Below, piece after piece: positions 1-40,196 of a stretch of 40,196 nucleotides of DNA. The notes under the pieces are model-generated. The model saw nothing but the letters and a program-made list of their open reading frames with translations, was not told the DNA's origin and did not search any database. The first letter of the stretch is position 1. Each line of letters opens with the position of its first letter. The position numbers were made by a program, and so were the translations under genes. Source of the DNA: a virus. The stretch is taken from positions 1 through 40,196 of the IMG/VR virus record IMGVR_UViG_3300033146_003205; one strand, given 5' to 3'.

Positions 1-114
1 AAAAACCTATCAATCCATTCATCGACATAACTTTTTATATTGTTTGATTCGTCGGGAAATCGTTTCGAAAACCATTCAATAAATAATTTATTATCTTTAT
101 AATTTTTTAATTCA
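1..114. repeat. Terminal direct repeat, left copy
   Basis: Bases 1-114 are identical to 40083-40196. The simplest reading is that the window is a circular (or terminally redundant) molecule cut open with a 114-base overlap, giving 40,082 bp of unique sequence. A 70-codon gene crosses the join in frame, which supports closure. A caution is that parts of this same sequence also occur at 39894-39982 and 3550-3579, so repeat collapse must be excluded. Confidence 0.95.
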
Positions 115-143
115 CATCTTTTTAATATAATTTTTTTATCCAT
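1..143 (-). CDS. Small protein with YVDEWIDRFL motif, 5' part (crosses the join)
   Basis: The ATG at 143 is preceded by an AAGGTGG ribosome binding site. The frame stays open to base 1 and, if the ends are joined, continues from 40082 to a TAA at 40013, giving 70 residues in all (143 + 70 nt = 71 codons). The protein is hydrophilic and basic/aromatic, with the segment FIEWFSKRFPDE followed by YVDEWIDRFLTGEPRVY. The YVDEWIDRFLTGEPRVY part is shared with the protein at 3387-3593, so this is a small virus-specific family. No function is recognised. Confidence 0.7.
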   Translation of the reverse strand, partial: MDKKIILKRCELKNYKDNKLFIEWFSKRFPDESNNIKSYVDEWIDRF

Positions 144-159
144 TTATTCCCACCTTTTT

Positions 160-435
160 TTATATAGTTAGTTTCTTTTGTTGTGGATGTTCTGCTTCTT
201 TTTTTAATATTGCTTTGCTTACATCGTCGACATGTTCGGTTCTTTCGTGACGTTCACAACTTTTTTTAGCATCGTCACAATTAGTATTTTTAAATTCTTT
301 GTTACAAAACGAACATTTAACAAAATATTTAATAGGTTCAGGGTCTGAAAGTAAACAATCGTCTCGACATTCTATCGCTTGATTTTCGTTATCAAATTCA
401 GAATAACAATAAGGGCATTTAAAGACTTCTTCCAT
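160..435 (-). CDS. Double zinc-finger protein
   Basis: This 91-residue protein has two Cys-rich fingers: CPYC near residues 7-10 followed by an ECRDDC segment, and KCSFC near 40-44 followed by a C and an H-x4-H pair (ERHERTEH). This is the pattern of C2H2-like fingers repeated twice. The C-terminus is a charged tail. It probably binds nucleic acid or is a small regulator; the exact role cannot be told from sequence. The ATG abuts the TAA of the gene at 436-657, so it is co-transcribed with the tiny genes above it. Confidence 0.75.
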   Translation of the reverse strand: MEEVFKCPYCYSEFDNENQAIECRDDCLLSDPEPIKYFVKCSFCNKEFKNTNCDDAKKSCERHERTEHVDDVSKAILKKEAEHPQQKKLTI

Positions 436-657
436 TTATTCCGCCTCTTTTGTATTTATTGCTTCGTAAACGTCGTTTATGTCTTGGTCATCAAACATTT
501 TTAAAGCGTCTTCTGATGAATAAGCATTTATATATATTTCTCCTGAAAAATAAATTCTATATGGTTTTATATTTTCGTTTAAATTTTGTCTTGCTTCGTC
601 TTCTAATTCAGGTTCATAAAAAACTTTATTGCCGTTTGCGTCTAAATCATAACTCAT
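436..657 (-). CDS. Hypothetical acidic protein starting MSYDLDANGN
   Basis: This is a 73-residue acidic protein of unknown function. Its first 16 residues are encoded inside a 73-bp exact duplication (609-681 = 987-1059), so it shares its N-terminus with the shorter protein at 925-1035. The remainder (IYFSGEIYINAYSSEDALKM) looks like a beta strand pair followed by a helix and is not present in the second copy. It overlaps the 3' end of the mini-gene at 647-712. Confidence 0.7.
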   Translation of the reverse strand: MSYDLDANGNKVFYEPELEDEARQNLNENIKPYRIYFSGEIYINAYSSEDALKMFDDQDINDVYEAINTKEAE

Positions 658-681
658 TTAAACCACAACTTTTAAACAACC
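609..681. repeat. 73-bp exact direct repeat, copy 1
   Basis: Bases 609-681 equal 987-1059 exactly (offset 378). The repeat spans the end of one minus-strand gene and the start of the next. Divergence begins abruptly on both sides, as expected from a recent segmental duplication or recombination between paralogues. Confidence 0.95.
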
Positions 682-712
682 GTTCTTTATCTCTTTTTGT
701 TAATTTATCCAT
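647..712 (-). CDS. Mini-ORF, 21 residues
   Basis: An ATG at 712 starts directly after the stop of the gene at 713-880 and reads MDKLTKRDKERLFKSCGLNEL. Its second half lies in the 73-bp repeat, but in a different frame from the homologous stretch of the gene at 1036-1182, where the same DNA encodes the ending GCLKVVV. It could be a real micro-gene or the scar of the duplication; low confidence. Confidence 0.35.
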   Translation of the reverse strand: MDKLTKRDKERLFKSCGLNEL

Positions 713-880
713 TTAAACCCACTCCTTTAAAATATAGTTCTTTATATCTTCTCTTATGCTGTCCTCGTCTTGTGCTCTCATTCTTGACGTCGAATCTGCA
801 TTATTAAAATTATTGTCTGCATTATAGAAATTATCTATAACTAAATTTAATTCGTCTGCTATATCTTCGTTACTTACCAT
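713..880 (-). CDS. Small acidic protein with NFNNAD-TS motif
   Basis: This 55-residue protein starts at 880 behind a GAGGTGTTATAA ribosome binding site. It is predicted to be mostly helical and acidic. The central NFNNADSTS and the pattern around it (NFYNADN before, R-x2-I-K after) match the protein at 1183-1377 (INFNNADKTS), so the two are paralogues within one operon. Function unknown. Confidence 0.65.
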   Translation of the reverse strand: MVSNEDIADELNLVIDNFYNADNNFNNADSTSRMRAQDEDSIREDIKNYILKEWV

Positions 881-924
881 TTATAACACCTCTATTTTAA
901 TATAAGGATTCTTACATTTTGAAT

Positions 925-1035
925 TTATTTTTTTTCGTTTATTGATTGGTTCCCGTCTTCGCACGATATAGAAACTTCTATATAACCAGGTTCATAAAAA
1001 ACTTTATTGCCGTTTGCGTCTAAATCATAACTCAT
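925..1035 (-). CDS. Truncated paralogue of the MSYDLDANGN protein
   Basis: This 36-residue ORF shares its first 16 residues with the protein at 436-657 because both lie in the 73-bp duplication, then diverges to GYIEVSISCEDGNQ and stops. It starts one base before the stop of the gene at 1036-1182. It may be a short functional protein or a relic; its tail is unrelated to the longer copy. Confidence 0.5.
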   Translation of the reverse strand: MSYDLDANGNKVFYEPGYIEVSISCEDGNQSINEKK

Positions 1036-1059
1036 TTAAACCACAACTTTTAAACAACC
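987..1059. repeat. 73-bp exact direct repeat, copy 2
   Basis: Second copy of the repeat at 609-681. Here the upstream gene (1036-1182) reads through it in one frame and ends GCLKVVV; in copy 1 the matching DNA is read in another frame. Confidence 0.95.
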
Positions 1060-1182
1060 ATAATTTTTTAATATTATTATAAACTTCTCTCTTTGTTCTT
1101 CGCTTTCTAAATCATAATAAAACGTGTCTTCGTCATCGTTCCACTCGATAGAGTCGATTAAATCTTTTATTAAATCAGTCAT
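1036..1182 (-). CDS. Small acidic hypothetical protein
   Basis: This 48-residue protein is strongly acidic in its centre (EWNDDEDTFYYDLESEEQ) and ends in a hydrophobic segment. It is packed between neighbours with no gap. It has no recognised family. The last residues fall in the 73-bp repeat, which suggests that this gene is the parental form from which the mini-ORF at 647-712 was derived. Confidence 0.6.
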   Translation of the reverse strand: MTDLIKDLIDSIEWNDDEDTFYYDLESEEQREKFIIILKNYGCLKVVV

Positions 1183-1377
1183 TTAAAGCACCTGGTCCAT
1201 CAATCTTTTTAATAAAGTTTTAATATATCTTTGTCTTATTTCTTCTTTACTATAAACTCTTTGTCCGCTGGTTTTATCTGCATTATTAAAGTTTATTTCG
1301 TCGTCGTAAAGTTCATTAACTGATTTTTCTATTTCATCAATATAAAAACTCATTTCTTGGTTTATTACGTCTTGCAT
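1183..1377 (-). CDS. Helical protein, paralogue of 713-880
   Basis: This 64-residue protein is preceded by a GAGGTGTTATAA ribosome binding site. INFNNADKTSGQRVYSKEE followed by a basic helix (RQRYIKTLLKRL) aligns with the gene at 713-880. Together with the 73-bp repeat this shows that the block 609-1377 arose by duplication of a two-gene unit. No function is recognised. Confidence 0.65.
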   Translation of the reverse strand: MQDVINQEMSFYIDEIEKSVNELYDDEINFNNADKTSGQRVYSKEEIRQRYIKTLLKRLMDQVL

Positions 1378-1563
1378 TTATAACACCTCGGGATTACTTT
1401 TTAATTTATTATTGAGTTTATCTTTTAAAATATAATATTTTTGTAAACATTCAGGATTATTACACCTTAAAATAGCATAATTAAATATACCTTTAAAAAA
1501 TCTATTCACTTTTAAAGAATGTCCACATTTACAAATTTTTTTATTATAGTTTATTTTTTGCAT
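1378..1563 (-). CDS. Zinc-ribbon protein
   Basis: This 61-residue basic protein has a Cys pair ICKCGH at residues 10-15 and a second pair RCNNPEC at residues 33-39, spaced as in a small zinc ribbon. The C-terminus is a lysine-rich helix. It is probably a nucleic-acid or protein binding accessory factor. It shares the recurring GAGGTGTTATAA leader and the tight spacing of this operon. Confidence 0.65.
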   Translation of the reverse strand: MQKINYNKKICKCGHSLKVNRFFKGIFNYAILRCNNPECLQKYYILKDKLNNKLKSNPEVL

Positions 1564-1573
1564 TTATAACACC

Positions 1574-2362
1574 TCAATATATAAAACCTAATTCTTCCAT
1601 TGTTGCTTTAAAATTTGATTTAAGCTTTGGCAATCTTGCTTTTAGCCATTCTTCACTTTGTAGCTGTTCAAGTGTTGCATTTGGTGCTATTGCTGAATTT
1701 CTCGCACTTTTTAAGTCTGCTCCGCTACCTTCTCCCCAACTTACCGCTTTTTCTATAATTTTAAATTTGTGTTCTTTAAGTGCTTTTTTCCACTCTTTAG
1801 CTTCTTCTATGTTATCAAATGGGCATTTATGCCACTCAGTAACAAACCCTTTAAAAGTATATTTTGGGCTAAAAGTTTCTTTTTCTTTATGTTCTATTTC
1901 TTCAATTTCAAAGGTTTTATTTTGTCCTGTTTTTTCTAAATAGCTTATAAACGCTTTGTCTTTATCGAAAGTAATTGGTAAGGAATTAAACATTATTTTA
2001 TTTTTTGTTTGCCTTACTTCTCCTTTTTCTAATCCCCAACAGTCTTTAGTTCTTGCATGGTACAGAGTATTACTTATATAATGCATAGGTTCGTCTGAAT
2101 CCATTAAGTGCCACTTGATATATTTTTTATATTCTGGTGCTAGTTCTTCAATAATGTCGTGAATACACCCACAACATAACGTAGCACGTTCGGACCTTAA
2201 ACCTGCTGTATATAAACTTCCTGTAATACTAAACGAATTATGACCGTTTCCGTATTCGTCGTCATATCTTAAATTTATAATTAAATCGACTTTTTCATTT
2301 TGATAATTTACGTTTTTAATTGCAATTGTTCTTTTTTGGTTTTTAGTTAATATGCTTTTCAT
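1574..2362 (-). CDS. Conserved phage-type protein with WHL-SDEPMHY motif
   Basis: This 262-residue protein begins at 2362 behind an AAGGTGT site. From residue about 38 it shows NGHNSFSITG, then CCGCIHDIIEELAPEYKKYIKWHL and SDEPMHYISNTLYHA, followed by WGLEKGEVR. This combination is familiar to me from conserved hypothetical proteins of many bacterial tailed phages, where the block ends in a helix-rich C-terminus as here. The CCGC, H and W residues could form a metal site but this is inference. The function of the family is not known to me. Confidence 0.7.
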   Translation of the reverse strand: MKSILTKNQKRTIAIKNVNYQNEKVDLIINLRYDDEYGNGHNSFSITGSLYTAGLRSERATLCCGCIHDIIEELAPEYKKYIKWHLMDSDEPMHYISNTLYHARTKDCWGLEKGEVRQTKNKIMFNSLPITFDKDKAFISYLEKTGQNKTFEIEEIEHKEKETFSPKYTFKGFVTEWHKCPFDNIEEAKEWKKALKEHKFKIIEKAVSWGEGSGADLKSARNSAIAPNATLEQLQSEEWLKARLPKLKSNFKATMEELGFIY

Positions 2363-2508
2363 GTTTTACACCTTGTTTTTTTTAATTCTTCTTTCGTTGT
2401 TTAACCGCCTTTTAAGACGTTTTAAGCTTTTTGCTTATATTGTTATTACTTTTGGATTATCTCTTTAATTTGATATCTTTAAATAAGTTTAAACGATATA
2501 TTAACCGT
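2363..2508. other. Intergenic gap with an inverted repeat
   Basis: No open frame with a plausible start is seen in this 146-base gap. At its end, TTTAAACG (2489-2496) and CGTTTAAA (2507-2514) form a perfect 8-bp inverted repeat with a 10-base loop overlapping the stop of the gene at 2509-2634. It may act as a weak terminator or RNA processing signal. Confidence 0.5.
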
Positions 2509-2634
2509 TTAAATCAAATCATTTCTGTTTAATTGTGTAAGTCTCTTAATTTGTTCAAATGTTATATCTTGAATGATTCTTAATTCTTGTATTTTTTGGT
2601 ATTCTTCGAAATTATTAATAAATATTTTAATCAC
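2509..2634 (-). CDS. Small helical protein, GTG start
   Basis: A GTG at 2634 opens a 41-residue frame reading MIKIFINNFEEYQKIQ and so on to NRNDLI. There is no ATG, so the GTG is inferred. The protein looks like a single amphipathic helix-turn-helix-sized unit (EEYQKIQELR, EQIKRLTQL), but no family is recognised. Confidence 0.5.
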   Translation of the reverse strand: MIKIFINNFEEYQKIQELRIIQDITFEQIKRLTQLNRNDLI

Positions 2635-2640
2635 CTGGTT

Positions 2641-2863
2641 TTATTTGTGTTTTAAGGGCGTTGTTATTGCCATTAAAAACCTTTTTATATCGTTGCCGCA
2701 TCTTTCAAACTCTTTAAGTCGTTGTCTATCTGCATATATCCTTTTAATAAGCTCCCGATAATTTTAATAAAATTGCAATAAATAATAAAAATAAAATTAA
2801 AGGAGCGATTTTATCCATTAATTTTTTAAAAGGTTTGAATAAAATTCTGTCGTAAACATCCAT
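2641..2863 (-). pseudogene. Possible frameshifted membrane/coiled-coil gene
   Basis: The frame of the ATG at 2863 ends at 2744. A second frame, one base away, is open from about 2764 and reads YRELIKRIYADRQRLKEF then ERCGNDIKRFL to a stop at 2641, but it has no ATG, GTG or TTG at its beginning. Joining the two by a +1 shift would give a protein with one membrane helix followed by a charged helix. The second part ends just before the start region of the next gene, as a real gene would. It may be a mutation, a sequencing error or a +1 frameshift. Confidence 0.35.
2744..2863 (-). CDS. Small single-pass membrane protein
   Basis: This 39-residue protein starts with the ATG directly after the stop of the gene at 2864-3151. 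Residues 1-18 are amphipathic and basic, and residues 19-34 (IAPLILFLLFIAILLK) form one membrane helix. It could be a holin-like or anchor peptide, but a tiny membrane protein in this position may do many things. See the overlapping entry for a possible longer, frameshifted form. Confidence 0.5.
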   Translation of the reverse strand: MDVYDRILFKPFKKLMDKIAPLILFLLFIAILLKLSGAY

Positions 2864-3151
2864 TTAAACCACTGTGTAATAAGGCACGTTATACCTTTTT
2901 ATCTTGCTGATGTCTTTGACGTCTGTTATGTTGTGAATTGTTGTATCGTTCAATAAATTAAATAAATAAAGTTCATAATTTGAATATGTTTTATTTAAAT
3001 TCTCTTTCGAAATAGTATTTAAGATTTTTTCAAGTTCTTTAAATAAAATATCGTTGTTTTCTGTGCTTGTGTTGTGATGGATTGAAATACTTTTAAAATT
3101 GTTTTTTAAAATATCTTTATATTCTTTTTGAGTTATTTTTTTATATATCAT
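2864..3151 (-). CDS. Hypothetical protein
   Basis: The ATG at 3151 has an AAGGTGG site seven bases upstream and is preferred over the GTG at 3160. The 95-residue product is mixed alpha/beta, hydrophilic, with no cysteines and no known motif. It overlaps the start of the membrane-protein gene by translational coupling (TAA-ATG). Confidence 0.6.
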   Translation of the reverse strand: MIYKKITQKEYKDILKNNFKSISIHHNTSTENNDILFKELEKILNTISKENLNKTYSNYELYLFNLLNDTTIHNITDVKDISKIKRYNVPYYTVV

Positions 3152-3330
3152 TTGTTCCACCTTATTTTTATATCATTCTTTATTATTTTGTGACTAAAAG
3201 CAATTAACCAATTACTAAAAGGAGTCACAACACAAAAAGCAATAAATAACACTCTCAAAACCCGACGGTCTAAAATAAACGCCGTGCCGTAAGTTTTCAA
3301 ATTATACGGTTTAAATGTTGTTGTTTTCAT
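3148..3330 (-). CDS. Small membrane protein with strong RBS
   Basis: The ATG at 3330 is preceded by AGGAGGTG, the strongest Shine-Dalgarno sequence in this arm, so it is chosen over the GTG at 3339. The 60-residue protein is basic at the N-terminus, has a hydrophobic stretch around residues 24-46 (VLRVLFIAFCVVTPFSNW), and ends in a basic tail. One membrane helix is likely. It is early in the leftward arm and strongly translated; role unknown. Confidence 0.6.
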   Translation of the reverse strand: MKTTTFKPYNLKTYGTAFILDRRVLRVLFIAFCVVTPFSNWLIAFSHKIIKNDIKIRWNK

Positions 3331-3386
3331 GTTGTGCACCTCCTGGTTTTTATTCTAAAAAATTTGATTTTGTCTTCTTCAGGATT

Positions 3387-3593
3387 TTAACCAGTGAGAA
3401 AACATATAAAAAAAATAAAAAAAGTATCTGTCGTTGTTCTGCCTGGCGTGGGGCGTACGATAATAAAATAAATATCGGATAATTTTTCCCTGTATCCAGT
3501 AAGCACGAATTTTAAAGGTTTAGTGCCATAAACCCGCGGTTCTCCTGTCAAAAACCTATCAATCCATTCATCGACATAAGGATATAAAAACAC
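3387..3593 (-). CDS. YVDEWIDRFL-family protein, first gene of the leftward arm
   Basis: A GTG at 3593 with an AAAGGA site opens a 68-residue frame. Residues 6-22 (YVDEWIDRFLTGEPRVY) are identical to the protein that crosses the genome join, and the DNA 3528-3579 is identical to 40061-40112. The rest is unrelated and ends in a hydrophobic stretch (FFIFFICFL) that may insert in a membrane. This shows mosaic exchange between the two loci. It is the gene nearest the putative control region. Confidence 0.5.
   Translation of the reverse strand: MFLYPYVDEWIDRFLTGEPRVYGTKPLKFVLTGYREKLSDIYFIIVRPTPGRTTTDTFFIFFICFLTG
3528..3579. repeat. 52-bp dispersed repeat
   Basis: This segment equals 40061-40112, and its last 30 bases equal 1-30 and 39894-39923. 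It is a coding repeat for the motif WIDRFLTGEPRVY on the minus strand. Confidence 0.95.
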
Positions 3594-3622
3594 TATTCCT
3601 TTATAAGAAGCGTGTTAACAAG

Positions 3623-3725
3623 TCCAGTGTGTCCAGTGGTACAGCTTAAATAAAGAATTCGGCAAGTAGAGACGCCGTACTGCATAAATCCCACTGGACA
3701 TTTAAACCTTAAAACGTGTCCAGTG
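3623..3725. repeat. TCCAGTG element cluster
   Basis: TCCAGTG occurs at 3623-3629, 3632-3638 and 3719-3725, and inverted as CACTGGA at 3692-3698. The first two are spaced nine bases apart. The third and fourth are flanked by ATTTAAACC/AAAACG sequence. They look like binding sites for a regulator or initiator. Confidence 0.6.
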
Positions 3726-3960
3726 CTAAATAAAAAAGCATAAAACAAGCACTAAATACTTAAAACGCATTTAAAGGGCTGTAGAATCCACGATAATTAA
3801 CGAACCCTTATATTTATATTAGTTGGGTATTAAAACGGCTTAAATCGCTTATATGATGCCTTAAACGTTAAATTAAACTGTTGGCAACGGTGCAATATGC
3901 ACAAAACAACAGATTAAACGCATATAAACGCCATATAAACGCATAGGCAATAAAGCATAA

Positions 3961-3990
3961 GCATAAACGCATATGCATAAACGCATATGC
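3961..3990. repeat. 14-bp tandem iteron
   Basis: Two perfect copies of GCATAAACGCATAT run from 3961 to 3988, and degenerate relatives containing AAACGCATA lie upstream from about 3915. The unit contains the palindrome GCATATGC at the junctions. Confidence 0.7.
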
Positions 3991-4176
3991 AACAAGTTCG
4001 GCGGGGATGTGTTGCTGTGTTGGTTTAAGCATTAAGGTTTTAGGTTCTATGATAGACATATGAGATTTTATGGATTTGATAGATATACCTTATTGCTTTT
4101 ATGGATGTTATTTTATAGATGTTCTTTTATGGATATAATATATATATATATATATGTAATGTTATATACCCAAAAA

Positions 4177-4228
4177 CGCCCATAAAAAACGCCATAAAAA
4201 CACGCCATAAAAACACGCCATAAAAAAC
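4177..4228. repeat. 13-bp tandem array
   Basis: Four units of CGCCATAAAAACA, the outer ones slightly degenerate, run head to tail (4177, 4190, 4203, 4216). Regular A-tracts spaced 13 bases apart may bend DNA. This is one of three short-period arrays in the region. Confidence 0.75.
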
Positions 4229-4492
4229 CCCCCATAAAAAGCACTTACTAACAAGTAGTTTATACGCCTATTGTGTATACCAATGCACCAATAAACCCAT
4301 CTTACGTATATACTACAGAACAATATTATATAACATATATGTTTAAGCACAATAGTACTATACAATAGAGACAAGAACGCTCAATAAAACGTGCTTAGAC
4401 ATTTACGAATCACTATAAAATAATAACAAAAAAAACCTTTAGGAGTCCCACCATATGTTAGTAGTATACATATTACATTCGTTTAAATAAAA

Positions 4493-4531
4493 TTTTGAAA
4501 TATTTTTTTGAAATATTTTTTTGAAATATTT
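4493..4531. repeat. 13-bp AT-rich tandem array
   Basis: Three perfect copies of TTTTGAAATATTT run from 4493 to 4531 and are followed by related T-runs with two CCAGATT elements to about 4568. An AT-rich array next to iterons is a classic candidate for a DNA-unwinding element; here it also lies just upstream of the rightward promoter. Confidence 0.75.
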
Positions 4532-4596
4532 TTTCCAGATTATTTTTCCCCATATTTTTTTCCAGATTGTTTTTACAAAAATGTCTTAAAACTAGG

Positions 4597-4610
4597 AAAA
4601 TTATATAAAG
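4597..4610 (+). promoter_or_regulatory. Putative archaeal promoter for the virion arm
   Basis: GAAAATTATATAAAG (TATA at about 4601-4608 with a purine-rich BRE-like flank) lies 45-55 bases before the ATG at 4655. A transcription start about 25 bases downstream of the TATA box would leave a leader of about 20 bases. It would drive the terminase genes and tRNA-Thr. Confidence 0.5.
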
Positions 4611-4654
4611 GGGTAACTCTATGGAAGATTTATACTTATTGTTTTTTGATAAAA

Positions 4655-5191
4655 ATGAATACTGACAAAGACCTTATTGTTATAGATAAAGAAGATGTTC
4701 CCAAGAGTATTTTAGAATATCTTAAAGATAATGATTTAACTTCTAATTCCAAAGATTTATATTTAGATTTTGTTCGTGCATGTTCTTCTACAGAGAAACC
4801 TTCATGGGAATCTTGGTTATACCTTTATAACACAGTAAAACGTCAGAAATTCATAGACAGAATAGAGAAAGCTATCGAGATAAATACTTTACGTAAAGAG
4901 GAGCTTGAAGAGCAAGACGATTTATCTCCTGAAGAACGTGGCGAGTACAAGAATTTATTAAATCACATTAATAATTTCAACAAAAGATACAGTGAAATGA
5001 CTCGTGACCAGATGAACGATGTTAACAGAAGTCTTGACAGGTCTCACGTTAAGAGAACAGAGAATGTTAATTTAACAGGTAATTTAAGAGACATGAGTGC
5101 TATTGTTGCGAAAGCCACTGCCCAACGTGATAATGCTATGAAAATAGTTGATATTGATGAAAAACAAGAAATGAAAAAGATAAATAAATAA
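4655..5191 (+). CDS. Putative terminase small subunit
   Basis: This 178-residue protein is hydrophilic and helical. The ATG at 4655 is preferred because the upstream extension of the frame reads through the 13-bp T-rich repeats and the promoter. A Glu/Lys-rich middle (residues 70-120) is followed by a segment with RDQMNDVNRSLDRSHVKRTENV, as seen near the oligomerisation and C-terminal parts of small terminases. It lies two genes before the large terminase, the usual place for TerS, which recognises packaging sites on the genome. The call rests mainly on position; no helix-turn-helix is obvious. Confidence 0.55.
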   Translation: MNTDKDLIVIDKEDVPKSILEYLKDNDLTSNSKDLYLDFVRACSSTEKPSWESWLYLYNTVKRQKFIDRIEKAIEINTLRKEELEEQDDLSPEERGEYKNLLNHINNFNKRYSEMTRDQMNDVNRSLDRSHVKRTENVNLTGNLRDMSAIVAKATAQRDNAMKIVDIDEKQEMKKINK

Positions 5192-5193
5192 TT

Positions 5194-5266
5194 GCTGCGA
5201 TAGTCTAATTGGCTAGGCACTCGCCTTGTAAGCGAGAACATGTCGGTTCAAGTCCGGCTCGTAGCT
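5194..5266 (+). tRNA. tRNA-Thr (anticodon UGU)
   Basis: A full cloverleaf can be drawn: acceptor GCTGCGA/TCGTAGC (one G-U pair), D stem GTCT/AGGC, anticodon stem CTCGC/GCGAG with loop CTTGTAA (anticodon TGT), a five-base variable loop and T stem GTCGG/CCGGC with loop TTCAAGT. The discriminator base is T, as in archaeal threonine tRNAs, and CCA is not encoded in register. It reads ACA, a codon used very heavily in the fibre and tail genes. It starts two bases after the stop of the putative TerS gene. Confidence 0.95.
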
Positions 5267-5275
5267 TCCACCTTT

Positions 5276-5291
5276 TTCCTGATGTCAGGAA
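5276..5291. repeat. Short inverted repeat between tRNA and next gene
   Basis: TTCCTGA and TCAGGAA form a perfect 7-bp inverted repeat with a two-base spacer, just after the tRNA and before the ATG at 5293. It could be an operator site or an RNA processing element at the tRNA 3' end. Confidence 0.5.
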
Positions 5292-5292
5292 T

Positions 5293-5445
5293 ATGGTAAA
5301 ATATAAAATGACAAAATTAGATAATGGTAAAAATTGGTACGTGTTAGATTTAAATAATTATACTTCTGAATTTCTTATTGAAATTATAGAAGATTTATCA
5401 ATACAACTTGAATTATTAAAAGATGAATTAAATGGTAAAAGATGA
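5293..5445 (+). CDS. Small hypothetical protein
   Basis: The ATG at 5293 opens a 50-residue frame (MVKYKMTKLDNGKNWYVLDL and onward). A longer frame back into the tRNA is not credible. The C-terminal half (IIEDLSIQLELLKDELNGKR) looks like a coiled-coil helix. Its last residues are encoded by the first unit of a 19-bp tandem repeat. Function unknown; position before TerL suggests a packaging accessory or simply a filler gene. Confidence 0.55.
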   Translation: MVKYKMTKLDNGKNWYVLDLNNYTSEFLIEIIEDLSIQLELLKDELNGKR

Positions 5446-5478
5446 ATTAAATGGTAAAAGATGAATTAAATGGCAAAA
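5422..5478 (+). repeat. 19-bp tandem repeat, three copies
   Basis: Units at 5422-5440, 5441-5459 and 5460-5478 differ at one base. Because 19 is not a multiple of three, each unit is read in a new frame and encodes the same tail, KDELNGKR followed by a stop. Units also supply ATGs, so mini-ORFs MVKDELNGKR start at 5432 and 5451. The third unit supplies the ATG of the next gene. Confidence 0.95.
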
Positions 5479-5571
5479 GATAAACAAATAAAATCATTAA
5501 AAGTAACCAATAAAGATATTAAATATGTTGGTAAATATTATAATTTAATGGAAGCTATAGCAAAATTATAA
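5470..5571 (+). CDS. Small basic protein upstream of TerL
   Basis: This 33-residue frame (MAKDKQIKSLKVTNKDIKYV and onward) starts inside the last 19-bp repeat and stops two bases before the TerL ATG, an arrangement typical of translational coupling. It is basic with a short hydrophobic end. No family is recognised. Confidence 0.45.
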   Translation: MAKDKQIKSLKVTNKDIKYVGKYYNLMEAIAKL

Positions 5572-5572
5572 A

Positions 5573-6964
5573 ATGGTAGAAGAAAAACAGACTGATATTA
5601 AGGATTTAATAACTGCAATGAATTATTATAGTACTCATTCATACGAATTCGTATGCGACTTAATATTGGACACTGCCCACACAGGCATGAAACCGAGCTC
5701 ACAACAAGCACAGGTCTTGAAATCTCTCGATTCAGGGAATAGATTCATTTCTATTAAATCTGGACATGGTGTTGGGAAATCATCGTTACTTGCATGGGTT
5801 ATAACGTGGTTCTTATCAACGTATGCAGGAAGTCGTATTGGTTGTACTGCACCAACACAACATCAGTTATTTGATATTTTATGGGCTGAACTTAAAAAGT
5901 GGTATTCCAAAATAACAAACCCTTTAATTAAATCAATGTTAGTACTTACAGCTACAAGATTTTATTGTGTAAGCGACCCTGAGAACTGGTACGCTGTAGC
6001 GAGAACATCAGGAACTCCTGAAGGTCTTCAAGGTTTACACGCTGACCATTTCTTATTTATTGTAGATGAAGCAAGTGGTGTTGAGGAATGTATGTTTGAA
6101 GTTATTGAAGGCGCATTATCCACACAAGGTGCGTTATGTATAATGACAGGAAACCCAACACAAGTTTCAGGTACATTTTATAATTCTTTTCATAAAGATT
6201 CTAAACATTGGGAGAAATTCACATTCTCTTGTGCAGATTCAGAAAATGTTGACCAAAGTTATGTTGACAGAATGAAATCTAAATATGGTGAAGATAGTGA
6301 TATTTACAGAGTGCGTGTTCTTGGAGAATTTCCTAAAGCTGCAAGTAATACTTTAATACCATTATCTTATGTAGAAACAGCTTTTAATAATGATTTTTCA
6401 AGAAATGAGAAAGCATCATTAGTACTTGGTATTGATGTTGCACGTTTTGGTGATGATTATACAGAAATGGTGGTACGTCAAGATAAACACATCCTTGATT
6501 GGGAAACATTCTCAAAACAATCAACGATGGAAACTGTCGGGCGTGCGATGATGTTCATTAATAAATACAAAGATAAAGAAATTTATATTTATATAGACGA
6601 TACAGGTGTTGGTGGAGGAGTCACAGATAGACTTCTTGAACTTACTGAAGAAATGCCTAATGTAACAGTTCTTGGGGTTAATAATGGTTCAAGAGCTATG
6701 GATGCAGATAGATTTAAAAATCGTGGTGCTGAGTTATGGGTTTTAATGAAAGATAAAATCAGAGCAATGTGCATTAAACGTGATGATGATTTACAAGGGC
6801 AATTAGTATCAAGAAAATATGAAATTGAAAGCAGTGGTAAAATAAAACTCGAATCAAAAAAAATAATGAAAGAAAGAGGTCTACCGAGTCCTGATAAGGC
6901 TGACGCATTATCTCTTGCAATGATAGACCCCGACGACAGTGGCGGGGGGTGTATTTTATTTTGA
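5573..6964 (+). CDS. terL: Terminase large subunit
   Basis: This 463-residue protein has both enzymatic parts of a large terminase, the motor that pumps DNA into the prohead and cuts it. The ATPase has Walker A SGHGVGKSS at residues 63-71 and Walker B FLFIVDEASG with D165-E166. The RNase H-like nuclease has the three expected acidic motifs: GIDVARFGDD (D288), YIDDTGVGGG (D342/D343) and DKADALSLAM (D444). The length is normal. It lies between the putative TerS and the portal gene as in many tailed viruses. Confidence 0.95.
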   Translation: MVEEKQTDIKDLITAMNYYSTHSYEFVCDLILDTAHTGMKPSSQQAQVLKSLDSGNRFISIKSGHGVGKSSLLAWVITWFLSTYAGSRIGCTAPTQHQLFDILWAELKKWYSKITNPLIKSMLVLTATRFYCVSDPENWYAVARTSGTPEGLQGLHADHFLFIVDEASGVEECMFEVIEGALSTQGALCIMTGNPTQVSGTFYNSFHKDSKHWEKFTFSCADSENVDQSYVDRMKSKYGEDSDIYRVRVLGEFPKAASNTLIPLSYVETAFNNDFSRNEKASLVLGIDVARFGDDYTEMVVRQDKHILDWETFSKQSTMETVGRAMMFINKYKDKEIYIYIDDTGVGGGVTDRLLELTEEMPNVTVLGVNNGSRAMDADRFKNRGAELWVLMKDKIRAMCIKRDDDLQGQLVSRKYEIESSGKIKLESKKIMKERGLPSPDKADALSLAMIDPDDSGGGCILF

Positions 6965-7047
6965 TAGAGGATACTTATTATGCAATCATAAATGAAGATT
7001 TTGATGAAGAAGAAATAGAGGAAGAAGAGGGCGATTTTGATGACTAA
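6961..7047 (+). CDS. Very acidic micro-protein, TTG start
   Basis: A TTG overlapping the TerL stop opens a 28-residue frame with 13 Asp/Glu in its last 17 residues (NEDFDEEEIEEEEGDFDD). No ATG is available. The Asp/Glu run also encodes the ribosome-binding purines for the next gene, so it may exist only as spacer. It overlaps the start of the gene at 7040. Confidence 0.3.
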   Translation: MIEDTYYAIINEDFDEEEIEEEEGDFDD

Positions 7048-7270
7048 ACAAATAACGGATTACATTCATAAAAGAATTAAAATTATATGTAAAGATTATG
7101 TGATTTTCGGGAAGTTGTGTTATTATCATTTTGATAATAGAACAATACATCTTAGCGATTATACAAAAGTCACACAGAACGGAAAGGAAACAGGAGAATT
7201 CGTTGTATTAAATTCTAACGAATGGGATTCTTTCAAAACAAAAGATATAGATTTAGAACAGGGTGAATAA
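7040..7270 (+). CDS. Small beta-rich protein, possibly Sm/LSm-like
   Basis: The ATG at 7040 (one codon after a TTG) begins a 76-residue protein. It reads as a string of short strands: KRIKIICKDYVIFGKL, then CYYHFDNRTIHLSDY, then EFVVLNSNEWDSF, with a Gly after the second strand and an N-terminal helix. This is the pattern of an Sm or SH3-like barrel, inferred by eye only. The purine-rich end of the upstream micro-ORF provides its binding site. Confidence 0.5.
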   Translation: MTKQITDYIHKRIKIICKDYVIFGKLCYYHFDNRTIHLSDYTKVTQNGKETGEFVVLNSNEWDSFKTKDIDLEQGE

Positions 7271-7274
7271 AAAG

Positions 7275-7778
7275 ATGGAATATAAAGAATTTAAATTAGA
7301 AATTAAAGATGGTAAGTTGTATAATATTAGAACTTTTAAACCTGTAGATGTGGAAGTTAATGTTAAAGAAAAAGAACAATTTGTGGGTAAACAAGAAGCT
7401 TATGACGTTGTTAATGTTATTGAAGAAGATAAAGTTCCTGTTTTATTAGATTTCTTAAAAGAAGAACTTGCTAAATATGATGATTATTTAAAATCATGGA
7501 CTGATGTAAGAGATAATTTTGAAAAGAAATATCCTGGATTAGAAAAACTTAAATCAGAATTTGATAGACTTATAGTGTTAAGTAATTCAGTGATGCAACA
7601 TAAGAATCCAAACGTTAAAAAGTTGCGTGGAGAATTCAAAGCTTTAGATAATTTTTGTGATGAATACAATAAATACGTTAATTCGTTACCTAATATTAAA
7701 GTTATAACACCTAATCTTGAAAAGATTAATTACCAAATTGATTTTATTACAAAAAATTACCCAAACCTAGAAAACTAG
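7275..7778 (+). CDS. Hypothetical helical protein
   Basis: The ATG at 7275, with GGGTGAA eight bases upstream, is chosen over a GTG at 7263. The 167-residue product begins with a short beta part and continues as long charged helices (KEELAKYDDYLKSW, EKLKSEFDRLIVLS), probably coiled coil. It is the last gene before a terminator, so it closes the packaging operon. Function unknown. Confidence 0.6.
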   Translation: MEYKEFKLEIKDGKLYNIRTFKPVDVEVNVKEKEQFVGKQEAYDVVNVIEEDKVPVLLDFLKEELAKYDDYLKSWTDVRDNFEKKYPGLEKLKSEFDRLIVLSNSVMQHKNPNVKKLRGEFKALDNFCDEYNKYVNSLPNIKVITPNLEKINYQIDFITKNYPNLEN

Positions 7779-7797
7779 GTTTTTCTTTATTTTTTTT
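7764..7797 (+). terminator. Hairpin plus T-run terminator
   Basis: AAACCTAG (7764-7771) and CTAGGTTT (7776-7783) form a perfect 8-bp stem with a four-base loop, followed by TTCTTTATTTTTTTT. It overlaps the stop codon of the preceding gene and is followed at once by a new promoter. Confidence 0.8.
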
Positions 7798-7798
7798 A

Positions 7799-7813
7799 GA
7801 AAAGTTTATATAC
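7799..7813 (+). promoter_or_regulatory. Archaeal BRE/TATA promoter for the head operon
   Basis: AGAAAAG (BRE-like, 7799-7805) plus TTTATATA (7806-7813) is a textbook archaeal core promoter. The portal ATG lies 60 bases downstream, leaving a leader of about 35 bases. It sits directly after a terminator, so head genes have their own transcription start. Confidence 0.75.
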
Positions 7814-7872
7814 TTCAACTTCTATAACCTTAATTAGTTTTTATTATTGTTCTTATAAACCTCGTATTTTAA

Positions 7873-9534
7873 ATGAATCTATTTACACAAACAATCACGA
7901 ATATAAAGGCGAAATTCAATAATACTCCAGACTTATCTATGTTAGATAGTCCTACTTCTGTTAAAGCTAAAAACGAGACTCAAACATCTTCAAGCTCATT
8001 ATTTTCATCAGATGTCTTTGAAAGAAAAGGTGTTGATGACGGCGTCTTAAAAGCGTATATCCCTAAATTCTTATACAAACCACCTTTTGGTTTTCCTAGA
8101 AATCTTAATGTTCCATTAGTTAGAGCTACCGCAGCAAATCCTTATATATTTGCAGTAAAACGGCTTATAAAAGAAGAAGTAGCAAATAATAAATGGGATA
8201 TTGTTTCTAAAGATGATAGTATTAAACTTGATGAACAAGACCAGAAAGATAGATTAGAAATAATTGATTTCTTAAATAATCCAAATAGAAATAAAGAAGG
8301 CTGGCAAGATATTGCTAAAGCTTGTGTTAATGATATTTGTGATTTAGATTCTGGAATTTGGATTAAAGTATTTAATAAAGCAGGGAAACTTGTTGAGGTA
8401 TACGCTAGAGACGGCGGGTCATTCCTTAAAAATCCCGATTTGTTTGGTAGTATTGGGGACAGAGCATCAATCATTTATCCTGACAGAGAAATGGACATAC
8501 AATCAATGAATCAAGAATCACGTCTTAAATATTATGATTTAAAATTCTCAACTCGTGCAGCATATTGGCAATACGGTTGGACTAATGCAGCATTACCTGT
8601 GCCTTTTGGTAAACGTGAAATTATATATTTCATGATGAATCCTAAAACAGATAGTGTTTATGGGACATCACCTGTACAAATTCTTGCAGATGTAATTTAT
8701 ACTCTTGTATATGGTTCATTATACAATCTTGATTTTTATAGAAATTCTAATATCCCTGAAGGTATAATTTCTCTTGTTGGTGCACAACAAAACGAAGTTA
8801 AAGCGTTCAAAGAAAAGTTCCAAAATAGTTTCACTATAAAAGACCCAAACACAGGATTTTATAGAAAACAAGGATTTAAAGTTCCAATGACTTCATATCC
8901 TGCATCATTTACCCCATTTCAATTATCAAGTCGAGATATGGAAATTATTTCACAACAACAATGGTTTACCAAAGTTGTATGGATGGCTTTCGGTCTTAGT
9001 GCTGATGATATGGGATTCTCTGAAGATTCTAATAAATCTACAAGCGAAAGTGCTGAACGTAGATATGCTAAAAAGGCAGCAAAACCTTTACTTAAATTAT
9101 TCGAAACTAGAATTAATAAAGAAATACTTCCTGAATTCGGTAATGATAAACTTAAATTCGTATTTGATAAATATGATTTAGATGATGAAATGAAGAAGTA
9201 TATGTTGTACAAAGCACAACTTGAAGTTGGAGTTACAACACCTTTAATGATTGCTGAAGAAGAAAATATTGATGTGGAAAAACTTAGAAAGTTTAAAGCT
9301 GAAGAAGCAGCAACGGCACAAAAGGAACAAGCAGCATCAGGGGAAAAAGTGGAGAATTCGGCTTTCAAACAAGATAATGGTAGACAAGGAAAACAAAATT
9401 CCGGAAAACCAAGCGAGAAAGATTCGAAAGCTCAACGTGATAAGAAGTATATTAAGAAAATCAAAACATCTGGTGGTAAAATCAGATACGAGTACGGGAA
9501 AGATACTCAAAGAAGCGGAGCTGTATCAGAATGA
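7873..9534 (+). CDS. Portal protein
   Basis: This 553-residue protein forms the ring through which DNA enters the capsid. It has the typical order: a variable N-terminus, a core with YGTSPVQILADVIYTLVYG and NSNIPEGIIS around residues 258-300, a region with TPFQLSSRDMEI, and AFGLSADDMGFSEDSNKSTSESAERRY near 375-400, which resembles the conserved clip/stem part of HK97/SPP1-type portals. The last 80 residues are Lys/Gln-rich and probably disordered. Position between TerL and the protease supports the call. Confidence 0.88.
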   Translation: MNLFTQTITNIKAKFNNTPDLSMLDSPTSVKAKNETQTSSSSLFSSDVFERKGVDDGVLKAYIPKFLYKPPFGFPRNLNVPLVRATAANPYIFAVKRLIKEEVANNKWDIVSKDDSIKLDEQDQKDRLEIIDFLNNPNRNKEGWQDIAKACVNDICDLDSGIWIKVFNKAGKLVEVYARDGGSFLKNPDLFGSIGDRASIIYPDREMDIQSMNQESRLKYYDLKFSTRAAYWQYGWTNAALPVPFGKREIIYFMMNPKTDSVYGTSPVQILADVIYTLVYGSLYNLDFYRNSNIPEGIISLVGAQQNEVKAFKEKFQNSFTIKDPNTGFYRKQGFKVPMTSYPASFTPFQLSSRDMEIISQQQWFTKVVWMAFGLSADDMGFSEDSNKSTSESAERRYAKKAAKPLLKLFETRINKEILPEFGNDKLKFVFDKYDLDDEMKKYMLYKAQLEVGVTTPLMIAEEENIDVEKLRKFKAEEAATAQKEQAASGEKVENSAFKQDNGRQGKQNSGKPSEKDSKAQRDKKYIKKIKTSGGKIRYEYGKDTQRSGAVSE

Positions 9535-10784
9535 GTTGCGATAAGAAAACATGGACAAAAGCATGTTCTGAATTCAAATCTGCATATGGTAGAGATGTTA
9601 AATCTGCAAAAGAGTTTTCAGTAATTTTATCTATGGTGAAATGTTATAAGAGTTCTATTTACGACCAAATTAGAAAGTATCATATTGTTAATAACACATT
9701 ACCAAGTTACGAACAAGTATATGGTTTTGTACAAGATACTCTCAAAAGCGGTGTGAAATCACAATCATATTATTCAGGAGACATCTCTTGGAATGAAGCT
9801 AATATCAAAGGGAAAAGAAAGTATTACGTTGAAGGTTATGCAAGCACAACTGATGAAGACGATTATTTCGAAACTGTAACAAAAGAAGGACAAGAAGATT
9901 TACTTGACCAGTTTAGAGATAAAATTATCACTTTAGATATTGAACACGATGACTGGGTTGATGAGAACGGGAAAGTTCTAAGAAAACCTAAAACAAGCAC
10001 ACTACCTATAGGTAAAGTAATTCATGCAGAACTTAAAGAAAAAGGCGTATGGGTTAAAGTTGAAATTAATGATATGCACCCTAATTTTAAAAACGTTTGG
10101 GAAAGTATCAAAAGAAGATTTTTACATTCATTTAGTATTGGATTTTGGGAAGTTGAAGTTGTAAGGCGAGAGATTGCAGGTATTGCTAGGAAATTCATTA
10201 GTAGATTACATCTTAACAATCTTACTTTAACAGGGAATCCTGTAAATACAAATGCTACATTTTTGCCTACAATGAAGGCAATTCTTAAATCTAAAGAAGG
10301 TGAAACCATGGTAGAAGAAAACCAAGAAAATAATGTTCAAGAAGGAGTTGAAGATAACACACAAACAGAAGAAGGTTCGCAAGAATCCGGAAAAGAATCT
10401 TCAAAACAAGAAACAGATGATAAATCTGACGATGAGAGCTTGATTAAACAAGTTGCCGATATAAGTGTAGAGTTATCACAAACAAAAGCCGAACTTGAAA
10501 AACAAAAAAACGAATTAGTAGAAGCTCAAAAGAAATTTGAATCTGAAAAAGCAGCTTTCACAGAACAAAAAGAAACCATAACTAAAGAGTTACAAGGACC
10601 TTTAAGTGCTATAAAAGCTCACAAAGAAGAAATCAAAAATCTAAGAACTGAAATAACTAATTTAAAAGCAGACATTGAAAAACCTATCTTGAAAGCTAAA
10701 ATCGAACATGAAGATGTTTCGTTATTATCTAATCAAGCTGACAGTAATAAATCAAATAGTTCTGTATTAGGATTAATAAATTAA
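9531..10784 (+). CDS. Prohead protease fused to scaffold
   Basis: This 417-residue protein overlaps the portal stop by four bases. Residues 97-255 match HK97-type prohead proteases: GYASTTDEDDYFETV, then LDIEHDDW with His139, then LHSFSIGF (Ser200 or Ser202), and LTGNPVN at about 235. Such proteases cut capsid and scaffold proteins during maturation. After residue 260 comes a Gln/Glu-rich linker and a long coiled coil to the end, which is the scaffold. The N-terminal 95 residues are an extra helical domain. A start inside the gene likely makes the scaffold alone (see next entry). Confidence 0.88.
   Translation: MSCDKKTWTKACSEFKSAYGRDVKSAKEFSVILSMVKCYKSSIYDQIRKYHIVNNTLPSYEQVYGFVQDTLKSGVKSQSYYSGDISWNEANIKGKRKYYVEGYASTTDEDDYFETVTKEGQEDLLDQFRDKIITLDIEHDDWVDENGKVLRKPKTSTLPIGKVIHAELKEKGVWVKVEINDMHPNFKNVWESIKRRFLHSFSIGFWEVEVVRREIAGIARKFISRLHLNNLTLTGNPVNTNATFLPTMKAILKSKEGETMVEENQENNVQEGVEDNTQTEEGSQESGKESSKQETDDKSDDESLIKQVADISVELSQTKAELEKQKNELVEAQKKFESEKAAFTEQKETITKELQGPLSAIKAHKEEIKNLRTEITNLKADIEKPILKAKIEHEDVSLLSNQADSNKSNSSVLGLIN
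10308..10784 (+). CDS. Nested scaffolding protein (internal start)
   Basis: An in-frame ATG at 10308 (Met260 of the protease gene) is preceded at five bases by AGAAGGTGA, as good a ribosome binding site as any in the arm. It falls exactly at the boundary between protease and coiled coil, so translation from it would yield a free 158-residue scaffold (linker, then coiled coil of about 100 residues). This is the same logic as the lambda C/Nu3 pair. The nested product is inferred. Confidence 0.65.
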   Translation: MVEENQENNVQEGVEDNTQTEEGSQESGKESSKQETDDKSDDESLIKQVADISVELSQTKAELEKQKNELVEAQKKFESEKAAFTEQKETITKELQGPLSAIKAHKEEIKNLRTEITNLKADIEKPILKAKIEHEDVSLLSNQADSNKSNSSVLGLIN

Positions 10785-10798
10785 AAGAGGAATTTGAA

Positions 10799-11932
10799 AT
10801 GGCAAATACAAACCCTATGGGAGACAATGTAGATGTTGACGCATGTTACGCAGTTTCTTTCGGAAATTTAAAAAACAAAACTGTATATCAAGATTACAGT
10901 ACAGGATTAGACTCCACTAATGATATGAGGTCTGATTTCAATGACAGAATTAATTCAAACATAAAAGCACACAGTTCCACTACAGGCGGAGCAGGTACTG
11001 CTGGTTATGCTATGATTCCAGTTTACGTTGACCCAAAAATCATCGACCAATCACGGAAAAGAACTCCAATCACTGAATTATTTCCAAGAGTATCCAACAG
11101 AGGTATGTACGCTGATTATAACGTAATTACTGCAAAAGGCGGTGCTTTCACTGCTGCAGAAGACGCTTCATTAAGTGAAACTACTACAACTTACGACAGA
11201 GCATCAAAAGCTATTAAGTTTTTATACGCTGTAGGTAGAGTTACTGGTCCTTCACAAGCTGCACAACCTTCATATAGTTTAATGGGTATGAATCCTTCAG
11301 GTGCTCAAATGGGCGGTTTCGCAGACGCTGCAGCACCTAACGCTAAACAACAAGAAGTTCTTATTAAAGCTAGAGAATTGAAAGAATTAGAAGAAAATCT
11401 ATTACTTAATGGAAATTCAACTACTTCAGCAATCTCAGGTAACCCTGACGGTTCAGAATTTGATGGTATTATAACTTTAGTTGGTGTTACAAACACAGTT
11501 GATAAAAACACTGCAGCTGTTGCTTTAGCAGATGTTGATACTGCTATCAAAAACGCTTTTGATGACGGTGGAATTCCTAATTTAGCTGTTGCTTCATCTG
11601 GTGTATTTACTGATATTTTAACATTATTAAATGCTAAAATTGGTTACTTACAACCTGCTGTTGAAACTGCATGGGGTTTCTCTCAAATTGTTTTAAACAC
11701 AATGGTTGGTAAAGTTAATGTTATTCCAAGTATGTTTATGAGTAATGCATCTGGTAGCAAATCTATTTATTTCTTAGATATGTCTGTTATCGAAGTTAGA
11801 GTATTACAAGATATGACTTACGAAGAATTAGCACACACTAACGATTCTCAAAAATTCATGCTAAAAATGTATGAAACTTTGATTGTTCGTGCACCAAGTT
11901 TCTGTTCAAGTATTACAGAAATTTCAGCATAA
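10799..11932 (+). CDS. Major capsid protein (HK97 fold)
   Basis: This 377-residue protein follows the protease after 14 bases that include an AAGAGGAA site. It has an N-arm-like first 50 residues, then VDPKIIDQSRKRTPITELFPRVSNRG, the start of the HK97-like core, the LKELEENLLLNG spine helix, and a C-terminal part with VNVIPSMFMSN and a domain ending in RAPSFCSSI. The order protease/scaffold then this gene, its size and its absence of other motifs support the call. It is cleaved or assembled with the help of the upstream protease. Confidence 0.88.
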   Translation: MANTNPMGDNVDVDACYAVSFGNLKNKTVYQDYSTGLDSTNDMRSDFNDRINSNIKAHSSTTGGAGTAGYAMIPVYVDPKIIDQSRKRTPITELFPRVSNRGMYADYNVITAKGGAFTAAEDASLSETTTTYDRASKAIKFLYAVGRVTGPSQAAQPSYSLMGMNPSGAQMGGFADAAAPNAKQQEVLIKARELKELEENLLLNGNSTTSAISGNPDGSEFDGIITLVGVTNTVDKNTAAVALADVDTAIKNAFDDGGIPNLAVASSGVFTDILTLLNAKIGYLQPAVETAWGFSQIVLNTMVGKVNVIPSMFMSNASGSKSIYFLDMSVIEVRVLQDMTYEELAHTNDSQKFMLKMYETLIVRAPSFCSSITEISA

Positions 11933-11933
11933 G

Positions 11934-11956
11934 GTTAGATTTATTTCTAACTTTTT
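11934..11956 (+). terminator. Hairpin after the capsid gene
   Basis: GTTAGA (11934-11939) and TCTAAC (11946-11951) pair over a six-base loop and are followed by TTTTTA. It is short and lies just after the capsid stop; it may adjust transcript ends so that capsid mRNA is more abundant than downstream mRNA. Confidence 0.5.
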
Positions 11957-11983
11957 ATTAAATATAAAAGGAGATGATTATAT

Positions 11984-12265
11984 ATGGCAGCAGCTTTAAA
12001 AGTAGCATCCGCAGTTGGCGGACCAATTAGTAATGGGAGTGCAAACAGTGCTTCTGGTTTAGTTGAAGGTGTTTACACTGTAACAATTGCAACTACAAAA
12101 GATTGGGCAATCTTCGCAGATTTCTCAAAAGTTAAGTATGTTCACGCATACGTAACTGCAACTGGTGTAGACGCAAAAGCTTACGTAGATGGCACAACTA
12201 AAAACAAAGTTTTCGTTACTGGTGTTGGAGCTTGTACTATTATTGTTAAAGGTACATCCGCATAA
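11984..12265 (+). CDS. Probable capsid decoration protein
   Basis: This 93-residue protein is all beta by composition (VEGVYTVTIATTKDWAIF, YVHAYVTAT, TKNKVFVTGVGACTIIVKG) and rich in Ala, Gly, Thr and Val. It has an excellent AAAAGGAGATGA binding site, so it is made in quantity. Right after the capsid gene, the most likely role is a capsid-stabilising or head fibre protein. No family is recognised by name. Confidence 0.55.
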   Translation: MAAALKVASAVGGPISNGSANSASGLVEGVYTVTIATTKDWAIFADFSKVKYVHAYVTATGVDAKAYVDGTTKNKVFVTGVGACTIIVKGTSA

Positions 12266-12270
12266 GTAAA

Positions 12271-12549
12271 ATGACGTGCTCAAAATGTGGGAAGTGTTGT
12301 ACTTCCCTTTTTTTTGCTTATCCTGAATTCAAATTAAGGAAAAGTGATATTGATTATTATAAGTATCACAATATAGATATCATAAAAGATAAAGTTAATA
12401 AACAAATCATATTCAAAGTTAATCAACGATGTAGAAACTTAACAAGTAATAATCTATGTCGGATATTTAAAAACAGACCCGATATTTGTCGTGAAAAGGC
12501 GAATAAAGATATTAATTTCATGCGAATTGAAGGTTGTACAGAGGAATGA
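12271..12549 (+). CDS. YkgJ-like CxxCxxCC cluster protein
   Basis: This 92-residue protein opens with CSKCGKCC (C3, C6, C9, C10), then has QRCRNLTSNNLCRIFKNRPDIC and a final C near the end. This is the pattern of the YkgJ-type putative zinc/iron-chelating family (PF03692). In cells these proteins are poorly characterised and may bind an Fe-S cluster or zinc. Its place between capsid and connector genes is unusual. The ORF starts six bases after the previous stop. Confidence 0.8.
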   Translation: MTCSKCGKCCTSLFFAYPEFKLRKSDIDYYKYHNIDIIKDKVNKQIIFKVNQRCRNLTSNNLCRIFKNRPDICREKANKDINFMRIEGCTEE

Positions 12550-12552
12550 AAA

Positions 12553-12765
12553 ATGGTAGAAGAAAAAAAAGTTGTTAAAACATACGCACAAAGAAGCGTA
12601 GAATTAGAAAAAAAAAAAGCTAAAAAAGATAACTCAGAAATGAGAATTCTTGAAGAACACAAAGATGCAGAAATCCCTTATAGGTTATGTCAAATCCCTG
12701 GTCGAAGAGGTAGAGACGGTAAAGTAACTGAATGGAGAACTGTAACTAAAGTTATATATGATTAA
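12553..12765 (+). CDS. Hypothetical basic protein in the head-neck module
   Basis: This 70-residue protein starts three bases after the previous stop. It is very charged (VELEKKKAKKDNSEMR), then ends CQIPGRRGRDGKVTEW, so it is likely a helix with a flexible basic tail. No motif identifies it. Its place suggests a minor head or DNA-binding packaging factor. Confidence 0.55.
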   Translation: MVEEKKVVKTYAQRSVELEKKKAKKDNSEMRILEEHKDAEIPYRLCQIPGRRGRDGKVTEWRTVTKVIYD

Positions 12766-12775
12766 GGTGAATTAA

Positions 12776-13600
12776 ATGTATTGTACTGCCGAGGAAGTTT
12801 ATCAGTCAACAAGTTTGTCTGAAAGTGTAGTGAGTCGTCCTGCTGTAGAGGGTTTTATCCATGCTGCAGAAGAACAATTATGTAGGCTTAGCCACACTAT
12901 TTATTTAATTAACAAAGGAAGCAGTACGGTTACATCTTCCACTGATTCAATCATTACAGATAGTAATGGTGCTTGGGTTGAAGGAAGTTTACCCGGGTAT
13001 TATGTTCATATTTCGGGGGGAACGGGTGTTGGTCAAGTCCGTCTTATTTCGGCAAACACATCGACAACAATTACTGTATCGGATTCCTTTATAACAACTC
13101 CTGATGATACAAGTATATATCGTGTGTTCTATTCGCCCAAAAGCCCAATAATTGATACAACACTGGACGGAAACGATTCCCCCTTCATTTATTTAGATTA
13201 TTATCCTTTATTAGATGTTGAATCCTTATCTGTTAGCAGTATTGATATTGATATTTCCTCATTATACAAATATAAGGAATTTGGTAAAATACAATTAAGT
13301 CAAACATCAAGTACAAGATTGTTTACTTCATATCCTCCACAAGCATTAGATATTAATTATTCTTATGGTGTTATGGGGTTGCCTTATGTTGAAAAAAGAT
13401 ACATTACTTTACTTGCTTCATTAAAGACACTTGCGGCTCAAATGGGGGGCACTTATAACACCCCTTCGCAATACACCTTACCTGAAGGAAGTGTCACTAT
13501 AGGGCAAGCATACGTTAACATAAGAGGTACTTTTGATGTGATGACAAAAGAACTTGCTCTTGTTGAGAAAGATGTTATTAAATATCCTGTAATAATGTAG
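12776..13600 (+). CDS. Head-tail connector (adaptor) with beta insertion
   Basis: This 274-residue protein starts MYCTAEEVYQSTSL with a helical N-terminus and ends in helices (YITLLASLKTLAAQ, VMTKELALVEKDVIKY), the arrangement of gp6/gp15-type head-tail adaptors. Residues about 45-185 are beta-rich (ITDSNGAWVEGSLPGYYVHI, YRVFYSP) and may be an inserted domain exposed at the neck. The position directly after the head genes agrees. Confidence 0.65.
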   Translation: MYCTAEEVYQSTSLSESVVSRPAVEGFIHAAEEQLCRLSHTIYLINKGSSTVTSSTDSIITDSNGAWVEGSLPGYYVHISGGTGVGQVRLISANTSTTITVSDSFITTPDDTSIYRVFYSPKSPIIDTTLDGNDSPFIYLDYYPLLDVESLSVSSIDIDISSLYKYKEFGKIQLSQTSSTRLFTSYPPQALDINYSYGVMGLPYVEKRYITLLASLKTLAAQMGGTYNTPSQYTLPEGSVTIGQAYVNIRGTFDVMTKELALVEKDVIKYPVIM

Positions 13601-13614
13601 AAAAGTTTATAAAC
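13598..13614 (+). promoter_or_regulatory. Archaeal BRE/TATA promoter in front of the neck/tail genes
   Basis: GTAGAAAAG followed by TTTATAAAC (TATA at 13606-13613) overlaps the stop of the connector gene. The next ATG is at 13682, leaving a leader of about 45 bases. It would give the tail operon its own start. Confidence 0.7.
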
Positions 13615-13681
13615 TTAAACGTCTATAAACTATTTATTCTTATTGTACAGCCAAGTGGCTATAATATACCAAGCGGTAAAA

Positions 13682-14065
13682 ATGACATTAATAAAAGTAG
13701 ACTCAGAAATAGGTACAAAATTTGTAGAAGCATTCTCAAAAACTCTTACTCATATCCCTGTAACAAAAACAACTTCTAATTATTCAGGTGATGAAACCTT
13801 AACTGATGGCGATTCTACTACTGTCGAAGCCGCATTTTTCTTACGTAACGATTCTTATGTTCAATCACGTCCTGGTTTAGTAATAACTGGTGACGCTATC
13901 ATAGTTTTTAAAACGACAGATTCTATCACATTCAATGATAAAATTGTTTATAATGAGATTACTTATAGAGTTTCAAGTAATAGAAACGACATATTAACAA
14001 GATATATTGGAACTACTGCAATGTATAAGACTGCTCAATTATTTATTAATGACGATGGCATCTGA
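13682..14065 (+). CDS. Head completion/closure protein
   Basis: The ATG at 13682 is chosen because it follows the promoter at a proper distance; the upstream TTG at 13643 is in the leader. The 127-residue protein is mainly beta (GDAIIVFKTTDSITFNDKIVYNEITYRVSS), as for small stopper proteins that close the head. It ends overlapped by the next gene. The name rests on order and size. Confidence 0.55.
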   Translation: MTLIKVDSEIGTKFVEAFSKTLTHIPVTKTTSNYSGDETLTDGDSTTVEAAFFLRNDSYVQSRPGLVITGDAIIVFKTTDSITFNDKIVYNEITYRVSSNRNDILTRYIGTTAMYKTAQLFINDDGI

Positions 14066-14534
14066 AAAAACAGCTATTAATAAATATAAAAAAGCAATGT
14101 TGCATTTTATTGCAAACAGAACTTTAGACGATTTGAAAAGACGTGTCGCAGAAGATACAAGTAAAACTCGTAAAAAACTTAATTATAAAATAAAAGGTAA
14201 TGAAATAATCTTTTATGGTCCTGAACATTGTAAATGGTTGGAATTTGGAACCCCTCCTCACGTAATCCGTCCTAAGAACGCAAAAGCTTTAACAATTCCT
14301 TCGAAAGGAGGACGTATTGTAAAAAAAGGCGGGAAGGCACATACGCAATTTAGTTATGGTGGAAAAACCATAACAACTAATAAAATAACGTTTGCAAAAG
14401 AAGTATATCACCCTGGTACAAGACCACAACCCTTTTTACGTCCTGCATTTTGGAATGATGTTCCTGACAGTGTGAAAAGATTCCTTGAATTAACTGATAA
14501 AAACCCTGAAATAATTGATTCACAATGGCTTTAA
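14055..14534 (+). CDS. HK97 gp10-like tail completion protein
   Basis: The ATG at 14055 gives a 159-residue protein (the ATG at 14049 is also possible). It has an N-terminal helix and then the familiar signature CKWLEFGTPPHVIRPK followed by HPGTRPQPFLRPAFW, which is typical of the HK97 gp10 / neck1 family connecting head to tail. The neighbours (head closure before and tail terminator after) are as expected. Confidence 0.85.
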   Translation: MASEKTAINKYKKAMLHFIANRTLDDLKRRVAEDTSKTRKKLNYKIKGNEIIFYGPEHCKWLEFGTPPHVIRPKNAKALTIPSKGGRIVKKGGKAHTQFSYGGKTITTNKITFAKEVYHPGTRPQPFLRPAFWNDVPDSVKRFLELTDKNPEIIDSQWL

Positions 14535-15187
14535 ATATAACACAAATAAAAAAAGAATGGTTGTTTTTTCTTAGAAATAGTGATATCTTTACAACTACTC
14601 AAAGAGAAGTAACTACAAGTTCTGTTACTGGAGCTTTCGCAGCAGATACAAGTATTATAATTTCTGTTCCTAATGTTAAAAATGTGAGGTCTGTGATTGT
14701 CGGTGCTGTAACTCTTAATTATGGGAGTGCATATACTGTTGATGTTGATTATGATAACGCAGGTACTAAATCTTGCAAAATAACTTTCACAGCAGCACAA
14801 ACAGGAGATTATACAATATCTTATGATTATGGTACAGATAAGATTCATCCTGATTTCCCGCGTAATGACCTTGATATTAATAGTTTTCCTCGTATTGGAT
14901 TTGATATTATTGAAATCCCTAGTAGTTTATTAGATTTAGATGGGACTTATCTTAACACTCCTCAACTCACAACCATAGTGTACGCATTAAAAACAGAAGA
15001 TTTAGATGATTATATATCTACATTACGTGCTTTAATACGTGCGAACGCAAAGAACTTTTATTATATAGGTTTATTTGTAAGAGTTAAAAGTGATGGACCT
15101 ATTTTAGTGTCGCCATCAGAAACAGGAAAACAGAAAATAATGCAGAAAAACATTGATATTGAAGGATTATTAAACATCGAGAGGTAA
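14525..15187 (+). CDS. Tail terminator-like protein
   Basis: This 220-residue protein overlaps the previous gene by ten bases. Residues 25-110 form a beta sandwich-like stretch (VTTSSVTGAFAADTS, TYNY-like strands to GDYTISYDYG), followed by a compact part with RIGFDIIEIPSS, VYALKTEDLDDYISTLRALI and FVRVKSDGP, resembling small tail terminator folds. The N-terminal addition is unusual. Position before the tail tube supports the call. Confidence 0.6.
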   Translation: MALNITQIKKEWLFFLRNSDIFTTTQREVTTSSVTGAFAADTSIIISVPNVKNVRSVIVGAVTLNYGSAYTVDVDYDNAGTKSCKITFTAAQTGDYTISYDYGTDKIHPDFPRNDLDINSFPRIGFDIIEIPSSLLDLDGTYLNTPQLTTIVYALKTEDLDDYISTLRALIRANAKNFYYIGLFVRVKSDGPILVSPSETGKQKIMQKNIDIEGLLNIER

Positions 15188-15192
15188 TACTT

Positions 15193-16191
15193 ATGAGCAA
15201 TTATTCATTATTCACACCAGTACAATTTGGTGGAGAAACAACTTATGGAACAACAGCTGCAAGTTTTGCAGCAGTAGGTAGTATACAAAACATTTCAGAA
15301 TCTAATGCTAATAATTTTAAACATATTAGGTCAAACAGTAGAAATATTCAAAAATCAGTATATGGTAAATACGTACCAGGATTATCTGGTTCATTCCAAG
15401 TACATGATTTTGATTTCTTAAAACATTTCGTAGGTCCTAAAACAGGTAATGGTGCTGCACAAGGCACAGCTTATACTATAACACAAGCAGAACTTACATC
15501 TTTAAGTACAAGCTCAGGAATTCAAGCATTCTCAATGGAAGTTGGAGATTCTGTTAATGATGAGAAAACAACTTATGTGGGTTGTCAAGGTGTGGATTTC
15601 ACACTCTCAGGTTCAGTAAATTCTATTTTGGATTGTTCATTTAATGTAATGGCACAAAAACCTACAGATTCTTCTACAGCTACAAGCTATACAGAACCAA
15701 CTACAAAACCATGGGTTTTCAGTCAATCAGTTGTTAAGTTTGGTTCAACACCAAGCACTACAGGATTACTTGAAAGTTTCAGTATATCTGTTGCAAACGT
15801 AATTAATCCACGTTATGGGGCTGGAGCTGGAAGATTTACTTTACAACCTGTTGTTAATGGGATTGATATTAAATTTAATTTAAACATGTACATGAATTCA
15901 GACGAAGCACAAGACCTTATTGATGCTTTTTATGGTCAAGCAAATAGTCCTACAACTTGTGCAAGCGATGCAGAAGATGTATTAACAAACGAATTTAAAA
16001 TAGAATTGTCTGAAGGTTCAGGGGCAGGACTTAGAAATGCAGATATTTGGCTTGATGAAGTGCATATAGATAATATTTCAAAAGACACAAGTATAGGCGG
16101 AGACAACATTGTAATGCTTACAGTTAACGGTATTGCAAACAAATTCAAAGATAATAAAGCCATTGTGTGGTGGACAGGAACACGTTCGTAA
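15193..16191 (+). CDS. Major tail tube protein
   Basis: This 332-residue protein starts five bases after the previous stop. The repeated pattern of short strands, the opening FTPVQFGGETTYGTTAA, SGSFQVHDFDFLKHF and the acidic end (EFKIELSEGSGAG, NIVMLTVNGIA) are typical of tail tube subunits. It is followed by the chaperone pair, which always flanks the tube gene. No sheath gene is seen, so the tail is likely non-contractile. Confidence 0.78.
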   Translation: MSNYSLFTPVQFGGETTYGTTAASFAAVGSIQNISESNANNFKHIRSNSRNIQKSVYGKYVPGLSGSFQVHDFDFLKHFVGPKTGNGAAQGTAYTITQAELTSLSTSSGIQAFSMEVGDSVNDEKTTYVGCQGVDFTLSGSVNSILDCSFNVMAQKPTDSSTATSYTEPTTKPWVFSQSVVKFGSTPSTTGLLESFSISVANVINPRYGAGAGRFTLQPVVNGIDIKFNLNMYMNSDEAQDLIDAFYGQANSPTTCASDAEDVLTNEFKIELSEGSGAGLRNADIWLDEVHIDNISKDTSIGGDNIVMLTVNGIANKFKDNKAIVWWTGTRS

Positions 16192-16206
16192 GGAGAGGAG
16201 ATTTAA

Positions 16207-16509
16207 ATGGATGAAACAGGAGACGTTATAAAATTACCAAGCGGGTCAATTATAAAACTAAAAACATTAACTGGCGAAGATTGGTATAAGTGTGTGGCAT
16301 ATTCAACAGAGAAAGCGGCAAAAGAAGGTAAACATTTGATGGATTTAGCGTATTGGGAACGTTATGAAGAATTGATAACTGGTTGGGCACGAGTTAAACT
16401 TAATTCATTAGAATTTAACGATGCAAGAAGTTTGAGATTACAACTTGTTGAAAGAAGTGTTACGAGTCCAAAAGGACCTAACGAATCTAATAAAAATTTA
16501 AAAAACTGA
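16207..16509 (+). CDS. Tail assembly chaperone (G-like)
   Basis: This 100-residue protein has a GGAGAGGAGA binding site. It opens with a short beta hairpin (IKLPSGSIIKLKTLTGEDW) and then becomes helical. Size and place after the tail tube agree with tail assembly chaperones that coat the tape measure. The end contains the slippery heptamer A_AAA_AAC (16500-16506) next to the TGA, which allows a longer fusion product with the next gene. Confidence 0.75.
   Translation: MDETGDVIKLPSGSIIKLKTLTGEDWYKCVAYSTEKAAKEGKHLMDLAYWERYEELITGWARVKLNSLEFNDARSLRLQLVERSVTSPKGPNESNKNLKN
16500..16506 (+). other. Programmed -1 frameshift site A_AAA_AAC
   Basis: The zero-frame codons are TTA AAA AAC TGA. Tandem slippage by -1 on AAAAAAC leads to CTG ATG GCG and on into the frame of the gene at 16509-16730. 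The site is in the right phase and in the same gene pair as in lambda G/GT. Confidence 0.8.
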
Positions 16510-16730
16510 TGGCGGCATTACAAAATCCACAGTATTATGTAGTGCCTAAGAAATATAAAAAAACATTATTGATGATGGGTCTTGAAAATAAAGGACTTGT
16601 GAAATCTGATGTTAAAACATTTCAAGAATGTGATGTTGAAGACGTATTCAAAAGAAAAATCTTAATGAATACTGTATCCCGAATTGAGAAAATAAAACAA
16701 AAACAAAGAATGATGAATAATGGCAGATGA
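16509..16730 (+). CDS. Tail assembly chaperone, T-part (made by -1 frameshift)
   Basis: This 73-residue frame starts with an ATG that overlaps the stop of the upstream gene (TGATG). It has no visible binding site of its own, and the slippery A_AAA_AAC just upstream joins it in frame to the 100-residue chaperone to give a fusion of about 174 residues. It is basic and helical (EDVFKRKILMNTVSRIEKIKQKQ), as a tape-measure binding segment would be. It ends overlapping the tape measure start. Confidence 0.72.
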   Translation: MAALQNPQYYVVPKKYKKTLLMMGLENKGLVKSDVKTFQECDVEDVFKRKILMNTVSRIEKIKQKQRMMNNGR

Positions 16731-17541
16731 AGTTATAGGAAGAATTATTATAGGAGACGGAGACGGTTCAGGTTCTGGTAGAAAAGGGTCTAGCAAATCG
16801 GCTAAAGAACTTAAAAAAATAAGACACGAATTAGAAATGATGTCGGGAGTCTTCTTAGGTTCAGATATGACTAAATTTCTTAAAGTATCAGGTGGAACAT
16901 CAGGAGCTTCTTCTGCGTTAAGTGCTGTTAAAAGCGTTGTTGGGACTGCTGGTTTTGTTACTGCAATAGGTGCAGCGGCTGCTTTGGCAATAGCAACAAG
17001 TGCTTCAAATAATCTTCAAGAAAACATAATAAATCCAGCTCTTGAAAGTGAAGGGTATGAAGAAGAATCTGAAAAAAGAGAAGAACTAAACGAATCTTTA
17101 GAACAAAATATTGTAAATCAAGACGGTGTGAATGAAGGTTTTGAACTTATTAAAGATTCTGCAAATGATGCCACTAATGCGTGGGATGGTATGATTGAAG
17201 ATTTTAAAGAAGGCGATGTGTTGGGTGTTGTAAGTAACGCAGGATTATTTTTAAAAAATGCAATATGGGACACAGGTTTGGATATAATAAGGTTTGGTAA
17301 ATTGGTTGCAGCTGCAGGGGATGAAATTGAAAGTGGTTCTTCAGGAATCACTGCAAGCACAGTTTCACGTTCAGGTGCGGGTTATGCAGTGCATGACGCA
17401 GATACTGAAACATCTTATTACGCCACATCTGAAGAAATTAATAATAGACAATCAACATCAGTAGGTGCGTTTTTAAATACTGGAATAAATACGAGCAGTG
17501 GCTCTTCAAATTCAAACGACCAATTTTTAGGTGGAAATTAA
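16720..17541 (+). CDS. Tape measure protein, unusually short
   Basis: This 273-residue protein follows the chaperone pair. Features: a Gly/Ser-rich start, a helix, a hydrophobic Ala/Gly-rich stretch at about residues 67-96 (VVGTAGFVTAIGAAAALA), a second hydrophobic part at about 165-200, and a Ser/Thr-rich end. These are typical of tape measures, which set tail length and pass to the host membrane. At roughly 1.5 angstrom per residue, only about 40 nm of tail would be spanned. Confidence 0.7.
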   Translation: MADEVIGRIIIGDGDGSGSGRKGSSKSAKELKKIRHELEMMSGVFLGSDMTKFLKVSGGTSGASSALSAVKSVVGTAGFVTAIGAAAALAIATSASNNLQENIINPALESEGYEEESEKREELNESLEQNIVNQDGVNEGFELIKDSANDATNAWDGMIEDFKEGDVLGVVSNAGLFLKNAIWDTGLDIIRFGKLVAAAGDEIESGSSGITASTVSRSGAGYAVHDADTETSYYATSEEINNRQSTSVGAFLNTGINTSSGSSNSNDQFLGGN

Positions 17542-17542
17542 A

Positions 17543-18004
17543 ATGGCTTTCGATAAACCAACAATCACAGCAGTTAATTCAACTAAATTAATCATAACAG
17601 ATTTAGATACTGTTATTTCTGAAAATATGAGTGTTACAAATAGAAATATAACTTTTAGTATGCCTTTAGGAAACACTGCTAAAAATAGATTATCTAATTG
17701 GAAAGGTAACGTTAGACAAATACTTGTTACAGGACTTCATACAGGTGTTAGTTATGGAGGTTCATCTCCTAAAGAAAAAATAAAGGCTTTCATTGAAGAA
17801 GTTGAAGATTGGATTAATAATGACGATTTCATATTTACAATACAAGGAAGACACCAATATAATGATGTTTATGGTAATAGTTTTAAAGTGTTTTGTACAA
17901 AATTTAATGTTAAATGGAATGCTGCACAAAACCACATAACTTATACCATGACTTTAATTGAGGGTGGAAGTATCATAGGAAACTCTTACGACATATTACA
18001 ATAA
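17543..18004 (+). CDS. Tail protein (distal tail-like)
   Basis: The ATG at 17543 is preceded by a GGTGGAA site within the tape measure end. The 153-residue protein is a mixed alpha/beta fold with KEKIKAFIEEVEDWINNDDFIF followed by strands to TYTMTLIEGG. It lies between the tape measure and the large hub protein, which is the position of the distal tail (Dit) ring. The assignment is by place and fold class. Confidence 0.55.
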   Translation: MAFDKPTITAVNSTKLIITDLDTVISENMSVTNRNITFSMPLGNTAKNRLSNWKGNVRQILVTGLHTGVSYGGSSPKEKIKAFIEEVEDWINNDDFIFTIQGRHQYNDVYGNSFKVFCTKFNVKWNAAQNHITYTMTLIEGGSIIGNSYDILQ

Positions 18005-18006
18005 AA

Positions 18007-19908
18007 ATGGAAGACTGGAATTATGAAATTACCTTGAACGGGGAAGATGTAAAAAGCTATGTATTAGATTTTAAAATACCCATTTCAAGAGATTCTAGTG
18101 ATGATGGTGACGGAAATTGGATTAAATTTGTAGGTTCAATAACTGAAGAAAATCTTCTTAAATATGGTTATGAATTATTAATTAAAAGAGGTATTGAATC
18201 TTCTGATGAACAATTCATATTTAAAGGAGATGTTACAAATATAAAAATTGATGAAGGTACTATAACTTGTAATGTTAGACCTCCTCCTTGGAAATTACAA
18301 AATCAAACTATAACAGAAGTTTTTGGTCCTAGTTCTATTGAAGCAGGAGTTATCACAGAAATGTGGAAATCTGTCGCAGCAGGAGAAAATGAAACTATTA
18401 ATGTTTCCGCTACTGCAAATCCTGATTTACCTTTATTAACATATTTCTTATGTGAAGGGGAAACAAGATGGAACAGAGCACAAAAACTTAGGAAACTTAT
18501 CAAATATCAATCTTTTTACAAACCTTCAACAGATACATATTATTTAGAACCTGAAGGAAACACAGCATATCCATTAACATTAGAAGTTGGAAAAGCTATA
18601 ATGAATGTTCCAAAATGGGTTTTTGATGAAGAATCTGTTATCAATGATGTCAAAATAAATGGTGCTGTAGCAGACGCACGTTATGAAGAAATATTTAACG
18701 GAAACGGTGCAGAAGATACTTTCACATTATCCTGGATTCCTAAAGATACGGAAGTTTATGTTGGTTCAAAAACAACTGCAAATTTACAAGTTTTTGGTGT
18801 TGTAGATTCTACAGACACATATAATTATTATGTTGATAATGAAGAAAAAGAGGTTATTTTCTTATCTGGTTCGATACCTGGTGCAGGCACTGATAATGTT
18901 ATAATAAACTATTCTTATAATCAACCTAGACCTGTTAGAATCAAAGATAATACGAGCATTGGTGCATTTGGTCTAAGACAAACAGAAGTCTCGTTCAGCG
19001 AAACTATAAGCGTTGCAGACGCAACAATACAAGCACAAACTATTGTTGATGTTTCAGCATATCCTGCAAAATCCACAACTATCCAAACAATATTAATACA
19101 AGAAATATTCCCTGGTTATAAAGTTTCAATCGTTGATTCTATTAATAATATTAATGGGGATTTTACTGTTAATAAAGTTATATACCAATACACAGCAGGT
19201 TATGACGTTTTAGAAATTGGGGACCGAGTTTACAAACAATCAGACCTTGTTTATGATATTATTGAAAATATTTACGAACTTAATAAGAAAGGACAAAATC
19301 AAAATCAACAATTAGTTACTGAAATAAATAATAATAAAGTTGATGTTTACACACACATTACCAACGAATTATATACTGCAGAACCTGAAGATGACGTTTT
19401 ATATTGGGATTCTGAAGAACAAGGAGAGTGGGATAATTTTGAGTGGGGCGATGATGATGATGAAGATAGAACTTTAATTAAAAGGTTATATTCAAACAAT
19501 ACATTTTATGATGATTTTTCCTCAACACAATATAGCGATACTGTTAATACAACCGCAACCATAGATACAACTGATAAACAAGTTGAATTCACATCAGGAC
19601 AAATATATCGTTCTGACCAAGTTGTTGTCGGGGGAGGAAGTGTTGAAAGTATCGTGGCTACGTGGACTGTTACAGGAACTGTGAAAGTTGAATTCAGTAA
19701 TAATGATGGAGAATCTTGGCTTGAAGCTACAAACAGCACGAGTTTATCTCTTCCTGAAGCTTCTAATGTAGGGGATGTTTTCCCGATGGTTTTCCCAATC
19801 ACTTTGGGCGGAGCTACAGAAGACGCAATAGTAAAATATAGAGTTACAGAAACAGGAAGTTCCACAGCAGAACTTTCACAAATAAAATTTAAATATACTT
19901 TTAGGTGA
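18007..19908 (+). CDS. Large tail tip/hub protein (Tal-like)
   Basis: This 633-residue protein starts three bases after the previous stop. Its first 390 residues contain beta-rich hub-like blocks and a conserved-looking segment FLCEGETRWNRAQKLRKL near 155, followed by strands and NYSYNQPRPVRIKD. After an acidic stretch (EWDNFEWGDDDDEDR) around residue 475 comes a jelly-roll-like C-terminus that ends KFKYTFR. It likely forms the tip and anchors receptor-binding proteins. Family cannot be stated precisely. Confidence 0.62.
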   Translation: MEDWNYEITLNGEDVKSYVLDFKIPISRDSSDDGDGNWIKFVGSITEENLLKYGYELLIKRGIESSDEQFIFKGDVTNIKIDEGTITCNVRPPPWKLQNQTITEVFGPSSIEAGVITEMWKSVAAGENETINVSATANPDLPLLTYFLCEGETRWNRAQKLRKLIKYQSFYKPSTDTYYLEPEGNTAYPLTLEVGKAIMNVPKWVFDEESVINDVKINGAVADARYEEIFNGNGAEDTFTLSWIPKDTEVYVGSKTTANLQVFGVVDSTDTYNYYVDNEEKEVIFLSGSIPGAGTDNVIINYSYNQPRPVRIKDNTSIGAFGLRQTEVSFSETISVADATIQAQTIVDVSAYPAKSTTIQTILIQEIFPGYKVSIVDSINNINGDFTVNKVIYQYTAGYDVLEIGDRVYKQSDLVYDIIENIYELNKKGQNQNQQLVTEINNNKVDVYTHITNELYTAEPEDDVLYWDSEEQGEWDNFEWGDDDDEDRTLIKRLYSNNTFYDDFSSTQYSDTVNTTATIDTTDKQVEFTSGQIYRSDQVVVGGGSVESIVATWTVTGTVKVEFSNNDGESWLEATNSTSLSLPEASNVGDVFPMVFPITLGGATEDAIVKYRVTETGSSTAELSQIKFKYTFR

Positions 19909-19913
19909 TAATC

Positions 19914-22253
19914 ATGGCAACTTATGACGTACCCGATAAATCAACAGGAGAAGGATTGACTGCAGCAGAATTTAATCAAGTTAAAGATGTATTAAAAGAC
20001 GCTTCACGTATAATGACCCCTGCAGAGATTGATTTTGCAACAACAAGTAATCCCTCTTATGCAGAGAAAAGAGTGTTTTATGATAATACAAAGAAAGCAT
20101 TATCATATTATAATGAAGAATCAGATATTACTGTTAATATGGGGCAAGAAGTATTATTTAGAATTTCTAATGCTACAGGTTCAACAATTACTAATGGTTC
20201 TGTTGTTACAAACGATTCCACAGGAATAACTCTTGCAGATTGTAGATATAAAGATAAATCTAATTTAATAGCTGTCGCTACACACGATATTGAAACTGGC
20301 ACAACAGGTTATACCACAAGACTTGGTGAAGTTGGCGGTATGGATACTTCTGCATATAGTCCAGGTCAAATATTATATCTTGGCGAAGCGGGCACTTATT
20401 CAACTACACGACCCACAAATGGAGGTTTCTCTGTTATTGTTGGTGTTGTAAAAACTGTAAGTTCAACAGAAGGTATAATTCAAGTTAATCCTATAACTAG
20501 CGATACAGCTGTTGAACTTACCGATACTAACGGATTTCCTGCAGACCAAAGAACAGGAACCACATTATCTTTCGTTGATGGTACAAGAACATTCACTATA
20601 ACGCCTACAGGTGCCGAGTTCCATTATTACGAATTAGGTAATAAATACGAAGTTACTGGTGCGGATAGTGTTGTTATCGCAGATACTGAAGGACTTCACG
20701 TTATTTATTATGATGAGGATACATTAACATCTTTAGCTAACCCTACAGTTTCACAGCAAGACGTTTTAATACGTACTAAAGCTCTTGTGGGTTACGTATA
20801 TTGGAACGCTACAGCTAACACTTCAAATTATTTTGCTGATGAAAGACATGGCATTTCTATGTCTCCTAACACTCATAGTTATTTACATTTCACAAGAGGT
20901 GCACAATATCTTAATGGGTTAGGACTTGGAGATTTTGTAATTAGTGGTGGGGGTGATAATGAAGATGCACAATTTTCTATTGCTTCAGGAACTGTTGCAG
21001 ATGAAGATATCGCCACAACTTATTCCACTATAACAAAAACAACAGGATTACCTATTTATTATTTAGAAGGTTCTGGAGCTAATTTAAGAAAAACCACTCA
21101 ACCAGGATTTTCAATGCCTACAAGTAGTGGTACAAACACCACAAGACTTGTTTATAACGAATGGTCAGGAACTGTTTGGCAATTAACAGAAGTATCACAT
21201 AATGATTTTGTTTTATGTCATGTTTTCGCTGTGAATGGATATACTGGTAAAGACCAGCAAATATCTGTAATAGGTCAAAAGGAATACGGAACTCGAGCAC
21301 AGGCAAGAGCAGGGGCTTCTGAAGAAATCTCTAACATCATTTTAGCGTTTCCTTTTGAAGAAATAGTTCCTATAGGTACTGTTATTTTCCAAACAAATCT
21401 TGGATATGGCAATGATATTAATGCTAAAGTAGTGCGAGACGGAGAAGGAAATGATTATGTTGATTGGAGAACTACAGAACTTGCACAAGGCACTGCTGCA
21501 ACAAGTCATAATAATCTTACTAATTTAGAATTAGCAAACACAACAATAACATGGGGTCACGTAGATGACCAAGTTCAATCATTTTATGGTGTGAAGACTT
21601 TTAATAGTTTTCCCGTAACTCCATCAAGTGCTCCAACAAGCGATTATGAAGTTGCTAATAAGAAGTATGTTGATGATAATGGGGGTTCAAGTAGTCCTTT
21701 AACAACTAAAGGAGATGTTTATACTTATAGCACTACAGATGCAAGACTTGGTGTTGGTACTAATGATTATGTATTAACAGCAGACAGTACTGAAGCTACA
21801 GGACTTAAATGGGCGCCTGCGAGTGGTGGCTCAGGTGGCGGAGCTCCTCCTTTCATGTTTGAAATTGAAGGTGCACAATCAGCAGGATTAAAAAGAACTT
21901 GGATTGTTCCAGATGCTTATGCTGGTATGGATGTATCAGAATTAAGAGTTATGGTAACTGGTTTAAATACGGGTTCAAGTATGAAATTTGATATTAGACT
22001 TAATGGTACTGCAACTACTGATAGTATAATGACTGGAGATGTAGATATGGAATTACTTACAACTCAAACAGCTACAAATGGCGTATATCAAATTGGTTGT
22101 AATACTTCTGGTTCAACAGTTGGTACAGCAGGAACTACTTTAGACTCTGCAAGAACAACTTTAGCAGCAGACGATGTATTAAGATTTTATACAACTCAAG
22201 TAGGTAGTACAGAAACAGGTGCAAACCTAAGTGTAATAATTACAATAGAATAA
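19914..22253 (+). CDS. Tail fibre protein
   Basis: The ATG at 19914 follows AGGTGATAATC, the best start. The 779-residue protein has the composition of a fibre: Thr, Gly, Ser, Ala and Asn-rich with few charges. It opens with a short attachment part (YDVPDKSTGEGLTAAEFNQVK), continues as repeats of beta strands, and near the end has SPLTTKGDVYTYSTTDARLGVGT, a phrase common in phage fibres. The C-terminal 150 residues after the PPFMFEIEGAQSAG motif form a beta domain, probably for receptor contact. Confidence 0.75.
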   Translation: MATYDVPDKSTGEGLTAAEFNQVKDVLKDASRIMTPAEIDFATTSNPSYAEKRVFYDNTKKALSYYNEESDITVNMGQEVLFRISNATGSTITNGSVVTNDSTGITLADCRYKDKSNLIAVATHDIETGTTGYTTRLGEVGGMDTSAYSPGQILYLGEAGTYSTTRPTNGGFSVIVGVVKTVSSTEGIIQVNPITSDTAVELTDTNGFPADQRTGTTLSFVDGTRTFTITPTGAEFHYYELGNKYEVTGADSVVIADTEGLHVIYYDEDTLTSLANPTVSQQDVLIRTKALVGYVYWNATANTSNYFADERHGISMSPNTHSYLHFTRGAQYLNGLGLGDFVISGGGDNEDAQFSIASGTVADEDIATTYSTITKTTGLPIYYLEGSGANLRKTTQPGFSMPTSSGTNTTRLVYNEWSGTVWQLTEVSHNDFVLCHVFAVNGYTGKDQQISVIGQKEYGTRAQARAGASEEISNIILAFPFEEIVPIGTVIFQTNLGYGNDINAKVVRDGEGNDYVDWRTTELAQGTAATSHNNLTNLELANTTITWGHVDDQVQSFYGVKTFNSFPVTPSSAPTSDYEVANKKYVDDNGGSSSPLTTKGDVYTYSTTDARLGVGTNDYVLTADSTEATGLKWAPASGGSGGGAPPFMFEIEGAQSAGLKRTWIVPDAYAGMDVSELRVMVTGLNTGSSMKFDIRLNGTATTDSIMTGDVDMELLTTQTATNGVYQIGCNTSGSTVGTAGTTLDSARTTLAADDVLRFYTTQVGSTETGANLSVIITIE

Positions 22254-22255
22254 AA

Positions 22256-23572
22256 ATGGCTAAGAATTTAACAAATGGATTAGTATTAGACCTAGCTATG
22301 GAAAATCTAGAAAACTTTGCTCCACCAAGAGAGGAAGTTACTAATAGCGGTGCTACTTTAACAACTGACCAACTTAATAGAGATAACCAAGCTAGAGATT
22401 TTAATGGTAGTTCTGATTATATAGGCATTTCCTCAATACCTAATGATAATGGAACAACAGGAACAATTTTTATTAGGGCTTACGTTGAAACATCAAATCA
22501 ATCAATATTATATTCAAATATGCTAACAACAGGAAGACAGGAATTAATGTTTTCAGTTAATAATGGGAGCACATTAAGTAGATATATAGTATTACAAATT
22601 TATGATGGTGGTAGTGTTTATTTATTGTATGAAGGTTCAGAAAATTTCACATTAAATGAATGGCATACTTTCACAGTTACACAAGGAGGTTCTACTGCAA
22701 AATTATATTTAGATGGAAAATTAATACCTGGTGCATACCGATATTCTTCAGGTAATGAAGGACAATGGAAAAGTAATATAAGTCCAACAACCACAAGGGT
22801 GGGGTCTACTCAAAATAGCTCTTATAGTCAATATTACAACGGTAAAGTATCTAATGTTAAAGAATATAATAGAGAATTAGATGCAACAGAAGTATTACAA
22901 TTACACAACGATACGGTTGTAGAATATCAAGGTTTATTTGAAGACTGTGTAGGTTATTGGGATTTCAATAAAGATGCTAAAGATATTATTAATCAAAACG
23001 ATGGAACTGTAACTGGAGCTACATTAACAACAGATAGGTTTGGTATTGCTAATCATGCATATAGTTTTGATGGCACTGACGATGAATTTAGAGTTCAATC
23101 AATAGGAGAAACAGCAACTAATCTAACTGTTGCTTTTTGGTCACAATTAACAACGCCTGAAACAATGCTTGTTGTTAGAGATTCCTCAATATCGGGTTCA
23201 ACAACCATGATTAGGTGGTCATCAACATCAGTATATTTACGTGACCAATCAGATACCTCAACCTCTTTTTCATACACTCCTACGAGCGATAATGATTTTC
23301 ATTTTTTTGTTATTTGGTATGATGGCACAACTTTTAAAATATATGAAGATGGTGTAGAAAAAAATTCAGGTACTTTCTCTGCGGCAACATTCAATTTAGA
23401 TGATATATCTTATGGGTACGACCAATACGGTGGCGGAAGAGCATATTCGGAAATGAAAGGTGGTGAAATCTTTCTTTATAAAAGAGCTTTAAGTTTAGGA
23501 GAATTAAGCAACTTATATAGTTTAACAAAATACAATTATATATATCCAAAAATGCAAAAGGTGAAAGAATAA
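22256..23572 (+). CDS. Two-domain LamG-like receptor-binding protein
   Basis: This 438-residue protein contains two concanavalin/LamG-type jelly rolls: residues about 5-210 and 225-430. Each has the signature DFNGSSDYI or SFDGTDDEF, a central WHTFTVTQGG or FHFFVIWYDG, and a TYDGK/KIYEDG strand. Such domains bind sugars or proteins on the host envelope. It starts two bases after the fibre stop and is followed by a third such domain in the next gene. Confidence 0.82.
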   Translation: MAKNLTNGLVLDLAMENLENFAPPREEVTNSGATLTTDQLNRDNQARDFNGSSDYIGISSIPNDNGTTGTIFIRAYVETSNQSILYSNMLTTGRQELMFSVNNGSTLSRYIVLQIYDGGSVYLLYEGSENFTLNEWHTFTVTQGGSTAKLYLDGKLIPGAYRYSSGNEGQWKSNISPTTTRVGSTQNSSYSQYYNGKVSNVKEYNRELDATEVLQLHNDTVVEYQGLFEDCVGYWDFNKDAKDIINQNDGTVTGATLTTDRFGIANHAYSFDGTDDEFRVQSIGETATNLTVAFWSQLTTPETMLVVRDSSISGSTTMIRWSSTSVYLRDQSDTSTSFSYTPTSDNDFHFFVIWYDGTTFKIYEDGVEKNSGTFSAATFNLDDISYGYDQYGGGRAYSEMKGGEIFLYKRALSLGELSNLYSLTKYNYIYPKMQKVKE

Positions 23573-24234
23573 TGGCATTATTAGTACATTATCCACACAT
23601 GATAGGAACAGGAACAACACTTTATGATTATAGTGGTAATGGCAACGATGGAACTATTAACAACGGAACTTGGAAAAAGAACTCCTATGCAGGAAGATAT
23701 CATTTAAATTATAATAATACTAACACCAACGTTTCCTTTGGAGAATTTGAAAAAAGTTCTGAAGGAACCATTATGTTTTGGGCTAGAACAGATTCAGGGA
23801 CAAGTTTAAGTAATGCCTTTTGTTTTCAAGCAACTAATACTGTAAACACCAATGCTATTTATTGTATATTAGATTATACTTCAGCAGGTACAGCATATTT
23901 TACAGCAAGAATTGGAACAACTAAAAAATGGGAATTTTCAACAACAAGTGTTGTATTTAGTCAAGATACTTGGACTCACTTTGCAATAACTCATAATGGG
24001 ACTGAACCAAGCGTTTATATTAATGGAGAACTTGTTGCTTTAACATACTCAACGACAACAGATAAAACTGTGTGGTTCGGAGATTATAGTGTAAATCCTC
24101 AATATAATTGGATAGGTTCTTACTATTCAACTGGTAATTTTTACTCAGGAGATATGGGTGAATTCCAGATATATGATGAAGCATTAACACAAACAGCAAT
24201 TAAACAACACATGAATAATACTTACAGAAATTAA
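23572..24234 (+). CDS. LamG-like protein
   Basis: This 220-residue protein overlaps the previous stop by one base (TAATG). It has one LamG-like domain with TLYDYSGNGNDGTINNGTW at residues 17-35 and the motif WTHFAITHNGTEPSVYINGE near 136-155, ending DMGEFQIYDEALTQ. It is related to the second half of its neighbour, which suggests domain duplication. It likely works as a receptor-binding tip together with that neighbour. Confidence 0.82.
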   Translation: MALLVHYPHMIGTGTTLYDYSGNGNDGTINNGTWKKNSYAGRYHLNYNNTNTNVSFGEFEKSSEGTIMFWARTDSGTSLSNAFCFQATNTVNTNAIYCILDYTSAGTAYFTARIGTTKKWEFSTTSVVFSQDTWTHFAITHNGTEPSVYINGELVALTYSTTTDKTVWFGDYSVNPQYNWIGSYYSTGNFYSGDMGEFQIYDEALTQTAIKQHMNNTYRN

Positions 24235-24247
24235 GGAGATGATAATT

Positions 24248-24520
24248 ATGAAACCAAGCGAAGAATTAAAAGCATTTAAAGACGAAGAAAGAGTTCCAGG
24301 ATTTTTTGAAGGTCTTTCTGAAGAAGAAAAAATGGCAAGAAACATCAAATACACAGAATTAAAAATTAATGTTGATATTTTTAATGATGACATTGTTAAG
24401 TTAGACGAAGCAAAACAAGAAGAACTTAAAGTCTTTGATAAAGAAAGAGACGAAGCTAGACAAGTTATCGGTAAGAAACATTCAGAATTAATGGATTTAT
24501 TTCTTGCAAAATACGATTAA
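24248..24520 (+). CDS. Coiled-coil protein after the LamG genes
   Basis: The ATG at 24248 follows AAGGAGATGATAATT. The 90-residue protein is almost entirely charged helix (FNDDIVKLDEAKQEELKVFDKERDEA). A small coiled-coil protein placed just after fibre genes may be a fibre assembly chaperone, but this is a guess. It is the last gene before the next promoter. Confidence 0.55.
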   Translation: MKPSEELKAFKDEERVPGFFEGLSEEEKMARNIKYTELKINVDIFNDDIVKLDEAKQEELKVFDKERDEARQVIGKKHSELMDLFLAKYD

Positions 24521-24528
24521 GAAACAAT

Positions 24529-24543
24529 AAAGTTTATATATCT
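24529..24543 (+). promoter_or_regulatory. Archaeal BRE/TATA promoter for the last tail genes
   Basis: AATAAAG plus TTTATATA (24533-24540) precede the ATG at 24570 by only about 28 bases. This suggests a nearly leaderless mRNA, a form common in archaea. Confidence 0.7.
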
Positions 24544-24569
24544 TTAAAACATAAAAAAAGTTGAGACTA

Positions 24570-25445
24570 ATGGCATCTTTAATGACAACAAAAGGATTTA
24601 ATAATTTACTTAATTCAGGATACAAAGCTGTGACAAGCGTACCTACAAAAATCAATATAGGTATTGGTTCGTCCACGCCTTCAGAAAGTAATACTGCATT
24701 AAATAAAAAAATACCTATTGAAAACACAGAACAAGTAGATTCTTGTGATGCAACAACAAGTTGGAATGCAAGCACAGATTCATCAATATCTGTGAATACA
24801 ACGTTATATAAAGAAGGAACAGGAAGTCTTAACATATATAAAGATGGAGTTACAGGAACTACTTTTGGAGCTTCAAAAACAGTTTCTTCTTTTAATTTTA
24901 CTGATAAAGATTTATGGGTTTTTATTTATGTTGCTGACATTACTGACTTAGTTGGCACAGGTACTGCGTTAACTCTTAGGTTTGGTAGCGATTCTAGCAA
25001 CTATTATTATTATGATATGGATGTATCTACATTATCTAATGGGTGGAATTATCCTGTTTTCAATACTTCTACAGCAACAGGAACTACTGGAACACCCGCT
25101 ATTGCTGCTTGCGATTATTTTGAAATTATTGGCAATGTGGATTTAGCTGCGGACACTGTTGATGAAGGGGATTTTATGATTGATGATATAAAACTCGCTT
25201 CTGAAACGGATTATGATAAAGATTTTGATACAGATACTTTGGTTGTTGATGAGAACGCAAACAGCGTGAGTTATGAAGCTACAGTTTCATTAACACAAGC
25301 TAATGGATACCCTTTAACAGAACAAGGTCATCTTAATGATTCTGAGGATTTATACACTCATAATGTTGCAGTAGCAGATAATAAAACAAAACAAGAATTA
25401 TATATTTACAAAGAAACAGTAAAATTATTAAATACTAATTTATAG
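24570..25445 (+). CDS. Virion protein with jelly-roll domain
   Basis: The ATG at 24570 is chosen because of its distance from the promoter; an upstream TTG at 24561 is less likely. The 291-residue product has an N-terminal part like that of baseplate proteins (MTTKGFNNLLNSGYKAVTSV), then a carbohydrate-binding-module-like beta domain at about 70-215 (LWVFIYVADITDLV, FEIIGNVDLA), and a C-terminal domain with SVSYEATVSL. It is probably a tail-tip protein. Confidence 0.6.
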   Translation: MASLMTTKGFNNLLNSGYKAVTSVPTKINIGIGSSTPSESNTALNKKIPIENTEQVDSCDATTSWNASTDSSISVNTTLYKEGTGSLNIYKDGVTGTTFGASKTVSSFNFTDKDLWVFIYVADITDLVGTGTALTLRFGSDSSNYYYYDMDVSTLSNGWNYPVFNTSTATGTTGTPAIAACDYFEIIGNVDLAADTVDEGDFMIDDIKLASETDYDKDFDTDTLVVDENANSVSYEATVSLTQANGYPLTEQGHLNDSEDLYTHNVAVADNKTKQELYIYKETVKLLNTNL

Positions 25446-25454
25446 GTGATAATC

Positions 25455-25946
25455 ATGGCAATTACAACATTCACGGCAGGAACTAAGGCAAAAGCTTCTG
25501 AAGTTAATGCTAATTTTGAATATTTAAATTATAATGGGATTGAAAGACTCGGGGACGTCATAATGGTTGCCCCAACTTTAAGTGGTGCAACGTCTTTAGC
25601 TTCAAGAATTACTGATGGGTGGGCAGTTTGTGACGGAACAACACCTTCATCACAAGGAATTACAGGTGCAACAATAGCAACAACACCAAATTTGGTAGCT
25701 AGTTTTATTAGAGGTAACGCTTCAACATCAGGAGCAAGTGGAGGAGATTCAACCCACAATCATGGCGGTTCAACTACAGTTACAAGCGGTACAACTACTG
25801 TTGCAACATCAAGTTCAAGTTCAAACACAGGGTTTGATAACTATTCAGGCAGTGGTAATAAAGTAAGACCTCAACATATTAATTCAGATAGTCATATCCC
25901 CCCATATTATGAACTTGTATTTATGATTAAAGTAAAAATAGTTTAG
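25455..25946 (+). CDS. Tail collar-domain fibre tip
   Basis: The ATG at 25455 is preceded by AGGTGATAATC. The 163-residue protein contains the phage tail-collar motif: GWAVCDGTTPS, then PNLVASFIRGNAS, GASGGDSTHNHGGS and HIPPYYELVFMIKV. The H-x-H of DSTHNHGG is reminiscent of metal-binding sites in T4 gp37. It likely forms a fibre tip at the host surface. Confidence 0.85.
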   Translation: MAITTFTAGTKAKASEVNANFEYLNYNGIERLGDVIMVAPTLSGATSLASRITDGWAVCDGTTPSSQGITGATIATTPNLVASFIRGNASTSGASGGDSTHNHGGSTTVTSGTTTVATSSSSSNTGFDNYSGSGNKVRPQHINSDSHIPPYYELVFMIKVKIV

Positions 25947-25960
25947 GTGATAAAATTATG

Positions 25961-26134
25961 TGGAAAAAAATCTTAATAAAATTATTAAAAAGTTTATTAA
26001 CATATTTATTAAACATGTTATACAACTTTATCGACAAGGACAAAGATGGAAAGTTAGACAAAGAAGAAATAGAATCTATCGTGAATTTGATACGTTCGCA
26101 AGCAAGCAAATTAAAAAAGAAAGTTAGATGTTAA
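25961..26134 (+). CDS. Small EF-hand protein with hydrophobic helix
   Basis: A GTG at 25961 is preceded by AGGTGAT, so this gene starts without ATG; the ATG two bases earlier is in another frame and closes after nine codons. The 57-residue product has an amphipathic N-terminal helix (residues 5-24, LNKLLKSLLTYLLNMLYNFI) followed by a complete EF-hand loop: D25, D27, D29, G30, L32, E36. It is likely calcium-binding. It has no recognisable family. Confidence 0.68.
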   Translation, partial: WKKILIKLLKSLLTYLLNMLYNFIDKDKDGKLDKEEIESIVNLIRSQASKLKKKVRC

Positions 26135-26159
26135 TCATTTAATTAAGAGACGAATTACA

Positions 26160-26393
26160 ATGGCAAAAACAATAGTGCAATGCTCAAAAGAAGCAGAACT
26201 TGCAGTAATATCTGCAAGTATCAAAAATATGAATGAAAAAATAAATGATATTCATAAACACATCGTTGGCAACGGAAGACCAGGATTACTTGAAAGAGTG
26301 TCTAATTTAGAAATTGGTGCGAAAGTAACATACGCCATTATAGGTCTGGGGATTACCGGTGCAGGCATTATTGTATCAATAATTATAAGGTGA
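26160..26393 (+). CDS. Coiled-coil plus membrane helix (holin-like)
   Basis: This 77-residue protein has a coiled coil at 9-33, a short GNGRPGLLERVSNLE bridge, and a C-terminal membrane helix (VTYAIIGLGITGAGIIVSIIIR). This architecture (coiled coil then one membrane segment) resembles small holin or XhlA-like proteins. It is in the expected region for lysis genes, after the fibres. No endolysin is recognised nearby, so the role is uncertain. Confidence 0.55.
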   Translation: MAKTIVQCSKEAELAVISASIKNMNEKINDIHKHIVGNGRPGLLERVSNLEIGAKVTYAIIGLGITGAGIIVSIIIR

Positions 26394-26398
26394 ACACA

Positions 26399-26785
26399 AT
26401 GACAGATTATACAATATCAGATTCAGCATACTCTCTTGATTTATCCTTAATACGTGGAGACAGTTGGTCAAAACAATTTACTGTTGTTCAAGAAGCAGTT
26501 GCAGTAGCTTTAACAGGTTCAAGTATTTATTTCACAATACGTAAAGTTGATGAAAGAACAGATTTAGATGATAACTCTGCTAAATATACTCAAACAATAA
26601 CATCATTCACAGGAGACGATGATAACATTTTTACATTAAGCATATCTGCAGCAGACAGTATCATTTTTGAAAATATAAGTTATGTTTATGACATTTCATG
26701 GAAAGATACAAGCGATAATATCAAAACACTTTTCAGTGGGCGGTTCGATATAACAGATACTTCAACTAACAGAGATATAAAATGA
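26399..26785 (+). CDS. BppU-like N-terminal domain protein
   Basis: The ATG at 26399 is preceded by AGGTGAACAC. The 128-residue protein is beta-sheet-rich with IRGDSWSKQFTVVQ, LTGSSIYFTIRKVDE and FDITDTSTNRD. This is the pattern of the N-terminal domain of baseplate upper (BppU-type) proteins that fix fibres to the tail. Here it stands alone. It overlaps the next tiny ORF by ATGA. Confidence 0.6.
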   Translation: MTDYTISDSAYSLDLSLIRGDSWSKQFTVVQEAVAVALTGSSIYFTIRKVDERTDLDDNSAKYTQTITSFTGDDDNIFTLSISAADSIIFENISYVYDISWKDTSDNIKTLFSGRFDITDTSTNRDIK

Positions 26786-26871
26786 GTTCATACACAATAA
26801 CAATAACTGACGTAGTACCTTATGTAATAACTATTACAGATGTTATTGATTTGTCTATTGAAATAGAATGA
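26782..26871 (+). CDS. Beta-rich micro-protein
   Basis: This 29-residue frame starts at the stop of the previous gene (ATGA). It contains two near repeats of the motif YTITITDVV and YVITITDVI, and ends SIEIE. It is probably a translated tail of the operon, and could form a small beta ribbon. Confidence 0.4.
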   Translation: MSSYTITITDVVPYVITITDVIDLSIEIE

Positions 26872-26942
26872 AAATATTATATAAATTAATTTTGATTTAT
26901 ATCATTTATTTAACTATAAAGAATTCATTAAAATAATAATTA

Positions 26943-26994
26943 AAAGTGTGAAAAGGTTTTCTTAAATCCACCCCATTTTCCCTTTTCACACTTT
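26943..26994. terminator. Bidirectional terminator between converging arms
   Basis: AAAGTGTGAAAAGG (26943-26956) and its complement (26981-26994) form a perfect 14-bp stem around a 24-base loop. It lies between the last rightward gene and the last leftward gene, whose stop codon it overlaps at 26993. Transcription from either side reads T-rich sequence after it. Confidence 0.75.
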
Positions 26995-27229
26995 ATTTTT
27001 TCTTATATTTATTACTTTCTTCATATATTGTTTTGTAGATTTCTGTAGCATCTTCACCAATAAGTTCACTCACTGCGTGCAAATCCCTGTAGAAATCTCT
27101 GTGCGGTTTATCTTGAATATAACTGTCTAATAAGTCGTACACTATTGGGTAATATTGTTTAACGTCTTGTAATTTGTCATTAATCTCTTTACTTGTATAT
27201 TCTAATTTTAATTTATTTTCTAAACTCAT
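26993..27229 (-). CDS. Hypothetical helical protein
   Basis: This 78-residue protein is charged and helical (LEYTSKEINDKLQDVKQYY, VSELIGEDATEIYKTIYEE). It is the last gene of the leftward arm and lies directly before the terminator. No family is known to me. Confidence 0.55.
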   Translation of the reverse strand: MSLENKLKLEYTSKEINDKLQDVKQYYPIVYDLLDSYIQDKPHRDFYRDLHAVSELIGEDATEIYKTIYEESNKYKKK

Positions 27230-27472
27230 CTATATCGCCTTATTATATGTTTTTTCAAATATTTCTTTATCGCAAGGATATACTTCTCCTTTTAATCCTT
27301 CTAATAAATAGTCTTCTTTCTTTCCTTTCATTGTTCCTTCAAGAGTTTCAATTTGAAATTCTTTATCCATTTGTATTGCTTTTATTACTATTGGTTTTTT
27401 TCTATAATATGAATATTTATGTTTTGTTCCATAAACTTTCCAAGCGTCTGCAAATTTAGTTATTGTATTCAT
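27230..27472 (-). CDS. Conserved phage protein (PIVIKAIQ / GEVYPC type)
   Basis: This 80-residue protein has YRKKPIVIKAIQMDKEF, TLEGTMKGKKEDYLLEG and KGEVYPCDKEIFEKTY. This set of motifs (VVIEAIQ ... LEGxMxGxxGDYLIxGVKGExYPC ... IFExTY) is familiar from a widespread family of small tailed-phage proteins. Its function is not established. It abuts the next gene. Confidence 0.8.
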   Translation of the reverse strand: MNTITKFADAWKVYGTKHKYSYYRKKPIVIKAIQMDKEFQIETLEGTMKGKKEDYLLEGLKGEVYPCDKEIFEKTYNKAI

Positions 27473-27723
27473 CTGTATTCAACCTCTGTTTGTTCTCCAT
27501 ACTTATTACACATGTACAACCCATTTAAGTCGGGTTCTGTAGCTCTATATTTACAATTAATATATTCCTTAGGTTTGAGCATACAATACATTGTACCTTG
27601 TAATATCTCGCTGAAATCGTTAGGTTCAAGTTCGTGACAAATCTGGTCTAATGAACGAGGATTAAATCGGGCATTGAATTTTCCTTTAATATTTAAATCA
27701 TGTATTTTATCTTTTATGTTCAT
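27469..27723 (-). CDS. Hypothetical protein
   Basis: This 84-residue protein overlaps its neighbours by four bases on each side (ATGA-type coupling). It contains four cysteines spread over residues 29-72 and an RFNPRSLDQICHEL segment, but no regular zinc-finger spacing is seen. Function unknown. Confidence 0.55.
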   Translation of the reverse strand: MNIKDKIHDLNIKGKFNARFNPRSLDQICHELEPNDFSEILQGTMYCMLKPKEYINCKYRATEPDLNGLYMCNKYGEQTEVEYR

Positions 27724-28028
27724 TGTTTACACCATTTATCAAAAACATATTCATTAAATTCTTTTTCGGTTTCATAATTTGTTGTATCCCAAATATCTTC
27801 CATACAATATTCAAAAGCTTCATCTAAATCACATATAAATTCAGTATGTTTATTCCAGTAATAATTTTTTGCACCTTCTTTAGATTTTTTATCCCATTCT
27901 TCTTCAGTTATAAAAACATTAATTAATTCAGATTCTTCAGGAATTTCATAATTCATACAATATCCTTTTGAGCAATTAAAACCATTGGCTGTAACTATTT
28001 TATGTTTTTGTTCATCTGTAAATTTCAT
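27720..28028 (-). CDS. Hypothetical protein with cysteines
   Basis: This 102-residue acidic protein has C19, C24, C66 and C75 and many aromatic residues (DIWDTTNYETEKEFNEYVF). The Cys pattern is not a clear ribbon. The TGA overlaps the next gene. No function can be assigned. Confidence 0.5.
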   Translation of the reverse strand: MKFTDEQKHKIVTANGFNCSKGYCMNYEIPEESELINVFITEEEWDKKSKEGAKNYYWNKHTEFICDLDEAFEYCMEDIWDTTNYETEKEFNEYVFDKWCKQ

Positions 28029-28039
28029 TTTTTACACCA

Positions 28040-28168
28040 TTAAAATAATTCTTTATTTGTTTGTATGTTTGTTATTTTTTTAATTTTAAATTCAAGAGTA
28101 CATTTATATTCTGAATTTTTTAAATCTATTTCCATTTTATTAGTTTGATTTTTCAACATATAGCGCAT
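28040..28168 (-). CDS. Short lysine-rich ORF
   Basis: An in-frame ATG at 28168 gives 42 residues (MRYMLKNQTNKMEIDLKNSE and onward). The frame also continues upstream, overlapping the 3' end of the gene at 28209-28649, as NDCGQGKYIKNSLEI, so the true start or a frameshift link with that gene is uncertain. No ribosome binding site is obvious. It reads like coding sequence but support is modest. Confidence 0.4.
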   Translation of the reverse strand: MRYMLKNQTNKMEIDLKNSEYKCTLEFKIKKITNIQTNKELF

Positions 28169-28208
28169 TATTTCTAATGAATTTTTTATATATTTACCTT
28201 GACCACAA

Positions 28209-28649
28209 TCATTTACAACATTTATAAATATTTAAAGTTTTTAAAAAATCTTCATGCCACAAATTATAATGTTCATTTTCTATAATTCCATTATCAGTTC
28301 TAAATAATTTAATTTGAAAAGTATTTTTTTCGTATGAATTTCCTTTAAATATAAAAAATGATTCGTCTTCCACATCTCCAAAAATATGAAAATAATATAT
28401 AATATCAGAAGAATCTCTAAATAAACCCATAAATTCATTAAAAAAAGTAGGATAACCTAATAATTTAAATGAATTATATAAAGGATTAAAAAATAAATCA
28501 ATATAATCCGAATATTTATCTTGGTATATTACAAACAATTTATTAAAATCAAGTTCAAAAAATAAATTATTATATCTTTTTTTAAATTCTTTTAAATTAC
28601 TTTTATTGCCAAAAGTTATTTTTCCGTATAATTCGCTATAATTTCCCAT
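28209..28649 (-). CDS. Hypothetical protein
   Basis: This 146-residue protein is rich in Phe, Tyr, Lys and Asp, with FNPLYNSFKLLGYPTFFNEF and a final CCK. It is preceded by a 20-codon ORF. It resembles no family known to me. Base composition is more AT-rich than in the flanking genes. Confidence 0.55.
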   Translation of the reverse strand: MGNYSELYGKITFGNKSNLKEFKKRYNNLFFELDFNKLFVIYQDKYSDYIDLFFNPLYNSFKLLGYPTFFNEFMGLFRDSSDIIYYFHIFGDVEDESFFIFKGNSYEKNTFQIKLFRTDNGIIENEHYNLWHEDFLKTLNIYKCCK

Positions 28650-28651
28650 TT

Positions 28652-28714
28652 TTAATCATATCCATTATTTAATAAATCTTCAAGTTTTGAAATTTTATCT
28701 GGTTGTTTATTCAT
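28652..28714 (-). CDS. Micro-ORF, 20 residues
   Basis: The ATG at 28714 overlaps the stop of the upstream nuclease-like gene (ATGA) and reads MNKQPDKISKLEDLLNNGYD, stopping two bases before the next ATG. Its close fit between two genes suggests translation; whether it has a function is unclear. Confidence 0.4.
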   Translation of the reverse strand: MNKQPDKISKLEDLLNNGYD

Positions 28715-29043
28715 TTTTTACCACCTATGTGTTCTATTCGTATATTGCCATTAACACCATAAACGTAATATCTCTTAAATAAAAATACTTCGGGTGCTTG
28801 TTCTTGTATCATATATCTTACATCCTTATGTAATTGATAATTAGCTTTCTTTCTTGAATGATATTTATCTCTTGATTTAGCTTCAAAAAGATAAGCAACA
28901 CCTGCATTTATATCAATAGCGTAAGCATCAATCTCCCCGTGTCTTTCAGGCAAGTCATAATCTTCTTCAAAACCAAGTTCACAATCAGGGAATTCATATT
29001 TTAATATTTCCTCCAATTTATTCATTACTTGTACATGATTCAT
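28711..29043 (-). CDS. PD-(D/E)XK nuclease-like protein
   Basis: This 110-residue protein has the nuclease core HGEIDAYAIDIN followed by LFEAKSRDK, giving D39, E54 and K56 in the D...ExK arrangement, after an N-terminal helix with Glu11-12. The length and the strand order fit a minimal restriction-like fold. Such small nucleases resolve junctions or cut DNA ends. It abuts the gene at 29043-29321. Confidence 0.72.
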   Translation of the reverse strand: MNHVQVMNKLEEILKYEFPDCELGFEEDYDLPERHGEIDAYAIDINAGVAYLFEAKSRDKYHSRKKANYQLHKDVRYMIQEQAPEVFLFKRYYVYGVNGNIRIEHIGGKK

Positions 29044-29321
29044 TATTCTTCACACTCAAATAGTTCTTTAAATATTAATGGAAAATGCAACCAAACTTTA
29101 TCTTGTATTTCATCATCATCAATAATTTCAAATAAAATAGCAATTTCTCTAGTTCTTGGTCTTACATGTAATTTTTCAGATTCACACCAACCAATAGGAA
29201 TATATTTATTTTTATTTATTCTAACAGTAGGATAATCCCTTGAAATAAAATCAATTATACTATAGCCAAAATGAATTCCTGCGTCTTCCCATATGAATTT
29301 AATTGGATTAATTTTATTCAT
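29043..29321 (-). CDS. Hypothetical protein
   Basis: The ATG at 29321 is preferred; an upstream TTG at 29339 is possible. The 92-residue protein is basic in its centre (KYIPIGWCESEKLHVRPRTRE) and ends acidic. No motif gives a function. It lies directly upstream of the nuclease-like gene and may serve with it. Confidence 0.5.
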   Translation of the reverse strand: MNKINPIKFIWEDAGIHFGYSIIDFISRDYPTVRINKNKYIPIGWCESEKLHVRPRTREIAILFEIIDDDEIQDKVWLHFPLIFKELFECEE

Positions 29322-29335
29322 TTTCCAATCATCTT

Positions 29336-29512
29336 TCAATTACCAAAATCAGGTTGTTCATCTAATTTGTATTCACTCCAAGTTTCTTTAGTGAATCTTA
29401 CTTCAACAAAGTACTCGCCCTCCTTTATTGTTTTGTCACCAGTTTCATTAATTCCTTTTATTTTCTTGAGTATTAATGCAGTTCCTATTTTCATCTCAGA
29501 TAGTTTTTTCAT
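29336..29512 (-). CDS. Small hypothetical protein
   Basis: The ATG at 29512 opens a 58-residue frame. The beta-rich, charged sequence (ALILKKIKGINETGDKTIKEG, YFVEVRFTKETW) may be a small barrel. It is preceded by the stop of the gene at 29515 with two bases between. Function unknown. Confidence 0.5.
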   Translation of the reverse strand: MKKLSEMKIGTALILKKIKGINETGDKTIKEGEYFVEVRFTKETWSEYKLDEQPDFGN

Positions 29513-29514
29513 GT

Positions 29515-29805
29515 TTATTCCTCGGGTTTATATAATTTGAGATTCTTTGTTAAATCTGTTGCAAACCCTATCGTTTTTCGTGGTGTGTGTTTAATAAAAT
29601 AAGCTTGTGCAGTTTCATCATAATAATATTTAACAAGAGTATCTTGTTGATACGCCACAGATTCACTATATAATTGTTGTAAGTTATGTTCCATTTGTCT
29701 GTATTGTTGAATTTGTCCTTCAATCATTCCAAGGGACTTATTAATAGCCCTTGTGAATTCAGGTTCTGTCATTTCTACAAGTTTATGTTCTAAATCGTCA
29801 GTCAT
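29515..29805 (-). CDS. Helical protein
   Basis: The ATG at 29805, four codons after a GTG, has GGTGAT eight bases upstream and is preferred. The 96-residue protein has long helices (FTRAINKSLGMIEGQIQQYR, MEHNLQQLYSESVAYQ), likely coiled coil, and a beta C-terminus. It lies between the phosphoesterase and tiny genes. No family known. Confidence 0.55.
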   Translation of the reverse strand: MTDDLEHKLVEMTEPEFTRAINKSLGMIEGQIQQYRQMEHNLQQLYSESVAYQQDTLVKYYYDETAQAYFIKHTPRKTIGFATDLTKNLKLYKPEE

Positions 29806-29814
29806 TAATATCAC

Positions 29815-30720
29815 CTATTTATAACTTGGAAACCATTCAACAGCAACTCTATCAAGTTCAGGTTTTCCTTTCTTACCGTGTGCTTCAACATACCAGAACC
29901 CTTTATGTGCAGGAATATGTTTTCCTTTCATGAATTTTGTTTGTCCACATAATGTTCCAGATTGTAAAATATGTATATTTCTATAAAACAAATATTCTGC
30001 TTTATGAAAATGTCCTATCGCCAATAAAGAAGGTTTATCTCCGCCAGTAAAACTTTCAGCAATCTTTTGAGGTTTATAACTTAAAGCGTAAGCAGTTCCA
30101 CCATCAGGGTGCATTAATTTAATAGTGCTTTTGTTTGCAAGTTGAATATCTCCTTCTGCATTACCTAAGAATTTAGTATCTAAATATTTGCTAAGTCTGT
30201 CTTCTAAATAAGGACCTATTTCAATACCCGCCCCTCTTTTATATGTGTTATATGTGTGATTACCAGTGATGAAATAAAATGGTTTCTCATATTTAGACAA
30301 TTCTTTCAAGGCTTTATCCATTTGTTGGTCAAGTCCAATAGCGTCTTGTTCAAATAATGCTTGTGGTCTATTTTGATACCAACCGTCCAAGATATCTCCT
30401 GCGTTAATAATAAAATCCACATCACGTTCTTTTGCAACACGTGTAAGTAAATTATTAAGTCCTGAATCATAATTTATATTACCTATATGATTATCTGAAG
30501 ACAATATAAATTTCACATCTAAATTCCCTAAAGCATACCGTTCGGTCTTCGGGGGTTTTTGTTGAAACGACTTAATAACGTTTGTCGCATCAGAAACAGA
30601 ATAACCTTGTTTTTCAAGTTTATTTTTTTGTTTTAATAATTCGTTGATTTCTTCTTTTGTAATGTGTTTTTGATTTAAATATTTTTCAAGAGTGTCTTTT
30701 TGTTCGGACGTTTGAATCAC
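29815..30720 (-). CDS. Calcineurin-like metallophosphoesterase
   Basis: This 301-residue protein starts at a GTG. The N-terminal 60 residues form a helical domain; the phosphoesterase core has all metal ligands: SSDNH (D76, H78), NAGD (D109), TGNH (N154, H155), H204, and GHFH (H237, H239). This fold is shared by SbcD/Mre11 nucleases and the archaeal PolD small subunit. In this operon with primase and helicase, a DNA-processing nuclease is the most likely role. The substrate is not shown. Confidence 0.85.
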   Translation of the reverse strand: MIQTSEQKDTLEKYLNQKHITKEEINELLKQKNKLEKQGYSVSDATNVIKSFQQKPPKTERYALGNLDVKFILSSDNHIGNINYDSGLNNLLTRVAKERDVDFIINAGDILDGWYQNRPQALFEQDAIGLDQQMDKALKELSKYEKPFYFITGNHTYNTYKRGAGIEIGPYLEDRLSKYLDTKFLGNAEGDIQLANKSTIKLMHPDGGTAYALSYKPQKIAESFTGGDKPSLLAIGHFHKAEYLFYRNIHILQSGTLCGQTKFMKGKHIPAHKGFWYVEAHGKKGKPELDRVAVEWFPSYK

Positions 30721-30747
30721 CTAATTTTTTATTGTTTTCTAACTATA

Positions 30748-30966
30748 TTAAGTTTTCTTTTTTACTTTCAATTTCTTTCTTAATACTTCCAATCGTTCAA
30801 GCATTGCTGCTTTTGGTAACTTTAGTTTACCTTGTTCTTTCCCAACTCGGTCTCTTATAGATTTCTCAACACAATCAACACACACCGTTGATTTGCTTGC
30901 AAGATGGGGTTTATATTCCCCACACCTTTTGCAAAACTTCTTATGTTGTAATTTCCCTTTCACCAC
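30748..30966 (-). CDS. Zinc-ribbon protein
   Basis: A GTG directly after the stop of the upstream gene begins this 72-residue basic protein. It has FCKRCGEYKPHL at residues 11-22 and CVDCVEK near 29-35, a C-x2-C...C-x2-C ribbon. The Lys/Arg-rich C-terminus (LERLEVLRKKLKVKKKT) suggests nucleic acid binding. It lies between the protease-like and phosphoesterase genes. Confidence 0.72.
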   Translation of the reverse strand: MVKGKLQHKKFCKRCGEYKPHLASKSTVCVDCVEKSIRDRVGKEQGKLKLPKAAMLERLEVLRKKLKVKKKT

Positions 30967-31776
30967 TCATAACCCCTCGTACATTTTCTCATCAGTAAAT
31001 GTATATTCTATGTCATAACTATTTTGATATCTTGCAGGATTATTCCAGAACCTTTTATTTTCATTCTGTCTCATTGTGGTTTCAATAAAGACCCATTCTG
31101 CAAGACCATTTTCTATATATTTAGCGAATACCAAATTCATATGCCTTTCAGTTTTAACAATGCCTTTATATGTAACTATAGCAAGTCGTACTCTCCATTT
31201 TTCATCTTCGAAAGGGTAACTTGTTGCTGCAGATATAAGATACCATTTAAGTAATGCGAATCCGTCACAATCATCAACAATTCTCCCTTTAAGTAACATT
31301 TGAAACATAGTTTCAGGAGATGCCCAATTCTCTACAGATTCCTTTTTATATTTCCTTGCAAGTTCATTATCTACGTGATTACTTATAGCCCATACAGTTT
31401 TGGTAAAATCATCTCTAATTAATCCAAAGTTTTCAAGATAACTATGATAATTTCTAAGTTCTTTATCAGTCATTTTGGCATACGTTGAAAGTAATCTGTA
31501 TTTATATACTCCGTCACGTTGTGCTTTCCACATTTTACGAGTTGTTTCTTCTTGTTGAGTGTGTTCCCATAACTCTTGTAAATTAACATTAGGATATATA
31601 TCAACAGCCATATTATCATACTTTGTTTTTAAATTTATATAATTATCACATAAATCCTTGTGGTCGTCGAATAATTCTCCATATTGTTCATCTAATTCTT
31701 CGTATTGTTTATCTAATTGTTTATATTCTTTATTTGTATGTAATGGAAATATGTTATTCAAATTAATTTTTTTCAT
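30967..31776 (-). CDS. Transglutaminase-like cysteine protease
   Basis: This 269-residue protein has GRIVDDCDGFALLKWYL around residue 170 (Cys170), RHMNLVF (His212) and WVFIETTMR (Glu232), the Cys/His/acid order of bacterial and phage transglutaminase-like cysteine proteases (BTLCP). The first 55 residues form a coiled coil. The ATG has GGTGAT upstream. Its job in the virus could be host-protein or virion cleavage; the location in the replication arm is noteworthy. Confidence 0.78.
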   Translation of the reverse strand: MKKINLNNIFPLHTNKEYKQLDKQYEELDEQYGELFDDHKDLCDNYINLKTKYDNMAVDIYPNVNLQELWEHTQQEETTRKMWKAQRDGVYKYRLLSTYAKMTDKELRNYHSYLENFGLIRDDFTKTVWAISNHVDNELARKYKKESVENWASPETMFQMLLKGRIVDDCDGFALLKWYLISAATSYPFEDEKWRVRLAIVTYKGIVKTERHMNLVFAKYIENGLAEWVFIETTMRQNENKRFWNNPARYQNSYDIEYTFTDEKMYEGL

Positions 31777-31778
31777 TA

Positions 31779-32264
31779 TTAAATCACCATGTTTTTATCA
31801 TATTGTTTATTTAATACAACCCAACCATCATCACAGGAAACTCCTTTAAAATTAATGAATTCTCTTTTGAATTCGTCATCACAATCTATGTGTCTTAATA
31901 AGAATCCTTTCCTATCAATTTTCTGTGCTATAATAAACATATCTGTTGCCATTCCATACTTTGTAATGAATTCAGTTATAGATTTCTTTGCAGTGCTTAC
32001 GTTGCCCATAGTATAATTATCATTAACGTAATCCCCTGCTTTAACTTGCACATACATAGTAAAAGCTTTATGTTTAACCATAAAATCAAACTCATTATAA
32101 AAATCGTTCTGTGAAGAAATCATTCGCCCTCCACCAATAGGTTTATACGTTGGTCTTGCTTTCTCGATTTGTTCATCAAGAAAACCCCATGAGTGTAATA
32201 TGTCTTTAAATTGTGATTCTGCTTTCGCACCTTTAGCTTTATTAGATTGTTTCTTACTCACCAT
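31779..32264 (-). CDS. Hjc/VRR-NUC-like PD-(D/E)XK nuclease
   Basis: The ATG at 32264, with AAGGTGAT upstream, is preferred over the start at 32291. The 161-residue protein contains the nuclease core: E16 in KAESQFKDIL, NEFDFMVK (D60) and YVQVKAG (Q73-x-K75, where Q replaces the usual E). The basic N-terminus (MVSKKQSNKAKGAK) and lone nuclease domain resemble archaeal Holliday-junction resolvases. It overlaps the end of the gene upstream by 11 bases. Confidence 0.7.
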   Translation of the reverse strand: MVSKKQSNKAKGAKAESQFKDILHSWGFLDEQIEKARPTYKPIGGGRMISSQNDFYNEFDFMVKHKAFTMYVQVKAGDYVNDNYTMGNVSTAKKSITEFITKYGMATDMFIIAQKIDRKGFLLRHIDCDDEFKREFINFKGVSCDDGWVVLNKQYDKNMVI

Positions 32265-32424
32265 CTTCATCACCTTCAGGGTTTTTAGCATAACCTTGTC
32301 CTGTAATCAAGATTTGTTTTTTCAATTTCTTTGCCCAACAAGAATCACATAACTTTTCACCATCTGAAGCAAACCACACAGCTTCAACTTTATTTTTCTT
32401 TTCTAAACACCTAGTACAATTCAT
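32254..32424 (-). CDS. Zinc-ribbon micro-protein
   Basis: This 56-residue ORF begins MNCTRCLEKK, with a second pair CDSC near residues 26-29 (C-x2-C...C-x2-C). It fills the space between the primase and the nuclease genes and overlaps both by a few bases, a position that suggests a co-translated partner of one of them. Confidence 0.72.
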   Translation of the reverse strand: MNCTRCLEKKNKVEAVWFASDGEKLCDSCWAKKLKKQILITGQGYAKNPEGDEDGE

Positions 32425-33008
32425 AATATAGCACCTCTTTTTATTCTTCCACTTCTATAATGTCTTGCTCCTTCAAGCGAGATTGTTGATTTATCAGAAG
32501 ATAATTGTAAATCTGCAAAATAAGGCATTAAAATTGATTCTCTATAATACCTTCTTTGCGATGGAGTCATACCTCTCATCATGGGCTCGATATAGCTTAT
32601 ATGATAAGACTTGTTGCCTGTAAAGTATATTGATATGTCTTTCCCTTTTGCACGCAAGCAATAAGCTATAAACTGTGCTTTCTCTTTGATGGTTTTGAAT
32701 TCAAATATATCGTGTTTTGTATCATCAACATCAATCATAATTTCAATATCCATTATTGTTCTATGTGATGCTGCAGCAATTAATTCTCGTCTTGTATGTG
32801 GCACTCCTTTGATAATATCGTACGACCTTTTTACCCATCTATCCATATCAATCTCCTTTAAGTCTTTATACATGAACCTTTTAGACCAACACAACTCTCC
32901 ATCAACAAATTGGTTCGCTGCAATGGTTAACTCTTCATATCCAAATTTATTATATATTTTAAATAAAAAATCCCCGTTAGTTTCCCAAGATTCTCGTTCT
33001 AGTTTCAC
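32421..33008 (-). CDS. AEP-type primase core (archaeo-eukaryotic primase)
   Basis: This 195-residue protein starts with GTG overlapping the preceding stop. It contains the three AEP motifs: IMIDVDDTKHD (D93, D95), YFTGNKSYHIS (sGnkGfHi-type, H136) and DKSTISLEGARHYRSGRIKRG (D172). These form the primase catalytic centre that makes primers on the template. It is shorter than a cellular PriS (about 300 residues), so it is a minimal core without a zinc or large-subunit domain. Confidence 0.85.
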   Translation of the reverse strand: MKLERESWETNGDFLFKIYNKFGYEELTIAANQFVDGELCWSKRFMYKDLKEIDMDRWVKRSYDIIKGVPHTRRELIAAASHRTIMDIEIMIDVDDTKHDIFEFKTIKEKAQFIAYCLRAKGKDISIYFTGNKSYHISYIEPMMRGMTPSQRRYYRESILMPYFADLQLSSDKSTISLEGARHYRSGRIKRGAIL

Positions 33009-33346
33009 ATGTCTTCGCCAAATTCATCTTCAACTAAATTATTTTGATTATCTGATTCAGGTTTGAATGGAGGTAATGATTCCAAATCATCAAACTCTTC
33101 TTCTTCAACCACGACACTTATTTTCTCAGGAGCGGGTTCTTTCTTAACTTCAATATCTCGATATTCTAATTTAGGTTTCACAGGTTTTGGTTCTTCTTCG
33201 ATTTTCTTACTAAGTTCCATTAAATGTTGTTTTTGTAAACAATCCATTTCAATCAAAACGTTGTCAAACATCCTTTTTAATAATGTATCAAAAGTTGTTT
33301 TCCCGAAAGTAATTTTAAATCCATCACCATCTTTTTCAAATTTCAT
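33005..33346 (-). CDS. Hypothetical protein between primase and ribbon gene
   Basis: This 113-residue protein has an N-terminal folded part (ITFGKTTFDTLLKRMFDNV) followed by a Pro/Glu/Lys-rich linker and an acidic tail (VVVEEEEFDDLESLPPF). It overlaps the primase start by four bases. Such a protein could tether the primase to a partner. No family known. Confidence 0.55.
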   Translation of the reverse strand: MKFEKDGDGFKITFGKTTFDTLLKRMFDNVLIEMDCLQKQHLMELSKKIEEEPKPVKPKLEYRDIEVKKEPAPEKISVVVEEEEFDDLESLPPFKPESDNQNNLVEDEFGEDM

Positions 33347-33683
33347 TTTTCAACCTCTCTTTTCTTTGTTCTCTATAATATTTTCCTTCGGGAGATTGTT
33401 GCCATGTCATCGTGTTTTCTTTATGTTTTTTATAACAAGCATCACAAAAAAACCATCTATATTCTCCAACATCTAATGTTCCACAACGAAGACATTTGTG
33501 CAGTACTTTGTATTTGATTCTACGTTCTTTACTTTTTAAAGCGAGATTAATTTTCAAACCTTCTGCAATATTTTTCTTACCGCATTCTCTGAACGCTTTA
33601 AGTAATGCTTTAGCTTCCTCCCATTTCCCTTGTGCTTTCAACACAGCAATATCATCAACAGTAATATTAGAGATTTCTCCCAT
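33336..33683 (-). CDS. Helix-plus-zinc-ribbon protein
   Basis: This 115-residue protein has an N-terminal helical part (TVDDIAVLKAQGKWEEAKAL), then HKCLRCGTLDVGEYRWFFCDACYKKH, a C-x2-C...C-x2-C ribbon at about 64-83, and an Arg-rich tail. It is encoded between helicase-like and primase genes and likely binds DNA or a replication protein. Confidence 0.72.
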   Translation of the reverse strand: MGEISNITVDDIAVLKAQGKWEEAKALLKAFRECGKKNIAEGLKINLALKSKERRIKYKVLHKCLRCGTLDVGEYRWFFCDACYKKHKENTMTWQQSPEGKYYREQRKERLKNEI

Positions 33684-34865
33684 TTATTTCTCCTCGTATT
33701 GTTTAATCAATTCTTTATATTCAACATGGGTTTTATAATCTTCATCAAGTATCATTTTATACTGATTTACATCTTTTGCAAAATGTGAAGCCCATTTAGA
33801 GAATTTAAAAAAGTGCGATTTAAATCTATCTTCCTTTTTAGGGAAATAATACATTTTATCAATATCAATTTCAGGATACTTATTTTTAAATTCTGTTTTG
33901 TGTTGTTTTAAATATTTCAAAGTTTTAATAAAATCAATATAAAAATCTTTATACTTCTCTGCGATTTCTTTATAATTAATTTCTTGGTCATCAAGTATCA
34001 TGTTACCTTTTAATTCTTGACAATACAATCTATTGATTACATTATACTCAAAATATTCTTCGAAAGATTTATTATTTTTCGAATGATAATATTGTGCTAC
34101 ATTATGTGTAAAAGACACAGCGTGTTCAGAGATATCAACAATTTCTGGAACTCCTGGTAAACTTCTTGAAGGGTTTGTTATAGTTCCGGAGTTTTGTGAA
34201 ATACACATCATTATGTTTTTAAGTTTTGTTTCTGCTTCTTTAGAACCCGCCATCGGCATTTCGTTAACGTTAACACGTTTATATTTAGCAATGCACCAGA
34301 ATAATTTTGCAGGAGATGGTGATGTAACATCGATACCTTCTCCTGTTAAATGACATAACGCTTCATCAAATACTGTTTTCCCAAACCCTGATTCAGACAC
34401 GCACCGCCACGTAAATCCATCTTCTATAAAATGTATTAATCTTTTATATTTATGGATTGTATGGTGTAATATGTTTGTGTGGTAGGGGTTTCCGAATAAT
34501 AATGCAAGTTGTCTTGGTGTATACACTTCTTTTTGTTCAATTTTAATTGAAGCATAATCGTTAATGACATTATAAACCTTTTTTGCATCATGTTTCTTTG
34601 TGGTTTTCTTCACAATAATTGGAAGATATTGTATAGATTCTGTAGGTATGAAATACACAGTAGGAAATTCATTTCCTTGATGAGTTTTCTTTGCAACGTA
34701 TCCTTCAAGATGTGCTTGTTTCCCGTTCTTACCTTCAACAGTAAGATACATTTCATCAGATACTACGTGCTCATAACCAAGTCTCATATTAAACATCATC
34801 TTATCAAATTCAAGACAACTTTTAGTATGCCAAATTTTTGGAAGTTCTTCTTTCTTAACATTCAT
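33684..34865 (-). CDS. P-loop ATPase, helicase-like
   Basis: This 393-residue protein has Walker A SESGFGKT (residues 157-164), a Walker B-like YKRVNVNEM (N201-E202, where N replaces D), and a sensor-1-type AVSFTHN (N255). The order and spacing fit a superfamily III/AAA+ type replicative helicase core; the first 120 residues are a separate beta-rich domain. It is next to the primase module. The unusual N in Walker B is noted. Confidence 0.72.
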   Translation of the reverse strand: MNVKKEELPKIWHTKSCLEFDKMMFNMRLGYEHVVSDEMYLTVEGKNGKQAHLEGYVAKKTHQGNEFPTVYFIPTESIQYLPIIVKKTTKKHDAKKVYNVINDYASIKIEQKEVYTPRQLALLFGNPYHTNILHHTIHKYKRLIHFIEDGFTWRCVSESGFGKTVFDEALCHLTGEGIDVTSPSPAKLFWCIAKYKRVNVNEMPMAGSKEAETKLKNIMMCISQNSGTITNPSRSLPGVPEIVDISEHAVSFTHNVAQYYHSKNNKSFEEYFEYNVINRLYCQELKGNMILDDQEINYKEIAEKYKDFYIDFIKTLKYLKQHKTEFKNKYPEIDIDKMYYFPKKEDRFKSHFFKFSKWASHFAKDVNQYKMILDEDYKTHVEYKELIKQYEEK

Positions 34866-34944
34866 CTTTTAACCACGTCCATATACAATCTTCACAATTA
34901 CCTTTCTCACTACAACCCTCGCAAGGATTATCGTCAATCTCCAT
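34855..34944 (-). CDS. Cys-rich micro-protein
   Basis: This 29-residue frame reads MEIDDNPCEGCSEKGNCEDC and onward and overlaps the helicase-like start. It has C8, C11, C17 and C20 (C-x2-C...C-x2-C). It is similar in style to the micro-protein at 38780-38899. It may be a zinc knuckle partner. Confidence 0.6.
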   Translation of the reverse strand: MEIDDNPCEGCSEKGNCEDCIWTWLKDEC

Positions 34945-34945
34945 T

Positions 34946-35314
34946 TTAAAATACCATGTCTTTAGATTTCTTCACGTCTATGTTTGGTTTCATCACCACT
35001 TCTTTAGTAACTGTTTTTGTCACAGTTTTGGTTTTATTCCAAGACTGATATTTAATTTCTTTCCCTATACCTGCTTCTAAAATTTGCATTGTGACCCAAT
35101 GTGCTTTCCGCCCATTATTAGTTCTGAATTCATTCCCCCGAACAAATTTAAGAGCTTTATTATTACCTAAATTAATTACTGCGTTACCATTAGAAATTGC
35201 ACCAAAAAGAATTAAATTGTTGGTGTTTTTTTCTGCAATAACCACGCTATTAGATTCATCAACTATTACTTCTTTATTTGTAGCTTTCGCTAACATCTTA
35301 TCAAATTCATCCAA
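34946..35314 (-). CDS. Hypothetical protein, TTG start
   Basis: A longer frame would start inside the tRNA at 35380, so it is rejected. The TTG at 35314 follows GGAGGAAAT at eight bases and gives 122 residues. The protein is beta-rich (ISNGNAVINLGNNKALKFVRG, HWVTMQILEA) with a repetitive KTVTKTVTKE segment. It lies between the tRNA-Ala and the helicase-like gene. Confidence 0.6.
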   Translation of the reverse strand: MDEFDKMLAKATNKEVIVDESNSVVIAEKNTNNLILFGAISNGNAVINLGNNKALKFVRGNEFRTNNGRKAHWVTMQILEAGIGKEIKYQSWNKTKTVTKTVTKEVVMKPNIDVKKSKDMVF

Positions 35315-35345
35315 TTTAATTTCCTCCAAAGATATATAAATATAA

Positions 35346-35418
35346 TGGACTGACCGAGATTTGAACTCGGATATCCGCATTGCAAATGCGAGAGTCTACC
35401 AGATTGACCTATCAGCCC
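35346..35418 (-). tRNA. tRNA-Ala (anticodon UGC)
   Basis: The cloverleaf has acceptor GGGCTGA/TCAGTCC with the G3-U70 pair that defines alanine tRNA, D stem GGTC/GACT (one G-U), anticodon stem TCGCA/TGCGG with loop TTTGCAA (anticodon TGC), variable ATAT and T stem CCGAG/CTCGG. Discriminator is A; CCA is not encoded. It reads GCA, which is abundant in the virion genes. Confidence 0.95.
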
Positions 35419-35506
35419 GTTTCTATGTTATTTCTGTTAGTGGGTTACAGTTGCATCCTCCCACGTTGCCATTATTTTAAATGTGGTTGCAGTCTCACAA
35501 AAATAA
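35419..35506 (-). other. Leader between tRNA-Ala and its upstream gene
   Basis: No gene is clearly present. On the minus strand GTGGG and CCCAC form a 5-bp stem, and GCAAC occurs three times, suggesting structured RNA or a tRNA 5' processing leader. An 11-codon ORF (MATWEDATVTH) exists but is not convincing. Confidence 0.4.
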
Positions 35507-36196
35507 TTATTTAGTATTTAAAGCAATAAACATATCTGTTATTGTTTGTTTTGCAAGTTCGTTCATTTCGCCTTCTTTTTCAGTCCATTTCTGAAGTAAA
35601 AATTGTAATGATAACTCTTTTTTCTCTTCGGGTTTTTCTTCAGCTTCTTTTTTATTATTAAACAATTTAACTTGTTCAATGAAATGTCCAACGAACTCTT
35701 TAATTTTATCAACATCCACAGTTTCAACTTGTGGTACAGGTTCATTCTCTGACCCATCAATTTTATTTAACATATCAATAGCTGAAACAAAATCTTTAGG
35801 TTCTCCAACAGGAATTGAAACACTATGAGAAACTTTATTATTAATTAAATTTTTAGTAAATATAGCATATTTATCTAAATACTCAATTTTACCTTCAGTA
35901 ATTTTAGTGTTCCATCTTTCATAAGCACCTTTTGAAACTCTTAAAATTAATGGAATTCTGTTTTCTTCATCATACTTCCATTCAGTATTGAAATACACAA
36001 CTTCTTTAGTTGTTCCGTCATCATTTTCATATACTTTAATTGTAGGTTTTGCAACAATTTTAAGTACCGTTGAAGAGTTATTAGGAAAGTTATGTAATTG
36101 AATAGCTTTGTTCTGTGCATCCAATACAACTTGTTTAAATTCGCCTTTAGACAAGTTCTTGGTTTTGGGTCCTTCATATTTTTTTTCATCAGTCAT
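35507..36196 (-). CDS. Hypothetical protein, possible single-strand-binding type
   Basis: This 229-residue protein has a beta-rich first half (VLKIVAKPTIKVYENDDG, VVYFNTEWKYDEE, IPLILRVSKGAYERW), then an acidic linker (EEKPEEKKELS) and a helical C-terminus. The order beta domain plus acidic tail and the place near the replication genes would suit an OB-fold ssDNA-binding protein, but no motif proves it. The adjacent gene overlaps by one base. Confidence 0.5.
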   Translation of the reverse strand: MTDEKKYEGPKTKNLSKGEFKQVVLDAQNKAIQLHNFPNNSSTVLKIVAKPTIKVYENDDGTTKEVVYFNTEWKYDEENRIPLILRVSKGAYERWNTKITEGKIEYLDKYAIFTKNLINNKVSHSVSIPVGEPKDFVSAIDMLNKIDGSENEPVPQVETVDVDKIKEFVGHFIEQVKLFNNKKEAEEKPEEKKELSLQFLLQKWTEKEGEMNELAKQTITDMFIALNTK

Positions 36197-36390
36197 TATA
36201 ATCCCTCTAATTCATCAGTTTTAATTTTTGGTTTAATATAAAATAAACTTCTGTAATGTGTAATTACATTGTTAAGTACAGAGCAATACGATTGGCTTGC
36301 TGAAACCATGTGAGTTTCTCCAAAAGTATTGACATCGTTATCAAGTTCTTCGAGGTTTGTATTTTTAAATGTTTTTTGTAGTAGTCCCAT
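36196..36390 (-). CDS. Small hypothetical protein
   Basis: This 64-residue protein has an AGGAGTGAT binding site and follows a 149-base gap. It has a Ser/Thr/Asn-rich middle and no membrane or zinc motif. It begins the sub-operon that carries the 35507 gene. Confidence 0.5.
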   Translation of the reverse strand: MGLLQKTFKNTNLEELDNDVNTFGETHMVSASQSYCSVLNNVITHYRSLFYIKPKIKTDELEGL

Positions 36391-36539
36391 TTTTTTATCA
36401 CTCCTGTTTTATTAATATAATGCGATTCATCGACTTGTGGGTTGAAATGTCATAATATAGGGTGGATGTTTTAGAATCCGTGTTTATAATGTAAGGGTTG
36501 CTCATTGCCCTTTTAAGTCTCGTCGCTAGTTAATGAGTA
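36391..36539 (-). promoter_or_regulatory. Gap with promoter-like and hairpin elements
   Basis: No ORF is plausible. Elements: a perfect stem GTTAAT/ATTAAC (36529-36544) overlapping the end of the gene at 36540, a hairpin with stem AAGGG/CCCTT near 36494-36513, and on the minus strand GCATTATATTAAT (about 36412-36424), which could be a TATA box for the gene at 36196-36390. Confidence 0.4.
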
Positions 36540-36683
36540 TTAACCTAATATCTTCTCCCAAATTTTATCAAATTCTTTAAAAGATATTTCTCCTTTAATA
36601 CATTTATCTCCTGCTGCAAAACATTTTTTCAAATCTTTTCTAGTTTTTTCAGCACCTTTAATGTGTTTTTTAGTTGTTTTCAT
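36540..36683 (-). CDS. Small basic protein
   Basis: This 47-residue frame (MKTTKKHIKGAEKTRKDLKK and onward) is Lys-rich with two Cys in CFAAGDKC. It overlaps the stop of the upstream gene. The ORF ends at the hairpin 36529-36544. Likely a nucleic-acid binding micro-protein; function unknown. Confidence 0.5.
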   Translation of the reverse strand: MKTTKKHIKGAEKTRKDLKKCFAAGDKCIKGEISFKEFDKIWEKILG

Positions 36684-37080
36684 TTTGTCCGTCCAATACT
36701 TTAAATTCCTGTATTAACATAGTTTTTTGTTGTCTTTCGAATATTATTTTAACATCACAAACTTCATTATTTTCTTGCAATCGTTTTGCAATTAAACATT
36801 GATTTCTTATTTTCAAATATTTTTGAGCTATTGCTCTTTTGAAACTTTTCATAGGGAAATGTTGTGTTGTTTTTTCTTGTTTGTATAAAGATACGTCTTC
36901 ATAATCTTTTAATGGCAATACATCCCAAGACAAATAATCTATATCGAATTTCCCTTTGTTAATATGTTCCATTCGTGGTTTATTATAATTCAAAAAAATA
37001 AATTCATACACAGTATTTAATTTAAGACTGCTATAGTAACTTTCATAAGCGGGTAGGTCCCACATATCAACATCACTCAT
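36670..37080 (-). CDS. Hypothetical protein
   Basis: This 136-residue protein has a mostly alpha/beta sequence with FDIDYLSWDVLPLKDYEDVS and a basic stretch (KRAIAQKYLKIRNQCLIAKR). It overlaps both neighbours. No motif is recognised. Confidence 0.55.
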   Translation of the reverse strand: MSDVDMWDLPAYESYYSSLKLNTVYEFIFLNYNKPRMEHINKGKFDIDYLSWDVLPLKDYEDVSLYKQEKTTQHFPMKSFKRAIAQKYLKIRNQCLIAKRLQENNEVCDVKIIFERQQKTMLIQEFKVLDGQNENN

Positions 37081-37255
37081 TTAAACCGCCTAAGTGGTCT
37101 ATTTCAACTCTGTTAACAGGATAACTTTTAGATATCTTATCAATTTTATCATAAAAAGTTATCATACCATCTTTAATGACATAACCATCAACAGTGTATT
37201 TGAGTATTGTTTCGTTTTTGATTGAAATTATCCTTAATCTATGCGTCAGAATCAC
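37073..37255 (-). CDS. Small beta protein, GTG start
   Basis: A GTG at 37255 gives a 60-residue beta-rich protein (HRLRIISIKNETILKYTVDG, YVIKDGMITFYDK). This could be a small SH3-like barrel. A 10-codon frame (MTKKDGDSDA, 37239-37271) starts upstream at an ATG and overlaps; the mRNA would begin very near that ATG, so it may be a leader peptide. Confidence 0.5.
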   Translation of the reverse strand: MILTHRLRIISIKNETILKYTVDGYVIKDGMITFYDKIDKISKSYPVNRVEIDHLGGLNE

Positions 37256-37297
37256 CGTCTTTTTTTGTCATTGTCAAATTTCTTTATATTACTTCAC

Positions 37298-37312
37298 TAT
37301 ATAAATGTTTCG
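37298..37312 (-). promoter_or_regulatory. Archaeal BRE/TATA promoter
   Basis: Read on the minus strand, GAAACATTTATATAG is a BRE-plus-TATA element. A start about 25 bases downstream falls at about 37275, near the ATG of a 10-codon leader (37271). It would drive the operon from 37255 downwards. Confidence 0.65.
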
Positions 37313-37319
37313 TATATAT

Positions 37320-37505
37320 TTATTCGTCATCATCAAGAATACACTTTTCTTCTTCGACTTCTTTTTTTAATTCAAAAGCTTTTCTGATTGACATAGTTAT
37401 TAAAATTCTAATCATATAAACTCCGCCTAGTGTTAACACACACCATACGCAATATGCGAAAGTGTCCCAGTCGTCTTTTTGTGTTTTTAATTCTATTTTT
37501 TTCAT
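37320..37505 (-). CDS. Membrane protein
   Basis: The ATG at 37505 with AGGTGAAT upstream is preferred over the GTG at 37517. The 61-residue protein has one long hydrophobic segment (about residues 17-41, AYCVWCVLTLGGVYMIRILIT) after a charged N-terminus and ends with an acidic tail. One membrane helix, possibly two, is likely. Role unknown. Confidence 0.55.
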   Translation of the reverse strand: MKKIELKTQKDDWDTFAYCVWCVLTLGGVYMIRILITMSIRKAFELKKEVEEEKCILDDDE

Positions 37506-37513
37506 TTTAATAT

Positions 37514-37642
37514 TCACCTGTTTTGTATATAACTTATTACATCTGATTCGTTGTACTTATTCAACTTTTTTTCTTTTCTTAAATAATCAACAATTTCTAA
37601 CACGTTTAATGGTGCTAGTATATCTTTTTGTTTTTTATTCAT
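37514..37642 (-). CDS. Small helical protein
   Basis: The ATG at 37642 begins a 42-residue frame (MNKKQKDILAPLNVLEIVDY and onward) with a strongly charged helix. It is packed between the pentapeptide gene and the membrane-protein gene. No function assigned. Confidence 0.5.
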   Translation of the reverse strand: MNKKQKDILAPLNVLEIVDYLRKEKKLNKYNESDVISYIQNR

Positions 37643-37655
37643 GTATCGCACCCTC

Positions 37656-38783
37656 TTAATAATTCACAGCTTCGTCTCTTGTAATAAAGAAATGGATTCC
37701 TTTTTCACATTCTAAATAAGATTTATCGTTCCAATCTTCAACAATAACGGTTTCACCAATTTTATATTTAAATTTTGAATCGTGTGTTGAAACTGCTGTG
37801 ATATATTTAGTTTTTCCATCTACGGATTTAATTGAAATAACTTTTGCAGATTTACATCTACATTTTCTTGAAATCATACCACCGACAGCTGTTTTTACAT
37901 TAATTTTTAATTCAACGATTTTGTCTTCTCCGCATTTTTTCCATCCGATAATGTTCCCTTTTTTGGGCAAAATTCTATAATTAAATTTAGCGTTAATAAA
38001 ATTAGCGTTGTTAAAATTAGCGTTGTTAAAATAAGCGTTGTTAAAATTAGCGTTACTAAAATCAGCGTTACTAAAATCAGCGTTATTAAAATTAGCATCT
38101 CTAAAATAAGCGTTACTAAAATTAGCGTTACTAAAATAAGCGTTACTAAAATCAGCGTTACTAAAATCAGCGTTACTAAAATCAGCGTTACTAAAATCAG
38201 CGTTGTTAAAATCAGCTTTATAAAAATAAGCGTTACTAAAATCAGCTTTATAAAAATCAGCGTTGTTAAAATCAGCGTTATTAAAATTAGCGTTATTAAA
38301 ATCAGCTTTATTAAAATCAGCTTTATAAAAATTAGCATTGAGAAATAATTTTAATTCTTCAATAAAACTATCTTCGTCAAGTCCTGCTATTGCTGTTCCA
38401 AGTCCTGTGATTATAACATCTTGTTTTCTTGATGCAAAATAAACACCTAATAAAGCTCTTTTAATAATTTCTTTTTTGGTTTTAATATTTGTATCACAAC
38501 TTATTAAGAAAAATAAATCTTTAGTAAATTTAAATTCTCTTGCGTTTTCGCATTGTTCAGGATATTTATTTTTAATAGCCAAATCAAGACCGCCCGCCAT
38601 ATTAAAATAAGGATTTGAAGCCGTACAAATTAAAGTATTTTTATAATTTTCTTTAGTTTTAAATACATCATTAAATTTTGAAACAATTAGTTCACAATGT
38701 GTATTATTTACTGTTGCTTCAAATAACTTTTTAACTTTGTCCTTTAATTTTTTATTTTTATCACAAAATATTATTTTATTCAT
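37656..38783 (-). CDS. Macro-domain / pentapeptide-repeat / DUF5758-like fusion
   Basis: This 375-residue protein has three parts. Residues 1-148 resemble a macro domain (ADP-ribose binding): NTLICTASNPYFNMAGGLDLAI corresponds to the N-A-x-N...GG-x-D-x-A-I loop, and ITGLGTAIAGLDEDSF to the G-x-G loop. Residues 149-268 are 24 exact-period pentapeptides (type NADFS, KADFN), which form a right-handed square helix. Residues 269-375 match the pattern of the DUF5758-type end domain (CRCKSAKVISI ... GETVIVEDW ... ECEKGIHFFIT). Tail domains of this kind follow pentapeptides in other viruses. The macro part is inferred by motif. Confidence 0.72.
   Translation of the reverse strand: MNKIIFCDKNKKLKDKVKKLFEATVNNTHCELIVSKFNDVFKTKENYKNTLICTASNPYFNMAGGLDLAIKNKYPEQCENAREFKFTKDLFFLISCDTNIKTKKEIIKRALLGVYFASRKQDVIITGLGTAIAGLDEDSFIEELKLFLNANFYKADFNKADFNNANFNNADFNNADFYKADFSNAYFYKADFNNADFSNADFSNADFSNADFSNAYFSNANFSNAYFRDANFNNADFSNADFSNANFNNAYFNNANFNNANFINAKFNYRILPKKGNIIGWKKCGEDKIVELKINVKTAVGGMISRKCRCKSAKVISIKSVDGKTKYITAVSTHDSKFKYKIGETVIVEDWNDKSYLECEKGIHFFITRDEAVNY
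37980..38339 (-). repeat. 15-bp tandem repeats encoding pentapeptides
   Basis: The DNA is a near-perfect array of 24 units of 15 bases with consensus AAATTAGCGTTGTTA on the plus strand. Such arrays expand and contract easily by slippage; other frames through it produce spurious repetitive ORFs. Confidence 0.9.
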
Positions 38784-38899
38784 GTATCACACCCCTCATA
38801 AACCCAATTTATTGAATTATTTTCACTATTACAACCTTTGCAATGACCTTCATCTATTTTGTCAGTTAATCTATATTTGCAATTTGCACATTTATCCAT
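38780..38899 (-). CDS. Zinc-knuckle micro-protein
   Basis: This 39-residue ORF begins MDKCANCKYR and has a second pair CKGC at residues 20-23 (C-x2-C...C-x2-C). Its stop overlaps the start of the macro/pentapeptide gene. It is the same kind of protein as the one at 34855-34944. Confidence 0.6.
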   Translation of the reverse strand: MDKCANCKYRLTDKIDEGHCKGCNSENNSINWVYEGCDT

Positions 38900-39056
38900 T
38901 TAGCCCACCTTTTTAATATAATAATATTTACTATTATTAGTTTTAATATCCAAATAATTAAAAGCTTGTTGTGGGTATTGGAATGCGGGGGAGAGTTCCC
39001 CGTCTAGCATTCTCAACCTTTTACTTGTTTTTTTATTTAATATAAGATATACCGTT
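38900..39056 (-). ncRNA. Intergenic hairpin, possible small RNA or leader
   Basis: GAATGC (38981-38986) pairs with GCATTC (39007-39012), and inside it GGGGA pairs with TCCCC over a four-base loop (minus strand), with a five-base GTCTA bulge on one side. The hairpin is GC-rich in an AT-rich genome. It lies upstream of the micro-protein gene and could be a leader element or a processed small RNA. Confidence 0.45.
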
Positions 39057-39239
39057 TTACTCATCGCCATAACTTTTTTTAAGTTCTTCGTTAATCTTAT
39101 TTAGTTTTTCTTCAGTGTTTTTAATATCCTCTTCAGAAGACCCATTAAAATAAATTTTAATCTCCCATTGATAACCTTTAGCACCTTTTTTTAATACGAT
39201 ACTATCTTGTAATAAATTATTTAATTTCATTTCGCTCAT
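39057..39239 (-). CDS. Hypothetical protein
   Basis: This 60-residue protein has a beta part (YQWEIKIYFNG) and a charged helix (ENTEEKLNKINEELKK). It follows its neighbour without a gap. No family is recognised. Confidence 0.5.
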   Translation of the reverse strand: MSEMKLNNLLQDSIVLKKGAKGYQWEIKIYFNGSSEEDIKNTEEKLNKINEELKKSYGDE

Positions 39240-39473
39240 TTAGTCCACCTTATTATATTTTATATGTTCTATGTTGTAAAGTTGTTTTAATTTATCATTT
39301 GCCGCACTTATAACATTGTAAGCGTCAATATCGTTAGTGTGATAAAAGGTCATTGCATCGTCTAAATATTGTTTATATTCGCATGCTGCTTTCATTACCC
39401 ACCCTTCTTTTTGACACTTATTAAAAAGGTCCATTGTGTCATCAATTACGTTTTCCAAATCAGTCATAATCAA
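39240..39473 (-). CDS. Hypothetical helical protein
   Basis: This 77-residue protein is mostly helical with charged ends (DLFNKCQKEGWVMKAACEYK). It overlaps the next gene by 14 bases. Function unknown. Confidence 0.5.
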   Translation of the reverse strand: MIMTDLENVIDDTMDLFNKCQKEGWVMKAACEYKQYLDDAMTFYHTNDIDAYNVISAANDKLKQLYNIEHIKYNKVD

Positions 39474-39921
39474 CGCCTATTTTTTTATTAATTCTGTCTT
39501 TGATTTTTTCCAGGTCTTCATTTGTCATATTATTATTTTTAATATATTTTTCAACTTCTTGTTCATATTCAGAATTTAAATCTTCTTGTACGTTTTCGAT
39601 TATATCTTCTTGTACTCTTTGCTGTAAATGATAACTTAATTCTTCTGATTTTTCCCAGTCGTCCCAGTATTCGGATTCTTGAATTTGTTTGTTTGTAATA
39701 TCTTCACAATCAAAAAATAACTCTTCAAATTCTGCTTTAGCTTTATATTTAGTTCTTTTCGCATTCATTTCGTTTATTAAGGTTCTAACTCTTTTTAACA
39801 TGTATTTTTTAAATTGTTCTGCCGTAAAATTATCAAGTTTATAATTTACAAAACTCGCATTATTATAACAATAATCCCAATTTGTTTGAGGATAAAAACC
39901 TATCAATCCATTCATCGACAT
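39460..39921 (-). CDS. Hypothetical acidic coiled-coil protein
   Basis: This 153-residue protein is helical and acidic, ending in coiled coil (VQEDLNSEYEQEVEKYIKNN). Its first nine residues (MSMNGLIGF) are read out of frame from a repeat that encodes YVDEWIDRFL elsewhere, so the present start is new or borrowed. No ribosome binding site is seen before the ATG. The original N-terminus may have been replaced by the repeat insertion. Confidence 0.55.
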   Translation of the reverse strand: MSMNGLIGFYPQTNWDYCYNNASFVNYKLDNFTAEQFKKYMLKRVRTLINEMNAKRTKYKAKAEFEELFFDCEDITNKQIQESEYWDDWEKSEELSYHLQQRVQEDIIENVQEDLNSEYEQEVEKYIKNNNMTNEDLEKIKDRINKKIGVDYD

Positions 39922-39982
39922 AACTTTTTATATTGTTTGATTCGTCGGGAAATCGTTTCGAAAACCATTCAATAAATAATTT
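39894..39982. repeat. 89-bp copy of the terminal repeat
   Basis: This segment equals bases 1-89 (and 40083-40171). In one frame it reads KLFIEWFSKRFPDESNNIK and onward, ending in a stop at about 39864 after a few new residues; in another frame it supplies the N-terminus of the gene at 39460-39921. It is an internal copy that appears to have been inserted here. Confidence 0.95.
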
Positions 39983-40022
39983 TAAGCCAGTCAATTTCAG
40001 ATTCTCTTATAATTAATTGCAT
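39969..40022 (-). pseudogene. Small fragment before the repeat copy
   Basis: An ATG at 40022 reads MQLIIRESEIDWLKIIY and stops inside the 89-bp repeat. The repeat's own coding frame (LFIEWFSKRF) is one base away, so the fragment is cut by the junction. It may be the original start of a gene disrupted by the insertion. Confidence 0.4.
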
Positions 40023-40196
40023 TTTAATTCCTCGTATATTTTAGTACTTTTGATGTCCATATAAACCCGCGGTTCTCCTGTCAAAAACCTATCAATCCAT
40101 TCATCGACATAACTTTTTATATTGTTTGATTCGTCGGGAAATCGTTTCGAAAACCATTCAATAAATAATTTATTATCTTTATAATTTTTTAATTCA
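40013..40196 (-). CDS. YVDEWIDRFL-family protein, 3' part (crosses the join)
   Basis: This is the other end of the 70-residue gene that starts at 143. From the join at 40082 it reads TGEPRVYMDIKSTKIYEELKCN and stops at 40013. Within the window the frame stays open through the right terminal repeat to 40196. The shared segment (WIDRFLTGEPRVY) is the same as at 3387-3593. Confidence 0.65.
   Translation of the reverse strand, partial: ELKNYKDNKLFIEWFSKRFPDESNNIKSYVDEWIDRFLTGEPRVYMDIKSTKIYEELKCN
40083..40196. repeat. Terminal direct repeat, right copy
   Basis: Identical to 1-114; see the entry for the left copy. Collapse of the two gives a 40,082-bp circle. Confidence 0.95.

Follow-up and report, generated by a model that had tools for sequence, protein, structure and literature searches.

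Xu, Hendrix and Duda, cited in PMC5009743 and PMC7230728, are said to have described, in 2004, a -1 translational frameshift that is conserved in the tail genes of dsDNA phages. In phage lambda, where this type of frameshift relates genes G and T, the slip heptamer is G_GGA_AAG. Among viruses of archaea, -1 sites have been predicted in the haloarchaeal tailed viruses HVTV-1, HCTV-1, HCTV-2, HCTV-5 and Hardycor1 (PMC5009743, PMC8211752, PMC7911831), with A_AAA_AAC as the predicted site in HCTV-2 (PMC5009743) and G GGA AAT as the predicted heptamer in Hardycor1 (PMC7911831), and a +1 shift at TTT-CGC has been discussed for the HF1 group (PMC7230728). A 2021 review terms the virus cases "likely" or "apparent" and gives one archaeal -1 frameshift reported in cells, that of fucA1 of Saccharolobus solfataricus, which occurs at A_AAA_AAT with a frequency of about 10% in vitro (PMC8211752). 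A predicted -1 shift at A_AAA_AAC in the tail genes of tailed viruses is, going by the accounts in PMC5009743 and PMC7911831, a kind of site already known.

The locus described here belongs to a viral sequence record 40,196 bases long, the whole of which was analyzed (hereinafter the window); it has no known end repeats, and is therefore perhaps a fragment. Its genes follow the order terminase, portal, protease, major head protein and tail genes, and its G+C content is 31%. The two small overlapping genes of interest, ORF1 and ORF2 (Table 1), are situated between a tail tube gene recognized by sequence matches and a probable tape measure gene assigned from position only. The product of the former matches PHROG 290 ('minor tail protein', category tail) with E 4e-16, is 28% identical over 58% to a protein that Rossellomorea phage phiT1 has under the name 'major tail protein', and is 53% identical to the tail protein of the nearest relative found in this study (L072); the best PHROG match of the latter is a family of unknown function (E 0.017). 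Elsewhere in the window, positions 37656-38783 (- strand) encode a pentapeptide-repeat protein with a DUF5758 domain.

Table 1. Features of the putative frameshift locus in the window.
Feature	Coordinates	Strand	Basis or remark
Major tail (tube) protein gene, 332 aa	15193..16191	+	PHROG 290, phage phiT1 and L072 similarity
ORF1, putative tail assembly chaperone (G-like), 100 aa	16207..16509	+	Position, relatives, weak family and fold matches
ORF2 (T-like), -1 reading frame	16494..16730	+	ATG at 16509 overlapping the ORF1 stop
Overlapping in-phase heptamer T_TTA_AAA	16497..16503	+	Possible second slip site
Slippery heptamer A_AAA_AAC, zero-frame phase	16500..16506	+	Also at the equivalent place in L072/L082
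Candidate frameshift-stimulating hairpin, 9-bp outer stem	16514..16546	+	7 nt past the heptamer
Probable tape measure gene, 273 aa	16720..17541	+	Position only

ORF1 ends in AAT TTA AAA AAC TGA, its protein in NLKN, and the codons TTA (16498-16500), AAA (16501-16503) and AAC (16504-16506) place A_AAA_AAC in the zero-frame phase directly before the TGA (16507-16509), with A_AAT_TTA just 5' of the two overlapping heptamers. The -1 frame is open from the base following a TAA (16491-16493) up to a stop at 16728-16730, its translation reading KK LMAALQNPQ from the slip site, and the ATG of ORF2 shares bases with the stop of ORF1 in the sequence TGATG. The two claims of the earlier note on this DNA regarding the site itself, namely that the heptamer is correctly phased and that it leads into the next ORF, are thereby borne out. 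However, the heptamer in the window taken alone is weak evidence, because AAAAAAC is no commoner there than chance would have it (30 occurrences on both strands, 36 expected) and 18 of 69 non-overlapping window ORFs of at least 60 aa contain an in-phase X_XXY_YYZ within their last 25 codons. Only ORF1 among these 69 combines a terminal heptamer with a -1 extension of at least 35 codons.

Based on its arrangement and on the comparisons given below, we consider this locus very probably to be a programmed -1 frameshift of the lambda G/GT type, with ORF1 as the gene of a tail assembly chaperone that ORF2 would extend at the C terminus. The majority of ribosomes would terminate at the TGA to yield the 100-aa chaperone, while a minority, paused by the downstream hairpin, would slip back by one base on A_AAA_AAC with the Lys and Asn tRNAs and continue in the -1 frame, giving a predicted fusion product of 174 aa (100 + 74). 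By analogy to gpG and gpGT of lambda, the fusion would serve as a bridge between the tape measure protein and the protein of the tail tube. The window differs from lambda in having A_AAA_AAC in place of G_GGA_AAG and an ORF2 start codon that overlaps the stop of ORF1, and family searches recovered no similarity to lambda G or T. In the haloarchaeal tailed viruses, too, a -1 shift has been predicted for this pair of genes, in HCTV-2 at the identical heptamer; their hosts are known to be archaea, whereas that of the AT-rich window has to be deduced. The fucA1 case is comparable in its A-rich heptamer, which an archaeal ribosome is reported to use, but concerns the gene of a cellular enzyme, in which the extension is long and which has no role in tails.

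In similarity searches, weak matches to chaperone families came from relatives of the pair. Comparisons of the window ORF1 and ORF2 with Pfam and PHROG gave chance-level matches only (best E 0.04). The ORF1s of two of the six relatives tried (L143 and L145) match the Pfam family Phage_TAC_5, an XkdN-like tail assembly chaperone, with E 3e-4 and 6e-4, albeit under the gathering score, and the -1 frame of L107, one of two relatives tried, matches PHROG 9001 'tail assembly chaperone' with E 0.003. An AlphaFold model of ORF1 built from 25 of the 34 ORF1s assembled below has a pLDDT of 78.6. Its viral Foldseek search gave no match at E 0.001, the best match under any name being at E 0.01; eight of the 50 matches listed are named tail assembly chaperone, all of them weak, and three baseplate hub, with an uncharacterized protein of Methanobacterium virus Drs3 ranking second. 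Against the PDB the fold found nothing significant (best E 2.7).

Relatives of this virus proved to be distant. Viral contigs scanned with the window's ORF1, tail protein and TerL yielded no confirmed close relative; tblastn searches of phage records gave, for ORF1, two chance-level matches and no relative among 50,697 records, and for the capsid protein no match. An alignment of the portal recovered no relative from genome contigs, and one of the tail protein nothing beyond the L072 contig again. The relatives used here were reached via a downstream tail gene (19905-22253), the portal and the capsid protein, the last of which has 285 relatives in IMG/VR, the best 80 of which were analyzed. 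With a profile of the major tail protein, its gene was located in the window and in 57 further loci; of 59 tail-protein matches, seven loci repeating other contigs were dropped and nine ended within or soon after the gene. ORF1 was obtained from 43 entries, 36 of them distinct, and removal of two truncated ones (L097 and L166) left 34 loci with distinct ORF1s, i.e. the window and 33 relatives, L088 having been swapped for a longer piece of its contig (L176). In one locus (L137) inspection by eye revealed a gene resembling an HNH endonuclease between the tail protein gene and the frameshift pair, and for the ORF1 count it was replaced by the next gene.

An in-phase heptamer followed by an open -1 ORF is present in 27 of these 34 loci, that is, in the window and 26 of the 33 relatives, with -1 extensions of 38-78 codons. 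Counting the last of overlapping heptamers, the sites are A_AAA_AAA in ten loci, A_AAA_AAC in nine, A_AAA_AAG in six, and A_AAA_AAT and G_GGA_AAG in one each. When only ORF1s of less than 50% identity to each other were kept, 21 of 27 loci displayed the arrangement. In a control on 38 loci the same test was passed by 26 of 33 chaperone ORFs as against 7 of 857 other ORFs (Fisher p 8e-39 on nearly the same counts), and among ORFs whose -1 frame continues for at least 35 codons at the stop by 26 of 28 as against 7 of 291. The phase of the heptamer is less decisive: chaperone ORFs have it in phase in 26 cases and in the two wrong phases in 11 and 14, some of the latter stemming from A runs longer than seven, the other ORFs in 7, 17 and 12 cases, and the pooled 890 ORFs in 33 as compared to 28 and 26, which hardly differ. 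The in-phase enrichment in chaperone ORFs is thus about twofold and not absolute. The earlier note had taken absence of the heptamer from relatives as refuting its claim, a check that did not refute it, and it is their conservation of the heptamer that decides in favor of a programmed frameshift, the window heptamer alone being weak; together with the site, its phase and its position between the major tail protein gene and the probable tape measure gene, this conservation supports the lambda G/GT arrangement which that note had put forward.

The remaining seven loci depart from the arrangement in different ways. In four of them (L098, L100, L102 and L106) one longer gene replaces the chaperone pair and no ORF2 was recognized; these may have lost the frameshift or may never have had it. 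In another two (L130 and L111) ORF2 lies in the +1 frame, and the last (L134) has a -1 ORF2 with no canonical heptamer. By eye, L130 and L111 have TTT_CAA at the homologous place, a candidate +1 slip site that recalls the TTT-CGC discussed for the HF1 group (PMC7230728).

The nearest relative, a single contig represented by L072 and L082, allows a direct comparison of the slip region. Its ORF1 is 34% identical to that of the window (tblastn E 4e-13), and its -1 frame is 35% identical to ORF2 from the slip site on, at a tblastn E of 0.05 if taken alone. It reads A_AAA_AAC_TAA and has ATT where ORF2 of the window has ATG. A hairpin begins 7 nt past the heptamer in this contig as well, with an outer stem of 8 bp compared to 9 bp in the window (z -3.45 in L082; z -2.88 and -11.9 kcal/mol in the window). 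Eight pairs are shared, five of them invariant, one changed on one side and two on both; in this comparison of only two sequences the covariation is not exceptional in a shuffle control (132 of 500), and sliding the partner by one to three columns reduces the pairing from 100% to 25-44%.

Candidate stimulators were also enriched over the set. Tested against 300 shuffles, the stem score of the window has p 0.003, and across the 27 loci the stems that start 4-10 nt past the heptamer outscore shuffled sequences with a combined p of 1.8e-5, as against p 0.18-0.92 at six other offsets; individually, the stem is significant (p<0.05) in 7 of the 27 loci and not in the other 20. When folding energy was followed over 45 offsets, the mean was lowest at +6 nt (z -1.09, SEM 0.29), with -0.93 at +48 nt. 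Upstream of the heptamer, at 5-20 nt, offset 0 shows an enrichment of Shine-Dalgarno-like pairing with the 16S tail (KS p 0.001 over 27 loci) that none of six other offsets shows, with 10 of the 27 loci below 0.1. Both the stem and the pairing test treat loci as independent. A Shine-Dalgarno-like stimulator of this kind was sought upstream of the slip site in the window and is absent.

Several alternatives to ribosomal slippage deserve consideration. That ORF1 and ORF2 are two unrelated small genes which overlap by chance, with no functional fusion, might be entertained in view of the 18 window ORFs with in-phase heptamers near their ends, but we regard it as having hardly any probability given the 27 of 34 loci with the arrangement against 7 of 857 other ORFs. 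Transcriptional slippage, in which the RNA polymerase slips on the A run such that some mRNAs carry the frame change, would fit the nature of the site and the longer runs of certain relatives, for example nine A in the L088 contig. However, the run in the window has just six A, the G_GGA_AAG of L127 offers no homopolymer on which to slip, and the codon phase along with stems 4-10 nt downstream is better suited to the ribosome, making this a very improbable explanation.

Translational coupling, whereby ribosomes would reinitiate at TGATG after the TGA to produce a separate ORF2 protein of 73 aa, the heptamer being an accident of AT-rich DNA, is the rival with the most in its favor, though we still deem it improbable. 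The stop and start codons overlap, heptamers of this type are common in the window, and in the window by itself reinitiation could account for ORF2. That ORF2 has no ribosome-binding site of its own, as had been claimed, holds insofar as it displays no Shine-Dalgarno-like sequence, its best 16S-tail pairing being -0.4 kcal/mol, while 40 of the 68 window ORFs listed reach -5 kcal/mol or better (scored at any start in the first 30 codons of each ORF). This lack is not special here, because the next gene, starting at 16720, attains only -1.8 kcal/mol; that next gene overlaps ORF2, and with hardly any Shine-Dalgarno sequence it indicates that coupling may operate in the operon. Furthermore, one of the usual start codons (ATG, GTG or TTG) stands no more than ten codons from the slip site in 12 of the 27 loci, the window included. 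Against reinitiation, the nearest relative shows ATT at the position of the ATG while retaining both heptamer and hairpin, though members of this group might be able to initiate at ATT, and in 21 of the 27 loci the first 17 codons past the slip site include no ATG. The -1 ORFs of L128, L092 and L156 are devoid of any ATG, and those of L092 and L156 also of GTG and TTG, leaving these two with no usual start codon at all. Slippage on the heptamer is the reading that we retain as the most probable.

A separate observation concerns the gene preceding the terminase large subunit in L138 and L139, contigs of L061 and L063, which are close relatives from one metagenome. This gene ends in an in-phase A_AAA_AAA (1585-1591 in L138, 804-810 in L139), and the -1 frame encoding the terminase has its first ATG, GTG or TTG not before codon 20 (L138) or 49 (L139) past the heptamer. 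Two readings offer themselves, a second -1 frameshift that fuses this gene to the terminase gene, and initiation of the terminase at a shared ATT that follows GAGGGA. The ATT of L072 was accordingly weakened as a means of deciding, by itself, between frameshifting and reinitiation, as the terminase frames of L061 and L063 may start with ATT.

Regarding the host, four public genomes proved to contain a capsid relative, namely three archaeal MAGs, among them a Woesearchaeota and a Nanoarchaeota belonging to one phylum, and one bacterial MAG of WOR-3. At 3.9 Mb the WOR-3 MAG is larger than each of the 20 others listed from the 147 in its phylum, and for this reason it may be a mixed bin. Searches by phylum for the capsid protein gave 3/371 for the phylum of the Woesearchaeota and Nanoarchaeota MAGs, 1/147 for that of the WOR-3 MAG and 1/34 for that of the third archaeal MAG, adding one weak match to the four known genomes. 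Among named sequences the portal is closest to those of haloarchaeal viruses (21-24% identity), followed at a short distance by Thermus phages; TerL is closest to bacterial phages, and a virus that has been assigned to Methanomicrobiales matches it at 34%. The window encodes a tRNA-Thr (5194-5266, + strand) and a tRNA-Ala (35346-35418, - strand), by eye neither with an encoded CCA end. As a host marker the tRNA-Thr was uninformative (1/147 in both groups tried at E <= 0.01). Matches to the tRNA-Ala at E <= 0.1, many of which cover just a short stretch, number 61/147 in the phylum of the Nanoarchaeota MAG, 9/34 in that of the third archaeal MAG and 6/147 in that of the WOR-3 MAG, and favor the first of these (61/147 vs 6/147).

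Taken from these data, an archaeal host, as the earlier note had assumed, is likely, since three of the four genomes with a capsid relative are archaeal MAGs, although viral contigs in MAGs can be mis-binned and the assignment of the host is indirect; a host within the DPANN archaea is somewhat favored. In published work, one groundwater virus population has been linked to a Nanoarchaeota (PMC10980836), the main text of PMC8651126 does not contain the term DPANN, and among the papers listed in searches on DPANN viruses and archaeal virus frameshifting, with few subscription papers included, none describes the group going by titles and abstract openings.

The presentation of frameshifting in archaea as a little-studied subject, for which this site would be a good natural test, has to be tempered by the shifts already predicted in haloarchaeal viruses, going by the account in PMC5009743. 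We give an even chance to the broader proposition that a large group of tailed viruses, with 285 capsid relatives in IMG/VR, has DPANN archaea as its hosts and generally depends on -1 frameshifting at A_AAA_AAN, stimulated either by a hairpin about 7 nt downstream or by a Shine-Dalgarno-like sequence upstream. If this is true, recoding of the bacterial type, with its full kit of signals, would operate on the ribosomes of archaea that are reduced and symbiotic, and archaeal frameshifting could be tested on dozens of natural variants. The 27 sites, with their two candidate classes of stimulators and the natural exceptions formed by single genes and +1 frames, constitute a ready test set with which to probe the mechanism of slippage on archaeal ribosomes and its requirements for tRNAs and signals.

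Follow-up and report, generated by a model that had tools for sequence, protein, structure and literature searches.

Macro domains are viral tools against ADP-ribose signalling, and the pentapeptide-repeat proteins MfpA and Qnr are DNA mimics that inhibit gyrase. A functional precedent in a phage is AdfB of phage ICP1, a DarG-like antitoxin mimic that counters DarTG and probably binds DarT directly (PMC11481870). In a survey of viral NAD and ADP-ribose proteins, whose main text does not contain the word "pentapeptide", a macro domain was present in only about 1% of the siphoviruses surveyed, and phage domains that target ADP-ribose were considered more likely to counter soluble ADP-ribose derivatives (PMC9503650). 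Proteins that combine a pentapeptide rod with a C-terminal DUF5758 domain occur in Mycobacterium Kostyavirus-type phages, in Rhizobium phage RHph_TM3_3_14B and in many IMG/VR contigs, where short N-terminal modules (of the ILxxHxxWL, TPxGxL and IxNRFTG types) stand in place of a macro domain. In the literature searched on pentapeptide plus macro domains and on DUF5758 (subscription papers and preprints were outside its scope), the fusion of these parts was not described, nor was a recurrent phage architecture found that mounts a macro domain on exchangeable repeat rods. The parts are each known; their combination and modular behaviour appear to be new.

In the current study, such a fusion was analysed in the virus record IMGVR_UViG_3300033146_003205 (hereafter the window, meaning the whole 40,196-nucleotide stretch of DNA). 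Bases 1-114 of the window are identical to bases 40083-40196, and with this exact direct repeat of 114 bp at its two ends the record is apparently a complete phage genome of ~40.1 kb. Terminase and portal genes are encoded in it, and it is the genome of a small tailed phage. The 375-aa macro fusion gene sits within a leftward non-structural module to which a metallophosphoesterase gene also belongs. When promoters and terminators were scanned for around the fusion gene, nothing beyond chance was detected. Elsewhere in the genome, a tRNA-Thr gene was predicted at 5194-5266 and a tRNA-Ala gene at 35346-35418, the latter overlapping an ORF at 34946-35380.

Domain composition of the fusion protein

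The fusion ORF comprises 375 open codons with an ATG start, and the following features were assigned to it.

37656..38783, minus strand: whole gene, 375 aa, macro domain plus pentapeptide solenoid plus DUF5758 (ORF list, Pfam, and equal architecture in phage contigs L069, L114 and L136)
38792..38797, minus strand: Shine-Dalgarno-like GAGGGG, 8 nt 5' of the ATG (read from the sequence)
38337..38783, minus strand: divergent macro domain, residues 1-149 (hhalign, PDB profile matches, leave-one-out HMM)
38583..38615, minus strand: ADP-ribose pocket motif, by homology, N57-P-Y-F-N-M-A-G-G-L-D67 (11-member alignment A10)
38379..38405, minus strand: phosphate-binding-type loop G127-L-G-T-A-I-A-G-L135 (alignment A10; aligned to PALGTGVGG, the corresponding loop in true macro proteins)
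37977..38336, minus strand: 24 pentapeptide repeats (A-D/N/Y-F-x-x), residues 150-269 (unit list, tandem repeat finder at 37980-38336, PF00805)
37668..37970, minus strand: DUF5758, residues 272-372 (PF19062 match, AlphaFold model of residues 271-375)

All three parts of the fusion that a first-pass annotation, made from the letters alone, had described in 37656-38783 were therefore recovered. The rod contains exactly the 24 units that had been counted there: residues 150-269 form consecutive A-x-F-x-x repeats in a single, unbroken register, encoded by DNA in which a 15-bp unit recurs in tandem 23.8 times with 87% matches (tandem repeat finder), and the Pfam Pentapeptide family PF00805 matched at 1.9e-33 (114.1 bits, against a cut-off of 20.2).

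The end that had been called "DUF5758-like" proved to be DUF5758 proper, with a match to PF19062 at 1.6e-30 (105.6 bits, against a gathering cut-off of 26.9). When residues 271-375 were modelled by AlphaFold with a 70-sequence alignment, a model with pLDDT 91.4 and pTM 0.84 was obtained, consisting mainly of strands with one short C-terminal helix. Foldseek comparison of this model with the PDB gave nothing below E = 1 (best E = 1.0, probability 0.04), and the DUF5758 sequence gave zero PDB matches at E up to 10. Comparison with a viral structure library yielded 30 proteins below 1e-3, with a TM-score of ~0.7-0.86 over the query and 16-35% identity. Giant viruses supplied many of them, namely MORN, RING and pentapeptide proteins, with which the fusion protein would share a DUF5758-like domain; the phage matches included proteins of Acidovorax phage ACP17, one annotated with HEAT repeats and one from an uncultured phage. 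As modelled, DUF5758 seems to be a viral domain that is widely found in repeat proteins, a virus-associated end domain with a new fold for which the PDB held no match. A confident model and a connection to giant-virus proteins are thereby provided for a common end of phage repeat proteins for which no solved structure was found.

The N-terminal domain was detectable mainly through its family. As a single sequence, the window N-terminus had no Pfam match to PF01661, remaining below the gathering score, and neither phmmer against the PDB nor tblastn against phages and plasmids returned anything; related-locus searches with the whole window protein or with the N-terminus alone likewise retrieved nothing. 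Residues 2-80 matched PHROG phrog_2613 at 9e-5, and five of nine family members taken singly matched PF01661 weakly (best 1e-4). A leave-one-out HMM of the relatives detected the window N-terminus at 1.6e-51, whereas neither the remaining ORFs of the window nor any of 2,000 shuffled sequences did better than 0.0097. When the nine-member profile A5 was searched against the PDB, macrodomains were matched with a best E of 5.5e-4, including TTHA0132 and enzymes designed on it, O-acetyl-ADP-ribose deacetylases, and MacroD-type, alphavirus and coronavirus macrodomains. The 11-member profile A10 matched 48 PDB chains at E up to 1, most of them individually weak, and nearly all were macrodomains or macro-based designs as judged by name. 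Moreover, weak profile matches in three other Bacteroidota genomes coincided with PF01661 genes (n = 3). In hhalign comparisons, the nine-member family scored 96.3% against genuine bacterial macro proteins (E 1.6e-9, columns 30-132), and A10 scored 95.9% against the same bacterial PF01661 macro genes; a negative control that compared the macro family with DUF5758 scored 0.4%. Single-sequence AlphaFold modelling of the whole window protein had a pLDDT of ~30 across residues 1-149 and was uninformative there. At the level of sequence homology, the relationship of residues 1-149 to macro domains is established, bearing out the macro-type N-terminus that had been proposed, and a macro fold is predicted for this region.

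Residues that were invariant in all 11 members of alignment A10 included A55, S56, N57, P58, F60, G64, G65, L66, D67, G129 and I132, with G127 and T130 nearly so, and the signature common to every member was ASNPxF...GGLD followed by a G-x-x-I loop. N57 and D67 are 10 residues apart, like the Asn/Asp pair (pocket Asn and catalytic Asp) of MacroD-type enzymes. The motif of MacroD1/2 is GGGxDx3H, including a His (PMC11490716). The His of this Dx3H dyad was absent in all 11 members, and the window carries K71. Given that the pocket is conserved but the MacroD1/2 His is missing, ADP-ribose binding by the window macro domain is likely, whereas hydrolysis is uncertain and may be weak or lost. Compared with the macro superfamily PF01661 (MacroD-type or TTHA0132-like; phrog_2613), the window family shares profile homology, the ASN-x...GG-D pocket motif and the G-x-G-T loop, but its members fall below the Pfam cut-off when taken singly, carry an extra N-terminal I-I-F-C-D-x-N segment, lack the MacroD1/2 His and are fused to a solenoid.

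Related fusions and exchange of modules

Relatives were collected by several strategies. Alignment A1, built on DUF5758, led to 80 viral loci, among which L069 had an N-terminus of the window type; a hand-made DNA pattern for NPxFxMxGGxD, applied to viral and genome collections, then led to further relatives, and a final scan added L132 and L136. The resulting family has 11 members (the window and ten relatives). Since most of them came from pattern scans that favour NPxFxMxGG, the macro fusion family is surely larger than this. The pattern gave 13 matches in the genome collections, of which L104 and L106 were genuine and the other 11 look like chance. No match was obtained in 380 genomes taken from the phylum to which a Patescibacteria MAG belongs, a result that shows little for a set without a positive control. 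The survey of viruses that the first-pass annotation had proposed as a check thus found ten related fusions in other phage or phage-like contigs. All members lie on virus contigs except L104 and L106, which lie on MAG contigs that read as phage-like from their neighbouring ORFs (including an RNA ligase close downstream of L106).

Three contigs (L069, L114 and L136) share the exact three-part architecture of the window, and seven more keep the macro domain and change the rod or the end. In L104, L106 and L132, the macro domain and pentapeptide rod are followed by a different end, with the motif YNxDGKARC. L095 joins the macro domain to a hexapeptide left-handed helix (Hexapep, 4e-19). L093 combines it with DUF7666 (3.8e-18) and other repeats, inside which the contig ends; in L092 and L094, other repeats again take the place of the rod, and DUF7666 was matched weakly, below its curated cut-off. 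The window macro domain is closest to that of L132 (51%) despite the different end domain of L132, and the modules have therefore probably been swapped among these fusions, as judged from sequence. Two of the eight inner branches were well supported when a tree was built from all 11 macro domains, too few to give the order of the swaps. Pentapeptide-DUF5758 proteins in turn differ at the N-terminus, where at least four kinds of module were seen, and among the 80 loci the macro domain was seen only in L069.

Two minor observations were made on these relatives. By eye, the GIHF/GIYF and KCRA motifs known from DUF5758 recur in the ends of L095, L104, L106 and L132, but in a changed order, as if DUF5758 had been circularly permuted. 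The L069 gene (2305-3309, IMGVR_UViG_3300002026_000074) is open only when TGA is read as glycine, with in-frame TGA codons at GDIF and KVGEIV, and the RNA ligase gene on the same contig also holds two TGA; this pattern suggests a phage of SR1/Gracilibacteria-type hosts that use code 25.

Proposed role and alternative explanations

We favour, with about even confidence, the explanation that the protein is a viral ADP-ribose eraser or binder on an exchangeable scaffold, directed against ADP-ribose-based host defence. The ligand of the N-terminal macro domain, which it might also hydrolyse, would be either a small derivative of ADP-ribose or an ADP-ribose group; this domain would be carried by the pentapeptide rod, a rigid scaffold open to exchange; and DUF5758 would serve as a terminal scaffold module for capping, partner binding or oligomerisation. 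During infection, the protein might act on the products of host defences (for instance, DarT-like transferases or TIR/Thoeris-type systems), either by stripping ADP-ribose marks from molecules of the phage or the host or by clearing away alarm molecules of the ADP-ribose type. The proposal of the first-pass annotation that the fusion counters ADP-ribosylation-based or NAD-based defence accordingly stays plausible as a functional inference, given the macro signature in 11 of 11 members, the NUDIX and AAA_28 neighbours described below, and the phage precedent (PMC11481870). AdfB resembles the window protein in function if the latter opposes an ADP-ribosylating defence as proposed; a solenoid has not been reported for AdfB.

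The other branch of that proposal, a block of gyrase or topoisomerase, was not supported. In such an explanation the pentapeptide rod would act as a DNA-mimicking inhibitor of gyrase, of topoisomerase or of a restriction enzyme, with the macro domain as a passenger, and the window rod, a 24-unit pentapeptide helix with a net charge of -7, is by itself compatible with it. However, MfpA/Qnr-like mimics would call for a conserved, strongly negative, DNA-like solenoid, and in the macro fusion family neither charge nor length is conserved: the net charge is -4 in L069, +2 in L114, -10 in L104 and -4 in L106, and the rod ranges from ~13 to 29 repeats across the macro-pentapeptide relatives. Even the type of rod changes (L095 has a hexapeptide helix with a net charge of +5 instead, and L092-L094 have other repeats), and both flanks of the window rod are positive (macro +6, DUF5758 +9). 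We therefore regard DNA mimicry as very improbable. Scarcely credible is a further alternative, in which DUF5758 is ADP-ribosyltransferase-like and forms a writer-eraser pair with the macro domain in one chain. It was raised because GIHFF...EA..Y looks, by eye, like the GIYF motif of PARP (GIHF/GIYF), but it was largely refuted by the PDB searches described above, in which the sequence found no match and the confident model had no transferase among the matches listed, and it was dropped.

Two alternatives retain the macro domain as the active part. According to one, which we consider unlikely, the macro domain disposes of ADP-ribose by-products of viral RNA repair or NAD turnover (e.g., ADP-ribose-1''-phosphate), through dephosphorylation or hydrolysis, and has no specific defence target. 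Macro domains of this general type do such work in RNA repair (PMC9503650), RNA ligase genes occur close to the L106 fusion and ~2.4 kb upstream on the L069 contig, and a NUDIX gene lies beside L095. Yet RNA ligase, NUDIX and KptA genes were each searched for in the window genome and none was found there; among the seven virus records searched, RNA ligase was present in one (it is absent from the window and from five of the six others), NUDIX in one and KptA in none, and an enzyme that clears up metabolites would need neither a large scaffold nor an end domain. Slightly less probable still is a sensor or regulator. Its macro domain would have lost catalysis and would sense ADP-ribose signals, which the rod and DUF5758 would pass on to a partner from the phage or the host, for instance to influence the lysis-lysogeny choice or superinfection exclusion. 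The missing Dx3H His is consistent with this idea (motif per PMC11490716), as are the variable N-terminal modules of DUF5758 proteins and the macro-less pentapeptide-DUF5758 genes near immunity repressors in Rhizobium and Mycobacterium phages (L005, L006 and L010). Against it, no repressor or lysogeny gene was recognised close to the window gene, and N57 and D67 are fully conserved, as would be expected if catalysis were important.

If the eraser or binder explanation is correct and the protein inhibits a defence, the family offers eleven named proteins to screen against DarT-, CmdT- and TIR-type systems. A broader and more tentative reading, possible at best, is that these proteins form a new viral family of modular ADP-ribose effectors, in which one macro head is combined with swappable solenoids and end domains that target different defences, and in which an end domain without a PDB match is common to bacteriophages and giant viruses of eukaryotes.

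Gene neighbourhoods of the relatives

Genes linked to NAD adjoin the fusion in only two of the ten relatives. A NUDIX gene (8e-15; L128 1675-2826) overlaps the 3' end of the L095 macro-hexapeptide gene, and an AAA_28 gene (L136 2437-2997) ends 3 nt before the L136 macro-pentapeptide-DUF5758 gene; the AAA_28 family includes the NadR kinase domain. When the fusion proteins were examined with PADLOC, no match was obtained; this, like the scarcity of NAD-linked neighbours and the lack of NUDIX, RNA ligase and KptA genes in the window genome, weighs against the favoured explanation. On the L132 contig, a metallophosphoesterase gene is located ~2 kb upstream of the macro fusion. Further downstream on the L095 contig, an ORF resembles nucleoside-diphosphate kinase by eye. 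In the MAG that holds L104, an ORF that reads like DarT adjoins a PF01661 macro (DarG-like) ORF (L125 904-2576), forming a DarTG-like pair.
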